Shown here: piece after piece, positions 1 to 64,000 of the stretch | Layout of the letters: every line of letters starts with the position of its first letter | How positions within the stretch are numbered: position 1 is the first letter of the stretch | NCBI RefSeq assembly: GCF_014084105.1 | Contig: NZ_CP048289.1 | Coordinates: 1,125,922 to 1,189,921 of the forward strand | Direction of reading: 5' to 3' | DNA from: Streptacidiphilus sp. P02-A3a | GTDB lineage: Bacteria > Actinomycetota > Actinomycetes > Streptomycetales > Streptomycetaceae | Length of the DNA stretch: 64,000 nucleotides | Program-made: the position numbers and the translations under genes | The notes under the pieces: generated by a model | What the model was told of the DNA's origin: nothing | The model's database searches: none | Seen by the model: only the letters and a program-made list of their open reading frames with translations

Positions 1-270
1 GGCCAGCCAGGGCATGGCGGCCTCGGTGTCGGCGTCCACGACCGAGGCGGTGAACGCGCCGGAGACGGCGCGGGCGGCCTCCACCTCGCGGCGGAAGCGG
101 GCACGGAAGTCCTCGTCGGCGGCGAACTCGCGCCTGACGAGCTTGACCGCCACCGTCCGGCCACCGGCCGAGCGTCCCAGGTACACCGCTCCCATTCCGC
201 CCGCGCCCAGCCGCCCGAGCAGCGTGTACGGACCAGCCTGGCGTGGATCGTCGGCTTCGAGCGGTTCCAT
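1..270 (-). CDS. Serine/threonine protein kinase, N-terminal fragment
   Basis: First 90 codons of a Hanks-type serine/threonine protein kinase; the rest runs off the left edge of the window. Reading leftward from the ATG at 270, behind a GGGGGA ribosome site, the protein shows the glycine-rich loop GRLGAGGMGAVYLG (residues 19-32), the ATP-anchoring lysine in VAVKLV (Lys43) and the helix-C glutamate in FRREVE (Glu62), so the kinase N-lobe is intact. Any C-terminal anchor or sensor domain lies outside the window. The gene diverges from the ABC transporter/two-component operon that begins at 495. The substrate is unknown. Confidence 0.9.
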   Translation of the reverse strand, partial: MEPLEADDPRQAGPYTLLGRLGAGGMGAVYLGRSAGGRTVAVKLVRREFAADEDFRARFRREVEAARAVSGAFTASVVDADTEAAMPWLA

Positions 271-355
271 GGTTCTGTTCCCCCATCGGAAAGTGGTGCG
301 GACGCGCTGAGGTTAGTCCACCCAGAAGGAATGATGGGCACCACCAGCCCCACAG

Positions 356-372
356 GTATCAGCCTGTGATAC
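356..372. promoter_or_regulatory. Inverted repeat GTATCA-N5-TGATAC
   Basis: Perfect 6-bp inverted repeat (GTATCA, gcctg, TGATAC) in the 224-bp gap between the divergent kinase gene and the ABC/two-component operon. It lies 123 bp before the operon start and 7 bp from a second inverted repeat at 380. It could be a regulator site or part of a promoter; no binding protein can be assigned from sequence. Confidence 0.4.
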
Positions 373-379
373 GGCCCGC

Positions 380-395
380 CATGACATCCGTCATG
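380..395. promoter_or_regulatory. Putative response-regulator operator CATGAC-N4-GTCATG
   Basis: Perfect inverted repeat with halves CATGAC and GTCATG around atcc, centred about 107 bp before the ABC ATPase start. NarL/DesR-type regulators bind short two-fold symmetric sites of this size, and the operon it precedes encodes such a regulator (3483-4088). Autoregulation is therefore the simplest reading, but it is inference. Confidence 0.45.
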
Positions 396-494
396 CCGGG
401 TGCAGGAGCGCCGGCACTGCCGCCGCCACCCGGCCTTCCGGCACTGTGGACACCGTCAGCACGACGGGATCAGGTCGAGGAAGCAGAGGAAGCG

Positions 495-1493
495 ATGAGC
501 ACGTCCGTAGAGCAGCGCACGGGGGCGGGTCGAACGGGCCCGGGCTCCGGGGAAGTGGCGGCCTTCCGCAACGTCAGCAAGCACTTCGGGGCGGTGAAGG
601 CGGTCAACGACATCAGCCTGACCCTGCACCCGGGGGAGACCGTGGCCTTCCTCGGCCGCAACGGGGCGGGCAAGTCCACCAGCATCGACATGCTGCTGGG
701 CCTGCGTGACCCCTCGTCAGGCAGCATCACCCTGTTCGGCGGGACCCCGCGCCAGGCCATCGTGAACGGCCGGGTCGGCGTGATGCTGCAGAGCGGCGGC
801 CTGATGCCGGACGTCAAGGTCCGCGAGCTGGTCGACCTCGCCTGCAAGGTCCACCCGCGCGGCTACCAGGTCGACCAGGTGCTGGAGACCGCCGGGATCA
901 CCGAGATCGCCGACCGCATGGTCGACAAGCTCTCCGGCGGCCAGGAGCAGCGGGTCCGCTTCGCCATCGCCACCGCCGGGGACAGCGACCTGATCGTCCT
1001 GGACGAGCCCACCACCGGCATGGACGTCAAGGCCCGGCAGGCCTTCTGGGCGGTGATGCGGGCCCAGGCCGACGCGGGCCGCACCGTCCTGTTCGCCACC
1101 CACTACCTGGAGGAGGCGGACTCCATCGCCGACCGGGTGCTGGTCATGCACAACGGTCGGCTGATCGCCGACGGCACGGCGGCGGAGATCAAGGCCCGGG
1201 CCGGGCTGCGCAAGATCTCCTTCGACGTCCACCCGGAGGACGGCGCGGACCTGTCGCTGCTGAGGTCCCTCCCGGCGCTCTCCGCGCTGGACGTCAGCGG
1301 CCACACCGTCCGGATCAGCAGCGACGACGCCGACGCGACCGTCGCCGCGATCTACCGGGCCGGTTTCTACCCGCGCGGCCTTGAGGTCGCCGGGGTGGGC
1401 CTGGAGCAGGCCTTCATCGCCATCACCGGTGAGCAGGACGCCGCCGACGAGTCCGCCGCGCACGCCACGTTCGACAAGGGGAACGCACGATGA
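495..1493 (+). CDS. ABC transporter ATP-binding protein (DrrA-like)
   Basis: 332-residue ATPase subunit of an ABC-2 type exporter. Walker A is GRNGAGKS (residues 54-61), the signature is LSGGQEQ, and Walker B is LIVLDEPTT followed by the H-loop in ATHYLEE. The C-terminal ~100 residues form the extra domain common in drug- and lipid-export ATPases. The start at 495 is chosen because GAGGAAGCG lies just before the ATG and homology begins shortly after; upstream in-frame codons look non-coding. It overlaps the permease gene by 4 nt (ATGA), so the two are translationally coupled and form one transporter. The following sensor kinase and regulator probably control it. The exported substrate cannot be read from sequence. 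Confidence 0.93.
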   Translation: MSTSVEQRTGAGRTGPGSGEVAAFRNVSKHFGAVKAVNDISLTLHPGETVAFLGRNGAGKSTSIDMLLGLRDPSSGSITLFGGTPRQAIVNGRVGVMLQSGGLMPDVKVRELVDLACKVHPRGYQVDQVLETAGITEIADRMVDKLSGGQEQRVRFAIATAGDSDLIVLDEPTTGMDVKARQAFWAVMRAQADAGRTVLFATHYLEEADSIADRVLVMHNGRLIADGTAAEIKARAGLRKISFDVHPEDGADLSLLRSLPALSALDVSGHTVRISSDDADATVAAIYRAGFYPRGLEVAGVGLEQAFIAITGEQDAADESAAHATFDKGNAR

Positions 1494-2212
1494 TCACGCT
1501 GATCAAGCTGGAGGTCCTGCGGGTCCTCCGCAACCGCCGCTACCTGGTCTTCACGCTCGTCCTCCCGGTCGTCCTCTACAGCGTGATGGTCGGCGCCTAC
1601 GGCAAGGCCGGCTCGCTGGACGGGGTGTCGGTCAAGGAGTACTTCATGGTCGCCATGGCGACCCTGGGCACCGTCTCCGCCTCGATGACCACCAACGCCA
1701 ACCGGATCGCGCTGGAGCGCAAGAGCGGCTGGGCCCGCCAGCTGCGGCTGACCGCGCTGCCCGGCTACGGCTACGTGGTCGCCAAGATCGCCTCCACCGC
1801 CGCCTCCACCCTGCCCGCGATCCTGGTGGTCTTCGCCCTCGCCTACGGCCAGGGCGTGCGGCTCTCCGTGAGCGAGTGGCTGCTGCTCGGGCTGACCCTG
1901 TGGCTGGGCGGCTTCGTCTTCGCGGGGCTCGGCGTGGCCCTCGGCTACTCCGCCGCCCCGGACTCGATCCAGCCGATCATCATGATCGTCTACACCGTGA
2001 TGCTGATCCTCGGCGGCACCTACGGCCAGATCGGCGGCAGCTTCGGCTCCTTCGCCAAGTGGACCCCGATGGCGCTCTACAACGAACTCGGCCGGGTGGC
2101 GCAGACTGGGTCCTCGGTCGGTGTCGGCACCCTCGCCGCGGTGCTCGGCTACGCCGTGGCCTTCATCGGCCTCGCGGCCTTCCTGTACCAGCGGGACCGC
2201 CGCGAGGCCTGA
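1490..2212 (+). CDS. ABC-2 type transporter permease
   Basis: 240-residue integral membrane protein with about six hydrophobic segments, starting MITLIKLEVLRVLRNRR, the usual cytoplasmic entry of ABC-2 permeases. Family length is about 240-260 residues, so it looks complete. Its ATG overlaps the stop of the ATPase gene by 4 nt, and the sensor kinase follows after 47 nt. By family it would carry a drug, lipid or cell-wall-active compound outward, working as a dimer with the upstream ATPase. Confidence 0.9.
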   Translation: MITLIKLEVLRVLRNRRYLVFTLVLPVVLYSVMVGAYGKAGSLDGVSVKEYFMVAMATLGTVSASMTTNANRIALERKSGWARQLRLTALPGYGYVVAKIASTAASTLPAILVVFALAYGQGVRLSVSEWLLLGLTLWLGGFVFAGLGVALGYSAAPDSIQPIIMIVYTVMLILGGTYGQIGGSFGSFAKWTPMALYNELGRVAQTGSSVGVGTLAAVLGYAVAFIGLAAFLYQRDRREA

Positions 2213-2259
2213 CCCCCCCGGTACGGCACACCCAGCGGCAGCGGAGCAGGAGGACCGGA

Positions 2260-3486
2260 ATGCGCGACATCGGAGCTGTGCGGATCGGCCAGCCGGCCGA
2301 GAACCGGCGCCAGAAGATGGTGAAGCTCTGCTGGGTGTCGCTGTGGATGCTCTACCTCGCCTACCCGGTCGGCGACCTGGTCGACGGCACGCACAGCGCC
2401 GCCGAGCGGATCGCCGGCTGGGTCATGCTGGCCGCCTTCATCGGCAGCTACGGCGCGGTGGTGGTGCGCCGCCAGGTCCGCGGCACGCTCCGGGCCTGGT
2501 GCGCGTCCGACCTGGTGGTGCTGCTGGCGATGGCCTCCGTGGCCACCGCCGCCTGCTACCTGCTGGGCAGTCCCTGGCTGACCCTGCTCAGCTACACCGC
2601 CATCGCCGCCGCCGGCAGCCTGCCGGAGAGGTACTCGGTGCCGGGGGTGGCCGTGGTCACCGGCTACCTGGTCGTGGTCGGCTTCACCTGCCCGAACCCC
2701 AACGCCTCGGCCACCGTCACCGCCGCCCTCAGCGCCTTCCTCGGCGGGGCGGCGATGTCCGGTCTGCACCGGATGATCCACACCATGTGGGAGCTGCGCG
2801 AGGCCCGCGCGGCGGTGGCCGCCCTGTCCGCCTCCTCCGAGCGGCTGCGGATGGCCCGCGACCTGCACGACCTGCTCGGCCACTCGCTCTCGCTGATCAC
2901 CCTGAAGACCGAGCTGACCGCCCGGTTCCTGGACCAGGAGCGCTACGAGGAGGCCCGGGCGCAGGTCGCCGACATCGAGCGGGTCAGCCGCCAGTCGCTG
3001 GTCGACGTCCGCGAGGCGATCGGCGGCTACCGGCGGCCGAAGCTGGCGGTGGAGCTGGCGGCGGTGCGCACCGCGCTCAGCGCCGCCGACGTCGTGGTCG
3101 ACGCCGACGAGTCCGTCGGCGAGGGCCACCCGGGCCTCGGCCCGGAGGAGGAGGGGGCGCTCGGCTGGGCGCTGCGCGAGGCCGCGACCAACATCGTCCG
3201 GCACAGCGGCGCCAAGCTCTGCCAGGTCCGGCTGGCCGAGTTCATGACCGAGGAGGGCACGCGCACGCTGCGGCTGGAGGTCCTCGACGACGGATCCGGA
3301 ACCAAGTACCCCGGCCGGGGCAACGGCCTGACCGGGCTCTCCGAGCGGCTGGCGCTGGCCGACGGCACGCTGGAGACCGGCCCGGGACCGCGCGGGCGCG
3401 GCTTCCGGGTCCGGGCCACCGTTCCGCTGCGGGCGCAGCGCTCGGCGCTGACCGACGAGCCGGTGGCCGGTACCGTGCAGCAGTGA
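2260..3486 (+). CDS. Sensor histidine kinase, DesK/NarX type (HisKA_3)
   Basis: 408-residue membrane sensor kinase. Residues ~20-165 contain four to five hydrophobic segments with almost no extracytoplasmic loop, suggesting it senses the membrane or the adjacent transporter. The dimerisation/phosphoacceptor helix contains RDLHDLLGHSLS with His203, the hallmark of the HisKA_3 family. The ATPase domain keeps the N-box (EAATNIVRHS, Asn311), DDGSG and GLTGLSER motifs. The ATG at 2260 follows GGAGGA. The stop overlaps the regulator's GTG by 4 nt, so kinase and regulator are a coupled pair, in one operon with the exporter. This resembles the antibiotic-sensing ABC/two-component modules of Gram-positives. 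Confidence 0.92.
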   Translation: MRDIGAVRIGQPAENRRQKMVKLCWVSLWMLYLAYPVGDLVDGTHSAAERIAGWVMLAAFIGSYGAVVVRRQVRGTLRAWCASDLVVLLAMASVATAACYLLGSPWLTLLSYTAIAAAGSLPERYSVPGVAVVTGYLVVVGFTCPNPNASATVTAALSAFLGGAAMSGLHRMIHTMWELREARAAVAALSASSERLRMARDLHDLLGHSLSLITLKTELTARFLDQERYEEARAQVADIERVSRQSLVDVREAIGGYRRPKLAVELAAVRTALSAADVVVDADESVGEGHPGLGPEEEGALGWALREAATNIVRHSGAKLCQVRLAEFMTEEGTRTLRLEVLDDGSGTKYPGRGNGLTGLSERLALADGTLETGPGPRGRGFRVRATVPLRAQRSALTDEPVAGTVQQ

Positions 3487-4088
3487 TCAGAATTCTTCTC
3501 GCCGAGGACCAGGGCATGGTCCGTGAGGCGCTGGCCGCGCTGCTCGGCCTTGAGGGCGACATCGAGGTGGTCGCCCAGGTGTCGCGCGGCGACCAGGTGG
3601 TCGCGGCGGCGCTCGCGCACGAGGTCGAGGTGGCGGTGCTGGACATCGAGATGCCCGGGCTGACCGGCATCGAGGCCGCCGCGCTGCTGCGCCGGGAGCG
3701 TCCCGCCGTCAAGATCGTGATCGTCACCACCTTCGGCCGCCCCGGCTACCTGCGCCGCGCCATGGAGGCGGGCGCCGACGCCTTCCTGGTCAAGGACGCG
3801 CCCGCGTCCGAGCTGGCCGAGGCGGTACGCCGGGTGCTGCGCGGCGAGCGGGTGATCGACCCGATGCTGGCCGCCGCCGCCCTGGCCGAGGGGGCCAACC
3901 CGCTGACCTCGCGCGAGCGCGAGGTGGTCGCCGCGGCGGCGGACGGCAGCGCCAACCACGAGGTGGCCAAGCGGCTGTGCCTGTCCGAGGGGACGGTCCG
4001 CAACTACCTGTCGGCGGCGATCCAGAAGACCGGGGCCCGCAACCGCGCCGAGGCGGTCCGGATCGCCCGGGAGAAGGGCTGGCTCTAG
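3483..4088 (+). CDS. Response regulator, NarL/FixJ (DesR) family
   Basis: 201-residue DNA-binding regulator. The receiver domain (residues 1-118) has the acidic pair E8/D9, phosphoacceptor Asp54 in VLDIEMPG, the conserved threonine in IVTTFG and lysine in LVKD. The C-terminal LuxR-type helix-turn-helix reads LTSREREVV...HEVAKRLCLSEGTVRNYLS. The GTG start at 3483 overlaps the kinase stop (GTGA). It should be phosphorylated by the upstream kinase; the inverted repeat at 380-395 is a candidate target. It converges with the DUF2079 gene, the two stops overlapping at 4085-4088. Confidence 0.93.
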   Translation: MIRILLAEDQGMVREALAALLGLEGDIEVVAQVSRGDQVVAAALAHEVEVAVLDIEMPGLTGIEAAALLRRERPAVKIVIVTTFGRPGYLRRAMEAGADAFLVKDAPASELAEAVRRVLRGERVIDPMLAAAALAEGANPLTSREREVVAAAADGSANHEVAKRLCLSEGTVRNYLSAAIQKTGARNRAEAVRIAREKGWL

Positions 4089-5590
4089 GGGTTCAGCCGC
4101 AGCAGGGTGATCCCGTCCTGCCGGGTCACCAGCCGGTACTGGCCGGAGCCCTGGTCGGCGGCCACCTCGGCGGCGATCCGCGGCATCGGGCAGGGGAACT
4201 TGGTCGGGTCGGTGGCGTCGAACAGCACCCACTGCGGGGGCTTCGGCGGCGGCGGGGTCTGCTGGCAGATCAGGGTGACCGTGGCCCGGTCGGTCAGCTG
4301 CGGCGCGAGCCGGTTGGTGGCCTCGACGGTGGCGCCGTCGGGTATCAGCGCCATGATCCGGGCCGCGATCCGCACGTGCGCCGGGGTGGTCCAGGTACCC
4401 GGCTCGACCAGCTCCACCAGCGGGTGCAGCGGCAGCGTGCCGAGGGTGACCGCCAGGCCGAGCCCGCAGCGCCGCCGCAGCCCGCGGGCGCCGAGCAGCG
4501 CGCCGTCCCGGTCCATCGCCTCGATCGCGGCGGCGAACACGATCGGCATCAGCACCGCGCTGTAGTGCTCCGAGGTGCCGTAGTAGCTGGCGTTGGCGGA
4601 GACGAAGCGCCAGCCCAGGGTCGGCAGCAGCAGCAGCGCCAGCGGCGAGCGCAGCGCCAGGAACCCGGTCGGCGCCAGCAGCATCAGCACCGTCCAGTAC
4701 TTCACCGGCGGCCAGAAGAAGTGCAGCCCGGTCGCCAGCAGCGACAGGTGGTGCCCGGGCACGGCCACCGTGCCGCCGCTGGATATCTCGTTCCAGTAGT
4801 CGAAGCTGCCGTTGGCGTTCACCGAGGGCAGGATCACCAGCACCTCCAGCGCGCTGCCGAGCACCCCGGCCGCCGCCAGCGACCAGCCCAGGCGGCGCGG
4901 CCCGCGCCAGGCGATGTACCCGCCGAGCATCGCCAGGGTCAGCCCCAGGTCCTCCTTCACCAGCAGCAGCGGCAGCCCCCACAGCGCCGCCGCCCGCCAG
5001 CGCCGCTCCCCGGCCGCCGCCAGCGCGAACGCCAGCAGCGGCACCGCCAGGCAGACCTCGTGGAAGTCGAAGTGGATCATCTCGGCCAGGCCCCAGGAGG
5101 CGCCGAAGCTCAGCCCCACCCAGGCGGACGCCCTCGGCCCGCGCACCCGGTGCGCCCACAGCACCAGCGGTACCACCGCCACCGCGGTCACCGCCGCCTG
5201 GCCGACCAGCAGCGTCAGCGGCGTCGGGAACAGCCGGTAGAACGGCGCGAAGATCACCAGCAGCGGGTGGAAGTGGTCCCCCAGCAGGTCGAACCCGGGC
5301 CCCTTGAGGGGGGTGACCGGGAGCCGGCCGTGGGCGTAGGCGCGGATCGCCTGCTCGAATATCCCCAGGTCGTAGCCGGTGGACTGGAAGCGCTGATGCC
5401 GCCGGACGGAGATCGCGCAGTACGCCGCGAAGAACACCCCGGCCAGCACCCAGGCCTGGACCCTGGGCCGCACCCAGGTTCGCTGCCACCAGCCGCCGAC
5501 GGCGTCCGGCCGGGGTGGGGCGACGGACACGGGCTGGGTCAGGGACCGGCTCATCTCCGGGAGGCCGCCTTCGGATCTCGTTCTGGGCAC
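4085..5590 (-). CDS. DUF2079 polytopic membrane protein
   Basis: 501-residue integral membrane protein with roughly nine to eleven hydrophobic helices and a C-terminal domain outside the membrane. The segment YDLGIFEQAIRAYAHGRLP followed by LLGDHFHPLL is the DUF2079 signature; the family shares features with GT-C glycosyltransferases, but no reaction has been shown to my knowledge. The start is uncertain: GTG at 5590 has no ribosome site but sits 13 nt after a TAGCGT box, while ATG at 5554 has GGAG directly against it. Single-gene unit converging with the response regulator. Confidence 0.85.
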   Translation of the reverse strand: MPRTRSEGGLPEMSRSLTQPVSVAPPRPDAVGGWWQRTWVRPRVQAWVLAGVFFAAYCAISVRRHQRFQSTGYDLGIFEQAIRAYAHGRLPVTPLKGPGFDLLGDHFHPLLVIFAPFYRLFPTPLTLLVGQAAVTAVAVVPLVLWAHRVRGPRASAWVGLSFGASWGLAEMIHFDFHEVCLAVPLLAFALAAAGERRWRAAALWGLPLLLVKEDLGLTLAMLGGYIAWRGPRRLGWSLAAAGVLGSALEVLVILPSVNANGSFDYWNEISSGGTVAVPGHHLSLLATGLHFFWPPVKYWTVLMLLAPTGFLALRSPLALLLLPTLGWRFVSANASYYGTSEHYSAVLMPIVFAAAIEAMDRDGALLGARGLRRRCGLGLAVTLGTLPLHPLVELVEPGTWTTPAHVRIAARIMALIPDGATVEATNRLAPQLTDRATVTLICQQTPPPPKPPQWVLFDATDPTKFPCPMPRIAAEVAADQGSGQYRLVTRQDGITLLRLNP

Positions 5591-5653
5591 AGAAGCGCAC
5601 CGGACGCTAGCAGGCCAGTTCGATCCAGGTTCGGGCAGGTACGGACCCGGCGG

Positions 5654-6550
5654 TCAGTTCAGCCGGTGCCGGGCGGCCTTGGCGTCCAGCCGGACCCGGG
5701 CCGCCGACTCCGGATCGAAGGCGTCCAGGATCCGCGCGTAGGACTCCATCTCCACCGCCCCCTCGACGAAGTGCCCGGTGCGCACCAGCAGTTCGCCGCG
5801 CTCCAGGCGCAGCTGCGCCGGGTGCCGGGGGAGCAGCAGCGACAGCTCGGTCGCCCACAGCTGGGTGCGGGCGTGCTCCGGGCGGGCGGTGGCCCAGCTG
5901 CGGATGTTGCCGAGGACCCGCAGCACGATGTCCACCGGCTCGGCCGGGCGCAGCATCTCCGGGTCCAGCGGGTAGCCGGCCTCGGCGACGATCGCCTCGG
6001 CGTCCCGGTGGGTCAGCGGCTGCCCGCCCCGGAACGGGTCCGCCAGCACGTACTCGCCGTCCGGGTCGCCGACGCCGACCACGAAGTGGCCGGGCAGGGC
6101 CACCCCGTAGACCGGCAGGCCCAGGCTTTGGCCGACGTGGATCCAGACCAGCGAGAGCATGATCGGCAGGCCCCGGCCGGTCCGCAGCACCTGGTGCAGC
6201 AGCGAGGACTCCAGCCGCCGGTAGGCGCTCGGGCCGCCGCGCAGGTCGGCCGCGCCCGCCAGCGCGCCCGCCAGCAGCCCGGCCGCCCGGGCGGGCGGCA
6301 CCGGTCCGCCCCCGGCTGCCGCCAGCTCGGCGGCGGCGCGTCCGGCCAGCTTGCCGAGGGTCTCCAGGCTGGGCGCGATCGCCGCCTCCAGGCCGCCGCC
6401 GGGGCCGCTGTCCGGTCCGCTGTCCGGGCCGCTGTCGGCGCTCGCGGCGCCGAGGTCCGCCTCGAAACCCATGAGCAGGCACAGCAGCACCGGGTCGGGC
6501 CGCTCGGCCCTCGCCTCGGCGGCGAACCGCTTCCTGCTCTGCTCGGTCAT
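5654..6550 (-). CDS. Transglutaminase-like (SirB1-type) protein
   Basis: 298-residue soluble protein of the Transglut_core2/SirB1 group. The central region contains YRRLESSLLHQVLRTGRGLPIML and VALPGHFVVGVGD followed by VLADPF, matching the family's degenerate papain-like core; the usual transglutaminase cysteine is not evident, so catalysis is doubtful. The C-terminal ~100 residues are TPR-like. Residues ~38-50 carry a short repeat (SGPD three times) not expected in the family. The ATG at 6550 lacks a good ribosome site. It lies 73 bp downstream of the acetyltransferase gene on the same strand and may be co-transcribed. Function unknown. Confidence 0.82.
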   Translation of the reverse strand: MTEQSRKRFAAEARAERPDPVLLCLLMGFEADLGAASADSGPDSGPDSGPGGGLEAAIAPSLETLGKLAGRAAAELAAAGGGPVPPARAAGLLAGALAGAADLRGGPSAYRRLESSLLHQVLRTGRGLPIMLSLVWIHVGQSLGLPVYGVALPGHFVVGVGDPDGEYVLADPFRGGQPLTHRDAEAIVAEAGYPLDPEMLRPAEPVDIVLRVLGNIRSWATARPEHARTQLWATELSLLLPRHPAQLRLERGELLVRTGHFVEGAVEMESYARILDAFDPESAARVRLDAKAARHRLN

Positions 6551-6623
6551 CGCGGGGGATTCTATGCGTCCCGGGCCCCGCTGAGGCCGCATCAGCCGTC
6601 GACGCAGCCGAGCGGCGGGTGCG

Positions 6624-7646
6624 CTACGCCTCCGGCCGGCGCCGGTAGTGGTAGCGGTGGTGGGTCCGGAAGCCCAGTCGGTCGTAGAGCCGGATCGCGT
6701 TCTCGTTCTCCGGCTCGACCTGGAGGTACGCCAGGTCGGCGCCCTCGTCGGCGGCGGCGCGGGCGAGCGCGGCGGTGACGGCGGTGGCCAGGCCGCGCCG
6801 CCGCTGGTCCGGGGCGACCTCCAGCGCGGCCAGCCCGACCCAGCGGCCGTCCACGGCGCAGCGGCCGATCGCCGCCGGGGCCTCGCCCGGCGCGCCCGGC
6901 ACCGTGGCGAACCAGACCGAGGGGCCGCCGGTGAGCACCGCCAGCGCGGTCGGGGCGAGATCGGGGTGCCGCACCCGGCGGTAGCGGGCCAGCCAGCCCG
7001 GGCCGGGCTCGCGGCTGAGCAGCACCCCGGCCGCCGCTGCCGCCCGGTCGTCCACCAGCGGTGCCAGCGGCGCGGTCTGGAACAGCGCGGAGGCACTCGG
7101 GGCCCAGCCGCGTTCGGCGAGCGCGGCGTCCAGCGGGTCCTCCAGGTCGGTCTGCACCACGGCGGGCAGGCCGAAACCGCCGTACCAGTCGCGGACCCGC
7201 TCCAGCGCCTGGTCCAGCGGCAGGCCCGGATCGCTTGCGGGCAGCACCGAGTTGGCCCGGTTGGTGAAGCCCTTCGCGGCCCGCAGGACCCAGCCGCCGA
7301 GGGCGGCGGTCTCGGTGCCGGGCCAGCCGCGCCCGGCGATCCGCTGCAACTCGGCGCTGCCCACGGCCAGGTGCGCGGCCACCGCGCGCTCGCCCCGGCG
7401 AACCGGAGCCGGGGGTACCGCCTTGGCCGCGACCAGCGACTCCTCGGCGATCTGCCGGGGTTCGGCGTCCCGTCCCAGTACCGTGAGTACCCCTTTGTCC
7501 CACGATGTGAGCACGCCGACCACATCGCTGAACACCGGACGGCCGTCGCGGACCTCCGAGACTCGCCGTACGGAGACACGTCTTCCCAGGTCAGCTGGGG
7601 TGATCTGGACCTCTGCTCGTCCACGTCCGATAGTGTTGTCCGCCAT
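6624..7646 (-). CDS. GNAT acetyltransferase (Rv0428c-like)
   Basis: 340-residue two-part protein. The N-terminal ~70 residues form a small beta-rich (SH3-like) domain as in mycobacterial Rv0428c homologues; the C-terminal half is a GCN5-type acetyltransferase with the acetyl-CoA loop PDQRRRGLATAV and the terminal NENAIRLYDRLGF motif. The ATG at 7646 is preferred over an upstream in-frame ATG because GGAGGTGG lies 5 nt before it. It diverges from the ferredoxin gene across 112 bp. The acetylated substrate is unknown. Confidence 0.88.
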   Translation of the reverse strand: MADNTIGRGRAEVQITPADLGRRVSVRRVSEVRDGRPVFSDVVGVLTSWDKGVLTVLGRDAEPRQIAEESLVAAKAVPPAPVRRGERAVAAHLAVGSAELQRIAGRGWPGTETAALGGWVLRAAKGFTNRANSVLPASDPGLPLDQALERVRDWYGGFGLPAVVQTDLEDPLDAALAERGWAPSASALFQTAPLAPLVDDRAAAAAGVLLSREPGPGWLARYRRVRHPDLAPTALAVLTGGPSVWFATVPGAPGEAPAAIGRCAVDGRWVGLAALEVAPDQRRRGLATAVTAALARAAADEGADLAYLQVEPENENAIRLYDRLGFRTHHRYHYRRRPEA

Positions 7647-7758
7647 AACCGCCACCTCCAGTGCATTCGCCGCCATAGAACGGCGATACTAGAGGCGGGC
7701 ATCGACGACGCCGCGCTTCCCTGCGCGAATGCCAGCCCCTACGAGGAGGAACGTCAGC

Positions 7759-8079
7759 GTGACCTACGTCATCGCGCAGCCTTGTGTCGACGTCAAGGAC
7801 AAGGCGTGCATCGAGGAATGCCCTGTCGACTGCATCTACGAGGGCCAGCGGTCCTTGTACATCCACCCCGACGAGTGTGTCGACTGTGGTGCGTGTGAGC
7901 CGGTCTGTCCGGTTGAGGCCATCTTCTACGAGGATGACACGCCGGAGGAGTGGAAGGACTACTACCGGGCGAACGTCGACTTCTTCGACGACCTGGGCTC
8001 GCCCGGCGGCGCCTCCAAGCTCGGCGTGATCGAGAAGGACCACCCGCTGATCGCGGCCCTTCCGCCGCAGAACCACTGA
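7759..8079 (+). CDS. fdxA: Seven-iron ferredoxin
   Basis: 106-residue [3Fe-4S][4Fe-4S] ferredoxin, a cytoplasmic low-potential electron carrier. Cysteines at 9, 17, 21, 25, 40, 43, 46 and 50 match Azotobacter FdI spacing: by analogy 9, 17 and 50 hold the 3Fe cluster and 21, 40, 43 and 46 the 4Fe cluster. The C-terminal ~50 residues (EEWKDYYRANVDFFDDLG) are typical of actinobacterial FdxA. GTG at 7759 is the start, 8 nt after GAGGAGGA. dapC follows after 10 nt, so the two are almost certainly co-transcribed, although no biochemical link is known to me. Confidence 0.96.
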   Translation: MTYVIAQPCVDVKDKACIEECPVDCIYEGQRSLYIHPDECVDCGACEPVCPVEAIFYEDDTPEEWKDYYRANVDFFDDLGSPGGASKLGVIEKDHPLIAALPPQNH

Positions 8080-8089
8080 TTGCGCCACT

Positions 8090-9235
8090 GTGAGCGACAC
8101 GTACCACCGCACTGCCGCGCTGCCCCTCCCCGGAGGGGCGGCGCGCCGCGTTTCGGAACGACTGCCGGTGTTCCCCTGGGACCGGCTGGAACCGTACAAG
8201 GCCACCGCCCTCGGGCACCCCGACGGGATCGTGGACCTGTCCGTCGGCACGCCGGTCGACCCGGTGCCGCGGGCCGTCCAGGAGGCGCTGGCCGCTGCCG
8301 CCGACAGCCCCGGCTATCCCACGGTGTGGGGTACCCCGGCGCTGCGCGACGCCCTGGTCGGCTGGGCCGAGCGACGGCTCGGCGCCACCGGGCTGACCCA
8401 CCGGCACGTGCTGCCGCTGGTCGGCTCCAAGGAACTGGTCGCCTCGCTGCCGACGCAGCTGGGCCTGGGTCCGGGCGACCGGGTGGCCTACCCGCGGCTG
8501 GCGTATCCGACCTACGAGGTCGGCGCGCGGCTGGCCCGGGCGGACCACGTGGTCTACCAGGACCCGTGGGAGCTGGACCCGGCCGGGCTGAAGCTGCTCT
8601 GGCTGAACTCGCCGTCCAACCCGACCGGCCGGGTGCTGGGCGTCGCCGAGCTGCGGCGCGCCGTGGACTGGGCGCGGGCGCACGGAGTGCTCGTGGTCAG
8701 CGACGAGTGCTACCTGGAGCTGGGCTGGGAGACCGAACCGGTCTCGGTGCTGCACCCGGACGTCTCCGGCGGCGACACCACCGGCCTGGTGGCGGTGCAC
8801 TCGCTGTCCAAGCGCTCCAACCTGGCGGGCTACCGCTCGGCCTTCCTGGTCGGGGACCCGGCGGTGCTGGGCGAGCTGCTGGAGGTCCGCAAGCACAGCG
8901 GCCTGATAGTGCCCGCACCGGTGCAGGCCGCCACGGTGGCCGCGCTCGCGGACACCGCTCACGTCGCGGAGCAGCGCTCTCGCTACGCCGCCCGGCGTGA
9001 GGCGCTGCGCGGCGCGCTGGAGTCCTGCGGGTTCCGGATCGAGCACTCGGAGGCCAGCCTCTACCTGTGGGCGACCCGGGACGAGCCCTGCTGGGACACC
9101 GTGGCCGAACTCGCCAAGCACGGCGTACTGGTGGCCCCGGGCGAGTTCTACGGCGAGGCCGGGCGGAACTACGTCCGGGTCGCCTTCACCGCGACCGACG
9201 AGCGGGTACGGGCCGCCGTGCGGCGGCTGGCCTGA
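8090..9235 (+). CDS. dapC: Succinyldiaminopimelate aminotransferase
   Basis: 381-residue fold-type I PLP aminotransferase. It converts N-succinyl-2-amino-6-ketopimelate to N-succinyl-LL-diaminopimelate in lysine and peptidoglycan-precursor synthesis. The PLP lysine is Lys241 in SLSKRSNLAGYR; NSPSNPTG (res. 173-180) and SDECY (204-208) are the usual cofactor contacts. The assignment to DapC rests on overall sequence character and actinobacterial context: dapE, the next enzyme in the pathway, lies 2.3 kb downstream. The GTG start at 8090 is 10 nt after the ferredoxin stop. A strong hairpin terminator follows at 9260. Confidence 0.9.
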   Translation: MSDTYHRTAALPLPGGAARRVSERLPVFPWDRLEPYKATALGHPDGIVDLSVGTPVDPVPRAVQEALAAAADSPGYPTVWGTPALRDALVGWAERRLGATGLTHRHVLPLVGSKELVASLPTQLGLGPGDRVAYPRLAYPTYEVGARLARADHVVYQDPWELDPAGLKLLWLNSPSNPTGRVLGVAELRRAVDWARAHGVLVVSDECYLELGWETEPVSVLHPDVSGGDTTGLVAVHSLSKRSNLAGYRSAFLVGDPAVLGELLEVRKHSGLIVPAPVQAATVAALADTAHVAEQRSRYAARREALRGALESCGFRIEHSEASLYLWATRDEPCWDTVAELAKHGVLVAPGEFYGEAGRNYVRVAFTATDERVRAAVRRLA

Positions 9236-9259
9236 CGGTCGGCCGACCGGGCGTACGAC

Positions 9260-9308
9260 GGACGTGGGTGGGGCCGGGGGCGACACGCTCCCGGCCCCAC
9301 CCACGTCC
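9260..9308. terminator. Bidirectional hairpin terminator, 19-bp perfect stem
   Basis: Perfect 19-bp stem (left arm 9260-9278, right arm 9290-9308) with an 11-nt loop, between the converging dapC and secreted-protein genes. No U-tract follows, as is common in streptomycetes. It is likely to stop transcription in both directions. Confidence 0.85.
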
Positions 9309-9320
9309 GCTACCGGTGTC

Positions 9321-9385
9321 CGGCCGGTGGTCACCGGCCGGTGTGACGGGCCGGTGTCACGGGCCGGTGTGACGGGCCGGTGGTT
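9321..9385. repeat. Five 13-bp tandem repeats
   Basis: Five head-to-tail units of 13 bp with consensus GGGCCGGTGTSAC (S is G or C), the last two diverging slightly. They lie between the hairpin terminator and the stop of the minus-strand gene and touch that stop codon. Looks like slippage- or recombination-generated DNA. Confidence 0.8.
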
Positions 9386-10040
9386 ACAGGCTGACGGGCA
9401 GGCCGTGGGTGAGGCCGCCCATGCCGGACAGGCTGTTGCCCAGGCCGGAGGTGTCGCCGAGGCCGGGCAGCCCGCCGAGCCGCTGGGCGGGGCCCTGCGC
9501 GGCGCCGCTCAGCCCGCTGACCGAGTTCAGCGGCAGGGTGCTGTCCAGCGGCAGCGCGGACAGCGGGTTGCCGGGCCCGACCGGGGCGGCGGGCACGGTG
9601 AGGCCGGTCGGGGCCGCGAAGCTGCCCGGCGCCGGGATGGCGCGGGTGCCGGTGAGGGCGTTGGTCCCGCCGCCGAGGGCGCCGGCGGTGTTGCCGGTGC
9701 TACCGGCCGTCTGGCCCAGCTCCCGGGTGGTGCCGCCGAGCACGCCGTCGGTGGCCGGGAGCGCCTTGGCGGCGGTGGCGCCGGTGGCGTCGGCCACCGC
9801 CGGTACCGCCGCGGCGACGGTGGTGGACGCGCCCGCACCGGCCAGCCTGCCGGTCTCGTGGGTGGCGTGCTGGAGGTTGCCGCCCAGGTTCCCGCTGTCG
9901 GGCTGGCTGAGCCCGCCCAGGTCCGGAACGTTCGGCAGCATCGTCGCGGCCGAGGCCGATCCCGCCAGGACGGCGGGGACCGCACCGGCGGCGACGACGA
10001 ACGCGGCCTGGACGATCCGGCGCGAGAGGGGGAGAGACAT
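9384..10040 (-). CDS. Secreted low-complexity protein
   Basis: 218-residue exported protein. It begins MSLPLSRRIVQAAFVV and has a Sec-type signal peptide ending near AGSASA-A (about residue 32). The mature part is rich in Gly, Ala, Leu, Pro and Thr, with loose repeats such as GLG, LPLDSTLPLNS and GLGNSLSGMGGL and no cysteines or catalytic motif. It resembles small secreted proteins of streptomycetes sometimes annotated as ATP-binding without basis. The ATG at 10040 follows GAGGAGC. It probably has its own promoter in the long upstream gap. Function unknown. Confidence 0.75.
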   Translation of the reverse strand: MSLPLSRRIVQAAFVVAAGAVPAVLAGSASAATMLPNVPDLGGLSQPDSGNLGGNLQHATHETGRLAGAGASTTVAAAVPAVADATGATAAKALPATDGVLGGTTRELGQTAGSTGNTAGALGGGTNALTGTRAIPAPGSFAAPTGLTVPAAPVGPGNPLSALPLDSTLPLNSVSGLSGAAQGPAQRLGGLPGLGDTSGLGNSLSGMGGLTHGLPVSL

Positions 10041-10380
10041 GGTGCTCCTCGTGGAGGTGGGGACAGGAACCGTCCGCCGGGCGGACGTGCTGATTACCGC
10101 TCCAGGAGCCAGAAGGTTGCGGTCGGCAAAGGTAAAGAGTTCCTAAACATCGCATAATCTTTTTCGGGACATATCGGGGCCAAATGGGCGCCGTTTTTCC
10201 GCCTGAGGAATGGCTTCCGCACCCGTTTCCCAAGGTTGGACGCGCGCTCCCGGGAGCGCGCGGGCCCGCCCGCCCGGTCCGTCGGACGACACCCGACAAC
10301 GTCAACCTGGGGGCGGTTCGACTCACCCGTACGGGCGGCTCCAACGGGCCCCGACGGACCGGAACGGCCTACGGCCGGCC
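10041..10380. other. 340-bp intergenic region with a hairpin and an AT-rich patch
   Basis: Gap between two minus-strand genes with no credible ORF. It contains a compact palindrome at 10071-10087 (arms CGTCCGC/GCGGACG, 3-nt loop) about 30 nt upstream of the secreted-protein start, which would sit in its 5' leader. Around 10118-10170 lies an unusually AT-rich stretch, the likely promoter for the secreted-protein gene. I looked for a recognisable riboswitch and could not identify one. Confidence 0.5.
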
Positions 10381-11418
10381 CTAGTGGGCGGCCACCGTGA
10401 TCAGCACCGAGGACGTACCGGCGGCCGATCCGGTCGGCGCGGCCGAACCGCTCGCGGCGGCCACCGGCTGCCAGCCCGCGGTCGAGTTCGCCGCGGTCCA
10501 CTGCTTGCCCGCGTACCGCACCGCCGAGACGTGCAGGTCCTGGCAGTGCGCCACGGACCAGACGGCCACCGCCCAGCCCCGCTGGGCGGCGGTGGTCAGC
10601 CCCGGCTCGGCCGACACGGTCAGCTGCGCGTCGGTCGCCGCCGAGGGCGAGGCGGAGGCCGAACCGGAGGCCGAACCGGAGCCGGAGCCGCTCGGCAGCG
10701 GCAGCACGGTCGGGCTGACCGTCCGGCCGAACTCCTTGGTCAGCTGCCCCGAGTAGGCACTCGCCCCGGCCGAGGCCGAGGCCGCCGCGCCGACGCTGTT
10801 CACCTGGCAGGTCTCCGCGGCCGGGATCCGGCCGCTGAGCGCGCCGGAGAGCACCGTGGCGTCCGGCTCGTGCTGCGCGTAGGCGTCCGGGTAGCCGCTG
10901 TGCTGGACGTCCTGGGCGGCCACGGTCAGCGGCAGCTCGGCGTAGCCGGGCACGGCCACCAGCCGGTCCAGGAACTTGTCGGTGGCGTACACCGGGTCCT
11001 CGATCTGGCTGGCCTCGCCCCAGCCCTGCGAGGGGCGCTGCTGGAACAGCCCGACCGAGTCCAGGTCGCCGCCGCTCAGGTTCACCAGCTGGGACTCCTG
11101 CATGGCGGTCGCCAGGGCCACGGTCGCGGCCCACTCCGGCAGGTCGCGGGAGACGCTCACGGCGGTGATCGTGGAGGCGTTCTGCATCTGGTCCACGTCC
11201 AGGTCGACGATGCCGTCGCCGGTGGTCGCGACGCAGCCCTCGACCACCTGCTGCGGCAGCAGGTTCTGGTGCACGCCCAGGTACCAGCCGACGCCGACCG
11301 CGACCACCAGCAGCACCACCAGGGGCAGGCAACCCAGCCACCGGCGCCGACGACGGGGTGCCGGCGCGTGGGCGCCGGAACTCATCATCTCCGTCAGACC
11401 CACCGGGCCTCCATCCAT
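10381..11418 (-). CDS. Membrane-anchored protein, lysozyme-like core
   Basis: About 345 residues, anchored by one helix ([21 protein letters not shown]) after an Arg-rich cytoplasmic stretch. The exported part contains [13 protein letters not shown] and SVGLFQQRP, recalling lytic-transglycosylase active regions, with Glu in MQESQL as the possible catalytic acid. A Ser/Gly/Ala linker ([14 protein letters not shown]) precedes a C-terminal domain ending in [10 protein letters not shown]. Such proteins are often mislabelled heavy-metal transporters. The start is ambiguous between ATG 11418, GTG 11403 and ATG 11388; none has an ideal ribosome site. A role in cell-wall handling is inference only. 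Confidence 0.75.
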
Positions 11419-11514
11419 GTGATTTCGCTGCACCCTATCCACTCGGACGGACCAGTGCCGCACACCGGTTCTGTCGTCCGCACCACGTGATCGCACCAGT
11501 GCCCGGTCGCCCCG

Positions 11515-11520
11515 TAGTCT
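11515..11520 (+). promoter_or_regulatory. -10 box TAGTCT, leaderless dapE
   Basis: TAGTCT ends 8 nt before the dapE ATG, and no ribosome-binding sequence is present. The transcript would start at or next to the start codon. No good -35 box is visible. Confidence 0.55.
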
Positions 11521-11528
11521 GGCTGCTC

Positions 11529-12623
11529 ATGACGCCAAGCCTCGCTCCCGAGACCGTGCCCGTGCTGGACCTCTCCCGCTCCGGCGGCGAGCTGACCGCC
11601 CAGCTGGTCGACATCCACTCCGTCAGCGGCGACGAGACGGTGCTCGCCGACGCCGTCGAGGCGGCCCTGCGGGGCCTGCCGCACCTCACCGTGGACCGGG
11701 ACGGGGACGCCGTCGTCGCCCGGACCAGCCTCGGCCGCGGCGAGCGGGTGCTGCTCGCCGGGCACCTGGACACCGTGCCGATCGCCGACAACCTGCCTTC
11801 CCGGGTGGACGGCGACCTGCTGTACGGCTGCGGCACCTCCGACATGAAGGCCGGGGTCGCCGTCCAACTGCGGATCGCCGCCACGGTCACCGCGCCCAAC
11901 CGCGACCTGACGTTCGTCTTCTACGACTGCGAGGAGGTCGAGGCGGACCGCAACGGCCTCGGCCGGCTCGCCCGGAACCACCCCGAGTGGCTGGACGCCG
12001 ACTTCGCGGTGCTGATGGAGCCCAGCAACGCCCAGGTCGAGGGCGGCTGCCAGGGCACCATGCGGGCCACCGTCAGCACCGGCGGCCACCGGGCGCACTC
12101 GGCCCGCAGCTGGCTCGGCGAGAACGCCATCCACAAGGCCGCGCCGGTGCTCCAGCGGCTGGCCGACTACCAGCCGCGGCTGGTCGAGATCGACGGCCTG
12201 GAGTACCACGAGGGCCTGAACGCGGTCCGGATCGAGGGCGGGGTGGCCGGGAACGTCATCCCCGACGCCTGCACCGTCACCGTCAACTTCCGTTTCGCGC
12301 CCGACCGCGACCGCAAGTCCGCCGAGGAGCACGTGCGCGAGGTGTTCGCCGGGTTCGACGTGCTGGTCACCGACTTCGCGCCGGGCGCGCTGCCCGGACT
12401 GGCGCACCCGGCCGCCGCCGCGTTCATCGCCGCCACCGGGGGCACCCCGCACCCGAAGTTCGGCTGGACCGACGTCGCCCGCTTCTCCGAGCTCGGCGTA
12501 CCGGCGGTCAACTACGGCCCCGGCGACCCCAACCTGGCCCACACCCGGGAGGAGCACTGCTCGCTGGCGGCGGTCGCCGAGTGCGAGCGGCGGATCAGCG
12601 ACTGGCTGCTCCGGTCGGTCTGA
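11529..12623 (+). CDS. dapE: Succinyl-diaminopimelate desuccinylase
   Basis: 364-residue M20-family zinc hydrolase that removes succinate from N-succinyl-LL-diaminopimelate, the step after DapC. Metal ligands and the catalytic base are visible: His79 in GHLDTVP, Asp105 in GTSDMKAG, Glu135/Glu136 in CEEVE, and His338 in AHTREEHC. The dimerisation domain begins near [13 protein letters not shown]. The start at 11529 has no Shine-Dalgarno sequence but a TAGTCT box lies 8 nt upstream. The next gene (LOG family) begins 59 nt downstream with its own similar box, so the two need not share a transcript. Confidence 0.93.
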
Positions 12624-12668
12624 AGATCCAACGGCCCGAAGATCCCCCCGGTGCCCGGTCCGCCGTCG

Positions 12669-12674
12669 TACGCT
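12669..12674 (+). promoter_or_regulatory. -10 box TACGCT, leaderless LOG gene
   Basis: TACGCT ends 8 nt before the ATG at 12683, with no ribosome-binding sequence between. Suggests a leaderless transcript separate from dapE. Confidence 0.5.
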
Positions 12675-12682
12675 CTCTGGGT

Positions 12683-13516
12683 ATGACAGATGACAAGGTG
12701 AACGGCGACAAGCCGAACGGCCGGATCGCGGACCAGGGCCGCCCCGCCGTGCGCAAGGTCGCCGAGAAGCGCCGGGGGCCGGTGCTGATGCGCGGCGCAC
12801 AGGTGGACACCGGCACCACCGACCAGCGGCTGCTGGACTCGACCCAGAACACGGACTGGCTGCACACCGACCCCTGGCGGGTGATGCGCATCCAGTCCGA
12901 GTTCGTCGAGGGCTTCGGCGCGCTGGCCGAACTCGGCCCCGCCGTCAGCGTCTTCGGCTCCGCCCGGACCGCCCTCGGCTCGCCCGAGTACGCGGCGGGC
13001 GTGGCCATCGGCCGGGCCCTGGTCGAGGCCGGGTACGCGGTGATCACCGGCGGCGGCCCGGGGGCGATGGAGTCCGCCAACCGGGGCGCGCACGAGGCCG
13101 GGGGCACCTCGGTCGGTCTCGGCATCGAGCTGCCGTTCGAGCAGGGGCTGAACCAGTACGTGGACCTGGGGCTGAACTTCCGCTACTTCTTCGTCCGCAA
13201 GACCATGTTCGTCAAGTACAGCCAGGGTTTCGTGGTGCTGCCAGGCGGCTTCGGCACCCTGGACGAGCTGTTCGAGGCGCTGACCCTGGTGCAGACCCAC
13301 AAGGTCACCCGCTTCCCGGTGATCCTGTTCGGGGTGGACTACTGGTCCGGCCTGGTGCGCTGGATCGAGGACACGCTGATCGCCCAGGGCAAGGCCTCCG
13401 CCAGCGACCTGGAGCTGTTCCAGCTCACCGACTCGGTGGACGAGGCGATGGAGATCCTGGCCGGGGCCGCCCGCCGCAACGGACGCCAGGCGCAGCCCGC
13501 GCACAGCCCGGAGTAG
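12683..13516 (+). CDS. LOG-family nucleotide hydrolase (TIGR00730)
   Basis: 277 residues. The core has the diagnostic Rossmann motif TGGGPGAMESANRGA and the PGGFGTLDE motif (PGGxGTxxE) of the LOG/cytokinin-activating family, which cleaves nucleoside 5'-monophosphates to base and ribose 5-phosphate; older annotation as lysine decarboxylase is misleading. An N-terminal ~60-residue extension (KVAEKRRGPVLMRGAQ...) is typical of the longer actinobacterial form. The natural substrate in bacteria without plant hosts is uncertain. It converges with the folP-like gene at 13573. From memory, this order after dapE matches Rv1202-Rv1207 in M. tuberculosis. Confidence 0.88.
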   Translation: MTDDKVNGDKPNGRIADQGRPAVRKVAEKRRGPVLMRGAQVDTGTTDQRLLDSTQNTDWLHTDPWRVMRIQSEFVEGFGALAELGPAVSVFGSARTALGSPEYAAGVAIGRALVEAGYAVITGGGPGAMESANRGAHEAGGTSVGLGIELPFEQGLNQYVDLGLNFRYFFVRKTMFVKYSQGFVVLPGGFGTLDELFEALTLVQTHKVTRFPVILFGVDYWSGLVRWIEDTLIAQGKASASDLELFQLTDSVDEAMEILAGAARRNGRQAQPAHSPE

Positions 13517-13572
13517 CGGCCCCGGCCCGGACCAGCGGCCCGGCGCAGTGCGCGGTGGTCCGCCCGCCGCGC

Positions 13573-14436
13573 TCAGGCCAGCCCGCGCCGGGCCACCGCC
13601 GGCGGCCGGGTGCCCTGGATCGAGGCGACCATGTCCAGCACCTGCTTCGTCTCGGCGACCTGGTGCACGCGGTACACCTGCGCGCCCAGCCACGCCGAGA
13701 CGGCGGTGGTGGCCAGCGTGCCCAGCAGCCGCTCACCCACCGGGCGGTCCAGCGTCTCGCCGACGAAGTCCTTGTTGGACAGCGACACCAGCACCGGCCA
13801 GCCGGTCGCGGTCATCTCCGGCAGCCGCCGGGTGGCCTCCAGCGAGTGCCGGGTGTTCTTGCCGAAGTCGTGCCCCGGGTCGATCAGCACCGACTCCCGC
13901 GGCACGCCCAGCGCCACCGCCCGCTCGGCCAGCGCCAGCGTCCGCTCCAGGATGTCGGCCATCACGTCCGGGTAGGCCACCCGGTGCGGGCGGGTGCGCG
14001 GCTCCGCGCCGCCCGCGTGGGTGCACACGATGCCGACCCGGTACCGCCCGGCGACCTCCGCCAGCAGCGGGTCCACCCCGCCCCAGGCGTCGTTCAGCAG
14101 GTCCGCCCCGGCCTCGCAGACGGCCTCGCCGACCTCGTGCCGCCAGGTGTCCACGCTGATCACGGTGTCCGGGTGGCGCTTGCGCAGCTCGGCCACGAAC
14201 GGGACGGTGCGGCGCAGCTCCTCCTCGGTGGTGACCTCCTCGCCGGGCCCGGCCTTGACCCCGCCGATGTCCAGGATGGCCGCCCCCTCGCGGACCGCCC
14301 GGTCGGCGGCGGCGAAGGCGGCGTCGTCGGTGAAGGTGGCGCCCTGGTCGAAGAAGGAGTCCGGGGTGCGGTTGACAATGGCCATGATGACCGGTTCGTC
14401 CGCGCCGAAAGTCCTCGGTCCGAGTACGAGAGCCAT
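13573..14436 (-). CDS. folP2: Dihydropteroate synthase paralogue (FolP2-like)
   Basis: 287-residue TIM-barrel protein of the pterin-binding family. The start of the fold is clear (VNRTPDSFFDQGATF, near the canonical NxTPDSFSDGG), as are DTWR, LLNDAWGG, DPGHDFGK and the terminal VHQVAETKQ. However, the canonical GGESTRPG loop reads GGVKAGPGEE, so the Ser-Thr-Arg that helps bind p-aminobenzoate and pyrophosphate is missing. The mycobacterial FolP2 paralogue in the same gene context is reported not to make dihydropteroate. ATG at 14436 follows GGAGG. It diverges from the DivIVA-like gene. Confidence 0.85.
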   Translation of the reverse strand: MALVLGPRTFGADEPVIMAIVNRTPDSFFDQGATFTDDAAFAAADRAVREGAAILDIGGVKAGPGEEVTTEEELRRTVPFVAELRKRHPDTVISVDTWRHEVGEAVCEAGADLLNDAWGGVDPLLAEVAGRYRVGIVCTHAGGAEPRTRPHRVAYPDVMADILERTLALAERAVALGVPRESVLIDPGHDFGKNTRHSLEATRRLPEMTATGWPVLVSLSNKDFVGETLDRPVGERLLGTLATTAVSAWLGAQVYRVHQVAETKQVLDMVASIQGTRPPAVARRGLA

Positions 14437-14525
14437 GCGTCCTCCAAGGTACGTAGGCCATGATGGTGATTCACTGCTGTGGGGCGTACTCATGATCCCC
14501 CACCGGGAGCTGGGAGTGGTGGGCT

Positions 14526-15005
14526 GTGTTCTGGTTGATCCTGGTCGTCATCGTGCTGGTGGTGGGCGCTGCCGCGCTGGTCGCGCTGGGTGGCGGCGGC
14601 TCGCTGCCGGACGTGGAGCACGACCGGCTGGCCGCCGACCTGCCGCTGGAGCGGCAGCTGGACCGGGCCGACGTGGACGGGCTGCGCTTCCCGATGGCGG
14701 TGCGCGGCTACCGGATGGACGAGGTGGACGACGTGCTCGACCGGCTCGGCGTCGAGCTGTCGCACCGCGACCTGCGGATCGGGGAGCTGGAGGCCGCCCT
14801 GGCCGCCGCCCTGGACAGCTCGTCCGGCGGCACGCCGGGCACCGTGCTGCTCGCCCCGCGGACCGGCCAGGCCACGCAGACCGCCCCGACCGCGCGGCCG
14901 GAGCGGACCGAGCCGACCGCGCCGGAGACCGCAGCCGAGCCCGCCGAGCCCGCAGCCGAGACCGCAGCCGAGCCCGCCGAGCCCGGCGAGCAGGAGCAGT
15001 CGTGA
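14526..15005 (+). CDS. DivIVA-domain membrane protein
   Basis: 159 residues. One N-terminal transmembrane helix (FWLILVVIVLVVGAAALVAL) is followed by LPDVEHDRLAADLP and the DivIVA-type motif FPMAVRGYRMDEVDDVLDRL with a short predicted coiled coil, then a disordered Ala/Glu/Pro/Thr tail with AEPAEPAAETAAEPAEP repeats. It lacks the long coiled coils of true polar-growth DivIVA, so it is probably an accessory envelope protein. The GTG start at 14526 has a weak GGGAG upstream. Its TGA overlaps the tag GTG start, coupling the two. The same pairing occurs near mycobacterial tag (Rv1209-Rv1210, recalled). Confidence 0.87.
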   Translation: MFWLILVVIVLVVGAAALVALGGGGSLPDVEHDRLAADLPLERQLDRADVDGLRFPMAVRGYRMDEVDDVLDRLGVELSHRDLRIGELEAALAAALDSSSGGTPGTVLLAPRTGQATQTAPTARPERTEPTAPETAAEPAEPAAETAAEPAEPGEQEQS

Positions 15006-15568
15006 GCGACGCCCTGCCGGGCCCCGACGGCCTGCTGCGCTGCCCCTGGGCGCTGTCGACCGTGGACTACGCGCCCTACCACGACCAGGAGTGGGGCCGC
15101 CCGGTCCACGGCGAGCAGGCACTGTACGAGCGGCTGTGCCTGGAGGCCTTCCAGTCCGGGCTGTCCTGGATCACCATCCTGCGCCGCCGCGAGGGCTTCC
15201 GCCGGGCGTTCGCGGGCTTCGACCCGGCGGCGGTCGCCGCGTTCGACGACGCGGACGTGGAGCGGCTGCTCGCGGACGAGGGCATCATCCGCAACCGGGC
15301 CAAGGTGCTGGCGTCCATCGGCAACGCCCGGGCGGTGCTGGAGCTCGACGGCGGGCTCGACGAGCTGATCTGGTCCTTCGCCCCGGCCCGGAGCGAGCGT
15401 CCGAAGCGGCTGGCCGACGTCCCGGCGGTGACCCCGGAGTCCACGGCGCTCGCCAAGGAGCTCAAGCGCCGCGGACTGCGGTTCGTCGGCCCGACCACCG
15501 CCTACGCGCTGATGCAGGCCTGCGGCCTGGTGGACGACCACCTGGCCGACTGCCACGTCAGCTTCTGA
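15002..15568 (+). CDS. tag: 3-methyladenine DNA glycosylase I
   Basis: 188-residue base-excision repair enzyme that removes 3-methyladenine from alkylated DNA. The zinc ligands of E. coli Tag are all present with matching spacing: Cys14, His27, His180 and Cys184. The catalytic-region glutamate is Glu48 in LCLEAFQSGLSW. Length equals the family norm (~185-190). The GTG start at 15002 overlaps the DivIVA-like stop by 4 nt (GTGA). It converges with the hydratase gene, 17 nt away. No damage-inducible operator is evident; expression is probably tied to the upstream membrane-protein gene. Confidence 0.95.
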   Translation: MSDALPGPDGLLRCPWALSTVDYAPYHDQEWGRPVHGEQALYERLCLEAFQSGLSWITILRRREGFRRAFAGFDPAAVAAFDDADVERLLADEGIIRNRAKVLASIGNARAVLELDGGLDELIWSFAPARSERPKRLADVPAVTPESTALAKELKRRGLRFVGPTTAYALMQACGLVDDHLADCHVSF

Positions 15569-15585
15569 CGCCCCGGCACGACGGC

Positions 15586-16386
15586 TCAGGTGCCGGTGTA
15601 CTTCGGCTGCTCCTTGGCCAGGAAGGCCTGCACCGCGATCCAGTGGTCGGCCGAGGCCCCGGCCCGGGTCTGCAGCTCGTCCTCCTTGGCCAGGGTCTCC
15701 ACCAGCGAGTGCGAGGCGCCGTAGGCCAGTGACTCCTTGAGCGCCCCGTAGGCCACGGTCGGACCGGCGGCCAGGGTCCTGGCCAGCTCCAGCGCGGTCG
15801 CGGCCAGCTCGGCGCCGGGGACCACCCGGTGCGCCAGGCCCAGCGCCAGCGCCTCGGCGGCCGGGACGGTCTGCGGGAACATCAGCAGCTCGGTGGCCTT
15901 GGCGTGGCCGACCAGCCGGGGGAGGGTCCACGAGGCGCCCGAGTCGGCGGTGAGCGCCACCCCGGCGAACGAGGTGTTGAAGCCGCCGTGGTCGGCCAGC
16001 ACCCGGAAGTCGCAGGCCCAGGCCAGGCTGGCGCCGGCGCCCGCGGCCACCCCGTTGATCCCGGCCACCACCGGCTTCGGCATCGTCGCGATCGCGGTGA
16101 CCAGCGGGTTGTAGTGGTCGTGCACGGTGGTCAGCGGCGGCGCGCCGCCCTCCCGGGCGCTCACCAGCTTGCCCAGGTGCTCCTTCAGGTCCTGACCGAC
16201 GCAGAAGGCCCGCTCGCCCGCCCCGGTGAGCAGCACCGCCCGTACCGCCCGGTCCTCCTTGGCGGTGGCCATCGCGTCCCGCAGCGCGACCTTGGTCGGC
16301 GTGTCGAGGGCGTTCATCGCCTCGGGCCGGTTGATGGTGACGACCGCGAGCCCATCCGTGAGCTCGTACAGAACGCTGTCGGCCAT
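15586..16386 (-). CDS. Enoyl-CoA hydratase/isomerase, PaaG-like
   Basis: 266-residue crotonase-fold enzyme. Oxyanion-hole segments are visible in AFCVGQDLKEH and INGVAAGAGASLA. Where classical hydratases have a catalytic glutamate, this one has ADSGASWTLPRLVG, matching PaaG-type isomerases that use an aspartate; this suggests action on a ring-epoxide or on a phenylacetyl-CoA-like or fatty acyl-CoA. No other phenylacetate genes are nearby, so the pathway is uncertain. ATG at 16386 follows AGGAGA. A perfect 12-bp palindrome at 16403-16414 just upstream looks like a TetR-family operator. Confidence 0.88.
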   Translation of the reverse strand: MADSVLYELTDGLAVVTINRPEAMNALDTPTKVALRDAMATAKEDRAVRAVLLTGAGERAFCVGQDLKEHLGKLVSAREGGAPPLTTVHDHYNPLVTAIATMPKPVVAGINGVAAGAGASLAWACDFRVLADHGGFNTSFAGVALTADSGASWTLPRLVGHAKATELLMFPQTVPAAEALALGLAHRVVPGAELAATALELARTLAAGPTVAYGALKESLAYGASHSLVETLAKEDELQTRAGASADHWIAVQAFLAKEQPKYTGT

Positions 16387-16402
16387 GCGGGTCTCCTTTT
16401 AT

Positions 16403-16414
16403 TACTGATCAGTA
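16403..16414. promoter_or_regulatory. Palindromic operator TACTGATCAGTA
   Basis: Perfect 12-bp palindrome located 17-28 nt before the start of the PaaG-like gene and next to its ribosome site, where a bound repressor would block transcription. Symmetry and size fit a TetR-family site; the regulator is not encoded beside it. Confidence 0.6.
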
Positions 16415-16595
16415 CCCTGATTCCAGCATGACGGATCGCCGAACCCCGGGAGGATGTGACGTAGCCCACGTTGCGTTCGTGATCCGTTGTCGGAACGGCC
16501 GCTCCCGCGCGCGTTCGAAAGGGAACTGAGGCGCGGTCGGCAGGCGGTTCACCGGGGCCGCGGCGGGCGTTCTGGGGCGGGAGCGAGCAGTGATG

Positions 16596-16626
16596 TTGGT
16601 CATCAGGTGCTCCGATGCGGGATACT
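16596..16626 (+). promoter_or_regulatory. Candidate promoter of the DUF3117 gene
   Basis: TTGGTC and GATACT hexamers separated by 19 nt, about 84 nt before the DUF3117 start. The spacing is slightly long and the match is moderate. The rest of the 323-bp gap 16387-16709 shows no credible gene. Confidence 0.35.
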
Positions 16627-16709
16627 GGGGTCCGATCAATGCGTTCGATACCTGCGGTGGACGGGCCGTGGGTGCGTCGGTGAGCAGGTTCGCAGGAAGG
16701 GGAACGAGC

Positions 16710-16877
16710 ATGGCGGCGATGAAGCCGCGGACGGGCGACGGCCCGCTCGAGGTGACCAAGGAGGGGCGGGGCATCGTCATGCGAGTACCGCTCGAAGGCG
16801 GCGGACGGCTGGTGGTCGAACTGACCCCGGACGAGGCCGACGCCCTCGGCGACGCCCTCAAGAAGGTTTTCGGCTGA
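16710..16877 (+). CDS. DUF3117 small protein
   Basis: 55-residue protein, MAAMKPRTGDGPLEVTKEGR at the start and LTPDEADALGDALKKVFG at the end, matching actinobacterial DUF3117 (Rv1211 of M. tuberculosis). The fold is predicted as a short beta-rich strand pair followed by one helix. No function is established. The ATG at 16710 is chosen because the family begins there and AAGGGG lies 6-11 nt upstream; longer in-frame starts add unrelated residues. The very short length and high conservation across actinobacteria suggest a binding or regulatory role. Confidence 0.9.
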   Translation: MAAMKPRTGDGPLEVTKEGRGIVMRVPLEGGGRLVVELTPDEADALGDALKKVFG

Positions 16878-17045
16878 ACGCCCCCGCCGGAACACCTCGC
16901 GGTAGCGCGGAAGTAGCAGTACCGCGGTAACAGCAGTGCACGAGTGTGGCTCTGGGCTCGCATCCCGTTCCAAGGGGCGCGGGCCCAGGGCCGCAGTCGT
17001 TTCTCCAGTCACGTCTCGCCAGTGGCGTCTCGCGCCGCCGACGTC

Positions 17046-17669
17046 CTAGCGGCGGAGCGCGCAGAGCAGCCCGTCGCCGATCGGCAGCAGCGCGCTCAGC
17101 AGCCCGGGGTGCTCCCGGACGGTGCTGACCAGTTCCCGCGCGGCGTGCGCCCGGTCGTCGTAGGAGTCCCGGTCCAGGGCGCTGAGCGCGCCCTCGAAGC
17201 AGACCATTCCCCCAGGTCGTAGCAGGCGCAACGATTCAGCAAGATACTCCGGCGACTCGGCCGGGTCGCCGTCGCAGAACACCAGGTCGTACTGGCCGTC
17301 GGCGAGCCTGGGCAGGACGTCCAGGGCCGGTCCCGGGATGCAGCGGGCGCGTCCGGCCGGGAAACCGGCGGCGGCGAACACCTCCCGGGCCTGGCGCTGC
17401 AGGCCGGGCTGGATGTCCACGGTGGTGAGCACCCCGTCCGGGCGCATGCCGCGCAGCAGGCAGATCCCCGACACGCCCGCGCCGGTGCCGATCTCGACCA
17501 CGGCCTTGGCGTCCAGCGCGGCGGCCAGCAGCCGCAGCGCCGCGCCGCTGCCGGGGGAGACCGGCCGCACCCCGGCGAACTCGGACTGGGCCCGGGCACG
17601 CAGCAGCGGCTCGTCCTCCAGGGCGTAGGCGTCGGCGAGACCGGCGTCCGACTGCCCGTAGCCGGCGAT
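17046..17669 (-). CDS. SAM-dependent O-methyltransferase with in-frame TAA near start
   Basis: Class I methyltransferase of the catechol/caffeoyl-CoA O-methyltransferase group, next to sigE as in M. tuberculosis (Rv1220c, recalled). SAM motif I is VVEIGTGAGVSG, motif II YDLVFCDGD, and RLLRPGGMVCFEG follows. Family-like sequence (GLADAYALEDEPLLRARAQSEF) extends upstream almost to 17669, but no ordinary start codon precedes it: an ATG at 17699 opens MTRTTD and then meets TAA (17681-17679) in the same frame. The first codon placed well after an AGGGG site is ATC (17669). A shorter GTG start at 17570 would lose ~30 conserved residues. Either a rare start, a nonsense mutation or a sequence error. 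Confidence 0.75.
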   Translation of the reverse strand: MAGYGQSDAGLADAYALEDEPLLRARAQSEFAGVRPVSPGSGAALRLLAAALDAKAVVEIGTGAGVSGICLLRGMRPDGVLTTVDIQPGLQRQAREVFAAAGFPAGRARCIPGPALDVLPRLADGQYDLVFCDGDPAESPEYLAESLRLLRPGGMVCFEGALSALDRDSYDDRAHAARELVSTVREHPGLLSALLPIGDGLLCALRR

Positions 17670-17879
17670 GGCTGCCCCTTAGTCCGTGGTCCGCGTCATG
17701 AGTCGACAATTCAGGCGACAGGTTAGTGGGTAGCGGCGGAACCCGACGTGGCCGCCGGCCGTTGTGACGGATGAGTAAGGCGTACCCGGGAGGGCGTGCG
17801 CCGCCCCTGCGGTCGGAATTGTCGCAGGTGGGCTTGTACGGTGATTGGCTTTTATCCGGTACTAACGGGCGAGGCGGCT

Positions 17880-18704
17880 ATGGTGGTGGCTCTGCTTGGC
17901 AGAAGAGTCGATCGAGGAGGTGTGGCCGAGGGGGGCGCCCGTTCGCGGCGATTTCGCGGCCCCGCGCCAGATCCGACGCCGAAGCCCGTGATGAGTGAGC
18001 CACAGCCCGAGCACGCGCAGACAACGCACACCGCCTCCTTCGACGAGGACGGCGCGACCCCGACGTGGACTCCCCCCAGCTGGGAGGAGATCGTCCAGAC
18101 GCACAGTGCCCGGGTCTACCGGCTGGCCTACCGGCTCACGGGCAACCAGCACGACGCCGAGGACCTCACCCAGGAGGTCTTCGTCCGGGTGTTCCGTTCG
18201 CTGTCCACGTACACCCCCGGCACCTTCGAGGGCTGGCTGCACCGGATCACCACCAACCTCTTCCTGGACATGGTCCGCCGCAAGCAGCGGATCCGCTTCG
18301 ACGCGCTGGCCGAGGACGCCGCCGAACGGCTGCCCAGCCGCGAGCCCTCCCCGGCGCAGCACTTCTACGACACCCACTTCGACGCCGACGTGCAGCAGGC
18401 GCTGGACACCCTGGCGCCGGAGTTCCGCGCCGCGGTGGTGCTCTGCGACATCGAGGGCCTGTCCTACGAGGAGATCGCGGCGACCCTCGGCGTCAAGCTC
18501 GGCACCGTCCGCAGCCGTATCCACCGGGGCCGCGCCCATCTGCGGGCCTCGCTCCAGCACCGGGCGCCGGGCGCGCAAGAGGGGCGCGAGCGCCGGGGTG
18601 CGTCCATCGACGCCGGGAGCTCCGGCACCGCTCTGGCCACGGCCGCCAGCGGCTCGCCGACCGGTCCGGCCGACGAGCTGAAGGAACGGAGGCTCTCCTC
18701 GTGA
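17880..18704 (+). CDS. sigE: ECF RNA polymerase sigma factor, SigE-type
   Basis: 274-residue extracytoplasmic-function sigma factor. Region 2 spans [34 protein letters not shown] in two conserved halves; region 4 contains [23 protein letters not shown] and [19 protein letters not shown]. An unusually long N-terminal extension (~75 residues) and a ~45-residue disordered C-terminal tail flank the core, as in streptomycete orthologues of mycobacterial SigE. ATG at 17880 is chosen because orthologues begin with a similar MV-ALL stretch; alternatives are GTG/ATG codons nearer region 2. Its stop overlaps the anti-sigma GTG by 4 nt. With rseA, htrA and tatB it forms an envelope-stress module. Confidence 0.92.
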
Positions 18705-19627
18705 CGGAGCAGCCGCGTCGCGCCCGCCAACCGGAGGTCGTCGTGGAGCTGCGGGTCAACCGCCCGGCTCCCGGCGTCCCGGCGGCGGAGCAGCATCTGG
18801 GCGACCGGATGGCCGCCTTCGTGGACGGCGAGCTGGACCACGACGCGCGCGAGCGCGTCCAGTCGCACCTGGCGACCTGCGCGGCCTGCCTGGCCCGGGC
18901 CGAGGAGGAGCGGCGGCTGAAGAGCCGGCTCGCGGCCTCCACCCCGCCGGACCCGAGCGACCTGCTGATGTCCCGGCTGCTGGCCATCTCGGCGGAGGAC
19001 CCGGACCAGGGGCGTCCGCCGAGCTCCGGCGGCGGCCAGGTGATGCGCGGGGTCTTCGGCGGCAACTCGCTCGGCGTCGGCGGCTCCGGCTTCGGCTCCG
19101 GGCTGTTCGGCCGGGGCGCGCTGGGCGCGGAGAACCCGCTGCCCGGCGTCGATCCGCGGGCCGAGCGCGGGGCGGTGCCGTTCCGCGGCGAGCAGCGTCC
19201 GATCGCCGCCGCGCTGGACGACCCGCTGCGCCGCCCGGAGCCCGCGCCGGGCCCGCTGCGCGCGGTCTCGGCCGGTTCGCTGGCCCGTGGCCGCCGCTTC
19301 GCCTTCGCCGCGGCCGGGGCGTTCTCGGTGGCGGCGGTGGCGCTGGGCGGCGCGGTCACCGGGGTGACCGCCTCCGGAACCCCGCTGGAGGACCCGTACG
19401 GCAATGTGGCGCCGGTGTCCGACTCCAGCGGCGGCGGACAGCTCCCGGTCTTCGGCGGCCGGGGCGGCGCGGCCCCGGCGGCGGTGCCGGTGAACGCGGC
19501 GAACTCGCTGAACACGGCCAGTGTGCTGGACGCCCAGCGTGGGGCGCTGCTCACGCTGTCACCGTCGGTGCTGCCTGCCCCCACCGCGACGGCCCTGCCG
19601 CCCCTGGTCGGCGGTCTCGCCCGCTGA
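18701..19627 (+). CDS. rseA: Zinc-type anti-sigma factor, RseA-like
   Basis: 308-residue membrane anti-sigma factor. The N-terminal ASD carries the ZAS motif His56-x3-Cys60-x2-Cys63 in [10 protein letters not shown], preceded by [17 protein letters not shown] single transmembrane helix lies near residues 200-222 ([20 protein letters not shown]), with a Gly/Pro-rich linker before it and an Ala/Pro-rich exported tail after. It should hold the co-encoded sigma factor at the membrane until stress or proteolysis releases it. The GTG at 18701 overlaps the sigE stop (GTGA) and has GGAGG upstream, so stoichiometric coupled synthesis is expected. Longer than M. tuberculosis RseA because of the exported tail. 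Confidence 0.9.
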
Positions 19628-19682
19628 ACCGGCCGGACCTGGTTGAATCTACCCACTCCAAGGTGTGGTGGGGAGCTTCCTG

Positions 19683-20948
19683 ATGTCCGGTGACGAGCTG
19701 TCCGGGGCGGTCCGGGGCGGTGACGGCGGTGGGTCCGACTGGTGGAGCCATCCCGACGGCCCGACCGGCCACGGTCCCGGCTTCGGCCTGCCGTCCGGGC
19801 GTCCGCCGCGAGTCGCCCCGCCGTTGCCGGTGGCCGGTCCGCGGCGCTGCCGTCCGGCCCGTCCGGCGCTGCGGCTGCTGGTCGGCGCGCTGTTGGTGGT
19901 GCTCTGTGCCGGGCTGCTCGGCGGCGGGGTCGGCGCGCTGGTCCAGGGCGCGCGGCAGGGCGGCCGGATCACCCTGCACCCGGTCCCCGGGGCCAGCGCC
20001 CACCAGGGGTCCGACAGCACCGCCGAGGTGGTCCAGGCGGCCCTGCCCGGGGTCGTCTACCTGCGCGTCAGCTACGGCTCCGACCAGGTCACCGGCACCG
20101 GCATCGTGCTCGACGGCAAGGGCGACATCCTCACCAACAACCACGTGGTCGCGCCGCTGGGGAAGCCCGGGCGGGTCACCGTCGCCTTCAACAGCGGCCA
20201 GCAGCACGCGGCCTCGCTGGTCGGCCGGGACGTCGCCTCCGACCTGGCGGTGATCCGGGTCGAGGGGGTGCTCGGGCTGCGCCCGATCGCGCTGGGCTCG
20301 GCCGTCGGGCTGCGGGTCGGCGACCCGGTGCTGGCCATCGGCGCGCCCTTCGGCCTGCGCGCCACCGTCACCTCCGGCATCGTCAGCTCGCTGGACCGGC
20401 CGGTGACCATGGGCGGCGGCTCCGGCCCCGGCCTGTCCTACCTGGACGCGCTGCAGACCGACGCGGCGATCAACCCGGGCAACTCCGGCGGCCCGCTGCT
20501 CGACTCCGCGGGCGAGGTGGTCGGCGTCAACACCGCGATCCACTCGGCCGACCCGAACGCCAGCGACCCGTACGGCACGGGGCAGGAGGCGGGCAGCGTC
20601 GGCATCGGCTTCGCGATCCCGATCGACCAGGCGATGCGGGTGGCCACCCAGCTGATCGACCACGCCCGGGTGAGCCGGACCGTGCTCGGGGTGGTGCTCG
20701 ACCTGGGCTACCAGGGCGGCGGCCAGGTGCTGCGGACCACCCCGGCGGCCGCCGGGCTGCGGGCCGGTGACGTGCTGACCCAGGTCGACGGCACCCCGGT
20801 GAGCAGCGCGGACGACCTGATCGCGCTGATCAGGGGCCGGGCGCCGGGCGCGCTGGTGGATCTCACGGTGCAGCGCGGCGGGGTCGGCCTGAACGTCGAG
20901 CTGCGGCTGCACGCGGCCACCGGGACGGCGGCCTCCGGCGCGGCCTGA
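19683..20948 (+). CDS. htrA: HtrA-family S1C serine protease with PDZ domain
   Basis: 421-residue membrane-anchored protease of the envelope quality-control type. A disordered cytoplasmic N-terminus (~58 residues) leads into a transmembrane helix (ALRLLVGALLVVLCAGLLGG). The trypsin-like triad is His154 (TNNHVV), Asp187 (SDLAVI) and Ser268 (GNSGGPL). A C-terminal PDZ domain starts near VLGVVLDLGYQGG and includes AAAGLRAGDVLTQVDG. ATG at 19683 is preferred because GGGAG lies 8-12 nt upstream. It follows rseA by 55 nt, probably in the same transcription unit or with its own promoter. Likely degrades or refolds damaged exported proteins. Confidence 0.93.
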   Translation: MSGDELSGAVRGGDGGGSDWWSHPDGPTGHGPGFGLPSGRPPRVAPPLPVAGPRRCRPARPALRLLVGALLVVLCAGLLGGGVGALVQGARQGGRITLHPVPGASAHQGSDSTAEVVQAALPGVVYLRVSYGSDQVTGTGIVLDGKGDILTNNHVVAPLGKPGRVTVAFNSGQQHAASLVGRDVASDLAVIRVEGVLGLRPIALGSAVGLRVGDPVLAIGAPFGLRATVTSGIVSSLDRPVTMGGGSGPGLSYLDALQTDAAINPGNSGGPLLDSAGEVVGVNTAIHSADPNASDPYGTGQEAGSVGIGFAIPIDQAMRVATQLIDHARVSRTVLGVVLDLGYQGGGQVLRTTPAAAGLRAGDVLTQVDGTPVSSADDLIALIRGRAPGALVDLTVQRGGVGLNVELRLHAATGTAASGAA

Positions 20949-21118
20949 GCGGATCCCGGGCCGGTACCGGGGTGCGGGTCCGCGGGGCACCGGAGTGAAT
21001 CGGGCGCATCTCGTCGCCACCGCATGGCCCCGTGGACACCTGGGACGATTACTCTGGTCGGACACGGTCCTCGGCGTATCCGGGTGCGTCCGTCCTCGTC
21101 TCGTAGGGGAGCTTCACG

Positions 21119-21541
21119 GTGTTGTTCGACATAGGCCCCATCAAGCTGGTGGCGCTGGTGATCCTTGCCGTGGTCATCTTCGGCCCGGACAAGCTCCCCA
21201 AGCTGGTCGCCGAGGCGATGGGCTTCATCCGCAAGCTGCGGGAGTTCTCCGAGTCCGCCAAGCAGGACATCCGCAAGGAGCTCGGCCCGGAGTTCCAGGA
21301 CTTCGAGTTCGAGGACCTCAACCCGAAGACCTTCGTCCGCAAGCAGCTGGCGCAGCACGGCGACGACTTCGGCCTGGGCGAGCTGCAGGAGCTGAAGAAC
21401 GGCTTCACCAAGGACGCGTCCGACGCCACCGCGGCGGTCAAGGCCGCCCAGCGGGACCCGCTCGGCAAGGTGGCGCTGGACAAGCCCGCCGCCCCGCTGG
21501 CGACCGGCGAGCCCGCGCCGTTCGACCTCGACGCCACCTGA
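21119..21541 (+). CDS. tatB: Sec-independent translocase subunit TatB
   Basis: 140 residues. It opens with a single short N-terminal helix IGPIKLVALVILAVVIFGPDKLPKL containing the FGP-x-KLP motif of the TatA/B hinge, then an amphipathic helix and a charged cytoplasmic tail. The segment ELGPEFQDFEFEDLNPKTFVRKQL and the terminal FDLDAT are characteristic of streptomycete TatB. With TatC (not in this window) it forms the twin-arginine substrate receptor at the cytoplasmic membrane. GTG at 21119 follows GGGGAG. The 170-bp gap from htrA holds a TACTCT box at 21050-21055 that may be its own promoter. Confidence 0.93.
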   Translation: MLFDIGPIKLVALVILAVVIFGPDKLPKLVAEAMGFIRKLREFSESAKQDIRKELGPEFQDFEFEDLNPKTFVRKQLAQHGDDFGLGELQELKNGFTKDASDATAAVKAAQRDPLGKVALDKPAAPLATGEPAPFDLDAT

Positions 21542-21623
21542 CCGACGCCCCGCGGATCGGCCGCGGCGGTTCCCGGCCCGCTATGGTTGCGGTGCGTCAG
21601 CACCCGACTACCGGAGGGCAGGG

Positions 21624-22289
21624 ATGGACAGCACCAGCCACACCAAGGCGGCCGGGGCGGCGGTGCCCGCCCTGACTGACGGCTATCTGCGGGCGGACTT
21701 CCCCTGGTACAGCCTGGACGACTGCTGGACCGGGAACCGCTGGCTGAGCCCGGTCGCCTCGACCCCGGACGGCCGAGTGGACTACGGCTCGATCGGCCAC
21801 GGCGACGAGCCGTCCCGGGGCTACCATCCGCGCGGCAGCTCGGTCGGCTCCACCGACGCCGCCGACGCGGTGGACGAGCGCCGGTTCGCGGTCGTGGTCA
21901 CCGTGGCCTGCCGCCCGCCCCGACGGCTCGGCGACGGCACCGGGATGCTGGAGGCCACCTCGGTCTCCTCCGCCGCCTGGCTGGCCGGCTCCGGGCTGCT
22001 GGCGGCCACCGCCCAGGCCCCGCTGGGCCGGGAGATGCGGCAGACCTGGCTGGACCAGCAGTCCAACCTGGCCTGGGAGCTCGCGGACGACCTCGGCGGT
22101 CCCGGCTGGTCCCCGCTGACGCTGCCGGTCAACGGCACCCCGCAGCCGTTCCGCTACCGCGAGTCGGAGTACGGCTGGGTGCTCGCCGGGGACGCCCCGG
22201 GGGTGCACCTGGGCGCGTACGGGCGCGGCGTCAGCGCCTACGCGCTGGGCTTCACCACGGTCACCGACCTGGCCGCCTACGGGGCCTGA
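21624..22289 (+). CDS. Conserved hypothetical protein between tatB and mrp
   Basis: 221 residues, soluble, with no transmembrane helix or signal peptide. Recognisable features are an aromatic patch near the N-terminus (YLRADFPWYSLDDCWTGNRWL), a His-rich loop (IGHGDEPSRGYHPRG) and a C-terminal part rich in Tyr and Gly. I cannot assign a family. A TATGGT box at 21582-21587 and CCGGAGGG before the ATG suggest an independent promoter with a ~30-nt leader. Its stop lies inside a bidirectional hairpin shared with the converging mrp gene. The position between tatB and mrp suggests an actinobacterial envelope-locus gene; function unknown. Confidence 0.8.
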   Translation: MDSTSHTKAAGAAVPALTDGYLRADFPWYSLDDCWTGNRWLSPVASTPDGRVDYGSIGHGDEPSRGYHPRGSSVGSTDAADAVDERRFAVVVTVACRPPRRLGDGTGMLEATSVSSAAWLAGSGLLAATAQAPLGREMRQTWLDQQSNLAWELADDLGGPGWSPLTLPVNGTPQPFRYRESEYGWVLAGDAPGVHLGAYGRGVSAYALGFTTVTDLAAYGA

Positions 22290-22308
22290 GCACAGGCCCG
22301 GTAGGCGG
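22273..22308. terminator. Bidirectional hairpin terminator
   Basis: 16-bp stem with one mismatch (22273-22288 with 22293-22308) and loop AGCA, overlapping the end of the plus-strand gene and lying 5 nt beyond the end of mrp on the other strand. Confidence 0.75.
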
Positions 22309-22313
22309 TACGG

Positions 22314-23468
22314 TCAGAACTTGTTGCGCGGGGTGATCCCCAGCGACAGGCCGGACAGCCCGCGCTGACGGCTGGAGAGCTTCCCGGCGATGCCGCGCAG
22401 CGCCGCGCCGGCGGGGGAGTCCGGGTCGCTGAGCACCACCGGCTTGCCCTCGTCGCCGCCCTGCCGCAGCCGTACGTCGATCGGGATGCTGCCGAGCACC
22501 GGCACCCGCGCGCCGGTGGCCTTGGTCAGCGCGTCGGAGACGGTCTGCCCGCCGCCGGTGCCGAAGACGTCCACCATCTCGCCGCAGTGCGGGCAGGGCA
22601 TGCCGGACATGTTCTCGATCACGCCGACGATGGTCTGGTGGGTCTGCAGCGCGATCGTCCCGGCGCGCTCGGCGACCTCGGCCGCCGCCTGCTGCGGGGT
22701 GGTGACGATCAGGATCTCGGCGTTGGGGACGAGCTGCGCCACCGAGATGGCGATGTCGCCGGTGCCCGGCGGCAGGTCCAGCAGCAGCACGTCCAGGTCG
22801 CCCCAGTACACGTCGGCCAGGAACTGCTGGAGCGCGCGGTGCAGCATCGGGCCGCGCCACACCACCGGGGCGTTGCCCGGGGTGAACATGCCGATCGAGA
22901 TCACCTTCACGCCGTGCGCCGACGGCGGCATGATCATGTTCTCGACCTGGGTCGGACGCCCTTCCACCCCCAGCATCCGGGGCACGCTGTGGCCGTAGAT
23001 GTCGGCGTCCACCACGGCGACCTTGAGGCCGTCGGCGGCCAGCGCGGCGGCCAGGTTCACCGTCACCGAGGACTTGCCGACCCCGCCCTTGCCGGAGGCC
23101 ACCGCGTACACCCGGGTCAGCGAGCCCGGCTGGGCGAAGGGGATCTCCTTGTCCGGCTTGCCGCCGCGCAGCATCGCCGCCAGCTCCTGCCGCTGCTCGG
23201 TGCTCATCACGTCGAGCTCGACGGCGACCGAGGTGATCCCGGGCACGGCGGCCACCGCCTCGGTCACCCGGCTGGTGATGGTCTCCCGCATGGGGCAGCC
23301 GGAGACGGTGAGGTACACGGCGACCCGCGCCGCGCCCGCCTCGTCGATCTCGACCGACTTGACCATGCCGAGATCGGTGATCGGCCGGTGGATCTCCGGG
23401 TCCTGCACGGTCCCGAGGGCCGTGCGTACGGACTCCTCCAGTGCCGTCGTCTGCGTGTCAGAAGCCAT
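22314..23468 (-). CDS. mrp: Mrp/ApbC iron-sulfur carrier P-loop ATPase
   Basis: 384 residues. An N-terminal MIP18/DUF59 domain (~1-95) with HRPITDLGMVKSVEI and SGCPMRETI is followed by a deviant Walker A, AVASGKGGVGKSSVTVNLA, and Walker B-type LLLDLPPGTGD. The C-terminal CPHC (in GMPCPHCGEMVD) is the usual cluster-bridging CxxC of Mrp/NBP35 dimers. It probably carries and inserts Fe-S clusters in the cytoplasm. The ATG at 23468 has no ribosome site; a TACCAT box lies 6 nt upstream, implying a leaderless message separate from the upstream DUF1003 gene. Gene order matches the mycobacterial mrp neighbourhood. Confidence 0.93.
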   Translation of the reverse strand: MASDTQTTALEESVRTALGTVQDPEIHRPITDLGMVKSVEIDEAGAARVAVYLTVSGCPMRETITSRVTEAVAAVPGITSVAVELDVMSTEQRQELAAMLRGGKPDKEIPFAQPGSLTRVYAVASGKGGVGKSSVTVNLAAALAADGLKVAVVDADIYGHSVPRMLGVEGRPTQVENMIMPPSAHGVKVISIGMFTPGNAPVVWRGPMLHRALQQFLADVYWGDLDVLLLDLPPGTGDIAISVAQLVPNAEILIVTTPQQAAAEVAERAGTIALQTHQTIVGVIENMSGMPCPHCGEMVDVFGTGGGQTVSDALTKATGARVPVLGSIPIDVRLRQGGDEGKPVVLSDPDSPAGAALRGIAGKLSSRQRGLSGLSLGITPRNKF

Positions 23469-23474
23469 GCACTG

Positions 23475-23480
23475 ATGGTA
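23475..23480 (-). promoter_or_regulatory. -10 box TACCAT, leaderless mrp
   Basis: On the minus strand TACCAT ends 6 nt before the mrp ATG and no Shine-Dalgarno sequence is present, consistent with a leaderless start inside the 57-nt gap after the DUF1003 gene. Confidence 0.5.
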
Positions 23481-23525
23481 CGGCGCGGCGCGGGCCCGAC
23501 CGAGCCGCGAACGGCGTGCGCCCGC

Positions 23526-24128
23526 TCACAGCCGCCCGGCCCGCTCCTCCACCGGCTCGGCGTACGGGCGTTGGTCGAGCTCCTTGAGCAGCGCCTGGAG
23601 CTCCGAGCGGAGGAAGTCCCGGGTGGCCACCTCGCCCAGCGCCTGCCGCAGCGCCGCCACCTCCCGGGTCAGGTACTCGGTGTCGGCGACGTTGCGCTCG
23701 CCCCGGGCCCGGTCCTGCTCCATGTTGACCTTGTCCCGGTCGTCCTGCCGGTTCTGCGCGAGCAGGATCAGCGGCGCCGCGTACGAGGCCTGCAACGACA
23801 GCACCAGGGTCAGGAAGATGAACGGGTACTCGTCGAACCGCCAGCTGTGCGGGGCGGCGATGTTCCACAGCACCCAGAGCAGGATCAGCACGGTCATCCA
23901 GACCAGGAACCGCCCGGTGCCCAGGAACCGGGCGATCCGCTCGGAGAGCCTGCCGAAGGCCTCGGAGTCGGGGTTGGGCAGCGTCATCCGGGGGCGGCGG
24001 CGCTGCGGCTGGTCCAGTCGGCCGAGGCGGTCCTCCCGCTCGGTACGGCGCTGGGCGGAGGACTCGCGCGGGCGGCGGGATGCCTCGCGCGGGTGGCGGT
24101 CACGCGGGTCGCGGCGGTCACCGGCCAT
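23526..24128 (-). CDS. DUF1003 membrane protein
   Basis: 200 residues. A very basic, Arg-rich N-terminus (~48 residues) precedes two transmembrane helices (WMTVLILLWVLWNIAAP and FIFLTLVLSLQASYAAPLIL) and the family signature QNRQDDRDKVNMEQD, then a C-terminal coiled coil. DUF1003 proteins have no defined activity. Its ATG lies inside the end of the MgtE-N/CBS gene (11-nt overlap), so the two are made together and probably act together at the membrane. The same neighbour pair occurs in mycobacteria (Rv1231c/Rv1232c, recalled). Confidence 0.88.
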   Translation of the reverse strand: MAGDRRDPRDRHPREASRRPRESSAQRRTEREDRLGRLDQPQRRRPRMTLPNPDSEAFGRLSERIARFLGTGRFLVWMTVLILLWVLWNIAAPHSWRFDEYPFIFLTLVLSLQASYAAPLILLAQNRQDDRDKVNMEQDRARGERNVADTEYLTREVAALRQALGEVATRDFLRSELQALLKELDQRPYAEPVEERAGRL

Positions 24129-25494
24129 CAGCGGCAGTCTCCTCAGCGATCGGGTACGGGGCGTGCGGGAGGTCGTCCTCGTCGGGTGGACCGCCGTGCA
24201 GGGCCGACTCGCGCCAGTCCTCGGGCAGGATGTGGTCGAGCACGTCGTCCACGGTGACCGCGCCCAGCAGCAGGCCGCGCTCGTCCACGATCGGCGCCGC
24301 CACCATGTTGTAGGTCGCCAGGTAGCTGGTGATCCGGGGCAGCTCGGTCGCCGGGGCGAGCGGGTCCAGGTCGCCGTCGACGATCGCGCCCAGCAGCGTG
24401 TACGGGGGCTCCCGCAGCAGCCGCTGGAAGTGCACCAGGCCCAGGTAGCGGCCGGTCGGGGTCTCCGTCGGCGGGCGGCAGACGTACACCTGGGCCGCCT
24501 GCGCGGGCTTCAGGTCGGAGTTGCGCACCCGGGCCAGCGCCTCGGCCACGGTCGCGTCCGGCTCCAGCACCACCGGCTCGGTGGTCATCAGCCCGCCCGC
24601 GGTGTCCTCGCCGTAGCTCAGCAGCCGCCGGACCGGCGCCGCCTCCTGCGGCTCCATCAGCTGGAGCAGCCGCTCGGCCTCGTGCTCCGGCAGCTCCGAC
24701 AGCAGGTCGGCGGCGTCGTCCGGGTCCATCGCCTCCAGCACGTCGGCGGCCCGCTCCTGGTGCAGCGCGCCCAGGATCGCCACCTGGTCGTCCTCCGGCA
24801 GCTCCTCCATCACGTCGGCCAGCCGCTCGTCGTCCAGCGCGGCGGCGACCTCGGAGCGGCGCTTCGCGGACAGGTGGTGCAGCACGTTCGCCAGGTCGGC
24901 CGGGCGCAGCTGCTCGAAGGTCGCCAGCAGGTTGGCCGCGCCCTGGTCCTCCTCGCGCAGCCCGAAGCCGGTGACCGCCGACCAGTCCACGGTCAGCGTC
25001 TCGCCCTTCCGGCGGACCGCCCGCCACCAGCCGGTCGGGGCCGTGCCGCTGGTCGGCCCGGACGGTCGGCCGCGCTCGACGAAGACCTTGTCGATCTCCC
25101 AGTCGCGGTTCCTGACCTGGGTTATCGCCACGTCCAGCACGGTCACCGTGTCCCCGGCGGCGCCACCGGCCTGCTCGGTGACCAGCTGCACCCGCCGGTC
25201 CAGCAGCTCCGCCAGTACCAGGGTCTCGCTGGAGCGCTGCTCGAAGCGGCGCATGTTGATCACACCGGTGGTGATCACCTGACCGGACTCCAGGCTGGTG
25301 ACCCGGTTCATCGGCAGGAACACCCGGCGCTTGTTGGTGAGCTCCACGGCGAAACCGGCCACCCGGGGCGGTCGGCCGCCCAGTCGCAGGTTGACCACCA
25401 GGTCGCGGATCCGGCCCACCTGGTCCCCGTTGGGATCGAAGACGGCCACCCCGACGAGGTGGGAGACGAACACGCGGGAGGCCGCTCCGGTCAT
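24118..25494 (-). CDS. PRC-barrel / MgtE N-domain / CBS protein lacking the channel
   Basis: 458 residues. The N-terminal ~170 residues hold two PRC-barrel-like units (VAVFDPNGDQVGRIRDLVV; VTVLDVAITQVRNRDWEI). An MgtE-type alpha-solenoid follows (LRPADLANVLHHL, RAADVLEAMDPDDAADLLSEL), then a CBS pair (GGLMTTEPVVLEPDATV; AAPIVDERGLLLGAVTVDDVLDHI). There is no transmembrane domain, so it is the cytoplasmic Mg2+-sensing half of MgtE without the channel. The overlapping DUF1003 membrane protein is a candidate partner. The ATG follows GGAAGG. Function, perhaps Mg2+ or nucleotide sensing, is inference from domain homology. Confidence 0.9.
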   Translation of the reverse strand: MTGAASRVFVSHLVGVAVFDPNGDQVGRIRDLVVNLRLGGRPPRVAGFAVELTNKRRVFLPMNRVTSLESGQVITTGVINMRRFEQRSSETLVLAELLDRRVQLVTEQAGGAAGDTVTVLDVAITQVRNRDWEIDKVFVERGRPSGPTSGTAPTGWWRAVRRKGETLTVDWSAVTGFGLREEDQGAANLLATFEQLRPADLANVLHHLSAKRRSEVAAALDDERLADVMEELPEDDQVAILGALHQERAADVLEAMDPDDAADLLSELPEHEAERLLQLMEPQEAAPVRRLLSYGEDTAGGLMTTEPVVLEPDATVAEALARVRNSDLKPAQAAQVYVCRPPTETPTGRYLGLVHFQRLLREPPYTLLGAIVDGDLDPLAPATELPRITSYLATYNMVAAPIVDERGLLLGAVTVDDVLDHILPEDWRESALHGGPPDEDDLPHAPYPIAEETAADGR

Positions 25495-25654
25495 CTGACC
25501 CTTCCAGGTGGCAGCTGTTCCGGCCGTTCGGCAGTACGGCCGGATGCGCCCAGGCTACCGGTGCCGGGCCGCCCGCACCGCCGCCGTCCGGCCAAGTGCG
25601 GACAGCCGACGGTCGGCGACCGGTCAGCGACGGCTGGTCACGACCGACGGCTGG

Positions 25655-26194
25655 TCACGGTCGGCGGCGCTTGCGGCCGCGGCCGAACAGCAGCCGGGGC
25701 AGCGCGGCCGGGATCGGCTGCCGGGTGGTGGCCGGGGTGGGCACCGGCGCCGCCGCCCCCGACTCCGCCGGGAGCGCCCCCGGACGCTGGCTGCTGCCGC
25801 CGGTCGGGACGAACCGCAGCACCCGCGACTCCCGCGCCCAGCGGTCGGTGACCGTCTCGAAGTCCGGCGAGTTCAGCCGCTTGGCCTTCAGCTCCACCAC
25901 CGCGGCGGTCCACGCCTCGCCACCCGGCGACAGCTCCTCCACCCGCGCCGGCCAGGCCAGCAGCCGCCCCCAGGTGTCCTTGCTGCGGACGGTCACGGTC
26001 ACCGTGTCGCCCTGCGCCCAGCCGTGCAGCGGCTGCTCCGCGCCCTCACCCACCACCACGACCGCGCCCTCGTGCCAGACATGCCACACCGCCCGGTCGC
26101 CCCCGGCACCGGCGCTCACCCACACCAGCCCGGACTTCTTCGCCGACTCCTCCACCAGGGCCCGGTCCAGCAGCTCTGCGCTCACCTCAGTCAT
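25655..26194 (-). CDS. Hypothetical soluble protein with basic tail
   Basis: 179 residues. The first ~125 residues form a compact beta-rich domain (SGLVWVSAGAGGDRAVWHVWHEGAVVVVGEG; DTVTVTVRSKDTWGRLL), somewhat like pyridoxamine-phosphate-oxidase barrels but without identifiable cofactor residues. A Pro/Ala linker leads to a strongly basic end (GRGRKRRRP). Similar proteins are common in streptomycetes as hypotheticals. The ATG at 26194 has no ribosome site; TACGCT lies 7 nt upstream, suggesting a leaderless message. It diverges from the EamA transporter gene. Function unknown. Confidence 0.78.
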   Translation of the reverse strand: MTEVSAELLDRALVEESAKKSGLVWVSAGAGGDRAVWHVWHEGAVVVVGEGAEQPLHGWAQGDTVTVTVRSKDTWGRLLAWPARVEELSPGGEAWTAAVVELKAKRLNSPDFETVTDRWARESRVLRFVPTGGSSQRPGALPAESGAAAPVPTPATTRQPIPAALPRLLFGRGRKRRRP

Positions 26195-26201
26195 GCGCCG
26201 A

Positions 26202-26207
26202 AGCGTA
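26202..26207 (-). promoter_or_regulatory. -10 box TACGCT, leaderless hypothetical gene
   Basis: Minus-strand TACGCT ends 7 nt before the ATG at 26194; no ribosome-binding sequence lies between them. Confidence 0.5.
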
Positions 26208-26321
26208 CGCGTCCACCCAGCGGTCGCACCCTCCCGCCGCAGGCGTCAGTCCCGTACGATCGCAATGCCCCTTACCAGGCCTCTTGCCCCCAGCCCGCCT
26301 TCGCCTTCGCCGAGGAGCAGC

Positions 26322-27260
26322 ATGCAGTCGTCCGCCACCACCGCACCGGTGACGCGGACCCCGGTCCACCACCCCGACCTGGCGGACGTCCCCCGGGTCG
26401 ACTTCGTGCTGCTCGCGCTCGCGGTGTCCGGGGTCGCCTTCTCCGCGCCGCTGATCTCGGCGACCGCCGCGCCGGTGCTGGCCATCGCCTTCTGGCGGAA
26501 CTGCATCGCCACCGGCGTGCTCTCGCCGATCGCGCTGCTGCGCCAGCGCGCCGAGCTGCGCGAGCTGTTCACCACCGGCCGCCGGACGCTGCTGCTGGCG
26601 CTGACCGCCGGGGTGTTCCTGGCCGCGCACTTCGCGATGTGGCTGCCCAGCCTGCGGATGACCTCCATCGCCTCGTCCACCGCGCTGTGCACCACCACCC
26701 CGCTGTGGACCACGGTGATCCTGCGGCTGCGCGGGCACCGCGCGCCGCGCGCGGTCTGGATCGGCACCGCCCTGGCCTTCGCCGGGGTGCTGCTGCTCAC
26801 CGGCGTGGACTTCACCCTCTCGCCGCGCGACCTGGCCGGGGACGGCCTGGCCCTCGGCGCCGGGCTGGCGGCCTCGGGCTACTTCCTGCTCGGCAGCGAG
26901 GTCCGACGGACCGTCAGCACCACCGCGTACACCTTCGTCTGCTACGCCACCACGGCGCTGCTGCTGCTGGTCGCCTGCCTGGCCTCGGGCACCGCGCTGA
27001 CCGGCTTCAGTGGCACCGCCTGGCTGCAGATCGTGCTGCTCACCGGCTGCGCGCAGTTCCTCGGGCACTCGCTGAGCAACCGGGTGGTGCGCACCCTGGG
27101 CCCGTCCATGGTCTCCACCGCGATCCTGCTGGAGACACCGGGCGCGGCGCTGATCGCCGCCGTCTGGCTGGGGCAGATGCCGCCGGTCGCGGTCTATCCG
27201 GCGGTGGCGGTGATCCTGGCCGGGCTGCTGGTCGTGGTCCGCGCCAACCGCAGCACGTAG
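26322..27260 (+). CDS. EamA-family (DMT) transporter
   Basis: 312-residue membrane protein with about ten hydrophobic helices in two EamA repeats. Repeat one contains AIAFWRNCIATG and HFAMWLPSLRMTSIASSTALCTTTPLW; repeat two contains GCAQFLGHSLSNRVVRTLGPSMVSTAILLETPGAAL. The family exports metabolites such as amino acids or nucleotide-related compounds; the substrate here is unknown. The ATG at 26322 follows GAGGAG; longer upstream reading is low-complexity and unlikely coding. Its TAG stop forms part of the -10 box of the next gene. Confidence 0.88.
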   Translation: MQSSATTAPVTRTPVHHPDLADVPRVDFVLLALAVSGVAFSAPLISATAAPVLAIAFWRNCIATGVLSPIALLRQRAELRELFTTGRRTLLLALTAGVFLAAHFAMWLPSLRMTSIASSTALCTTTPLWTTVILRLRGHRAPRAVWIGTALAFAGVLLLTGVDFTLSPRDLAGDGLALGAGLAASGYFLLGSEVRRTVSTTAYTFVCYATTALLLLVACLASGTALTGFSGTAWLQIVLLTGCAQFLGHSLSNRVVRTLGPSMVSTAILLETPGAALIAAVWLGQMPPVAVYPAVAVILAGLLVVVRANRST

Positions 27261-27263
27261 GCT
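27258..27263 (+). promoter_or_regulatory. -10 box TAGGCT overlapping EamA stop codon
   Basis: TAGGCT uses the TAG stop of the upstream gene as its first three bases and ends 8 nt before the next ATG. GGTGGACC between them is at best a weak ribosome site. Confidence 0.45.
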
Positions 27264-27271
27264 GGTGGACC

Positions 27272-27856
27272 ATGCCGCACGATGAACTCCTGAGCGCCGT
27301 CGAGGCCCACCTGACCAGCGCCTTCGGTGAGCCGGACGGCCGGGCCGCGGTCACCTTCCTGGGCGCCGACCGGATCGAGGTGCTGCGCTTCGCCGCCGAC
27401 GAGGGCCTGGTCAGGTACGCCACCCTGGGCATGTCGGCCGCGCCGATGGCGGACCCGAACGACCCGGTGGCGGACCCGGTGCGCGGCCCGCGCGCGGAAC
27501 TGCTGCTGAGCGTGCGCGGCGGTCGCGACGAGGTGCTCCGGCCGCTGGCCACGCTGGCGGCCTCGCCGCAGGTCGAGGGGCTGGTCGTGGCCCCCGGGGC
27601 GTCGCTGGACCTGGGCGCCCCGCTGTGGCCGGGGTCGGCCTTCACCGGCTTCCTGGTGGCCGAGCCCGGCGGGCTCGTGGAGGACCTGCCCCTCCCCGAG
27701 CCCGCCGATCCGGTGCGCTTCCTGCCGCTGCTGCCGATGACGCCGAACGAGGCGGCGCACAAGCGGGTGCACGGTGCGGCGGAGCTGCGGGAGCGCTGGC
27801 TGCGCCACGGCACCGACCTGCGCGACCCGCACCGGCGCGGCGTCCCGCTGGACTAG
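27272..27856 (+). CDS. Suppressor-of-fused (SUFU) domain protein
   Basis: 194-residue soluble protein resembling bacterial SUFU-domain proteins: strands around VTFLGADRIEVLRFAAD and VRYATLGMS, RAELLLSVRGGRDEVL in the middle, and the C-terminal LLPMTPNEAAHKRVHGAAELRERW. In bacteria this domain often occurs in polymorphic-toxin immunity proteins, but here it stands alone in a core region with no toxin gene next to it. It starts 11 nt after the EamA stop, either co-transcribed or from its own -10 box. Function unknown. Confidence 0.8.
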   Translation: MPHDELLSAVEAHLTSAFGEPDGRAAVTFLGADRIEVLRFAADEGLVRYATLGMSAAPMADPNDPVADPVRGPRAELLLSVRGGRDEVLRPLATLAASPQVEGLVVAPGASLDLGAPLWPGSAFTGFLVAEPGGLVEDLPLPEPADPVRFLPLLPMTPNEAAHKRVHGAAELRERWLRHGTDLRDPHRRGVPLD

Positions 27857-27868
27857 CCGGAGCTGTCC

Positions 27869-27910
27869 GGCCGTCAGTTCTGGGCCGTCAGGTCTGGGCC
27901 GTCAGTTCTG
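27869..27910. repeat. Three 14-bp tandem repeats
   Basis: Three exact-length units GGCCGTCAGKTCTG (K is T or G) run from the gap after the SUFU gene into the last codons of the converging gene, supplying its stop codon. The outer two copies are identical; the middle copy has one change. Confidence 0.85.
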
Positions 27911-28516
27911 GTAGGGGTTCTTCTCCATCGGGACCGGAGGCTGCACCGGCTGCTGGTTCGGGAACTGCGGCTGGACCGGGGGGAGCTGGCCCGGGAACGG
28001 CTGCTGGCCGGGGAACTGCTGCTGGCCGGCGAACTGGCCCTGGGCCTCCTGCACGGCCTGGGCCTGCGGCGGGAGCTGGCCGTCGTGGAAGGCGGTCGGC
28101 GGCAGGATGGCCAGCAGCTGGTCGAGCTCGTTGCGCCAGTAGCCGTGGACGTTCAGCCGGGTCGCCTTGGCCTGGTTCGGGAACTGCACGTAGATCTTGC
28201 TCCACACCCGGGCCCGCTTGACCTGGCTGGCCGGGAACAGGTGCCGGGGGAAGACCGCGACGACCTCACCGGGACGGTTGTTCCACCGGCTCGCGGAGTT
28301 GATGACGACCGAGGTGTTGGTGAGCGTCAGGAAGTACATCCGGCGCATCAGCGCGATGATCAGCAGTAGGCCCGGGATCTCCTCGAAGAGGACGTTCAGC
28401 CATGGGCTGGGGCCGGTCTCGACGTGCACGGTCGTGATGAACACCTCCCCGGGGGGAGCCGACTGTGAGAGCTTCTCGATGACCTGCTGCTTCTGCTTCG
28501 CCCTGCGAATTGCCAC
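27902..28516 (-). CDS. Hypothetical membrane-associated protein with Pro/Gln-rich tail
   Basis: 204 residues. After a basic N-terminus comes a hydrophobic segment (WLNVLFEEIPGLLLIIALMRR), then a beta-rich region (TSVVINSASRWNNRPGEVVAVFP; KIYVQFPNQAKATRLNVHGYWR) resembling a PH-like domain, and a disordered tail rich in Gln, Pro and Phe with QQFPGQQPFPGQLPP repeats. GTG at 28516 follows GGGTGGG. The stop codon is part of a 14-bp tandem repeat, so the C-terminus may vary between strains. Function unknown. Confidence 0.78.
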   Translation of the reverse strand: MAIRRAKQKQQVIEKLSQSAPPGEVFITTVHVETGPSPWLNVLFEEIPGLLLIIALMRRMYFLTLTNTSVVINSASRWNNRPGEVVAVFPRHLFPASQVKRARVWSKIYVQFPNQAKATRLNVHGYWRNELDQLLAILPPTAFHDGQLPPQAQAVQEAQGQFAGQQQFPGQQPFPGQLPPVQPQFPNQQPVQPPVPMEKNPYQN

Positions 28517-28641
28517 GGACCCACCCCATCCTCGGTTCAGCCGCCCGACACGGCGCGCTGAAGGTCGGCAGAGGTTACCAGTTCATATGGATTAAGTAAG
28601 GCTTCCTGTGGGTATTGGCAGCGGGTTCGCAGCCGACCGGT

Positions 28642-29505
28642 TCAGGCGGTCCTGGGCTTCGCCCCGGTCGCCTGGGCGACCAGCGCCTGGTACACCTCCG
28701 GGGCGGTGGTGTTCGCGCCGAGCCGCACGGCCTTGCGGTCGCCGTGGTAGTCGCTGGAGCCGGTGGCCAGCAGCCCGAGACCGGCGGCCAGGTCGCGCAG
28801 CCGGGCCCGGGTCGGTTCGTCGTGGTCGATGTGGTCCACCTCCAGGCCGCCCAGGCCCGCCGCCGCCAGCTCGGTGATCACCTGCTCGGACACCGTCCGC
28901 CCGCGCTTGATCGCGCCCGGATGGGCGAACACCGGCACCCCGCCCGCCGCGCGCACCATCCGTACCGCCGCGAACGGGTCCAGCTCGTGCTTGCGCACGT
29001 CCGCCCGGCCGCCGTTGGCCAGCCACTGCCCGGTGAACGCCGAGTCGATGTCGGCGACCACGCCCGCCTCCACCAGTGCGCTGGCCACGTGCGGTCGGCC
29101 CACCGCGCCGGTCCCGGCGATCCGCCGGACCTGCTCCCAGGTGATCGGCGCGCCCAGGACCCGGCAGCGCTCGACCATGGCCTCGGCCCGGCGGAAGCGG
29201 TCGGTGTGCACCAGCTCCCGCTCCCGGGCGAACTCCGGCTCCTCCGGGTCGAACAGGTACGCCAGCAGGTGCATCGAGATCCCGTCGACCACGCAGGACA
29301 GCTCCGCCCCGGTGACCAGGGTCAGCCCGCTGCCCGCGAGCGGGCGGTCGTCGAGCGCGGCGATCGCCTCGGCGTAGCCGGAGACCGTGTCGTGGTCGGT
29401 CAGCGCCACCACGTCCAGACCCGCGGCCAGGGCGTTGCCCAGCAGCTCGGCGGGGCTGTCGGTGCCGTCGGAGGCGGAACTGTGGGCGTGCAGGTCGATG
29501 CGCAC
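28642..29505 (-). CDS. PHP-domain phosphoesterase (nucleoside bisphosphatase-like)
   Basis: 287-residue metal-dependent phosphoesterase. PHP motif I is DLHAHSSASDGT (residues 4-15), motif II is ALTDHDTVSG, motif III includes FAHPGA, and motif IV is SSDYHG. Length and the insert between motifs II and III match the YciV/RNase AM-type group, members of which hydrolyse 3',5'-nucleoside bisphosphates and trim 5' ends of short RNAs. GTG at 29505 follows GGAG with 5-nt spacing. It may be co-transcribed with the DUF6758 gene upstream (57-nt gap). Confidence 0.9.
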   Translation of the reverse strand: MRIDLHAHSSASDGTDSPAELLGNALAAGLDVVALTDHDTVSGYAEAIAALDDRPLAGSGLTLVTGAELSCVVDGISMHLLAYLFDPEEPEFARERELVHTDRFRRAEAMVERCRVLGAPITWEQVRRIAGTGAVGRPHVASALVEAGVVADIDSAFTGQWLANGGRADVRKHELDPFAAVRMVRAAGGVPVFAHPGAIKRGRTVSEQVITELAAAGLGGLEVDHIDHDEPTRARLRDLAAGLGLLATGSSDYHGDRKAVRLGANTTAPEVYQALVAQATGAKPRTA

Positions 29506-29562
29506 GGGGGCTCCAGGGGCTGGTCGGTCGCTGCCGGAAGCCTAAGGGGTCGGCCCCGGCTC

Positions 29563-30201
29563 TCAGCCGATCAGTCGGGGGGAGAGCGCGCCGCAGGGGA
29601 TCAGGTCCAGCTCGGCGCCCGCGTCGCGCAGGTCGGTGAGCACCAGTTCGTCGTACATCAGCAGCCCGGTGCGCTCCGGCCAGACGACGGCCCACAGCCA
29701 CAGGCCGCGCGCCTCGCCGACGAAGACCGCGCGGTCGTCCGGGACGTCGGCGACGTGCCACAGCGCCGTCGGCCGACCGCTGGCCAGCACCTTGGCGTGC
29801 GGCGGTTTGTCGACGTCGATGGAGTCGCCGGGATCCGATCCGCTCAGCCCGGCGAAGCGCGCGCCCAGGCCCACGCCCAGCTCCTCGGCGACCAGGATCA
29901 GCTCGCCGGGGCCGCCCAGCGGTCCCGGTCCGGAGCAGGCCACGGCCGTGGCGCGGGCGCCGGACAGGTCGTCACCGGCGTGCGCGATCCCGGTGAACAG
30001 CCAGCCGACCGGCAGCGGCCAGGGCATCCACACCGGCACCTCGGCCCGCGCCACGGCGACGCCGAGGGCCTGCACGCTCGGCGGGACGACGGGTTGCAGT
30101 GGGTGGACCGCCCCGTGGGCGTCGCACTGCCACGTATCGGTGAACAGCCCGGGGGCGCGGACACGGCCCCCGCACCTCGGGCAACTGGGCTCGCCCCTCA
30201 T
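29563..30201 (-). CDS. DUF6758 zinc-ribbon protein
   Basis: 212 residues. An N-terminal zinc-ribbon-like element has CPRCGGRVR and then CDAHG, giving three cysteines and a histidine as likely ligands. The remainder is a single globular domain (VPVWMPWPLPVGWLFTGIAHAGDD; GELILVAEELGVGLGARFAG; LWLWAVVWPERTGLL), the layout of actinobacterial DUF6758. No activity is known. The ATG at 30201 lies 14 nt after GGGAGGA, rather far, so the exact start is uncertain. Conservation next to the PHP gene in streptomycetes suggests a linked but undefined role. Confidence 0.82.
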   Translation of the reverse strand: MRGEPSCPRCGGRVRAPGLFTDTWQCDAHGAVHPLQPVVPPSVQALGVAVARAEVPVWMPWPLPVGWLFTGIAHAGDDLSGARATAVACSGPGPLGGPGELILVAEELGVGLGARFAGLSGSDPGDSIDVDKPPHAKVLASGRPTALWHVADVPDDRAVFVGEARGLWLWAVVWPERTGLLMYDELVLTDLRDAGAELDLIPCGALSPRLIG

Positions 30202-30327
30202 AGACGACCACGGTCCTCCCTCGCGGGCCCCTCGTCAAGGACGATCACCCGGCTGGCGGGGGGCGCGCGAGTCGGGCTCGCGCTGGTGTTCGGAATGGGG
30301 GCTTTCGGGTGCTCCGGGTACGAAAGA

Positions 30328-30366
30328 AGCGGTGGCCCCGGGACCGAGGTCCCTGGGGCCACCGCT
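30328..30366 (-). terminator. Hairpin terminator after the 47-residue protein gene
   Basis: 18-bp stem with one bulged base and a tight loop (arms from AGCGGTGGCCCC and GGGGCCACCGCT outward ends), lying 58 bp beyond the stop of the small gene at 30425 on the minus strand. Confidence 0.7.
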
Positions 30367-30424
30367 CCCTGGCCGCCGTACTGTACGGGCTGCCGATCCG
30401 CCGGTCGGCGGTTCGGTCAGCGCT

Positions 30425-30568
30425 TCACGAAGCCTGGTACGGGCGGATGTAGAGGCGCTCGCCGGTGAGGGCGGCGGCCTCGACCATCGCGCGGACCGTC
30501 TCCGCGTCGGCGATGAGGCGGTCCGTCGTGGTGCCGTCGGCGTCCAGGCGCATGACCTCGAATCGCAT
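30425..30568 (-). CDS. Small conserved protein (47 aa)
   Basis: 47-residue protein starting MRFEVMRLDADGTTTD, middle VRAMVEAAALTGERLYIRP. GGGAGAGG directly precedes the ATG at 30568, and a hairpin terminator follows, so this looks like an independent small gene. Similar short proteins beginning MRFE-MRLD occur widely in streptomycetes without assigned function. Predicted to be a beta-hairpin plus one amphipathic helix; no cysteines or export signal. Evidence for reality is the conserved-looking sequence, ribosome site and terminator. Confidence 0.72.
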   Translation of the reverse strand: MRFEVMRLDADGTTTDRLIADAETVRAMVEAAALTGERLYIRPYQAS

Positions 30569-30906
30569 GGGCCTCTCCCTTCCTGACCTCTTGCGAGGAA
30601 TGGGCGGTGCGTGGCGTCGCATCCGTGCCTGCTCCTCACACCGTCGACTGTGCGGCAGAACTGCTTCGGCGACGTTGCCCGGTGATGACACCGGTGTGTC
30701 GGACCGAAACCGGTCCGAGGCAGGGGAGGACGGTACACGTGGTGCGCGCGGGGGAACGAGATTGCCGGGCAGAGGGATACCGACGACGAGAACATTACCG
30801 AAGCTAACGATTATTGTCGCGTCGGTTAGGAAACCTGCCCGCATTCGCGATCGATTCGGGCCGGTAATCGCTCATTTTGCAACCGTTCCTGGTCGCTGAG
30901 CCGCTG
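30569..30906. other. Gene-free region with AT-rich patch
   Basis: 338 bp between two minus-strand genes, holding no convincing ORF. The stretch around 30790-30880 is markedly AT-rich for this genome and contains TAATGT and GACAAT on the minus strand, so it probably carries the promoter of the 47-residue protein gene. The long leader this implies (over 200 nt) could be regulatory; I see no known riboswitch. Confidence 0.45.
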
Positions 30907-31788
30907 TCAGCTGACGGCCGACCAGAACTCGGCCAGCGCCGCCGCCGTGTCCTCCGGCTGCTCGGCGTTGGGGGAGTGCCCGGCTCCGGCCACCGCGACA
31001 TGGCGCGCGCCGAGCCGCGCCGCCATCCGCGCCTGCTCCGGCACCGGCCAGGCGTAGTCGCGCTCACCGGAGAGCACCAGCGTGCTCACCCCCACCGCGG
31101 CCAGCGCGTCCACCCGGTCCGGCTCCACGGTCAGCTGCCGCCCGGTCACCCGCAGCGCGGCCGGGACGTTGGCCAGCCAGCGCCGGTGCAGGAAGTCCGC
31201 GACCTCCGGATCGGCCTTCGACGGGTTGCCCGAGGCCGCCTCCAGCTCCTGCATCGCCTGCCAGACCGCCTCCATCTCCATCACCGGCGGCAGCACCGAG
31301 ACCAGCAGTTCCGCCCGCCCGGCCTCCTCCGCGCAGACCGCGCCGGGACCGGTGCTCATCAGCGTCACCGAGTCCCAGGGCAGCGCGCCTCCCTCGGCGG
31401 CGGCCCGGAGCAGCGCCTCGCGCACCACGTAGCCGCCGAAGGAGTGACCGAGCAGGTGCAGCGGCCCTTCGGCGGCGACGGCCCCGGTCACCGCCCGCAG
31501 GTCCAGCGCCAGTGCCTCCAGGCCGTAGGCGGCCTCGTCGTCCGGACCGCCGGTCTCGAACTGGCCGCGCTGGTCCACCGCCACCACTTGGAAACCGGCC
31601 AGCGCCAGCGGCTCCAGCAGCGCGATGAAGTCCTCCTTGCTGCCGGTGAACCCGGGCAGCAGCAGCGCGGTGCCGCGCACCGGCCCGGTCGGCGGCAGTG
31701 CCCGCAGCGCGGCGAAGCCGCCCCGGGCGGTGTCCAGCCGGACGCTGCGGGCCGAGGCGGGCAGCCTGAGGAACGGCGGGGTGCTCAT
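30907..31788 (-). CDS. Alpha/beta hydrolase
   Basis: 293-residue hydrolase of unknown substrate. The nucleophile elbow is GHSFGG (Ser), the oxyanion segment LLPGFTGSKED, and the acid and histidine lie in LSGERDYAWP and GAGHSPNAEQPE. The ATG at 31788 is preferred over one six codons upstream because GGAGGAGA sits 8 nt before it. No cap domain is obvious beyond the helical insert around EAVWQAMQELE. It is a single-gene unit between the small-protein region and the DEAD-box helicase. Esterase or lactonase activity is possible but undetermined. Confidence 0.88.
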   Translation of the reverse strand: MSTPPFLRLPASARSVRLDTARGGFAALRALPPTGPVRGTALLLPGFTGSKEDFIALLEPLALAGFQVVAVDQRGQFETGGPDDEAAYGLEALALDLRAVTGAVAAEGPLHLLGHSFGGYVVREALLRAAAEGGALPWDSVTLMSTGPGAVCAEEAGRAELLVSVLPPVMEMEAVWQAMQELEAASGNPSKADPEVADFLHRRWLANVPAALRVTGRQLTVEPDRVDALAAVGVSTLVLSGERDYAWPVPEQARMAARLGARHVAVAGAGHSPNAEQPEDTAAALAEFWSAVS

Positions 31789-31944
31789 CGAGCGGTTCTC
31801 CTCCACTGGGGCGGGACGGTTCCGCTGAGCCTAGCCAGCGCGGGTGTCGACCCGGTGGCGCGCACGCGGCGGCGGGGCCGGACTGTTCGTCCGACCCCGC
31901 CCACCCGCTGTCCTTCCCGCCGCCTCACGGCCGCGGTGCGCGGC

Positions 31945-34230
31945 CTACCGGCGCAGCGCGGCCTCGGCGGCGGCGGTCGCGGCGGCTGCGGCGGCCAGTC
32001 GCTCGCTGCGGCGCAGCCGACGCTGCGGAGCCTCCGCCGGAGCGGGGACCGTGGCCGGAGCCTCGGGCGCCGGGCGCCGACGCGGCGCCGGTACCTCGGC
32101 CGAGGCGGCGACCGGCTCGGCCGCCGCCCCCTCGGGCCGGGCGGCCCGACGCCGACGCCGCGGCGCGGGCGCCTCGGTCTCGGCGGGGGCCTCGACCACG
32201 ACGGCGGTCTCCACGACGGTGGTCCCGCCGGCGGTGGCCTCGACCGCAGCGGCGGTCTCGGTGACCGCCTCGGTGGCGGGCTTGGCGGTCCGGCGGCGGC
32301 GACGCGACGCCGGAGCGGCCTCGGTCGCGGCCTCCACCTCGGTCGCGGTCGCGGTCTCCGCGACCACCACCGGCACGGCGGCCTCGGTGATCGCCTCGGC
32401 GGCCTCGGCGACCGACTTGGCGGCGCGGCGGCGACGCGGCGCGGGCGCCTCGGCGGCGACCGGCTCCACGGCGGTGGCCTCGACCGCAGCGGCGGTCTCG
32501 GTGACCGCCTCGGTGGCGGGCTTGGCGGTCCGGCGGCGGCGACGCGACGCCGGAGCGGCCTCGGTCTCGGCCTCCACCTCGGTCCCCACCTCGGTCGCAG
32601 TCACGGTCTCCGCGACCACCACCGGCACGGCGGCCTCGGTGATCGCCTCGGCGGCCGCGACCACCTGCGCGGCCTCGCCGGTGGCCTTGGCGGCCCGGCG
32701 GCGACGCGGCGCGGGCGCCTCGGCGGCGGCCTCCTCGACGGTGCCCTCCACCACGGCGCTGGTCTCGACCCCGGCCGCGACCTCGACCCCGGCCGCGACC
32801 TCGACCCCGGCCGCGCCACGGGTGCGTCGGCGCTGGCGGCGCGGACGCTCCTCGGCCGCCGGTGCCTCGGCCGGTGCGGCGGCGGGCCGACGGCGGCCCT
32901 CTGCCTTGGCGTCGCCACGGCCGGGCGCGCGCCCGCGTCCGCCCGGCTCGCCCAGGTCCTCGATCTGCTCGGCGCCCAGGCCCGCGCGGGTGCGGTCGGC
33001 CCGCGGCAGCACGCCCTTGGTGCCCGCGGCGATGCCCAGCAGCTCGAACAGGTGCGGCGAGGTGGAGTAGGTCTCCTCCGGCTCGGTCAGGCCGAGCTCC
33101 AGCGCCTTGTTGATCAGACCCCAGCGGGGGACGTCGTCCCAGTCCACCAGGGTGACCGCGGTACCGGACGCGCCCGCGCGGCCGGTGCGGCCGATGCGGT
33201 GCAGGTAGGTCTTCTCGTCCTCGGGGCACTGGTAGTTGATCACATGGGTCACGCCCTCGACGTCGATGCCGCGCGCGGCGACGTCGGTGCAGACCAGCAC
33301 GTCGACCTTGCCGTTGCGGAAGGCGCGGAGCGCCTGCTCGCGGGCGCCCTGGCCGAGGTCCCCATGCACCGCGCCGGCCGCGAAGCCGCGCTGGGTGAGC
33401 TGGTCGGAGACGTCGGCGGCGGTGCGCTTGGTCCGGCAGAAGATCATCGCCAGGCCGCGGCCCTCGGCCTGGAGGATCCGGGAGACCGTCTCGACCTTGT
33501 CCATCGAGTGCGCCCGGAAGGCGAACTGCTTGACGGCGGCCACGGTCGCGCCGGTGTCGTCCGGGGCGGTCGCGCGGATGTGGGTGGGCTGGCTCATGTA
33601 GCGGCGGGCGAGGCTGATCACCTGGCCCGGCATGGTGGCCGAGAACAGCATGGCCTGCCGCCGGGTCGGCAGCATGGTCATGATCTTCTCGACGTCGGGC
33701 AGGAACCCGAGGTCGAGCATCTCGTCCGCCTCGTCCAGCACCAGGATGCGCACGGCGGAGAGGTCCAGCTTGTGCTGCCGGGCCAGGTCGAGCAGGCGGC
33801 CGGGGGTGCCGACGACCACGTCGACGCCCTTCTGCAGCGCCTCCACCTGCGGCTCGTAGGCGCGTCCGCCGTAGATGGCGAGGACCCGCACATTGCGGAC
33901 CTTTCCGGCGGTCTGGAGGTCGTTGGTGACCTGGGTGCACAGCTCGCGGGTCGGCACGACGACCAGCGCCTGCGGCGTGGTGGTCAGCTCGGCGGCGGCG
34001 CAGCGACCCGCGTCGACGTCCGCCTGGACGCGGACGCGGTCGATGATCGGGAGCCCGAAGCCCAGGGTCTTGCCAGTGCCGGTCTTGGCCTGGCCGATGA
34101 CGTCGTGGCCGCTCAGGGCCACCGGGAGGGTCATCTCCTGGATCGGGAAGGGGGAAATGATGCCGACGGCCTCTAGGGCCTCTGCGGTCTCGGAAAGGAT
34201 CCCGAGGTCTCGGAACGTAGTCGTAGTCAG
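31945..34230 (-). CDS. DEAD-box RNA helicase with long repetitive tail
   Basis: 761 residues counted from a CTG start. The helicase core is complete: Q motif FPIQ, motif I AKTGTGKT (48-55), DEAD (166-169), SAT, and HRIGRTGRAG. From about residue 430 the protein becomes a low-complexity tail of Ala/Glu/Thr/Val blocks separated by R-R-R-R clusters, likely an RNA-binding or condensate-forming region. Homology starts at LTTTTFRDLG, where CTG at 34230 lies 7 nt after GAAGAGG; no ATG or GTG fits as well, so a CTG start is the best reading though unusual. It corresponds to mycobacterial RhlE (Rv3211). A ~470-bp upstream gap may hold a long leader, as in cold-shock helicases. Confidence 0.88.
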   Translation of the reverse strand: MTTTTFRDLGILSETAEALEAVGIISPFPIQEMTLPVALSGHDVIGQAKTGTGKTLGFGLPIIDRVRVQADVDAGRCAAAELTTTPQALVVVPTRELCTQVTNDLQTAGKVRNVRVLAIYGGRAYEPQVEALQKGVDVVVGTPGRLLDLARQHKLDLSAVRILVLDEADEMLDLGFLPDVEKIMTMLPTRRQAMLFSATMPGQVISLARRYMSQPTHIRATAPDDTGATVAAVKQFAFRAHSMDKVETVSRILQAEGRGLAMIFCRTKRTAADVSDQLTQRGFAAGAVHGDLGQGAREQALRAFRNGKVDVLVCTDVAARGIDVEGVTHVINYQCPEDEKTYLHRIGRTGRAGASGTAVTLVDWDDVPRWGLINKALELGLTEPEETYSTSPHLFELLGIAAGTKGVLPRADRTRAGLGAEQIEDLGEPGGRGRAPGRGDAKAEGRRRPAAAPAEAPAAEERPRRQRRRTRGAAGVEVAAGVEVAAGVETSAVVEGTVEEAAAEAPAPRRRRAAKATGEAAQVVAAAEAITEAAVPVVVAETVTATEVGTEVEAETEAAPASRRRRRTAKPATEAVTETAAAVEATAVEPVAAEAPAPRRRRAAKSVAEAAEAITEAAVPVVVAETATATEVEAATEAAPASRRRRRTAKPATEAVTETAAAVEATAGGTTVVETAVVVEAPAETEAPAPRRRRRAARPEGAAAEPVAASAEVPAPRRRPAPEAPATVPAPAEAPQRRLRRSERLAAAAAATAAAEAALRR
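32229..32565 (-). repeat. Exact 97-bp direct repeat inside the helicase tail
   Basis: Bases 32229-32325 and 32469-32565 are identical (97 bp, offset 240), and similarity continues beyond with scattered changes, so a ~240-bp (80-residue) module was duplicated in frame. Further along, three 18-bp units encoding GVEVAA-type repeats lie near 32772-32818. Confidence 0.9.
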
Positions 34231-34701
34231 GGCGATGCCTCTTCCGGTGTGGGCGGCCGGGCGGGGGGCGGCCGGGCGCCGGTACGTGTCACACGTACTG
34301 GCGCGCTGACCGCGACCGGCGTCCTCGCGGGCCGTCTCGCGTGCCAGCCTCTCGTCGCATGTCTCATGGACGGTCGGGCGGCGCTGCGAGCGGCCAATGA
34401 CGGGAGGCCCGGCGCGGGACCGCGTAGGTGCGGTCTGCGGCGGCCCTCGCTCGGCCACTGCGGGCCCTTCGTGGTCCGTCCCCGGATCGGAAGGGCTGGG
34501 TCGGTCGGAGCCGATCGTTCCACCGACCGGGCATCCGTCTGCGTGAGGAAACCGGTACGCGCTTGCGGGCACATACGCCGGTCCTCACTACCACCATACC
34601 GTCAAGCGATTGATCGAACACGTGACGTGCGATACATGAGGGCCCGGTCCGCCCCCGGCGGCGCTTCGGGAAGGCCCCCGCGGCCGACTAAGGTCGGGCC
34701 C
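34231..34701. other. 471-bp divergent intergenic region
   Basis: Gap between the helicase gene (minus) and the ferritin-like gene (plus). No reading frame here looks coding. An AT-richer patch at 34588-34640 contains, on the minus strand, TTGACG and TATGGT elements, so helicase transcription may begin there, giving a leader of ~350 nt. The plus-strand gene has its own TAAGGT box at 34689. Confidence 0.45.
34689..34694 (+). promoter_or_regulatory. -10 box TAAGGT, leaderless ferritin-like gene
   Basis: TAAGGT ends 7 nt before the ATG at 34702; no ribosome-binding sequence is present. Confidence 0.55.
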
Positions 34702-35466
34702 ATGGAGACCTCTCAGCCCTCGCGGCCCAGCAAGGACACCGGCAAGGACCGTCGGCGCGCCGAGGTGGCGCATCCCTCGATCGGTGACTGGGAGACCTGT
34801 GCGGCCGACCCGCAGTACCGGGCGGCCGTGCTGGACCTGCTCGGCGCCCTGGCCTACGGCGAGCTGAGCGCCTTCGAGCGGCTGGCCGAGGACGCCAAGC
34901 TGGCGCCCACGCTGGAGGACAAGGCGGCGCTGGCCGGGATGGCCGCCGCCGAGTTCCAGCACTACCAGCAGCTGCACGACCGGCTGGTGGAGACCGGCGC
35001 GGACCCGACCGAGGCGATGCAGCCCTTCGCCGAGCCGCTGGAGGCGTTCCACCGGATGACCGCCCCGGCGGACTGGCCGGAGAGCCTGGTCAAGGCGTAC
35101 GTGGGCGACTCCATCGCCAACGACTTCTACCGCGAGGTGGCGGCCAGGCTGGACGACGACACCCGCTCGCTGGTGCTGCGGGTGATGTCCGACACCGGCC
35201 ACACCCAGTTCGCGATCGAGAAGGTCCGCCAGGCCATCGAGGCCGAGCCGAGGGTGGCCGGACGGCTGGCGCTGTGGGGCCGACGGCTGATGGGCGAGGC
35301 GCTGAGCCAGGCGCAGCGGGTCGTCGCCGAGCGGGACGCGCTGTCGAACCTGCTGATCGGCGGGGTCGAGGTGCGCGGGTTCGACCTGGTCGAGGTCGGC
35401 AAGATGTTCAACCGGATCACCGAGGCGCACACCAAGCGGATGGCCGCCCTGGGTCTGGCCTCCTGA
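34702..35466 (+). CDS. Ferritin-like (MiaE-type fold) protein
   Basis: 254-residue all-helical protein of the actinobacterial ferritin-like group related to the tRNA hydroxylase MiaE. Candidate di-iron ligands appear as YGELSAFERLAEDA, AAEFQHYQQLHDRL, NDFYREVA and GHTQFAIEKV (Glu and His residues in paired helices). Whether it hydroxylates tRNA or is another di-iron enzyme cannot be told; no miaA/miaB lies nearby. The ATG at 34702 has no Shine-Dalgarno sequence and a TAAGGT box 7 nt upstream. It sits beside the DEAD-box helicase as Rv3210c does beside Rv3211 (recalled). A hairpin terminator follows. Confidence 0.82.
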   Translation: METSQPSRPSKDTGKDRRRAEVAHPSIGDWETCAADPQYRAAVLDLLGALAYGELSAFERLAEDAKLAPTLEDKAALAGMAAAEFQHYQQLHDRLVETGADPTEAMQPFAEPLEAFHRMTAPADWPESLVKAYVGDSIANDFYREVAARLDDDTRSLVLRVMSDTGHTQFAIEKVRQAIEAEPRVAGRLALWGRRLMGEALSQAQRVVAERDALSNLLIGGVEVRGFDLVEVGKMFNRITEAHTKRMAALGLAS

Positions 35467-35477
35467 CCCGCCCGCGC

Positions 35478-35502
35478 GCGGATCCCCGCGCCGGGGATCC
35501 GC
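35478..35502. terminator. Hairpin terminator after ferritin-like gene
   Basis: Perfect 10-bp stem (GCGGATCCCC with GGGGATCCGC) and 5-nt loop, 12 nt after the ferritin-like stop and 12 nt beyond the end of the converging small membrane protein gene; likely serves both. Confidence 0.8.
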
Positions 35503-35513
35503 GGTCGCGGGCC

Positions 35514-35804
35514 TCAGGCGTGGTGCGGGTGCCTCGGCGCGCGGTGCAGCGGGCGTGACCGCTGGTCCGGCCTGGCCAGCACCGACACCAGCAGGCCCGC
35601 GCCGACCAGGGCGAGCAGGGAGCTGGCGAGCAGGCTGCCCGGGCCCATGATGATCCGGGCCAGGCCGCCGATGAGCAGCGCCGAGATCATCCCGGTGAAC
35701 ACGGTCAGGGCGCGCGGCGCCCGGAACAGCCGCGGCAGCAGCAGCGCGGCCCCGGTTCCGACGACCAGTCCCAACAGGGCGAACGTCACGATGTCCAGTG
35801 CCAC
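35514..35804 (-). CDS. Small three-helix membrane protein
   Basis: 96 residues with three hydrophobic helices (IVTFALLGLVVGTGAALLLP; FTGMISALLIGGLARIIMG; SLLASSLLALVGAGLLVSVL) and a basic, His-rich C-terminus (RSRPLHRAPRHPHHA). The helix layout recalls the GlsB/YeaQ/YmgE group of small stress-associated membrane proteins, but the match is loose. GTG at 35804 is chosen because GGAGG lies 8 nt upstream and the protein becomes coherent there. Function unknown. Confidence 0.72.
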   Translation of the reverse strand: MALDIVTFALLGLVVGTGAALLLPRLFRAPRALTVFTGMISALLIGGLARIIMGPGSLLASSLLALVGAGLLVSVLARPDQRSRPLHRAPRHPHHA

Positions 35805-35968
35805 CGGCGATGCCTCCTCCCGGCTCGGTCCTGCGGGGGCGAACAACCAGGGACGTACCCAGCGGCGGCCCGGGTCATGCGGAGTGGCGCGATCCGGGGG
35901 TCGGGCGGCCGGAATCACCCCCGCAGGGAGGCACCCGGCGGGCGACTCGCGCGGGCGTCCGCTACGCG

Positions 35969-36016
35969 ACGCGACGGCGGCCCCACCCCCGGTTCGGGGT
36001 GGGGCCGCCGTCGCGT
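35969..36016. terminator. Hairpin terminator, 21-bp perfect stem
   Basis: Left arm 35969-35989 pairs perfectly with 35996-36016 around a 6-nt loop. It lies 15 nt beyond the DUF3107 stop on the minus strand and upstream of the small membrane protein gene, insulating the two. Confidence 0.85.
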
Positions 36017-36030
36017 GCCGTAGCCGGGAC

Positions 36031-36258
36031 TCAGATGGCGCCGAAGCCCACCTTGCGCGCGGCCTGCTCGCCGATCTCCACATAGGCGAGGCGCTCGCCC
36101 GGGACCAGGACCTTGCGGCCGTGCTCGTCGACGAGCACCAGCAGCTTGGAGCTGCCTTCGAGCGCGGCAGAGACCGCGCCCTCGACCTCTTCCGCAGACT
36201 GCGAGCTTTCGAGAACGATCTCCCGAGCCGCGTTCTGCACGCCGATCTTGACCTCCAC
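36031..36258 (-). CDS. DUF3107 small protein
   Basis: 75 residues, starting VEVKIGVQNAAREIVLESS and containing VLVDEHGRKVLVPGERLAYVEIG, the actinobacterial DUF3107 family (Rv3208A, TB9.4). It is predicted to be an alpha/beta fold; no function is established to my knowledge. GTG at 36258 is selected because GGAGGGA lies 6-12 nt upstream and the family begins there; a longer in-frame ATG adds unrelated residues. It lies downstream of the tetR gene on the same strand, as in mycobacteria, and may be co-transcribed. A 21-bp hairpin terminator follows. Confidence 0.9.
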   Translation of the reverse strand: MEVKIGVQNAAREIVLESSQSAEEVEGAVSAALEGSSKLLVLVDEHGRKVLVPGERLAYVEIGEQAARKVGFGAI

Positions 36259-36341
36259 CGCTTCGTCCCTCCGGCCCCTCAAGGCGTGTTGCTGGTTATC
36301 CACGCGCGACAGGTCGCGCCGTACGGCCCAACCTTACGGGG

Positions 36342-37004
36342 TCAGTGTCCCGCGGCGGGGTCGCCGCCATGCATGGGGAAGCCCTTGAGGCCGCGCCAGG
36401 AGAGGCTGGAGACCAGCCGGACCGCCTCGTCGCTGGGGATGCTGCCGCCCTGGGCCAGCCAGAAGCGCGCGGTGATCTGGCACAGGCCGCAGACGCCGAC
36501 CGCGAGCAGCATGGCCTCCTCCTCGGGGAGGTCGGTGTCCTCCGCGATCACCTTGCTGACCAGGGTGGCGGTCTCCCGGGTGACCTTCTCCACGCGTTCG
36601 CGCACGGCGGACTCGTTGGTCAGGTCCGACTCGAAGACCAGCCGGAAGGCGCCGGACTCGGCCGCCACGTAGTCGAAGTACGCCTCCGTGGTCGCCAGCA
36701 CCCGGAGCTTGTTGTCGGTGGTCGCCTCCAGCGCCGCGCGGATCGCGTCGACCAGCGCGTCGCAGTGCCGGTCCAGGAGTGCGAGGTAGAGCTCCAGCTT
36801 GCCCGGGAAGTGCTGGTACAGAACGGGCTTGCTGACCCCGGCGCGCTCGGCGATGTCGTCCATCGCGGCGGCGTGGTAGCCCTGGGCGACGAAGACCTCC
36901 TGGGCCGCCCCCAGCAACTGGTTGCGGCGGGCACTCCGCGGCAGGCGGCCGGTCGTGGGTTTGCCTGGGCGCTGGCGCTCGTCCGTGTCCTGGATAGCCG
37001 TCAC
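36342..37004 (-). CDS. TetR-family transcriptional regulator
   Basis: 220 residues. The N-terminal helix-turn-helix reads AAQEVFVAQGYHAAAMDDIAE then AGVSKPVLYQHFPGKLELY, a textbook TetR DNA-binding domain (residues ~30-75). The ligand-binding C-terminal domain includes FDYVAAESGAFRLVFESDL and a Cys-rich VGVCGLCQITARFWL. GTG at 37004 follows AAGGAGC. Orthologue of the Rv3208 group by neighbourhood (DUF3107, MoeZ). Target genes and ligand are unknown; upstream of it the 37005-37270 gap is free of genes and would hold any self-operator. Confidence 0.92.
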   Translation of the reverse strand: MTAIQDTDERQRPGKPTTGRLPRSARRNQLLGAAQEVFVAQGYHAAAMDDIAERAGVSKPVLYQHFPGKLELYLALLDRHCDALVDAIRAALEATTDNKLRVLATTEAYFDYVAAESGAFRLVFESDLTNESAVRERVEKVTRETATLVSKVIAEDTDLPEEEAMLLAVGVCGLCQITARFWLAQGGSIPSDEAVRLVSSLSWRGLKGFPMHGGDPAAGH

Positions 37005-37270
37005 GGCGCTCCTTACTCACGGTTGTGGGGCTCCGGTGCGCGCGATCCGACCGGTCCGGCGGTCGGTGCGGTTTCCCACCGCCACACCCCGGACCCAGGC
37101 CGCGTGCGGCCGAGGCCGTGCGGGTGGTGCTTCCGGAGCCATCCTACTTGTCGGTAATCCCTTGGACTCCTGGTCGCCGAAAGAAAGTCTCGGGCATGCG
37201 TTGTGCAAAGTCCACAACGCAAGATGGGGCAGAGCCGTACATAATGGTGCAGATCTGGCAAACTCCAGGG

Positions 37271-37456
37271 TCAGCGGTACTCGTCCTCGTCGATCACCAC
37301 CACCCGGCGCTGCTCCACGGCATCCGCCTCGGGGGTCTCCAGGTCCAGGTCCTCGACCGGCTCGTCGACCGCCGCGGCGTCCTCCTCCACCTCCCCCGGA
37401 GCCGGGGGCTCCTCGGCTGCCTCGGGTTCGTCGATGATCGCCTCGGGGTCGCTCAT
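37271..37456 (-). CDS. Small acidic protein (61 aa)
   Basis: 61 residues, nearly one third Glu or Asp (MSDPEAIIDEPEAAEEPPAP; VDEPVEDLDLETPEADAVEQ), ending RRVVVIDEDEYR. Predicted largely disordered with a short hydrophobic strand near the end. ATG at 37456 follows GGGAGG at good spacing, which supports it as a gene; such acidic micro-proteins occur in this locus in relatives. It diverges from the hydrolase gene at 37557. Function unknown. Confidence 0.65.
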   Translation of the reverse strand: MSDPEAIIDEPEAAEEPPAPGEVEEDAAAVDEPVEDLDLETPEADAVEQRRVVVIDEDEYR

Positions 37457-37543
37457 GGTCGGTAACCTCCCGGAATACGGCGGCGCGGCAGCTACCCGCT
37501 GGTGCTTCGAGCGTAGAAGAACCTTCCCCGGCCCGCTCGGTCA

Positions 37544-37549
37544 TAACAT
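37544..37549 (+). promoter_or_regulatory. -10 box TAACAT, leaderless hydrolase gene
   Basis: TAACAT ends 7 nt before the ATG at 37557; CGTTCCC between them is not a ribosome site. Confidence 0.55.
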
Positions 37550-37556
37550 CGTTCCC

Positions 37557-38525
37557 ATGAGCGAGAGCGGACTGCCTGAAACGCCGGAGCCCACGCGGTC
37601 ATCGCAGCGGCTGACCATTCCCGGGTGCCCCCTGTACGTCGAGGCGACGGCGCCCGAGCGGCCCGACCTGCCCCCCGCGCTGTTCGTCCACGGACTGGGT
37701 GGTTCCAGCCAGAACTGGTCGCTGCTGATGCGGAGCCTGGCCGGGGACGTCGACGGCCACGCCGTGGACCTGCCCGGATTCGGGCAGTCCCCGCCGCCGG
37801 ACGACGCCGACCTGTCGGTCTCCGCGCACGTCTGGGCCGTGGTCGAGTACCTGGAGCTGTCCGGACGCGGCCCGGTCCACCTCTTCGGCAACTCGCTGGG
37901 CGGCGCGGTCGCGACCAGGCTGGCCGCGCTCCGCCCGGACCTGGTCCGGACGCTGACGCTGATCTCGCCCGCGCTGCCGGAGGTGCCGCCGCAGACCTCG
38001 GCGCTGCCCACCGCGCTGCTGGCGGTGCCCGGCGTGCCCGGCCTGTTCACCCGGCTCACCCGGGGACAGCCCGCCGAGCAGCAGACCGAGGCGCTGCTCG
38101 AACTCTGCTACGGCGACCCGGGCCTGATCGACGCCCAGCGCCGGGCCGAGATGGTCGCCGAGTACCAGCGGCGGCAGGCCCTGCCGTACGCCATGGACGT
38201 GCTCGCGCGCAGCGCCCGGGGCGTCGTCCGGGCGTACACCGAGCGCGGCCCGCGGGCGCTGTGGCGGCAGGCGGAGCAGGTGCGGGTGCCGGTGCTGCTG
38301 GTCTACGGGCTGCGCGACAAGCTGGTCTCCTACCGGATGGCGCGGCGGGCCGGGCAGGCGTTCCGCGACTCCCGGCTGCTGGTGCTGCCGGAGGCCGGGC
38401 ACGTGGCGATGATGGAGTACCCGGAGCTGGTCGCCGGGCAGTTCCGGCAGCTGCTGGCGGAGGCCTCGGCCCGGTCGGCGGGCGCCGCCGAGGGCTCGGC
38501 CCAGGTCCCGGTGGCCCAGCCGTAG
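37557..38525 (+). CDS. Alpha/beta hydrolase
   Basis: 322 residues. The nucleophile elbow is LFGNSLGGAVATR (Ser in GNSLGG), the oxyanion region FVHGLGGSSQNWS, the acid lies in YGLRDKLVS and the histidine in PEAGHVAMMEYPE. This is a typical lipase/esterase-like layout with a small helical cap (RLTRGQPAEQQTEALLELCYG). The substrate is unknown; position between tetR and moeZ matches mycobacterial Rv3207c only loosely. The ATG at 37557 has no Shine-Dalgarno sequence. The C-terminus (EGSAQVPVAQP) is disordered. A cluster of short GC-rich repeats follows. Confidence 0.88.
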   Translation: MSESGLPETPEPTRSSQRLTIPGCPLYVEATAPERPDLPPALFVHGLGGSSQNWSLLMRSLAGDVDGHAVDLPGFGQSPPPDDADLSVSAHVWAVVEYLELSGRGPVHLFGNSLGGAVATRLAALRPDLVRTLTLISPALPEVPPQTSALPTALLAVPGVPGLFTRLTRGQPAEQQTEALLELCYGDPGLIDAQRRAEMVAEYQRRQALPYAMDVLARSARGVVRAYTERGPRALWRQAEQVRVPVLLVYGLRDKLVSYRMARRAGQAFRDSRLLVLPEAGHVAMMEYPELVAGQFRQLLAEASARSAGAAEGSAQVPVAQP

Positions 38526-38569
38526 CCCGGTAGTACCCCCCCGGGTAGTCCCCCCCGGGTAGTACCCCC
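38526..38569. repeat. Three ~15-bp GGGTAGTACCCCC repeats
   Basis: Three imperfect head-to-tail copies of CCCGGGTAGTACCCCC between the converging hydrolase and lipoprotein genes. Each unit is itself partly palindromic (GGGTAGTACCC), so the array could fold and act as a terminator. Confidence 0.7.
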
Positions 38570-38579
38570 GGCTCGCCGG

Positions 38580-39137
38580 TCAGCCGTAGACCGCGTGGCA
38601 GGCGTTCTCCTGGACGCTGCCCAGGGGCCAGCCGCCGTAGCTCGTGCCCAGGTCGCAGATGCCGCCGCCGTCGCCGCGCGGCGGCACGCGGTGCGCGGCG
38701 GTGTGCCCGGCCACGCGCCGCGGCGGCGGTGGCGGTGCGGCCGGGCGGCCCGGCGCGGGATGGGGCCTGCGCGGCACCGCCCCGGCGCGCGGCTGTACCC
38801 GCCCGCCGGGCGCGGGCGGGGTGGGCGTGGGCGCGGGGTAGGCGACGCCCAGGATCCGCACCGGCGCGGGCGGCGGCAGCGGACCCCCGGCCCCGACTCC
38901 GCCGCCGGTACCGGGTGCCGCCCCGGCCCTGAGCCGGGTGGTCGGCGCGCCCTCGGTCCGGTGCGGCCGCGGGTGGCCGGGCGCGGACGTCGGTCCGTGT
39001 ACCACCGTGGCGCAGCTGACCAGCAGCGAGCCCGCGCCGAGCAGGGCCAACACGGCCAGCGACCGGCGCGCGGCCCGGCCCTGCGGTGGTTCCGGCCGGG
39101 CGCGGCGCGGGAGCTGTGGCGGGAGCGGTTCGGCCAT
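38580..39137 (-). CDS. Putative lipoprotein with proline-rich linker
   Basis: 185 residues. A long Arg/Pro n-region precedes a hydrophobic stretch ending in a lipobox, SLAVLALLGAGSLLVSC, with Cys the likely lipidated residue (~43). A ~90-residue Pro/Ala/Gly/Arg-rich linker follows, then the compact C-terminal motif CDLGTSYGGWPLGSVQENAC, which recurs at the end of various streptomycete exported proteins. ATG at 39137 follows GGAGGTG. It diverges from the GT4 gene and may belong to the same envelope function. Role unknown. Confidence 0.75.
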   Translation of the reverse strand: MAEPLPPQLPRRARPEPPQGRAARRSLAVLALLGAGSLLVSCATVVHGPTSAPGHPRPHRTEGAPTTRLRAGAAPGTGGGVGAGGPLPPPAPVRILGVAYPAPTPTPPAPGGRVQPRAGAVPRRPHPAPGRPAAPPPPPRRVAGHTAAHRVPPRGDGGGICDLGTSYGGWPLGSVQENACHAVYG

Positions 39138-39484
39138 CTGGCACCTCCGGAGCGGGGCGGCCGGCCGGTGGCCGGACTGCGTGTCCCCGTGGGAACGAGC
39201 GAGGCCCGACCGGGTCACCGCCGCGCTCCGGGGGGGCGCCCGCAACGCCCCGGGGCGCCGGGGGTTGCGCACCTTCACTCCTTCGGGTGGTAGCCGCCCG
39301 TACGGCCGACTGATTGTCAGTGACCGGTCGTAGTTTCGTCTCGTCGGGCCGAACAGACGTCGGGGGCGCACGGGGGGAGTCATTCGGTTCCCGACCCTGC
39401 CCGCCTCCGGGCCGCCTGCCGTCCGGCGCCGTCCAGCACTCAGCGCCGCACCGTACCCGGCCGCACCGTACACAGGAGGTCTCC
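39138..39484. other. 347-bp divergent promoter region
   Basis: Gap between the lipoprotein and GT4 genes. Reading frames here look like chance high-GC ORFs. The most AT-rich part is around 39308-39345 (containing GATTGTCAGTGACC and TAGTTTCGT), the likely promoter zone for the GT4 operon. No clear operator found. Confidence 0.4.
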
Positions 39485-41089
39485 ATGCGCATCGCTCTGC
39501 TCACCGAGAGTGCCTTCCCCACTGCCAGGAGTGTCGAGGGCGGCTGGTGTGATCGGCTGACCCGGGGGCTCCCCGAACACGACTTCGAGCTGTACGCCCT
39601 CGGCGCCACCAGGCGCGACCCGATGCCGGAGCCGCTGCCCGCGCGGCTGCTCTCGCTCCGGCACAGCGGATCGACCGGCGGCCTGAGCGGCCGTCCCGCC
39701 GGGAGCCCGTTAGCCGGGGGACTGCACGGTCCGCGCCGCCGCCGCGCGCTCGCGGCCTACCGGGAACTGGTCGCCGCGCTGGTCGAACCGGGTGGCGCCG
39801 AGGGCTTCGGCCCCGCGCTGTACGCCCTGGCCGAGGCGGGGCGCGGCGGCGGGCTGCCCGCGCTGCTCCGCTCGGGTGCCGCGCTCGCCGTGGTCGAGGC
39901 CGCCTGGCGCAGCCCCGGGGCGCGCGGCACCTTCGGCCCCGGCTCCGTCGGCGAGCCGCTGGTCCGCGACGCCCTGGTCGCGGTCGACCTGCTGGAGCGC
40001 TGCCTGCGCCCGCTGTCCGCCCCCTGGTACGGCCCGGACGCCCTGGCCTCGGCGGACCTCTGCCACGCGGTGGACGGCGGGCTCGGCGTGCTGCCGGGCC
40101 TGATCGCCGCGCACGACCACGGCATCCCGCTGATCATCACCGAACACAGCCTGCACCTGCGGGAGCGGGCGCGCGGCTACCGGGCCGCCCCCTACCGCTG
40201 GCCGGTCCGGGCGCTGCTGCTGGCCTTCTTCCGGCTGCTGGCCCGCGAGGGCTACCAGCAGGCCGGGCTGATCACCCCGGGCAGCGCCTTCGACCGCCGC
40301 TGGCAGATTCACTGCGGCGCGGACCCGGCCGCCATCCGCGTGGTCTACCAGGGCACCGCCCGGGCGGAGGAGCCCGCGGCCGGGGCCGAGCCGCCGGTGC
40401 CCACCCTCGGCTGGTCCGGGCCGGTGGAGCCGTACGGCGGCCTGGCCACCATGCTGCGGGCCTTCGCGGAGCTGCGCGGGCAGCTGCCGCGGGCGGTGCT
40501 GCGGATCCACGGCGAGGTCCCGCCCGGGGCCGGGGCCTACCACCGGCGCTGCCGCGAGCTGGCCCGGCTGATCGCCCCGCACGATCCGCACGCGGTGGTC
40601 TTCGAGGACGCCGCGGCGGAGCCCTCGGCGGTCCACGGCCGGGCCGGGGTACTGGTCTTCTCCGGCAGCAACGGCGCCTCGCCGCGGCTGCTGGCCGAGG
40701 CCATGCTCAGCGGTCGGCCGGTGGTCGCCACCGACACCGGCGCGGCCCGCGAGGTGGTCGGCCCGACCGGGCTGCTGGTCCCGGCCGAGGACCCGCGCGC
40801 GCTGGCGGCGGCCTGCGCGGCGCTGCTCGGCGACCCGGAGCGGCGCTCCCGGCTCGGCAACGCCGGGCGGTTGCGCGCCCAGGAGCTCTACGCGGTGGAA
40901 CCGGCCGCCACCGCCTTCCGCGGGCTCTACCTGGAGCTCGTCTCCGGCTGGCCGGGCCCCCGACCGGTGCGGGTGCCCGCCCCGGGCTCCCGGCAGCCCT
41001 TCGCCCGGCCCGCCGACTACTGGGTCGCGGCCGACGCCCACGGCGCCCGGGCCCGGGACGCGGTACCGGTGGAAGCGGGCGCCGGATGA
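39485..41089 (+). CDS. GT4 glycosyltransferase, PelF-like, with TTA codon
   Basis: 534-residue glycosyltransferase of the GT4/PelF type. The N-terminus MRIALLTESAFPTARSVEGG followed by WCDRLTRGLPEHDFELYAL is the DUF3492/PelF opening; GIPLIITEHSLHLRERARGY and the donor-site region SPRLLAEAMLSGRPVVATDTG are further hallmarks. It would transfer a sugar, probably from a nucleotide sugar, in assembly of an extracellular polysaccharide. ATG at 39485 follows GGAGGT. Codon 76 (39710-39712) is TTA, the only in-frame TTA I found in the window; in streptomycetes TTA needs the bldA tRNA. It overlaps the next gene by 4 nt (ATGA). Confidence 0.85.
   Translation: MRIALLTESAFPTARSVEGGWCDRLTRGLPEHDFELYALGATRRDPMPEPLPARLLSLRHSGSTGGLSGRPAGSPLAGGLHGPRRRRALAAYRELVAALVEPGGAEGFGPALYALAEAGRGGGLPALLRSGAALAVVEAAWRSPGARGTFGPGSVGEPLVRDALVAVDLLERCLRPLSAPWYGPDALASADLCHAVDGGLGVLPGLIAAHDHGIPLIITEHSLHLRERARGYRAAPYRWPVRALLLAFFRLLAREGYQQAGLITPGSAFDRRWQIHCGADPAAIRVVYQGTARAEEPAAGAEPPVPTLGWSGPVEPYGGLATMLRAFAELRGQLPRAVLRIHGEVPPGAGAYHRRCRELARLIAPHDPHAVVFEDAAAEPSAVHGRAGVLVFSGSNGASPRLLAEAMLSGRPVVATDTGAAREVVGPTGLLVPAEDPRALAAACAALLGDPERRSRLGNAGRLRAQELYAVEPAATAFRGLYLELVSGWPGPRPVRVPAPGSRQPFARPADYWVAADAHGARARDAVPVEAGAG
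39710..39712 (+). promoter_or_regulatory. In-frame TTA leucine codon (bldA-type)
   Basis: Codon 76 of the GT4 gene, within GSP-L-AGG. Translation of TTA depends on the developmentally controlled bldA tRNA in streptomycetes, so protein output may be delayed until aerial growth. Confidence 0.8.
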
Positions 41090-42093
41090 CCGCCGACCCG
41101 GTGCACACCCTGCGGGAACGCCACCTCGCCTGCTGCGAGGGGGCGGTCCACCCGCTGGAGATCGCCGCCGAGCTGGAGGCGGCCGGGATCGGCCCCGGCA
41201 CCGCCGGTCACTACCGGCACAACGACGTCTTCGCGCTCGCGGAGGAACTGCACGCCCGGGTCCCGCGCCGGCCCGCGGCGCTGCGGACCCCCGTACCGGA
41301 GAGCCCCTGGCGGCGGCGCGCCGCCCCGGCCTGGCTGGCCGCGCTGCTCTATCCGCTGCCCGCCCTCGGGCTGTGGCTGCTCGCCCCGGCCGGGCCCGGT
41401 GCCCGGGCCCGGCCGTTCGAGCTCGCCGCCGCGGTACTGATCGGCCTGGTCGCCGCCGTCACCGCCGGGCCCGGGCCCGGCCCCGCCGCCAGGACCGGCT
41501 ACGCCCTCGGGCTGGCCGCCCTGCTCGGAGCGGCGGTGGCCGCGCCCCGGGCCGATCCGGCGATGGCGGTCGCGCTGGCCGCCGCGATGGGCGCGGCCGA
41601 CTGGTGCGCCCGCTGGTTCCGCCACATCGGCTGGGGACACCTGGACACCGCGCACTCCCGGGCCGGGTTCCGGGTCCGGATGCGACCGGTGCTGCCGGTC
41701 ACCGTCGGGCTGTACCTCAGCGGCCTGGCCGCGATCAGCTTCGCGGTGCTGCTGCTGACCGGCCGCCGGTCCGCCGACAGCGCGGTGGCCGGGGCGATCG
41801 CCGGAGCGGGCGGCGCGACCTGGGCCGCGCAGGGCTGTACCGGCCTGGTGCTGCTGCTGGTGCTGCTGCTCTGGCGCTCCGCCCGGCAGCGCGACGCGCT
41901 GGCGGCACTGCTGTGCTGCCTGTCCACCGTGGGCGTGGCGGCGGCGGTGACCAGCGGTCCCGGCGGCCTCGGCGCGGCCGGGGCCGGGCCCGCGCTGCTG
42001 TGGGGCTGCGGGCTCTCCGCGGTGCCGCTGCTGCCCTACACCTGGGCGGTGCTGCTGCGCCCGGAGTCGCACCGGCCCGATCCGGACCCCTGA
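41086..42093 (+). CDS. Polytopic membrane protein downstream of GT4
   Basis: 335 residues. A soluble N-terminal part (~60 residues, TLRERHLACCEGAVHPLEIAAELEAAGIG) is followed by about seven hydrophobic segments rich in Ala, Leu and Gly. The ATG at 41086 overlaps the GT4 stop, so it is co-translated with the glycosyltransferase. In Pel-type systems PelF pairs with the membrane protein PelG; this protein is shorter than PelG and I cannot confirm homology, so an export or lipid-carrier role is inference from context. It ends with PESHRPDPDP. Two exact 17-bp repeats follow its stop. Confidence 0.75.
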   Translation: MTADPVHTLRERHLACCEGAVHPLEIAAELEAAGIGPGTAGHYRHNDVFALAEELHARVPRRPAALRTPVPESPWRRRAAPAWLAALLYPLPALGLWLLAPAGPGARARPFELAAAVLIGLVAAVTAGPGPGPAARTGYALGLAALLGAAVAAPRADPAMAVALAAAMGAADWCARWFRHIGWGHLDTAHSRAGFRVRMRPVLPVTVGLYLSGLAAISFAVLLLTGRRSADSAVAGAIAGAGGATWAAQGCTGLVLLLVLLLWRSARQRDALAALLCCLSTVGVAAAVTSGPGGLGAAGAGPALLWGCGLSAVPLLPYTWAVLLRPESHRPDPDP

Positions 42094-42102
42094 CGCCTCC
42101 GA

Positions 42103-42136
42103 ACACCTCACGGACCGACACACCTCACGGACCGAC
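42103..42136. repeat. Exact 17-bp tandem duplication
   Basis: ACACCTCACGGACCGAC occurs twice head to tail (42103-42119 and 42120-42136) in the gap before the epimerase gene, with a partial third copy after it. Confidence 0.85.
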
Positions 42137-42223
42137 ATCTCCACGGGCTGACATTCCCCAGCCCGCTGATCCCCGCACGATTTCGCGGGTCCGTCCCGGG
42201 CCCGCTCAAGGAAGGACCGCCTC

Positions 42224-43135
42224 ATGAGGGTGCTGCTGCTGGGCGCCGATGGATTCATCGGCCGCCGCGTCGCCGACCGCCTCTTCGTCGACCCGGAGTT
42301 GCAGGTGACCGTGCTGGGCCGGCGGGACACCGCCGACATCCGCTTCGACCTCGCCGCAGGCAGCCCCGGCGCGCTCGCCCGCTTCCTGGACGCGGTCATG
42401 CCCCGGGTGGTGGTCAACTGCGCCGGGGCCACCTACGGCACCCCGCGTGACCTGGTCCGGGCCAACACCCAGGCGGTGGCCACGGTCTGCGAGGCGATCC
42501 GGCGCAGCCACGACCCGGCGCGGCTGGTGCACGTCGGCTCGGCGGCCGAGTACGGCGCGGTGCCGATCGGCACCGCCACCCCCGAGACCGCCGAGCCGCG
42601 CCCGCTCGGCCCCTACGGCGTGACCAAGCTCGCCGGAACGGAACTGGCGCTCTCCTCCGGGCTGGACGCGGTGGTGCTGCGGATCTTCGACGTGGTCGGC
42701 CCCGGGGTCCCCGCCGGTTCGCTGTTCGGCCGCCTGTCGGAGGGGCTGCGCCGGGCGCTGGAACGCGGTGAGCCGCAGGTGCGCGCGGCCGACCTGTCCG
42801 CCTTCCGGGACTTCGTGGACGTCCGCGACGTGGCCAGGGCGGTCCAGTCCGCCGCGGTCTCGGCCGCCACCGGCGTGATCAACGTCGGCGGCGGCAGCGG
42901 GGTGCGGCTGCGTGACGCCGCGCACCTGCTGGTCCGCGCCTCCGGCTTCGAGGGGCGGCTGCTGGAGGAGGCCCGCAGTCCGATCCCGGGCGCGGACGGC
43001 ACCGACCGCCCCGGCGAGGTGCTGTGGCGGCAGGCCGACATCCGCACCGCCCGGGAGCGCCTGGGCTGGCGTCCCCGGGTCCCGCTGGAGGAGTCGCTGG
43101 CCGATATCTGGACGGAGACCGCCTGCCGGGTTTGA
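42224..43135 (+). CDS. NAD-dependent epimerase/dehydratase (extended SDR)
   Basis: 303-residue extended short-chain dehydrogenase. The nucleotide-binding motif is GADGFIG (residues 7-13), the catalytic tyrosine and lysine are in PYGVTK, with the active-site Ser in HVGSAAEYG. FRDFVDVRDVARA and a C-terminal RLGWRPRVPLEESL complete the sugar-nucleotide epimerase signature. It could supply or modify the sugar nucleotide used by the GT4 enzyme encoded upstream; that link is by position only. ATG at 42224 follows AAGGAAGG. The substrate is not determined. Confidence 0.9.
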   Translation: MRVLLLGADGFIGRRVADRLFVDPELQVTVLGRRDTADIRFDLAAGSPGALARFLDAVMPRVVVNCAGATYGTPRDLVRANTQAVATVCEAIRRSHDPARLVHVGSAAEYGAVPIGTATPETAEPRPLGPYGVTKLAGTELALSSGLDAVVLRIFDVVGPGVPAGSLFGRLSEGLRRALERGEPQVRAADLSAFRDFVDVRDVARAVQSAAVSAATGVINVGGGSGVRLRDAAHLLVRASGFEGRLLEEARSPIPGADGTDRPGEVLWRQADIRTARERLGWRPRVPLEESLADIWTETACRV

Positions 43136-43259
43136 ACTCCGCCGTCTCAGCAACGTCTCAGCGGTTGTCTCGCACCTCGGACCCGGGGGGCTGGAATAGC
43201 GCACGGCGTGGCACTGTTGGCCGGAGAACTGTTACAGAAACCGACCACCGGAGTCCCCC

Positions 43260-44438
43260 GTGTCGCTGCCACCCCTGGTCGAGCCGGCCGCTGAGCTCAC
43301 CGTGGACGAGGTCCGCAGGTACTCCCGCCACCTGATCATCCCGGATGTCGGGATGGCCGGGCAGAAGCGGTTGAAGAACGCCAAGGTGCTCTGCGTGGGC
43401 GCTGGCGGCCTGGGCTCGCCCGCACTGATGTACCTCGCCGCGGCTGGTGTCGGCACGCTCGGCATCGTCGAGTTCGACACCGTCGACGAGTCCAACCTCC
43501 AGCGCCAGATCATCCACGGCCAGTCCGACATCGGACGCTCCAAGGCCGAGTCCGCCCGGGACTCGGTCAAGGAGATCAACCCCTATGTGAACGTGATCCT
43601 GCACGAGGAGCGCCTCGATGTGGACAACGTCAAGGGGATCTTCGCGCAGTACGACCTGATCATCGACGGCACCGACAACTTCGCCACCCGCTACCTGGTG
43701 AACGACGCCGCGGTGCTGCTCGGCAAGCCCTACGTGTGGGGCTCGATCTACCGCTTCGACGGTCAGGCCAGCGTCTTCTGGGCCGACCACGGCCCCTGCT
43801 ACCGCTGCCTCTACCCGGAGGCCCCGCCGCCCGGCATGGTCCCCTCCTGCGCCGAGGGCGGCGTGCTGGGCGTGCTCTGCGCCTCCATCGGCGCGATCCA
43901 GGTCACCGAGGCGATCAAGCTGCTGACCGGGGTCGGTGAGCCGCTGGTCGGCCGACTGATGATCTACGACGCCCTGGAGATGCAGTACCGCCAGGTCAAG
44001 GTCCGCAAGGACCCGGACTGCGCGCTCTGCGGCGACCACCCGACGGTCACCGACCTCATCGACTACGAGGCCTTCTGCGGCGTCGTGTCCGAGGAGGCCC
44101 AGGCGGCGGCGGTGGGCTCGACGATCACGCCCAAGCAGCTGAAGCAGTGGCAGGACGACAAGGAGGACATCCTCCTGATCGACGTCCGCGAGCCCGGCGA
44201 GTACGAGATCGTGAACATCCCCGGCGCGGTGCTGATCCCCAAGGGCGAGTTCCTGATGGGCAACGCGCTGGAGCAGATGCCGCAGGACAAGAAGATCGTC
44301 GTGCACTGCAAGACCGGCGTCCGCTCGGCCGAGGTGCTGGCGGTGCTGCACGCGGCCGGCTTCGCCGACGCCGTGCACGTCGGTGGCGGCGTCGTCGGCT
44401 GGGTCAACCAGATCGAGCCGGAGAAGCCCGTCTACTAG
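43260..44438 (+). CDS. moeZ: MoeZ: adenylyltransferase/sulfurtransferase
   Basis: 392 residues with two domains. The ThiF/MoeB-type adenylation domain (~1-285) has CVGAGGLGSPALMYLAAAG and DGTDNFATRYLVND, plus CYRCLYPE and CALCG as the zinc cysteines. The rhodanese domain (~295-392) has catalytic Cys350 in HCKTGVRSAE. MoeZ adenylates the C-terminus of sulfur-carrier proteins (ThiS, MoaD and CysO types) and transfers sulfur from the rhodanese persulfide, supporting cofactor, cysteine and in some strains thio-sugar antibiotic synthesis. GTG at 43260 follows GGAG. It is a single-gene unit with a shared downstream terminator. Confidence 0.95.
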   Translation: MSLPPLVEPAAELTVDEVRRYSRHLIIPDVGMAGQKRLKNAKVLCVGAGGLGSPALMYLAAAGVGTLGIVEFDTVDESNLQRQIIHGQSDIGRSKAESARDSVKEINPYVNVILHEERLDVDNVKGIFAQYDLIIDGTDNFATRYLVNDAAVLLGKPYVWGSIYRFDGQASVFWADHGPCYRCLYPEAPPPGMVPSCAEGGVLGVLCASIGAIQVTEAIKLLTGVGEPLVGRLMIYDALEMQYRQVKVRKDPDCALCGDHPTVTDLIDYEAFCGVVSEEAQAAAVGSTITPKQLKQWQDDKEDILLIDVREPGEYEIVNIPGAVLIPKGEFLMGNALEQMPQDKKIVVHCKTGVRSAEVLAVLHAAGFADAVHVGGGVVGWVNQIEPEKPVY

Positions 44439-44493
44439 GACCTAGGACCTACTACTGAGGACCGGCCCGCCCGGACTCCACGGCCCGCACGAG

Positions 44494-44518
44494 GGGGCGC
44501 ACCCGCCGGGTGCGCCCC
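44494..44518. terminator. Bidirectional hairpin terminator
   Basis: Perfect 11-bp stem (GGGGCGCACCC with GGGTGCGCCCC) and GCC loop between the converging moeZ and flippase-fusion genes; followed by TT on the plus strand. Confidence 0.85.
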
Positions 44519-44535
44519 TTCGCCGTGTCCGGCGG

Positions 44536-47175
44536 TCACAGCGCGCTCTTGCGCTGGAGGAAGGTGAACGAGATCCAGCCCGGCAGCACCGGCAGCCAGA
44601 AGGTCAGCAGCCGGAACAGCACCACCGCCGGGGTGGCCACCGCCAGCGGCAGCCCGGCGCCGGTGAGCAGCCCGGTCAGCGCCAGCTCGATCGGCCCGAT
44701 CCCGCCGGGCACCGGCACCGCCGACCCGGCGGCGTTCCCGGCCAGGTAGACCACGGCCACGGTGGCGAACGGCAGCGAGTGCCCGAGCGCCCGGATACTG
44801 GCGTCCAGGCAGGCCACGAAGGCCAGCGAGACCAGGATGATCCCGCCGAAGCCGGTGGCCAGCTTGGTCGGCGAGCGCAGCAGGTCGAGCATCCGGGGGA
44901 CCACCCCGAGGAACAGCGAGCGGACCTGCGCGGTCAGCCAGCGGCGCAGCGGCGGGATCGCCGCCGCCACCAGCACCAGCACCGCCGCCACCAGCAGTCC
45001 GGCGATGACGGTGCGGGAGGAGGGGATGTCGGAGCTGCTGCCGGTCCCGGCGATGAAGCCGAAGCCGAGCAGCAGCAGGATGTGCATGCCCAGGCCGACC
45101 AGCTGCGAGGCGCCGACGCTGGCCACGGCCTGTCCGGGACGGACCCCGGCGCGCTGGAGGAACCGGGCGTTCAGGGCCACCCCGCCGACCGCGGCCGGGG
45201 CGACCAGCTTCACGAACGACCCGGCGACCTGGGCCAGGAAGGTCCGCCCGAACGGCAGCTGCTCGGGGACGAAGCCGGACAGGCTCATCGCCGCGCCGAC
45301 GTAGCTGAGCACGGACGCGGCCACCGCCAGCAGCACCCAGACGAAGTCCGCCCGGGAGAGCGCGCTGACCGGGTTGTTGGCGACGATCTGGGTCAGCAGC
45401 AGGTACCCGGCGAAGGCCCCGGCGATCATGGTGACCAGGGTCTTCGGCCGCAGCCGCTGGATGTTCGCCGGGGCGACCACCGCCTGCGGGACGATCTCCA
45501 GGATCTGCTCGCGGATCTGCGACAGCAGGTCCTGTGCCACCGGGGGTTCCAGCAGCGCGTCCTCGACCTTGATCCCGGCCTTCACTCCGGCCTTCTTCAG
45601 CCGTTCCAGCTGCTCCGCGTGCTGGGCGTCCGCCTCGGCCTTGCGGGTCCGGTTGAACTGCTTGAGCGCCTGCCGGGTGGAGCGGTTCAGCCCGACCGGC
45701 TGGAGCAGCGGCAGCGCCCCGGCGGTGCGGTCCGCGCCGAGCACGGCGTTGGCGGAGGCCACCGCCCGCTCCGGGCCGACCCGCAGCGCCAGCGTGGTCA
45801 GCAGCTGCGCGATGTCCATCCGCAGGGTCAGGTCGCCGGAGGCGATGTCGCCCCCGGCCAGGTTGACCAGGCAGGTCCGGCCCTCGCCGGTGACCAGCAC
45901 CGACTCGCCGGTGAGCCGCCGGTGGGCGATCCGCCGGTCGTGCAGGGCACGGACCGAGCCCCAGGCGTCGGCGAGCACCGCGTCGGTGATCTCGCTGGTG
46001 TCCACGCTGTCCAGCGAGCGCCCCTCGATCCGCTCGTAGACCAGGATCACGGCGTCCGGGCCGAGTTCGGAGGTGGCCAGCAGGTGCGGGGAGTGCGCCC
46101 CGGCGGCGTTGACCGCGTAGGCGATCAGGGCCTCCTGCTCCAGGGCCTGGCGCAGCGACTGCGGGCTGGAGCGGACCGCCACGGTGCGCAGCTGTAGGCG
46201 GCGCCAGGTCCGGTAGAAGAACCCCGAGGCCTGCTGCTCCCGGTCGATCACGTGGACGTCGAGCGGTGAGGCCCCGTCCTGGATGATCAGGTAGCGGCGG
46301 GTGCCCTCCGGGCCGTCCGGCGAGCGGTGGGCGCTGACCGGGGCGAAGCCGACCTTGCGCAGCCCCGTCAGCAGGTGCTCCCCGGTGGGGCGGACGTTGG
46401 GCGTGCCGACCGCGTACAGGGTGCCGTAGGCGACGGTCAGGCCGAGCAGGATGGTTACTGCGATGGACAGCGGCGTGGTGTGGCCGCTGATCAGTTCGGA
46501 GATCGAGTCCAGCAGGACCACGCCCCACAGCGCGATCCGCCAGCGCGGTCTGCTGGCCATGCCGACGGCGGTCATGTAGGCGATGACCGGGGTCAGGTAG
46601 CTCTGCACCGGGTCGGTCAGCACGTCCCCCGGGAGCCGCTCGGTGAGCGCGTAGGTGATCGCCAGCGGCGCCTCCTTGACCACCCACAGGTCCACCGCCA
46701 GCGAGATCCCGTGGGCCAGTACCGCCGCCAGCACCCCGTCGGCGACCCGCAGCCCGTCGCGTTTGATCAGCCGTTCCACCGCGAAGGCCAGCGGCACGAT
46801 CAGCACCGCGGCGGTGGAGACGAAGCCCATGATCGTGCTCAGGAAGCCGGGGACCTTGGTCGCTCCGGAGGCGATGTCGGTCTGCAGGCCCTTGGTGGAG
46901 TTCTGCGCGATGCTGGCGAGCACCAGCACCGCCGCGATGCCGAGGACCCCGAGCAGCACCCGGATCAGGTCGGCCGGGCGGTGCACCCGGGCCGCCAGCA
47001 GCGGCTCGTCCACGGAGACGTGCTCGCTGGTCCGGGTCTCCGGAGGCAGCGGCCCCCGGGGGTGCTTCACCAGGTCGACCCGGGGCGGTGGGGGAGCGGG
47101 TGGGTCCGGCCGGTCCCCGGGCGCGGTCTCGGACACGTCCGCCGCCTGTTCGGCGTTCGCGTTCGGACCGGTCAT
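44536..47175 (-). CDS. Pseudokinase / lysylphosphatidylglycerol-synthase-like flippase fusion
   Basis: 879 residues. Residues ~70-270 contain a first membrane domain of about six helices; ~290-520 a soluble kinase-like lobe; ~595-879 a second membrane domain of the lysylphosphatidylglycerol synthase TM/flippase-like family (GSFVKLVAPAAVGGVALNARFL; GNAAGSAVPVPGGIGPIELAL). In the kinase-like part the HRD loop reads IAHRRLTGESVLV, so the catalytic Asp is Arg, and the DFG position reads AGG; it is therefore probably a regulatory pseudokinase. ATG at 47175 has only a weak AAGG upstream. It likely handles a lipid or lipid-linked envelope precursor; substrate unknown. Confidence 0.85.
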   Translation of the reverse strand: MTGPNANAEQAADVSETAPGDRPDPPAPPPPRVDLVKHPRGPLPPETRTSEHVSVDEPLLAARVHRPADLIRVLLGVLGIAAVLVLASIAQNSTKGLQTDIASGATKVPGFLSTIMGFVSTAAVLIVPLAFAVERLIKRDGLRVADGVLAAVLAHGISLAVDLWVVKEAPLAITYALTERLPGDVLTDPVQSYLTPVIAYMTAVGMASRPRWRIALWGVVLLDSISELISGHTTPLSIAVTILLGLTVAYGTLYAVGTPNVRPTGEHLLTGLRKVGFAPVSAHRSPDGPEGTRRYLIIQDGASPLDVHVIDREQQASGFFYRTWRRLQLRTVAVRSSPQSLRQALEQEALIAYAVNAAGAHSPHLLATSELGPDAVILVYERIEGRSLDSVDTSEITDAVLADAWGSVRALHDRRIAHRRLTGESVLVTGEGRTCLVNLAGGDIASGDLTLRMDIAQLLTTLALRVGPERAVASANAVLGADRTAGALPLLQPVGLNRSTRQALKQFNRTRKAEADAQHAEQLERLKKAGVKAGIKVEDALLEPPVAQDLLSQIREQILEIVPQAVVAPANIQRLRPKTLVTMIAGAFAGYLLLTQIVANNPVSALSRADFVWVLLAVAASVLSYVGAAMSLSGFVPEQLPFGRTFLAQVAGSFVKLVAPAAVGGVALNARFLQRAGVRPGQAVASVGASQLVGLGMHILLLLGFGFIAGTGSSSDIPSSRTVIAGLLVAAVLVLVAAAIPPLRRWLTAQVRSLFLGVVPRMLDLLRSPTKLATGFGGIILVSLAFVACLDASIRALGHSLPFATVAVVYLAGNAAGSAVPVPGGIGPIELALTGLLTGAGLPLAVATPAVVLFRLLTFWLPVLPGWISFTFLQRKSAL

Positions 47176-47339
47176 CGTGGTGTGTGCCTTCTGTCGCCTG
47201 GTATCGCCCCCTCAAAGGGTGGCATGGGCAGGGGCTGCGCGTCGGAGCCAGGTGACGTCGTAACGACCCCCGGCGGATGCTACATTCCCCCGCCCGGGTG
47301 GGCGAGCAGGTTCCGCAGGGGGACCACCCGGTCGTGTCA

Positions 47340-47351
47340 GTCCCATGGGAC
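47340..47351. promoter_or_regulatory. Palindrome GTCCCATGGGAC before the alkyltransferase-like gene
   Basis: Perfect 12-bp palindrome 12 nt upstream of the ATG at 47364 and overlapping a CACAAT sequence that could be its -10 box. A bound protein would block this promoter. No regulator is assigned. Confidence 0.45.
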
Positions 47352-47363
47352 ACAATGCCGAGG

Positions 47364-47822
47364 ATGAGTACTGACGAGTCCCCGACCGACGAGTCCCCGA
47401 CCGACGAGCCCCCGACCGACGAGCCCCCGGCCGCGCTGCCGCCGTTCGCCGAGCTGGTACTGGAGCTGGCCGAGCGGATCCCCGCCGGTCGGGTCATGAC
47501 CTACGGGGACGTGGCCGAGTACCTGGAGGGGGAGCGGAGCGGGGCGACTCCCCCGGGGGCGGCGGTCGGCCGCCGGGTGGGCGGGGGGCCGCGCCAGGTG
47601 GGGCGGGTGATGGCGCTGTACGGCGGGTCGGTGCCCTGGTGGCGGGTGGTGCGCGCGGACGGCGCGCTGCTGCCCGGCCACGAGCTGCGCGCCCTCGCCC
47701 ACTACCGGGACGAGGGCACCCCGCTGCGCCCGGCCCGCGGCCGGGGCCCCGCCCGCGGCTCGGCGGCGGCCGAGGACCTGCCGCGGGTCGACCTGTCCCG
47801 GGCCCGCTGGGACGGCCGCTGA
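47364..47822 (+). CDS. Alkyltransferase-like protein (ATL)
   Basis: 152 residues of the O6-alkylguanine-DNA alkyltransferase fold. The DNA-binding region (MTYGDVAEYL ... PRQVGRVMALYGG) is intact, but the active-site PCHRV reads PWWRV (Trp92, Trp93): the alkyl-accepting Cys is absent. Such ATLs bind O6-alkylguanine and pass it to nucleotide-excision repair. Two oddities: an N-terminal run of four TDESP/TDEPP pentapeptides (15-bp DNA repeats), and an extra ~17 residues (ERSGATPPGAAVGRRVG) inserted between YLEG and GGPRQVG. The insert resembles one in adnA. Neighbours are DNA-repair genes, as with Rv3204 in M. tuberculosis. Confidence 0.9.
   Translation: MSTDESPTDESPTDEPPTDEPPAALPPFAELVLELAERIPAGRVMTYGDVAEYLEGERSGATPPGAAVGRRVGGGPRQVGRVMALYGGSVPWWRVVRADGALLPGHELRALAHYRDEGTPLRPARGRGPARGSAAAEDLPRVDLSRARWDGR
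47544..47582 (+). repeat. Shared 39-bp insert, copy A (in ATL gene)
   Basis: Ungapped match to 49081-49119 at 33 of 39 positions, in the same reading frame (ATPPGAAVGRRVG here, ATPSGVVAGRRVG there). Related sequence continues upstream (GGAGCGGAGC against GGAGCGAAGC). GGAG and CTCC pair to form a small hairpin. Confidence 0.8.
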
Positions 47823-47902
47823 GGGTGCCGGGGCGGTGGCGGCAGCTGCCGGAGGGATCCGTGCGAAGCCGGGACAACGGGGTGGCTGACGGGGGAGCAT
47901 CG

Positions 47903-47908
47903 TAGGCT
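47903..47908 (+). promoter_or_regulatory. -10 box TAGGCT upstream of adnA
   Basis: TAGGCT ends 11 nt before the GTG at 47920, predicting a leader of only a few nucleotides. No ribosome-binding sequence is present. Confidence 0.4.
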
Positions 47909-47919
47909 CGCGACGTACG

Positions 47920-50900
47920 GTGGCTCAGGTGCCGCGGCCCGCCGCACCCGAAAGCCCCCGTAGTTCCTCCCCCTGGACCGTGCCGATGACCTCCCAGCCC
48001 GTTGCCCCTGGTGCGCGCACGGGCGCGTACCGCCTGGTGCGCGACCCGCTGGCGACGCCCCGGCCCCCCGTGCTCGACGCCTACCAGCAGGCCGTGGTGG
48101 ACCACCGGGGCGGCCCGCTGCTGGTCCTCGCCGGGCCGGGCACCGGCAAGACCACCACGCTGGTGGAGGCGGTGACCCGGCGGATCGCCGAGGGGGTGCC
48201 CGCCGACGAGGTGCTGGTGCTGACCTTCAGCCGCAAGGCCGCGGTGGAACTGCGCGACCGGATGACCGCCCGGGTCGGCGGCCTCGGCGGGGTGCCGCAG
48301 GCCACCACCTTCCACTCCTTCTGCTACGCCCTGGTCCGCGCCCAGCAGGACCAGGAGACCCGGCTGGCCTCGGGTCCGGAGCAGGACGTCATGGTCCGCG
48401 AGCTGCTCGCCGGGAACGCCGAGGACGCCAGGGACGGTCGCGGCGTCCGCTGGCCGGACGAGCTGCGGGCCTGCCTGACCACCCGGGGCTTCGCCGACGA
48501 GGTCCGCGCGGTGCTCGCCCGCACCCGGGAGCTGGGCCTGGGCGAGGACGAGCTGAAGCGCTTCGCCGAGCGGGTCGGCCGCCCGGACTGGCACGCGGCC
48601 GCGGCCTTCCTCGCGGACTACCTGGACGTGCTGGACCTGCGCGGGGTGCTCGACTACTCGGAGCTGGTGCACCGGGCGGTGCTGCTGGCCGAGCGCCCCG
48701 AGGTCGGCGAGCGGCTGCGCCGCCGGTACCGGGTGGTCTTCGTGGACGAGTACCAGGACACCGACCCGGCGCAGGTCCGACTGCTGCGGGCGCTGGCCGG
48801 GGACGGCCGCGAGCTGATCGCGGTGGGCGACCCGGACCAGTCCATCTACGCCTTCCGGGGGGCCGACATCAACGGCATCCTCGGCTTCCCGCAGGACTTT
48901 CCGCGGGCCGACGGCCGACCGGCGCCGATCAGGGTGCTCCGGGTGTCCCGCCGCTCCGGCGCCACGCTGCTCGCGGCCAGCCGCACGGTCGCGCTGCGGA
49001 TGCCCATGGCCCGGCTCCCCGCCGAGGCACTGACCCAGCACCGCCAACTGATCGCGGAGCAAAGGGAGGGCGGGAGCGAAGCGACTCCCTCGGGGGTGGT
49101 GGCCGGGCGACGGGTGGGCCGGGTCGAGGTCTACACGTATCCGACGCCTGGTTCGGAGACGGACAACATCGCCGACCTGCTGCGCCGGGCGCACCTGGAG
49201 GAGGGCGTGCCGTGGGGCGAGATGGCGGTGCTGGTGCGGGCCGGGGCCCGGTCCATCCCCGGGTTCCGGCGGGCCCTCGGCTCGGCCGGGGTACCGCTGG
49301 AGATCGACGGCGACGACCTGCCGCTGCACGCGGAACCGGCGGTCGAGCCGCTGCTCACCGCACTGCGGGTGTGCGCCGACGGCGCGGTCCACGACCGCCG
49401 GATGGCGGCCGTCGGCAGCGCGCCCGGCGAGGACCCGCTGACCGCGGAGCTGGCCCGGCAACTGCTCACCGGCCCGCTGGGCGCGCTGGACGGCGCCGAC
49501 CTGCGCCGCCTCGGCCGCGCCCTGCGCGAGGAGGAGCGTGCGGCCCTCCGCGCGCTCCCGCCGGAGCACCAACGCGCCGTGCGCCCCGCCGACCAGCTGG
49601 TGCGCGAGGCGCTGGCCGAACCGGAACGCCTGGTCACCCTGGACGGTGTGCACGCGCGGCGGGCGCACCACCTGGGCCAGCTGCTGCGCAAGGTACGCGA
49701 GTCGCTGGCCGGTGACGCCTCCGCCGAGGACGCGCTGTGGGCGCTGTGGGACGGCTCCGAGCGCTGGCGGCAGCGGCTGGAGGCGGCCGCCCTGCGCCCG
49801 GGCACCGCCGGGCGCAACGCCGACCGGGACCTGGACGCGATCTGCGCGCTGTTCGAGACCGCCGCCCGCTCCGCCGAGCGGATGCACGGGCCCAGGGACG
49901 CGCTGAACTTCCTCGCCGAGCTGGAGCAGCAGGACATCGCCGCGGACACCCTCTCCGGCCGCACCGTGCGCCCGGACGCCGTGCGGCTGCTCACCGCGCA
50001 CCGGTCCAAGGGGCTGGAGTGGCGGCTGGTGGTCGTCGCCGGGGTGCAGGAGGGGCTCTGGCCGGACCTGCGGCGGCGCGGGTCGCTGCTGGAGGCGGAC
50101 CGGATCGGCCGGGACGGCCTGGCCGAGCCGCTGAGCCCGGGCGCGCTGCTCGGCGAGGAGCGCCGGCTCTTCTACACCGCCGTGACCAGGGCCAGGGAGC
50201 GGCTGATCGTCACCGCGGTCAAGGCCCCGGCCGACGACGGCGACCAGCCCTCGCGCTTCCTGCGCGAGCTCTACCGGGAGCTCCCGGACGGCACCCGGGT
50301 CCCCGACGTCCGGGTCGAGGACGTCAGCCACCGGCCGCGCCGCCCGCTGGCGGTCGCCGCGCTGGTGGCCGAGTTGCGGGCGACCACGGTGGATCCGGCG
50401 GCCTCGCCGGAGCTGCGCGAGGCCGCCGCCGAGCGGCTGACCCGGCTGGCCGCGCTCACCGACGACGACGGTGTGCCGCTGGTCCCGGCCGCGCACCCGC
50501 AGCGCTGGTGGGGGATGGCGGAGGCGACCGGCAACGCCGTGCCGGTGCGCGAGCCGGAGCAGCCGCTGCGGCTGTCCGGCAGCGCCCTGGAGCAGGTCGG
50601 CTCCTGCGCGCTGCAGTGGTTCCTGGGCCGGGAGGTGCGGGCCGAGGGCGCCTCCAGCGCGGCCCAGGGCTTCGGTAACGTGGTGCACGTGCTCGCGGAC
50701 GAGGTCGGCTCCGGGCGCACCCCGGCCGAGCTCGGGGTGCTGATGGAGCGGCTCGACACGGTCTGGGACGCGCTGGCCTTCGACGCGCCGTGGAAGTCCG
50801 AGCAGGAGAAGGGCGAGGCCAGGGCCGCCCTGGAGCGCTTCCTGCGCTGGCACGCGGACGAGCGCGGCCGGGTGGTGGCGGCCACCGAGCACCCGTTCGA

Positions 50901-51369
50901 GGTGGAGCTGGAGGCGGGCGGCCACACGGTGCGGATCCGCGGCAGCATGGACCGGGTGGAGCGGGAGGAGCCCGGCGGGGCGGCCTTCGTGGTCGACTTC
51001 AAGACCGGCAAGCGGGTGGTCTCAGGTCCCGACCTGCGGACCCACCCGCAGCTGGGCGTCTACCAGCTGGCGGTCCGCGCGGGCGCGGTCGACGGGCTGG
51101 AGGCCTTCGCCGGGGAGCAGCCGCAGCCGGGCGGGGCGGAGCTGGTGCAGCTGCGCCAGGCAGCCGGAAAGGACCAGGAGGATCGTCCCAAGGTCCAGGG
51201 CCAGCCCTCGATCGCGGACGATTCCGGCTGGATCGAGGGCCTGCTGGTCGAGGCCGCCGACCGGATCGTCAACGAGCGCTTCGTGCCGACCGTCGGCCCC
51301 GGCTGCGACCACTGCTCGTTCCGGCGCAGCTGCACCGGGCATCCGGAGGGCCGGCAGGTGGTGGAGTGA
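47920..51369 (+). CDS. adnA: AdnA-like helicase-nuclease subunit
   Basis: 1149 residues from GTG 47920 (ATG at 47986 is an alternative start). UvrD-type helicase: Walker A AGPGTGKT (71-78), VLTFSRKAA, FVDEYQDTD, GDPDQSIYAFRGAD, and LTAHRSKGLEW. The C-terminal RecB-like nuclease has VVDFKTGK (~res. 1025) and four cysteines, SCALQWF then GCDHCSFRRSC, spaced like AddB/Cas4 iron-sulfur nucleases. It corresponds to AdnA (Rv3202c) of mycobacteria, half of the double-strand-break resecting heterodimer. An extra segment ATPSGVVAGRRVG near residue 390, just before GRVEVYTYPTPG, matches the insert in the upstream ATL gene. Confidence 0.92.
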   Translation: MAQVPRPAAPESPRSSSPWTVPMTSQPVAPGARTGAYRLVRDPLATPRPPVLDAYQQAVVDHRGGPLLVLAGPGTGKTTTLVEAVTRRIAEGVPADEVLVLTFSRKAAVELRDRMTARVGGLGGVPQATTFHSFCYALVRAQQDQETRLASGPEQDVMVRELLAGNAEDARDGRGVRWPDELRACLTTRGFADEVRAVLARTRELGLGEDELKRFAERVGRPDWHAAAAFLADYLDVLDLRGVLDYSELVHRAVLLAERPEVGERLRRRYRVVFVDEYQDTDPAQVRLLRALAGDGRELIAVGDPDQSIYAFRGADINGILGFPQDFPRADGRPAPIRVLRVSRRSGATLLAASRTVALRMPMARLPAEALTQHRQLIAEQREGGSEATPSGVVAGRRVGRVEVYTYPTPGSETDNIADLLRRAHLEEGVPWGEMAVLVRAGARSIPGFRRALGSAGVPLEIDGDDLPLHAEPAVEPLLTALRVCADGAVHDRRMAAVGSAPGEDPLTAELARQLLTGPLGALDGADLRRLGRALREEERAALRALPPEHQRAVRPADQLVREALAEPERLVTLDGVHARRAHHLGQLLRKVRESLAGDASAEDALWALWDGSERWRQRLEAAALRPGTAGRNADRDLDAICALFETAARSAERMHGPRDALNFLAELEQQDIAADTLSGRTVRPDAVRLLTAHRSKGLEWRLVVVAGVQEGLWPDLRRRGSLLEADRIGRDGLAEPLSPGALLGEERRLFYTAVTRARERLIVTAVKAPADDGDQPSRFLRELYRELPDGTRVPDVRVEDVSHRPRRPLAVAALVAELRATTVDPAASPELREAAAERLTRLAALTDDDGVPLVPAAHPQRWWGMAEATGNAVPVREPEQPLRLSGSALEQVGSCALQWFLGREVRAEGASSAAQGFGNVVHVLADEVGSGRTPAELGVLMERLDTVWDALAFDAPWKSEQEKGEARAALERFLRWHADERGRVVAATEHPFEVELEAGGHTVRIRGSMDRVEREEPGGAAFVVDFKTGKRVVSGPDLRTHPQLGVYQLAVRAGAVDGLEAFAGEQPQPGGAELVQLRQAAGKDQEDRPKVQGQPSIADDSGWIEGLLVEAADRIVNERFVPTVGPGCDHCSFRRSCTGHPEGRQVVE
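49081..49119 (+). repeat. Shared 39-bp insert, copy B (in adnA)
   Basis: Second copy of the in-frame element described at 47544-47582, located 1.5 kb away between the motor and the following conserved segment of AdnA. Six mismatches separate the copies, some at third codon positions, suggesting that the coding frame is tolerated. Confidence 0.8.
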
Positions 51370-51411
51370 GGGGCGGACCCGGCGGCGGGCGGGGTTGTCA
51401 GTGGCAACCGC

Positions 51412-51417
51412 TAGCGT
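51412..51417 (+). promoter_or_regulatory. -10 box TAGCGT, leaderless adnB
   Basis: TAGCGT ends 7 nt before the GTG at 51425. A TTGTCA at 51395 is too close to serve as a standard -35. Confidence 0.5.
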
Positions 51418-51424
51418 TTCCCGG

Positions 51425-54400
51425 GTGAGCCCAGCCATCACCAGCCCGGAGCAGCTCAGGCAGCTCCTCGGCATCCCGTTCACCGCGGAGCAGACGCGCG
51501 CGATCACCGCGCCGCTCGCCCCCGCGGTCATCGTCGCGGGCGCGGGCTCGGGCAAGACCACGGTGATGGCGGCCCGGGTGGTCTGGCTGGTCGGCACCGG
51601 CCAGGTCCGACCCGAGCAGGTACTCGGGCTGACCTTCACCAACAAGGCCGCCGGGGAGCTGGCCGAAAGGGTCCGCAAGGCCCTGGTCCAGGCCGGGGTG
51701 GTCGATCTGGACCCGGTCGCGGCCGACGACGTCCTCGGCGAGCCGGAGATCTCCACCTACCATGCCTTCGCCGGGCGGCTGCTGAAGGACCACGGCCTGC
51801 GGATCGGGCTGGAGCCGGACGTCCGGCTGCTCGCCGACGCCACCCGCTACCAGCTCGCGGCCCGGGTGCTGCGCCAGGCCCCCGGCCCCTACCCGGCGCT
51901 GACCGGCTCCTTCTCCACCCTGATCGACAGCCTGCTGACGTTGGACGGCGAACTCGCCGAGCACCTGGTCGTCCCGGAGCGGTTGCAGCAGTACGACCGG
52001 GCGCTGCTGGCCGCGCTCGACCGGGCCCGGCTCAGCAACGACGACCTGCGCAAGGTGCCCAGGACCGCCGCCGCCCGGATCGAGCTCGCGGACCTGGTCG
52101 GCCGCTACCGGGCCCGCAAGAGCGAGGCCGGGCTGATGGACTTCGGCGACCAGATAGCGGCCTGCGCCCGGCTGGCCCAGGGGCACCCCGAGGTCGCCCG
52201 GCTGCTGCGCGCGCAGTTCCGGGTGGTGCTGCTGGACGAGTACCAGGACACCTCGGTCGCCCAGCGGCTGCTGCTGTCCGGCCTCTTCGGCGCGGGGACG
52301 GGCGCCGGAACCGACGGCGGGGGCGGCGGGGGCGGGCATCCGGTGACCGCCGTCGGCGACCCGTGCCAGGCCATCTACGGCTGGCGCGGGGCCTCGGTGG
52401 CCAACCTCGACGACTTCCCGAGGCACTTCCCGCAGGCCGACGGCAGCCCCGCCGAGCGCTACTCGCTCTCGGAGAACCGCCGCAGCGGCGGTCGGCTGCT
52501 GGACTTCGCCAACGGCCTGGCCGCGCCGCTGCGGGAGCTGCACCAGGGCGTCTCGGCGCTGCGCCCGGCGCCGGGGGCGGAGCACGAGGGCTTCCTGCGC
52601 TGCGCCCTGCTCGACACCCACGACCAGGAGGTGGCCTGGCTCGCCGACTCCATCGCGCACCTGGTCCGCACCGGCACCCGCCCGGGCCGGATAGCCGTGC
52701 TCTGCCGGGCCGGGCGGGACCTCTTCCCGGACATGCACGCCGCCCTGGTCGCCCGGGACGTCCCGGTCGAGGTGGTCGGCCTGTCCGGGCTGCTGAACCT
52801 GCCCGAGGTCGCCGACCTGGTCGCCACCTGCGAGGTGCTGCAGGACCCGACGGCCAACGCGGCGCTGGTGCGGCTGCTGATCGGCCCGCGCTGGCGGATC
52901 GGCCCGCGCGACCTGGCGGTGCTCGGCCGCCGCGCGCAGGCCCTGGTCCGGGTGCACGGCGGGCCCGGCGGCGGCGGTCAGGACCGGCTGGCGGAGGCGG
53001 TGGCCGGGACCGACCCGACGGAGGTGGTCTCGCTCGCCGACGCCCTGGAGAGCTTCCTGCACCCGGACAGCCGGGGCGAGCCCGAGCTGCCGGTCTCGCC
53101 GGAGGCCCGGGCCCGCTTCGCGCAGCTGGCGGCGGAGATCCGGGACCTGCGCCGGGCGCTGGCCGAGCCGCTGATGGACGTCCTGCACCGGGTGCTCGCG
53201 GTGACCGGCCTGGAGGTGGAGCTCTCCGCCTCGCCGCACGCCCTGGCCGCCCGCCGCAAGGAGACCCTGAACGCCTTCCTGGACGTCGCGGCGGGCTTCG
53301 CCGACCTCGACGGCGACCCCTCGCTGGCGGCCTTCCTCGGCTTCCTGCGCGCGGCCCAGGAGTTCGACCGGGGCCTGGACAGCACCCTCCCCGGCGGCGA
53401 CGACACGGTGAAGGTGCTCACCGTGCACAAGTCCAAGGGCCTGGAGTGGGACGTCGTGGCCGTGCCCGGCCTGGTCAAGGGGGCCTTCCCGGCGGAGAAG
53501 GGCCGCGAGCGCTGGACCAGCCGCCCCGAGGTGCTGCCGCACGACCTGCGCGGCGACGCGCCGACCCTGCCCGGCACCCCGCCGTGGACCGGGACCGGGA
53601 TGAAGGCGTTCACCGCCGAGATGAAGGAGCACGCCGCCACCGAGGAGCTGCGCCTCGGCTACGTCGCCTTCACCCGCCCCCGGGAGCTGCTGCTGGCGTC
53701 CGGCCACTGGTGGGGCCCCTCGCAGAAGCGCCCGCGCGGGCCCTCGCCGTTCCTCGAAGCGCTGCGCGACCACTGCGAGCGCGGGACCGGCGGCGAGATC
53801 GAGGTCTGGGCGCCGACCCCGGCGGCGGACGCGGAGAACCCCTCGCTGGCCCGTACCGCCGACCACCCCTGGCCGCTGCCGCTGGACCAGGACGCGCAGG
53901 CCGCCCGCCGCCGGGCCGGCCTGCGGGTGCTGGCGGGCCTGCGCGGCGAGCAGCAGCCGCGGGAACCGGAGCTGGTCCCGGAGGAGCAGCGGCTGGTCGG
54001 CTCCTGGGACCGCGACCTGGAGGCGCTGACCGGGGAGCTGCTGCGGTCCCGGGCCGGGCGCCGGGACGTCCCGCTGCCCGCCGCGCTGTCCGCCTCCCAG
54101 CTGCTGCGGCTCGCGGCCGATCCGGACGGCTTCGCCCGGGAGCTGGCCCGGCCGATGCCGCGTCCGCCGCAGCCCGCGGCGCGTCGCGGCACCCGCTTCC
54201 ACGACTGGGTGGAGGCCCGCTTCGAGCCGCTGCTGCTGGTCGGCGAGGACGCCCTGCCCGGCGCCGAGGAGGACCTGGTCGAGGACGAGCGCGACCTGGC
54301 CCGGCTCAAGGAGGCGTTCCTGGGCACCCCGTACGCCGCGCTGACCCCGCACCGGGTGGAGTCGCCGTTCCAGCTGCTGCTGGCCGGGCGGGTGGTGCGT

Positions 54401-54691
54401 GGCCGGATCGACGCGGTCTACCGCACCGGTCCGGAGAGCTACGAGGTGGTCGACTGGAAGACCCACCTGCGGGAGACCGCCGATCCGCTGCAACTGGCGG
54501 TGTACCGGCTGGCCTGGGCGGAGTCGCTGGGGCTGCCGCTGGAGCGGGTCTCGGCGGCCTTCCTCTACGTCCGCAGCGGGCGGGTGGTCCGTCCCGCGCC
54601 GCTGCCGGGCCGGGCGGAACTGGAAGGTCTGCTCACCGGCATTACTCCGAACGAGCGGCCTATGGATGGTGATACCACGGGAACTTTGTGA
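51425..54691 (+). CDS. adnB: AdnB-like helicase-nuclease subunit
   Basis: 1088 residues. UvrD-type helicase with Walker A AGAGSGKT (38-45), LTFTNKAAGELAERV, LLDEYQDTSVAQ, GDPCQAIYGWRGA, LTVHKSKGLEWD and FTRPRELLL; C-terminal RecB-like nuclease with EVVDWKTH (~res. 1010) and LQLAVYRLAWAE. Unlike AdnA it shows no four-cysteine cluster. Orthologue of AdnB (Rv3201c), the main translocating motor of the complex that resects DNA ends. GTG at 51425 is preferred because homology starts there and a TAGCGT box is 7 nt upstream. It follows adnA by 55 nt; a glycine-rich loop (GTDGGGGGGG) near residue 300 is unusual. Confidence 0.93.
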   Translation: MSPAITSPEQLRQLLGIPFTAEQTRAITAPLAPAVIVAGAGSGKTTVMAARVVWLVGTGQVRPEQVLGLTFTNKAAGELAERVRKALVQAGVVDLDPVAADDVLGEPEISTYHAFAGRLLKDHGLRIGLEPDVRLLADATRYQLAARVLRQAPGPYPALTGSFSTLIDSLLTLDGELAEHLVVPERLQQYDRALLAALDRARLSNDDLRKVPRTAAARIELADLVGRYRARKSEAGLMDFGDQIAACARLAQGHPEVARLLRAQFRVVLLDEYQDTSVAQRLLLSGLFGAGTGAGTDGGGGGGGHPVTAVGDPCQAIYGWRGASVANLDDFPRHFPQADGSPAERYSLSENRRSGGRLLDFANGLAAPLRELHQGVSALRPAPGAEHEGFLRCALLDTHDQEVAWLADSIAHLVRTGTRPGRIAVLCRAGRDLFPDMHAALVARDVPVEVVGLSGLLNLPEVADLVATCEVLQDPTANAALVRLLIGPRWRIGPRDLAVLGRRAQALVRVHGGPGGGGQDRLAEAVAGTDPTEVVSLADALESFLHPDSRGEPELPVSPEARARFAQLAAEIRDLRRALAEPLMDVLHRVLAVTGLEVELSASPHALAARRKETLNAFLDVAAGFADLDGDPSLAAFLGFLRAAQEFDRGLDSTLPGGDDTVKVLTVHKSKGLEWDVVAVPGLVKGAFPAEKGRERWTSRPEVLPHDLRGDAPTLPGTPPWTGTGMKAFTAEMKEHAATEELRLGYVAFTRPRELLLASGHWWGPSQKRPRGPSPFLEALRDHCERGTGGEIEVWAPTPAADAENPSLARTADHPWPLPLDQDAQAARRRAGLRVLAGLRGEQQPREPELVPEEQRLVGSWDRDLEALTGELLRSRAGRRDVPLPAALSASQLLRLAADPDGFARELARPMPRPPQPAARRGTRFHDWVEARFEPLLLVGEDALPGAEEDLVEDERDLARLKEAFLGTPYAALTPHRVESPFQLLLAGRVVRGRIDAVYRTGPESYEVVDWKTHLRETADPLQLAVYRLAWAESLGLPLERVSAAFLYVRSGRVVRPAPLPGRAELEGLLTGITPNERPMDGDTTGTL

Positions 54692-54729
54692 AATGACTGT
54701 GCAGCATGTCCTTTTCGTGCCTAATGTTA

Positions 54730-54759
54730 TTGGCACCAACCAGTCATACCCTGTCCAAT
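54730..54759 (+). promoter_or_regulatory. Candidate promoter of the SpoIIE-type phosphatase gene
   Basis: TTGGCA and TCCAAT hexamers separated by 18 nt in an AT-rich 193-bp gap after adnB, giving a leader of ~118 nt before the TTG start at 54885. Confidence 0.4.
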
Positions 54760-54884
54760 TCTGAACGACAACCTGTCACTGTCGGTTCGTCGGCGTTCCC
54801 GCCGGTGACCGGCGGTTCCAGCCCTCGCCGATCCCCAGCCTTCCTTCCTATCGCCGTAGCACAGCGCCCGCAGGAGAAAAGACG

Positions 54885-56081
54885 TTGAGTCCCGCCGGAA
54901 GGTTTCGCCGTAGCATCCCCTGGAACCGAGCGATATTGGCGCTTCCGTTCCTCGGGATCGTCTTCGTGCTGGCGCTCGACGCCGCCAGCCGCAGCCCGAA
55001 GGTCACGTTCGAGCCGGCGCTCACGGTGGGGCCCGCGCTGGCGGCGGTGGTCAGCAACAAGACCTGGTACCCGGCCCTGATCGGCGGGATCACGGTGGGC
55101 GTGGCCTTCGGCCTCTCCGCCCACGACGGCACCCTGGGGCAGTCCGTGCACGGGGCCAGCGTGGTGGCGATCGTGCTGATCAGCGCCATCGGCGCGGCCA
55201 GTGTGATGCTGCGGAACCGGCAGGAGCAGGAGCTGGCGGACGCCCGGCTGGTCTCCGAGGTGGCCCAGCGGGTACTGCTGCGCTCCATCCCGGAGCGGAT
55301 CGGCCCGGTCCGGGCGGCGGTGCACTACGCCGCCGCCGCCGCGCACGCCAGCATCGGCGGGGACCTCTACGAGGTGGTGCAGACCCGCTACGGGGTGCGC
55401 GCGGTGATCGGCGACGTGCGCGGCAAGGGGCTGGGCGCGGTGGAGACCGCCGCCGCCGTGCTCGGGGCCTTCCGCGAGGCCGCCCACCAGGAGCCGGATC
55501 TGGACAAGGTGGCCACCTGGCTGGCGGTGAGCCTGGACCGGGCGCTGCGGGAGAGCGACCACGAGGGGGTGGACGAGGAGTTCGTCACCCTGGTGCTGGT
55601 CGGCGTCCGGACCGACGGGGTGGCCGAGGTGGTCAACTGCGGGCACCCGGCGCCGCTGCTGCTGCGCGGCGACGACATCGCGCTGCTGCTGGAGGCCGAG
55701 GTGCAGGTGCCGCCGCTGGGCGTGCTCGACCCGTCCGAGGTGCGGCCGCCGGTGCTGCGGTTCCCGTTCGAGGCGGGCGACCGGCTGCTGCTGTACACCG
55801 ACGGCGTGATCGAGGCCAGGGACAGCTGGGGCGTGTTCTACCCGCTGGCCGACCGGCTGCCGGAGTGCGCGGTCGCGGACGACCCGGCCGACCTCCTGGA
55901 GCGGGTGCACGAGGACGTCCGCCGCCATGTCGGCCGCCAGCTCGGCGACGACGCGGCGATGCTGCTGCTCCAGTACGAGCCGCTGGCGCAGCCGTGGGTG
56001 CTGCCGCCGGAGGCCTCCACCGCGTATGTGGCGCTGCACAAGGTCGGCCGCCCCCGGGGCGGGGCCCCGGCCGAGCGCTGA
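54885..56081 (+). CDS. PP2C-type (SpoIIE) membrane phosphatase
   Basis: 398 residues. Two to three N-terminal hydrophobic segments (ILALPFLGIVFVLALDAA; IVLISAIGAASVML) anchor a cytoplasmic SpoIIE domain. Metal-binding and catalytic motifs are intact: GGDLYE, GDVRGKGLGAVE, LLYTDGVIEARD and DDAAMLLLQY. Such phosphatases act on anti-sigma-factor antagonists or other phosphoproteins and are numerous in streptomycetes. The start is a TTG (54885) with AGGAG 8 nt upstream; no better start exists. No anti-sigma or antagonist gene is adjacent, so its target is unknown. It converges with the EEP gene. Confidence 0.9.
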   Translation: MSPAGRFRRSIPWNRAILALPFLGIVFVLALDAASRSPKVTFEPALTVGPALAAVVSNKTWYPALIGGITVGVAFGLSAHDGTLGQSVHGASVVAIVLISAIGAASVMLRNRQEQELADARLVSEVAQRVLLRSIPERIGPVRAAVHYAAAAAHASIGGDLYEVVQTRYGVRAVIGDVRGKGLGAVETAAAVLGAFREAAHQEPDLDKVATWLAVSLDRALRESDHEGVDEEFVTLVLVGVRTDGVAEVVNCGHPAPLLLRGDDIALLLEAEVQVPPLGVLDPSEVRPPVLRFPFEAGDRLLLYTDGVIEARDSWGVFYPLADRLPECAVADDPADLLERVHEDVRRHVGRQLGDDAAMLLLQYEPLAQPWVLPPEASTAYVALHKVGRPRGGAPAER

Positions 56082-56108
56082 GCCGGGGGGCGGATCGGGC
56101 CCGCCGGG

Positions 56109-57122
56109 TCAGAGCGAGAGGTCGACCACCAGCGGCCGGTGGTCGGACACGCCCACGGCCGGGGTGCTGGTCGCCCGCACCGCGCCGCGCGGGATGCCGA
56201 CCGACAGTACGTGGTCGAACTGGACGGCCGGGCGGTGCGCCGGATAGGTGGGCGTCCGGGCCAGGTCCCGCCACCCGCGCAGCAGCGTGCGCCGGGGCAG
56301 GGCGCGCCGCGCGCGCCGGGCCTCCCGGCTCTCCCGGAACTCCCGGGGCTCCCGGGGCTCCCGGGGCTCCCGGGGCGGGCGCGGGTACGCCGAGCGCCGA
56401 CCCAGGCCGTCCACCACGGCCGCGCCGCCGAGCACCGTCCGGGGCACCGCGCCGACCAGGTTGAAGTCGCCGAGCAGCAGGTAGGGCGCGGGCAGGTCGG
56501 CGATCCAGCGGCGGATGCCGGCGAGCTGGCCCATGTTCCAGCCGGGGACGAACGACAGGTGCGCGGCGACCACGGTGAACGGTCCGTTCGGGCCCTCCAG
56601 CACCGCCGCCAGCGCCGCGCGCGGCTCGTCCGGCACGGGGGTCAGCCCGCGCCGTCCGGCCACCCGCAGCGGCAGGCCGAACGGGGCCGGGGCGAACCGC
56701 CGGGCCCGCCACTGCCGCACCGGCAGCCGGGTGACCAGTGCGGTGCCGTAGGCCGGCAGGTCGGTGGCGGTGTCCACCTCGTCCGGGCCGTAGACCCGCA
56801 GGCCGAGGCCGCCGGGCTCGGGGATCCAGCCCGCCACCGGCGCCGGTCGGCCGTGCAGCGCGGCGGCGAAGCGCCACTCGGCGGCGCCGAGGGCCTTGGC
56901 GGCCACGGCGGCCTGGTCGACCAGGCCGGAGCGCTGCTGGTAGCGGTCCACCTCCTGGAGCGCCAGCACGTCGGCGTCCAGCGCGGCGATCGCCTGGGCC
57001 AGGGTCTCGGCCGGGTCGGCGGTCCCGGCGGGCGTGCCGGGTCCGGTCGGCAGCGGGTGGCCGTCCGGGCCCAGGGACTGGCCGTGCAGCAGGTTGAAGG
57101 TCGCGATGCGCAGCTGGCTCAC
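56109..57122 (-). CDS. Endonuclease/exonuclease/phosphatase-family protein
   Basis: 337 residues. The EEP fold is shown by IATFNLLHGQS (metal-coordinating Asn), LALQEVDRYQQRSG (Glu), VAAHLSFV, LLGDFNLVG and the C-terminal GVSDHRPLVVDL (Asp-His). It could be a nuclease, phosphodiesterase or lipid phosphatase; there is no export signal. Near the middle are tandem REP tripeptides from a 9-bp repeat, followed by a basic RRARRALPRR run. GTG at 57122 has no ribosome site but TATGTT is 6 nt upstream on this strand. It diverges from the PadR gene. Confidence 0.87.
   Translation of the reverse strand: MSQLRIATFNLLHGQSLGPDGHPLPTGPGTPAGTADPAETLAQAIAALDADVLALQEVDRYQQRSGLVDQAAVAAKALGAAEWRFAAALHGRPAPVAGWIPEPGGLGLRVYGPDEVDTATDLPAYGTALVTRLPVRQWRARRFAPAPFGLPLRVAGRRGLTPVPDEPRAALAAVLEGPNGPFTVVAAHLSFVPGWNMGQLAGIRRWIADLPAPYLLLGDFNLVGAVPRTVLGGAAVVDGLGRRSAYPRPPREPREPREPREFRESREARRARRALPRRTLLRGWRDLARTPTYPAHRPAVQFDHVLSVGIPRGAVRATSTPAVGVSDHRPLVVDLSL
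56316..56376 (-). repeat. 9-bp tandem repeats within the EEP gene
   Basis: Repeated CTCCCGGGG units (plus strand) encode consecutive Arg-Glu-Pro tripeptides on the minus strand. The number of units is likely to vary between strains. Confidence 0.75.
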
Positions 57123-57128
57123 CCGTCG

Positions 57129-57134
57129 AACATA
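57129..57134 (-). promoter_or_regulatory. -10 box TATGTT, leaderless EEP gene
   Basis: Minus-strand TATGTT ends 6 nt before the GTG at 57122; no Shine-Dalgarno sequence. Confidence 0.5.
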
Positions 57135-57182
57135 GTCCGTCGGCGGCCCCGGACGCGCGGATCGGCGCTTGAACCGCGCCTG

Positions 57183-57208
57183 CATACCGGGTATACATAC
57201 TCGGTATG
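57183..57208. promoter_or_regulatory. 26-bp inverted repeat: likely PadR self-operator
   Basis: Near-perfect palindrome with outer halves CATACCG and CGGTATG and inner halves GTAT and ATAC, with mismatches only at positions 8/19 and the central pair. Its right end contains the ATG of the padR gene, and the -10 region lies inside it, so binding would shut off the operon. Fits classical PadR autoregulation. Confidence 0.8.
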
Positions 57209-57856
57209 TCGATTCGTCACGGGCTGCTCGCGCTGCTCGAACCAGGTCCCCGCTACGGCTACCAGCTCAGAACCGAGTTCGAGGCCCGTACCGGGGCCAC
57301 CTGGCCGCTGAACGTCGGCCAGGTCTACACCACCCTCGGCCGCCTGGAGCGGGACGGCCTGGTCCGGCCCGACGGCGAGGACGGTGAGGGCCACGTCTTC
57401 TACGCCATCACCGAGCAGGGACGCGAGGAGCTCCGCAGCTGGTTCGGCAGCCCGGTCCGCCGCGACAACCCGCCCCGGGACGAGCTGGCGATCAAGCTCG
57501 CGATGGCGGTGACGGTCGCCGGGGTGGACGTCTCGGCGGTGGTGCAGCGCCAGCGGGTGCACACCATCCGCGCGCTGCAGGACTACACCCGGCTCAAGGC
57601 CAGGGCGCTCGCGGCCACCGAGGCCCCGGCCGACGGGAACGGCACCGACGACAGCCAGGACCTGGCCTGGCTGCTGGTCCTGGACCAGCTGATCTTCCAG
57701 GCCGAGGCGGAGGTCCGCTGGCTGGACCACTGCGAGACCCGGCTGGTCCGCCACGCGGAACGGGCGGCCGGGCGCCAGGGCCGCGACCGGGCGCCGCGGC
57801 CGGCCCCGGGCGCGCAGCCGGAAGCACAGGCGATACCGAGGGGAAGCAGGAGCTGA
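57206..57856 (+). CDS. PadR-family transcriptional regulator
   Basis: 216 residues. The winged-helix domain has the PadR pattern HGLLALLEPGPRYGYQLRTEF, then VGQVYTTLGRLERDGLV and YAITEQGREELRSWF; residues ~95-190 form the C-terminal dimerisation helices. The ATG at 57206 lies inside a 26-bp palindrome, so it probably represses its own operon, which includes the ABC transporter genes (stop and next start share one base in TGATG). The ligand that relieves repression, perhaps the exported compound, is unknown. A basic, Arg-rich C-terminal tail is extra to the family. Confidence 0.93.
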   Translation: MSIRHGLLALLEPGPRYGYQLRTEFEARTGATWPLNVGQVYTTLGRLERDGLVRPDGEDGEGHVFYAITEQGREELRSWFGSPVRRDNPPRDELAIKLAMAVTVAGVDVSAVVQRQRVHTIRALQDYTRLKARALAATEAPADGNGTDDSQDLAWLLVLDQLIFQAEAEVRWLDHCETRLVRHAERAAGRQGRDRAPRPAPGAQPEAQAIPRGSRS

Positions 57857-58656
57857 TGAGTACACAGGGATGGGACACCGACCGGCCGCAGGACGACGCG
57901 GCGGGGCGGGCCCCCGCCCGGGAGGCGGTGCTGCGGTTGCGGTCGGTCTCCCGGGTCCACGGGCACGGCGCGGCCGAGGTGCACGCGCTCCGGGAGGTCG
58001 ACCTGGCCGTCCAGCCGGGGGAGTTCGTCGCGGTGATGGGGCCCAGCGGCTCCGGCAAGTCGACGCTGCTGACCCTCGCCGGAGGGCTCGACAGCGCCAG
58101 CTCCGGGCAGGTCGTGGTCGAGGGAACGGAGCTGGGGGCGCTGTCCCGGAAGGCCCTGGCGGCGGTCCGCCGCCGCTCCATCGGCTACGTCTTCCAGGAC
58201 TTCAACCTGATCCCGGCGCTGACCGCGGCCGAGAACATCTCGCTGCCCCGCGAGCTGGACGGCCTGTCCGGGCGCAAGGCGCGGACGGAGGCGCTGGCGG
58301 CGCTGGACGAGATCGGCATCGCCGAGCTCGCCGACCGCTTCCCCGACGAGATGTCCGGCGGCCAGCAGCAGCGGGTGGCCATCGCCCGCGCGCTGATCGG
58401 CGACCGGCGGCTGGTACTGGCCGACGAGCCCACCGGCGCGCTGGACTCGGCCACCGGCGAGGCGGTGCTGGCGGTGCTGCGCGGGCGCTGCGACGCGGGC
58501 GCGGCGGCGGTCATGGTCACCCACGAGGCCAGGCACGCCGCCTGGGCGGACCGGGTGGTGTTCCTGCGCGACGGCCGACTGGTCGACGAGTCCGCCCCGC
58601 TCTCCGCCGAGTCGCTGTTCAGCGCCGCCGCGACGGACGGGACGGGCACCCTGTGA
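57856..58656 (+). CDS. ABC transporter ATP-binding protein (MacB/LolD-like)
   Basis: 266 residues. Walker A GPSGSGKST, Q-loop YVFQDFNLIP, signature MSGGQQQRVAIARAL and Walker B LVLADEPTGALDS, followed by VTHEARHAAW. This is the class that powers FtsX/MacB-type permeases in mechanotransmission rather than substrate pumping through the membrane. It shares TGATG with the padR stop and overlaps the permease GTG by 4 nt, so padR, ATPase and permease are one operon. The N-terminal ~25 residues before the ABC domain are disordered. Confidence 0.94.
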   Translation: MSTQGWDTDRPQDDAAGRAPAREAVLRLRSVSRVHGHGAAEVHALREVDLAVQPGEFVAVMGPSGSGKSTLLTLAGGLDSASSGQVVVEGTELGALSRKALAAVRRRSIGYVFQDFNLIPALTAAENISLPRELDGLSGRKARTEALAALDEIGIAELADRFPDEMSGGQQQRVAIARALIGDRRLVLADEPTGALDSATGEAVLAVLRGRCDAGAAAVMVTHEARHAAWADRVVFLRDGRLVDESAPLSAESLFSAAATDGTGTL

Positions 58657-61454
58657 AGCTCAGCGCCTGGCGGGTGGCCCTGCGGATGGCCCGCCGCGAC
58701 GCCCTGCGGGCCAAGGGCCGCAGCGCCCTGGTCATCGCCATGATCGCGATTCCGGTGGTCGGCGTGGCCGGAGCCGACATCACCTACCGCAGCACCAAGC
58801 TGACCGTCTCGCAGGCCGCCACCCGGGTGATGGGCACCGCGCAGGCGGAGATCTCGGCCGGTCAGCTCGGCTGGCGGGTCAACCAGGCGCCGAACCCGGC
58901 CGACGGCTCCGACGTCCCGTCCGACGACGGCAGCAAGCCGTCACCGACCGCGCAGGAGCAGGCCCGGGCCAAGGAGCCGCTGGCCGAGCAGCTGCGGCAG
59001 GCACTGCCGAGCGGGGTCCGACTGCTGCCGATGGGCACCGGCGCGGTGACCACCAGTACCGCGAACGGCGTGCTGGCGGCCGAGGTGCAGGCCTTCGACG
59101 CGGCCGACCCGCTGACGCACGGCATCGTGGTGCTCGACCGGGGCAGCTGGCCCACCGGGCCCGGGCAGATCGCCGCGACCACCGCCTTCCTGGCGGACTC
59201 CGGGCTGCGGGTCGGCCAGACCACCACCCCGGTCGGCACCCACCTGCCGCTGACCATCACCGCCGCGGTGGAGTTCCCGGGCAGCCTGAAGACCGACCAG
59301 CTGGTGCTGCGGCCGGAGGACCTCGACGCGGTGGACGCGGCCCAGAACCTCGGTCGCGGCGCCGAGGTGCCGACCCAGTGGCTGCTGCAGATGCCCCAGA
59401 ACGCCGCCTTCACCTGGGCCGACGTGCTCCGGGCCAACCAGTGGGGCTTCACCGTCACCTCCCGCGCGGTGCTGCGGGACCCGCCGCCGTCCGGTGAGGT
59501 GATGTTTCGCGAAGACAGCCAGGGCATGCGGGCGGACCCGGTCCTGGTGGCGGTGCTCTCGACCGTGGTCGGCATGGCGCTCCTGGAGATCGTGCTGCTC
59601 GCCGGGCCGGCGTTCGCGGTCGGCGCCCGGCGCTCCCGGCGCCAGTTGGGGCTGATGGCGGCCGGGGGCGGTGACCGCGCGCACATCCGCGCGGTGGTCC
59701 TCGGCGGCGGTCTGGTGCTCGGCGGCGCCGGTGCGCTGACCGGTCTGGTGGTCGGGACGGCCGCGGTCGCCCTGGGCCGGGGCGAGCTGGAGTCGATCTC
59801 CGGATCCCGCTTCGGCAGCTTCGCGCTGCGGCCGCTGGACCTGCTCGGCATCGTGCTGGTGGGGCTGGTCACCGGGCTGCTGGCGGCCGTGGTCCCGGCG
59901 GTGCAGGCGGCCAGGCAGGACGTGGTGGCCTCGCTCACCGGCCGGGGGACGGTCAAGTCGCCGCCGAAGTGGCTCACCGCGCTCGGCGCGCTCGGCGTGG
60001 TCGGCGGCACCGCGCTGGCCCTGCTCGGCAACGGCGTCGGCCGGGCCGAGGTCTCCATCCTCGGCGGCTCGGTCCTGGCCGAGCTCGGCGTGGTCGCCTG
60101 CACCCCGTTCCTGGTGGGCCTGTTCGGCCGACTGGCCCGGCTGCTGCCGCTGGCTCCCCGGCTGGCGCTGCGCGACTCCACCCGCAACCGGAGCCGGACC
60201 GCTCCGGCGGTGGCGGCGGTGATGGCGGCGGTCGCCGGAGCGGTCGCCGTCAGCGTCTACCAGAACAGCAGCGACGCCTCCGGCCGGGCCGCCTACCAGC
60301 CGTACGGCACGGTCGGCTCGGTGCTGCTGCAGTTCGGCGGCACCGACGGCGCGACCCGGATCGCGGCGGAGAACAGCGCCGTCCAGCGCGCCGCGACCGA
60401 CCTCGGCCCGCGCGGCGACCTCTACCAGCTGTACTTCCGGGGCAACTGCTTCGGGGACGGCGCCGGGCCCTGCGGCAGCGTCTCGGTGAAGACCCCGGGC
60501 TGCCCCGACACCGGGCTGGCGTCCGCCGACAGCTCCGACACGGCTCCGGTGACGCTGAGCGTGCGCTGCTCGCAGCGGGTGCTCAGCAGCGGGACGATCG
60601 ACAACGAGTCGGCCCTCGCGGTCAACCCGGCCGCGCTGCCCGCGCTCGGCGTCGGCGACCCGGCCGCCGCCCGGGCCCTGGCCCAGGGGACGGTGCTGGT
60701 CAGCGACCCCGACGACATCAGCGACGGCAAGGTCACCCTTGACCTGCAACTCCAGTCCGCCCCCGAGGACAGCGACCACAACCGGCTCACGACCACCACG
60801 GTCACCCTGCCCGCGATGCTGGTCACCGCGCACCCGAGGGTGATGCCGGTGCTGATGTCGGCGACCGCCGCCGCCCAGGCCGGGCTGCGGACCGCGCCCT
60901 TCGGCTCGATCTGGGATCCCGCGCACGGCCCCGACGGCGCCGAGCAGCAGCGGATCAACGCGGCCCTGGCCCAGGTGACCGCCGGGGCCTCGGTCACGGT
61001 GGAGCACGGCTACCAGAGCAGCAGCAGCGCGATCGCGCTGGGGCTGGCCCTGGCCGCCTCGGTGGTGGCGATCGGCGCGGCGGCCATCGCCACCGGCCTG
61101 GCCGCCGCCGACTCGCAGGCGGACCTGGCCACGCTGGCGGCGGTGGGGGCCGCGCCCCGGGTGCGACGGGTGCTGTCCGGCTTCCAGTGCACGGTGATCG
61201 CGGCGATGGGCGCGGTGCTGGGCGCGGCGGCCGGGATCGTCCCGGCCTGGGCGCTGTGGCGGTACCGCAGCGCCGGTTCCGGGAGGACCTTCTTCGCCTC
61301 CTCCGTGCAGTACCGGCTGGTCACCCCGCCGGATCCGCTGGTACTGCCCTGGGGGACGCTGGCGGCGCTGGTGCTCGGGCTGCCGCTGCTGGCCTGGCTG
61401 CTGGCGGCCGGGCTCACCCGCTCGCGGCCGGTGCTCACCCGGCGCACCGCCTGA
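58653..61454 (+). CDS. FtsX-like ABC transporter permease
   Basis: 933 residues. An N-terminal helix (SALVIAMIAIPVVGVAGADI) is followed by a large extracytoplasmic domain, then three helices with the FtsX core (LLEIVLLAGPAFAVGARRSRRQLGLMAAGG...), a repeat of this arrangement after a second extracytoplasmic domain that contains a few cysteines (NCFGDGAGPCGS), and a C-terminal FtsX core. This duplicated layout is typical of actinobacterial FtsX/MacB-like permeases. GTG at 58653 overlaps the ATPase stop (GTGA). Likely moves or senses an envelope-active compound; a very strong terminator ends the operon. Confidence 0.9.
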   Translation: MKLSAWRVALRMARRDALRAKGRSALVIAMIAIPVVGVAGADITYRSTKLTVSQAATRVMGTAQAEISAGQLGWRVNQAPNPADGSDVPSDDGSKPSPTAQEQARAKEPLAEQLRQALPSGVRLLPMGTGAVTTSTANGVLAAEVQAFDAADPLTHGIVVLDRGSWPTGPGQIAATTAFLADSGLRVGQTTTPVGTHLPLTITAAVEFPGSLKTDQLVLRPEDLDAVDAAQNLGRGAEVPTQWLLQMPQNAAFTWADVLRANQWGFTVTSRAVLRDPPPSGEVMFREDSQGMRADPVLVAVLSTVVGMALLEIVLLAGPAFAVGARRSRRQLGLMAAGGGDRAHIRAVVLGGGLVLGGAGALTGLVVGTAAVALGRGELESISGSRFGSFALRPLDLLGIVLVGLVTGLLAAVVPAVQAARQDVVASLTGRGTVKSPPKWLTALGALGVVGGTALALLGNGVGRAEVSILGGSVLAELGVVACTPFLVGLFGRLARLLPLAPRLALRDSTRNRSRTAPAVAAVMAAVAGAVAVSVYQNSSDASGRAAYQPYGTVGSVLLQFGGTDGATRIAAENSAVQRAATDLGPRGDLYQLYFRGNCFGDGAGPCGSVSVKTPGCPDTGLASADSSDTAPVTLSVRCSQRVLSSGTIDNESALAVNPAALPALGVGDPAAARALAQGTVLVSDPDDISDGKVTLDLQLQSAPEDSDHNRLTTTTVTLPAMLVTAHPRVMPVLMSATAAAQAGLRTAPFGSIWDPAHGPDGAEQQRINAALAQVTAGASVTVEHGYQSSSSAIALGLALAASVVAIGAAAIATGLAAADSQADLATLAAVGAAPRVRRVLSGFQCTVIAAMGAVLGAAAGIVPAWALWRYRSAGSGRTFFASSVQYRLVTPPDPLVLPWGTLAALVLGLPLLAWLLAAGLTRSRPVLTRRTA

Positions 61455-61467
61455 CCGGGCGCCTCCG

Positions 61468-61532
61468 GGCCCCGCACCGTGCCCCGCCCCCCGCCGCCGT
61501 CGCGGTGCGGGGGCGGGGCACGGTGCGGGGCC
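61468..61532 (+). terminator. Hairpin terminator, 24-bp perfect stem
   Basis: Left arm 61468-61491 pairs perfectly with 61509-61532 around a 17-nt loop, 14 nt after the permease stop. It lies immediately upstream of the -10 box of the next gene and so insulates the padR operon from the peptidase gene. Confidence 0.88.
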
Positions 61533-61547
61533 GTCGGGCGTGCGAAC

Positions 61548-61553
61548 TAGAGT
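61548..61553 (+). promoter_or_regulatory. -10 box TAGAGT, leaderless M20 peptidase gene
   Basis: TAGAGT ends 7 nt before the ATG at 61561; the terminator arm occupies the -35 region, and there is no ribosome site. Confidence 0.55.
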
Positions 61554-61560
61554 CGTACCC

Positions 61561-62988
61561 ATGACGACTTCCCCGGACAGCGTGGTCCGTGAGTTCATCG
61601 CCGAGCACCGCGCCGCTTTCCTCGACGACCTTTCCGACTGGCTGCGCATCCGCTCGGTCTCGGCCGACCCGACGCTGGCGGCGGAGGTCCGCCGCTCCGC
61701 CGAATGGCTGACCGGCGCGCTGCGCGCCACCGGCTTCCCGGTCGCGGAGGTCTGGGAGACCCCCGGCGGCGGCCTGCCGGCGGTCTTCGCCGAGTGGCCC
61801 TCGGGTGACCCGGCCGCTCCGACCGTGCTGGTCTACGGGCACCACGACGTCCAGCCCGCCGCCCGCGCGGACGGCTGGGCGACCGATCCGTTCGAGCCCA
61901 CGGTGGTGGACGGTCGGCTGTACGCGCGCGGCGCGGCCGACGACAAGGGGCAGGTCTTCTTCCACACCCTGGGGGTGCGCGCGCACCTGGCGGCGACCGG
62001 CCGCAGCGCGCCCGCGGTGAACCTCAAGCTGCTGGTCGAGGGCGAGGAGGAGTCCGGCTCGCCGCACTTCGGCGCGCTGATCCGGGAGCGGGCGGAGCGG
62101 CTGGCGGCGGACGTCGTGATCATCTCCGACACCGGCATGTGGTCGGAGCGGACCCCGACCGTCTGCACCGGCATGCGCGGCCTGGTGGACTGCCAGATCG
62201 ACCTCTTCGGCCCCAGCCAGGACATCCACTCGGGCTCCTTCGGCGGCGCCGTGCCCAACCCGGCCACCGAGGCGGCCCGACTGGTCGCCGCCCTGCACAC
62301 GGAGGACCGGCGGGTCGCGATCCCCGGCTTCTACGACGGGGTGGTGGAGCTGACCGCGCGGGAGCGCGAGCTCTTCGCCGAACTGCCCTTCGACGAGCGG
62401 CAGTGGCTGTCCGTCGCCAAGTCCCGGGCCACCCTCGGGGAGGCGGGCTTCAGCACCCTGGAGCGGACCTGGGCCCGGCCGACGGCCGAGGTCAACGGCA
62501 TCTGGGGCGGCTACACCGGTCCCGGCGGCAAGACCATCGTCCCGGCCGAGGCGCACCTGAAGCTGTCCTTCCGGCTGGTCGCCGGGCAGGAGGTGGCGAA
62601 GATCCGCGAGGCGGTGGCCGGCTGGGTCGCCGACCGGCTGCCCGAGGGCATCGGCCACGAGATCGTCTTCCCCGGCGCCACCCGGCCCTGCCTGACGCCG
62701 CTGGACCACCCGGCGCTGCAGTCCCTGGTCCGCGCCATGGGCCAGGCGTTCGGGGAGGAGATCCGGTTCACTCGCGAGGGCGGCTCCGGGCCCGCGGCCG
62801 ACCTGCAGGACGTGCTGGACGCCCCGGTGCTGTTCCTGGGCATCTCCGTTCCGTCGGACGGCTGGCACTCCATCGACGAGAAGGTCGAACTTGACCTGCT
62901 GGCTAAGGGCGTGGAGACCGCCGCGTACCTCTGGGCCGACCTGGCGGACCACTGGGGAGCCCCCGGGCACCCGCTCGACCAGGCATGA
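61561..62988 (+). CDS. M20-family dipeptidase
   Basis: 475-residue cytoplasmic metallopeptidase of the carnosinase/CNDP type. Two-zinc site motifs: GHHDVQP (His), GAADDKGQ (Asp), EGEEESGSP (catalytic Glu pair), SDTGMW and the C-terminal GWHSIDEKV (His). The dimerisation domain includes DIHSGSFGG. Dipeptide substrate range unknown; such enzymes usually have broad specificity. The ATG at 61561 follows a TAGAGT box and no ribosome site, so the message is probably leaderless. The nudC gene begins 30 nt after its stop and may be partly co-transcribed. Confidence 0.93.
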   Translation: MTTSPDSVVREFIAEHRAAFLDDLSDWLRIRSVSADPTLAAEVRRSAEWLTGALRATGFPVAEVWETPGGGLPAVFAEWPSGDPAAPTVLVYGHHDVQPAARADGWATDPFEPTVVDGRLYARGAADDKGQVFFHTLGVRAHLAATGRSAPAVNLKLLVEGEEESGSPHFGALIRERAERLAADVVIISDTGMWSERTPTVCTGMRGLVDCQIDLFGPSQDIHSGSFGGAVPNPATEAARLVAALHTEDRRVAIPGFYDGVVELTARERELFAELPFDERQWLSVAKSRATLGEAGFSTLERTWARPTAEVNGIWGGYTGPGGKTIVPAEAHLKLSFRLVAGQEVAKIREAVAGWVADRLPEGIGHEIVFPGATRPCLTPLDHPALQSLVRAMGQAFGEEIRFTREGGSGPAADLQDVLDAPVLFLGISVPSDGWHSIDEKVELDLLAKGVETAAYLWADLADHWGAPGHPLDQA

Positions 62989-63018
62989 ACGGGCAACGAT
63001 GAAGGGGGAGACGGGAAC

Positions 63019-63999
63019 GTGATAGTGGAGTCGACAGACGAGGCAGTGACCACGGTCGGAGCGTTCGCCGGAGCGGCGCCGCTGGCCCTGGCACGGGCCG
63101 GGGTGAACCGCGCGGCGGAGCACCGGCTGGACGAGCCGTGGCTCGCCGCCGCCTGGAGCCACCCGGACACCCGGGTGGTGGTGGTCGCCGAGGCCCAGGC
63201 CTTCGTGATCGACAACGACGCGGGCAGCGAACTGGTGCTGCTCCCCAGCTTCGAGGCGCCGGACCACGGCGAGCGCTACTTCCTGGGCACGGACTCCGGC
63301 GGGGTCTCCTACTTCGCGGTCTCGCTGGACACGCTGCCCGGGCGGCTGGACGGCGACGCCCGTCCGGCCGGTCTGCGCGAGGTCGGCGGACAGCTCGGGG
63401 CGCGTGACTCGGGGCTGCTGGTGCACGCGGTGGCGCTGCAGAACTGGCACCGCTCGCACCGCTTCTGCTCGCGCTGCGGGCACCCGACCGTCCCGGCCGC
63501 CGCCGGGCACGTGCGCCGCTGCACCTCCTGCGCGCACGAGCACTACCCGCGCACCGACGCGGCGGTGATCATGCTGGTGACCGACGGCCAGGACCGGGCG
63601 CTGCTGGGCCGCCAGGCGCTGTGGCCGGAGGGGCGCTACTCGACCCTGGCCGGTTTCGTCGAGCCGGGGGAGTCGCTGGAGCAGGCGGTCGCCCGCGAGG
63701 TGGCCGAGGAGGCCGGGGTCCGGGTCGACCTGGGCACGGTGGCCTACGTCGCCAGCCAGCCCTGGCCCTTCCCGGCCAGCCTGATGCTGGGCTTCATGGC
63801 CAGGGCCGACGAGCGGGACGGCGGCACCGAGATCACCGTCGACGGCGAGGAGCTGTCCGAGGCCGCCTGGTTCAGCCGGGAGCAGCTGGCCGAGGGCATG
63901 GCCAACGGGACGGTGCTGCCGCCGTCCGGGATCTCCATCGCCCGCAGGCTGGTGGAGATCTGGTACGGCGGTCCGCTGCCGGAGTCCGCCCGCTGGTAG
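63019..63999 (+). CDS. nudC: NAD(H) pyrophosphatase / RNA deNADding enzyme
   Basis: 326 residues. The N-terminal domain (~1-150) is followed by a zinc ribbon, CSRCGHP and CTSC, and the Nudix box GFVEPGESLEQAVAREVAEEAGV with metal-binding glutamates intact. SQPWPFPASLMLGF matches the NudC-specific SQPWPFPxS motif that distinguishes NADH pyrophosphatases. Hydrolyses NAD(H) to NMN(H) and AMP and, in other bacteria, removes NAD caps from RNA. GTG at 63019 follows GGGGGAG. It corresponds to Rv3199c, which in M. tuberculosis also lies near the adnAB genes. The stop is one base from the window end. Confidence 0.95.
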   Translation: MIVESTDEAVTTVGAFAGAAPLALARAGVNRAAEHRLDEPWLAAAWSHPDTRVVVVAEAQAFVIDNDAGSELVLLPSFEAPDHGERYFLGTDSGGVSYFAVSLDTLPGRLDGDARPAGLREVGGQLGARDSGLLVHAVALQNWHRSHRFCSRCGHPTVPAAAGHVRRCTSCAHEHYPRTDAAVIMLVTDGQDRALLGRQALWPEGRYSTLAGFVEPGESLEQAVAREVAEEAGVRVDLGTVAYVASQPWPFPASLMLGFMARADERDGGTEITVDGEELSEAAWFSREQLAEGMANGTVLPPSGISIARRLVEIWYGGPLPESARW

Positions 64000-64000
64000 C

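Follow-up and report, generated by a model that had tools for sequence, protein, structure and literature searches.

Two related segments in neighbouring DNA-repair genes

The window, a stretch of 64,000 nucleotides from Streptacidiphilus sp. P02-A3a, carries two neighbouring DNA-repair genes, encoding an alkyltransferase-like (ATL) protein and an AdnA-type helicase-nuclease, and each gene holds one copy of a short repeat. The features are as follows:

47364..47822, + strand: host gene, ATL-like protein of 152 aa (Pfam PF01035 DNA_binding_1, E 2.5e-12)
47531..47583, + strand: repeat copy inside the ATL gene (model R3, E 1.5e-4, whole genome)
47544..47582, + strand: ATL stretch of the first-pass annotation, 3′ section of the repeat including its G-rich tail (33/39 identical to 49081-49119)
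47980..51369, + strand: host gene, AdnA-type helicase-nuclease, start codon unassigned (Pfam UvrD-helicase and PDDEXK_1; PDB relatives 7sjr_A and 6ppj_A)
49068..49120, + strand: repeat copy inside adnA (model R3, E 9.7e-10, whole genome)
49072..49089, + strand: hairpin part of the adnA copy, GGGAG...CTCCC (sequence, alignment row)
49081..49119, + strand: adnA stretch of the first-pass annotation, 3′ section of the repeat including its G-rich tail (33/39 identical to 47544-47582)

A sequence search of the PDB with the ATL protein gave no relative at E ≤ 0.001.

The first-pass annotation had reported two 39-bp stretches, 47544-47582 in ATL and 49081-49119 in adnA, matching at 33 of 39 positions without gaps and read in frame. 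Our recount gave the same figure, and each stretch starts at a codon boundary of its own host gene (frames taken from the ATG at 47364 for ATL and from 47980 for adnA); the ATL stretch reads ATPPGAAVGRRVG and the adnA stretch ATPSGVVAGRRVG. When the 33 shared positions were fixed, the other 6 set to N and up to 3 mismatches allowed, the pattern occurred in the 64 kb at these two places only, and 100 shuffles yielded no match to it. The match is therefore real, whereas the length first given to the unit was too short: model placement and the inserts of 51 bp in ATL and 48 bp in adnA put the unit at ~51 bp, of which the 39 bp form the 3′ part in both genes.

The ATL copy adds ~17 codons, and G-rich flanks blur its exact ends by a few bases. 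The adnA copy is degenerate: aligned in the family register, it fails to form two of the five consensus stem pairs, and its DNA fold is no better than that of shuffles (z -0.10). Indeed, both window copies are degenerate as hairpins.

Did one copy give rise to the other? The closest match of the adnA copy is a copy in another genome of the same genus, and the ATL copy is not among the eight that match it best; in the reverse comparison, the adnA and valS copies share second rank among the matches of the ATL copy. We therefore rejected a local duplication between ATL and adnA. Ranked across genomes in this way, the two copies are instead members of a dispersed family.

Copies, hairpin and empty sites within the genus

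The Streptacidiphilus sp. P02-A3a genome is a single contig of 9.33 Mb. BLAST with the adnA copy revealed further copies in it (best other E 2.0e-9), and a sequence-only covariance model built from seven copies recovered others on which it had not been trained, such as the one in thrC (E 2.2e-9). With a later hairpin covariance model we counted 14 copies at E ≤ 0.0021 and a doubtful fifteenth at E 0.0095; a search for the exact short hairpin pattern, with 1 mismatch allowed, matched the adnA copy only. Twelve of the 14 sit within predicted genes whose frame stays open; the other two form a tandem intergenic pair. According to Pfam and NCBIfam, the hosts are ATL, AdnA, a molybdopterin-binding dehydrogenase, threonine synthase, a GH20 hexosaminidase, Lon, valine-tRNA ligase, a VWA protein, L-aspartate oxidase, a DUF3516 helicase, a chorismate-binding/GATase enzyme and CobD/CbiB. 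All 14 are found at 1.1-3.2 Mb or 7.3-8.7 Mb of the contig. Near 8,323,568, an intergenic array (L253, 1501-1650; G and L numbers are our handles for genomes and loci) is made up of ~53-bp units, two good and one weak, and an array with diverged units in G013 (L443) apparently occupies the same intergenic place. In a gene that we tentatively named a putative RNA methyltransferase, this genome keeps the 3′ part of the repeat only and three relatives hold a whole copy.

All 14 genomes searched in the genus carry copies at E ≤ 0.01, from 1 to 33 per genome. The 136 matches listed at this threshold were refetched with their flanks and gave 132 copies at E ≤ 0.001 in 117 loci, a set in which some array units are lost and copies common to several genomes are counted once per genome; 93 of them fall within genes, 30 are intergenic and 9 overlap a gene end. 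Counting one locus per place, we obtained 122 sites: 87 fall within genes and keep an open frame, 26 are intergenic and 9 overlap a gene end. These calls come from a custom gene finder whose coding call requires an open frame by design. Coding positions are mildly avoided, since the loci are 86.6% coding and 71% of the sites are coding. The many genomic copies, intergenic ones included, that the first-pass annotation had proposed to look for are thus present, and its counter-case of a sequence found nowhere else and explained by shared codon bias is at odds with copies elsewhere in the genome, in the genus and in further genera.

Copies occur in both orientations, singly or in tandem, within and between genes, and the genus hosts also include PurK, CobN, MetH, glutamyl-tRNA reductase, NadA and RecF. 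In G003, the lon gene contains three tandem in-frame 17-residue units at a site that differs from that of the lon insert in the P02-A3a genome, and an ABC transporter gene contains nine tandem units near its end, the last two in another frame. A subtype with one extra tail base (GGTGGYCGGGC), to which the adnA copy belongs, accounts for 24 of the 132 genus copies (e.g., L256, L262, L443 and L445). The genus-type consensus is 51 nt long with zero stops in all six frames, and therefore a copy in a gene adds ~17 residues without a frameshift. Freedom from stops in six frames characterizes 70 of the 93 coding copies versus 15 of the 30 intergenic ones.

The unit carries a hairpin near one end, a feature that had escaped the first-pass annotation: a 5-bp stem closed by a G-N-A triloop (55 of the 65 alignment rows with letters there), followed by a conserved G-rich tail of ~30 nt. 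We examined the stem in alignment A4, which was built with a sequence-only model and then tested for stem covariation; its input was the window, 10 loci of the P02-A3a genome and 54 of 80 contig loci, picked by hand, the omitted ones being mostly weak or edge copies. Standard pairs fill 92.0% of the stem cells versus 78.8% after shuffling, both-side changes number 29 versus 5.7, and the covariation score is 0.210 versus 0.058, with none of 500 shuffles reaching any of these values; the measure of pairs with a change on both sides was matched by 29 of 500 shuffles. When the partner column was shifted by 1-3, the score fell to at most 0.037, and at +3 columns 73.9% of the cells still paired.

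Both-side changes can also be followed at single sites. The thrC stem is GGCGC/GCGCC in the P02-A3a genome and GGGGC/GCCCC in two relatives, and a both-side change is found in three of ten shared-site groups (thrC, GH20 and L423/L424); in the remaining groups the stem is unchanged, changed on one side or broken. Alternatively, such changes could reflect mutation templated by the hairpin itself, or one copy having been replaced by another. The DNA folds of five copies of the P02-A3a genome gave z values of -0.84, -0.10, -1.00, +1.87 and -1.95 against shuffles, none clearly better, and Rfam 15 covariance models run on nine loci at E ≤ 1 had no match at the repeat and 4 elsewhere in the loci.

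Orthologous sites were compared for 4 of the 12 host genes: ATL, adnA, valS and thrC. The 51-bp ATL insert is missing from 12 of the 14 other aligned rows (15 rows from 30 loci, P02-A3a included), the exceptions being G013, of the same genus, with a diverged copy at the same site, and L229, with a shorter unrelated filler. In adnA, where the insert measures 48 bp against close relatives, the residues are found in none of 28 other aligned rows; at this site the close relative G007 has a 21-bp filler, and linker length is variable in distant families. The valS insert (51 bp) is missing from all 24 other rows, one of them a distant relative, and the thrC insert (48 bp, antisense) is present in G000, G003 and G013 and missing from 22 of 25 rows. 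No clear target duplication was seen at the four sites, whose flanks are diverged and G-rich.

The ATL and adnA inserts are missing from nearly all orthologues aligned, and these comparisons supply the empty sites that the first-pass annotation had asked for, in valS and thrC as well. The same residues do not recur in distant genera at both places, as the rows from other genera lack them. Judged from the aligned orthologues, the repeat was gained or lost over evolution at these sites, and from the same presence and absence we infer that it moves. The proposal of a small repeat, mobile or template-copied, that enters genes without breaking their frame is supported to that extent. Separately, the match to several same-genus adnA loci is split near residues 470-487; in L244 (G012) the pieces are ~440 nt apart, as if AdnA had received a much larger insertion unrelated to the repeat.

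Occurrence beyond Streptacidiphilus

A scan for the tail pattern returned actinomycetes only among the 80 loci listed (80 of at least 119 stretches). An exact tail match alone does not amount to a full copy, as in L135, which has no stem, and in a simple scan 19 of the 80 contig copies among the matches listed were without a stem of at least 4 bp in the 40 nt upstream. A model built from copies of the P02-A3a genome only and applied to 54 of the 80 loci located the repeat, besides Streptacidiphilus, in seven further actinomycete genera: Streptomyces, Nocardiopsis, Nocardia, Streptomonospora, Streptantibioticus, Kitasatospora and an Amycolatopsis MAG. The best E outside the genus was 4e-13, in a Streptomyces locus. 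Prauserella, Saccharomonospora and Glycomyces showed the tail match only and were outside the 54 loci of the model. The family thus spans several actinomycete genera, a point to be added to the first-pass annotation.

Among the 82 pattern matches listed, 28 fall within predicted genes, 46 are intergenic and 8 overlap a gene end, and the intergenic share is higher outside the genus than within it among the matches listed. In an even sample of the class, at least 15 of 148 genomes, P02-A3a included, score at E ≤ 0.001; as scoring was confined to 39 candidates per genome, counts across the class are minimum figures. One of these genomes, G109, has 43 copies at E ≤ 0.01. Thirty of its loci were fetched: 24 are intergenic, 5 are inside predicted genes (three of them forming one array) and 1 (L294), cut by a contig end, is unreadable. 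Many G109 copies are part of a larger repeated unit or of arrays with a period of ~52-55 bp. In loci such as L280, L302 and L308, an intergenic unit of ~125 bp starts near AGCGACGAAGAACC and ends near AAACACAG, and is perhaps a composite repeat of its own.

Nature and spread of the repeat

Taken together, the two window segments very probably belong to a DNA repeat family of actinomycetes that is dispersed and apparently non-autonomous. Could they instead be a protein motif, conserved or converged? In 85 of the 87 coding genus sites, the sense frames are used 37, 8 and 6 times and the antisense frames 23, 6 and 5 times; the favoured sense and antisense frames share one codon grid (60 of 85 sites) and both yield linker-like peptides, as a protein motif might. 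However, all six frames are in use, which argues for a DNA element, 26 of 122 genus sites are intergenic, and it is the DNA stem that covaries. We therefore rejected a protein module on six-frame use and intergenic copies, and the idea seems highly improbable. Chance similarity through the shared codon bias of GC-rich genes is still harder to credit. The sequence is indeed GC-rich and partly repetitive, and the ATL copy by itself scores poorly (E 0.16 when searched with a small profile), but shuffles gave no match, a profile search of the reversed sequence returned 0 hits at E < 1 versus 100 in the true sequence, copies outside the training set matched at E ~1e-12, and intergenic copies exist; the shuffle and reversed-sequence controls led us to reject it.

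What is the mechanism of spread? Most likely, a single-strand hairpin is copied in replication or repair, with or without a dedicated factor. Some factor would recognise the hairpin-forming single strand during copying or insertion of the repeat, for which replication forks or repair gaps are conceivable places; selection would keep the copies that land where the host protein tolerates a linker, and tandem growth and partial in-frame deletion may follow. Within this scheme the repeat may, as we tentatively propose, be a still-active selfish hairpin, propagated by some enzyme or by host replication, its 51-nt length and six-frame freedom from stops being adaptations to genes. If so, core enzymes of Streptacidiphilus would steadily gain, multiply and trim 17-residue linkers, and compensatory change would keep the stem even within genes, where recognition of the DNA hairpin would continue to demand it.

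HUH-type enzymes use small hairpins with an unpaired flank as their substrate. One of them (an IS200/IS605 TnpA or a RAYT), cutting and joining single-stranded hairpin DNA, might mobilise the repeat in trans, and the small hairpin with its unpaired flank has a form that would suit such enzymes. GTAG-type REP elements are also tied to RAYT genes, according to the available part of PMC3733652. Our transposase search covered PF01797 (Y1/RAYT transposase) and found no match at E ≤ 1e-5 in the P02-A3a genome, nor in the four genomes outside the genus that are richest in copies within the class sample (G109, G137, G145 and G171); PF01797 is present in 5 of the 31 genomes tested, of which three (G127, G139 and G069) show a single repeat copy in the class search. 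RAYT mobilisation was rejected on the absence from the P02-A3a and copy-rich genomes, and we regard a dedicated HUH enzyme as unlikely. Possibly, no dedicated enzyme is needed and host replication or repair copies the hairpin strand into single-stranded gaps, by template switching or by telomere-type protein-primed synthesis. Sites are clustered (6 pairs of genus sites less than 5 kb apart versus 0.99 expected, computed without regard to contig ends or shared ancestry) and tandem arrays are present. In addition, the G-N-A loop is of the type found in Streptomyces telomere palindromes II/III, which have GCA loops with sheared G-A pairing and are bound by Tap (PMC4513846, available part). On the other hand, the clustering may stem from a few hot spots or shared ancestry, conservation of the tail across genera suggests specific recognition, and the likeness to the palindromes, which lie at chromosome ends, is one of loop type only, so that a link to Tap would be a lead.

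Known intragenic repeats offer a closer comparison. The RPE of Rickettsia are palindromes of 105-146 bp (or ~150 bp) with terminal inverted repeats that lie in frame inside conserved genes as well as between genes and have no known mobilising enzyme (PMC2229807 and PMC10969869, available parts). The actinomycete repeat resembles them in being in frame in unrelated conserved genes and also intergenic (87 coding and 26 intergenic of 122 genus sites), but it lacks both the RPE size (105-150 bp) and the terminal inverted repeats: it is ~51 bp long, has a single short hairpin at one end that gives way to a long, unpaired, G-rich tail, and occurs in actinomycetes. The CGTC-tagged REPs of Di Nocera and others (2013, PMC3733652, available part) are marked at one end by CGTC as an unpaired tag, and their short tails mostly fit CCA. 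They too are short hairpin repeats, some in coding regions, without a known dedicated transposase; compared by description, alignment A4 shows no consensus CGTC tag beside the stem. CGTC does occur in the repeat, on the reverse strand ~20 nt from the stem within the tail, and in the type of the P02-A3a genome also just 3′ of the stem. GTAG REPs and REPINs are likewise short hairpin repeats dispersed through one genome, but A4 has no GTAG tag by the stem and the P02-A3a genome has no Y1 transposase. As to MITE features, the consensus is without terminal inverted repeats and no clear duplication is seen at the four genes compared, with their diverged, G-rich flanks.

As far as the available parts of these sources describe them, the repeat acts like RPE and intragenic CGTC repeats without their size, tag or architecture. 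In the accessible parts of the open-licence literature we found no paper describing an actinomycete family of such repeats, and five 13-mers of the tail led to one unrelated paper; the main text of PMC3733652 does not mention actinobacteria, and the RPE reviews PMC2229807 and PMC10969869 mention neither Streptomyces nor actino-. The RPE phenomenon, best known from Rickettsia, would extend to free-living organisms with large genomes, open to cultivation and editing, and actinomycete hosts would make repeat movement and enzyme tolerance testable. For annotators, odd Gly/Arg- or Pro/Thr-rich segments in these host proteins may represent DNA repeats and not a conserved trait of the protein. Many conserved enzymes would offer natural insertions of 16-17 residues, with empty-site orthologues as controls. 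As for the valine-tRNA ligases, G000 carries a second such gene (C1:368455-370596), 78% identical to the query, and G013 likewise has two.
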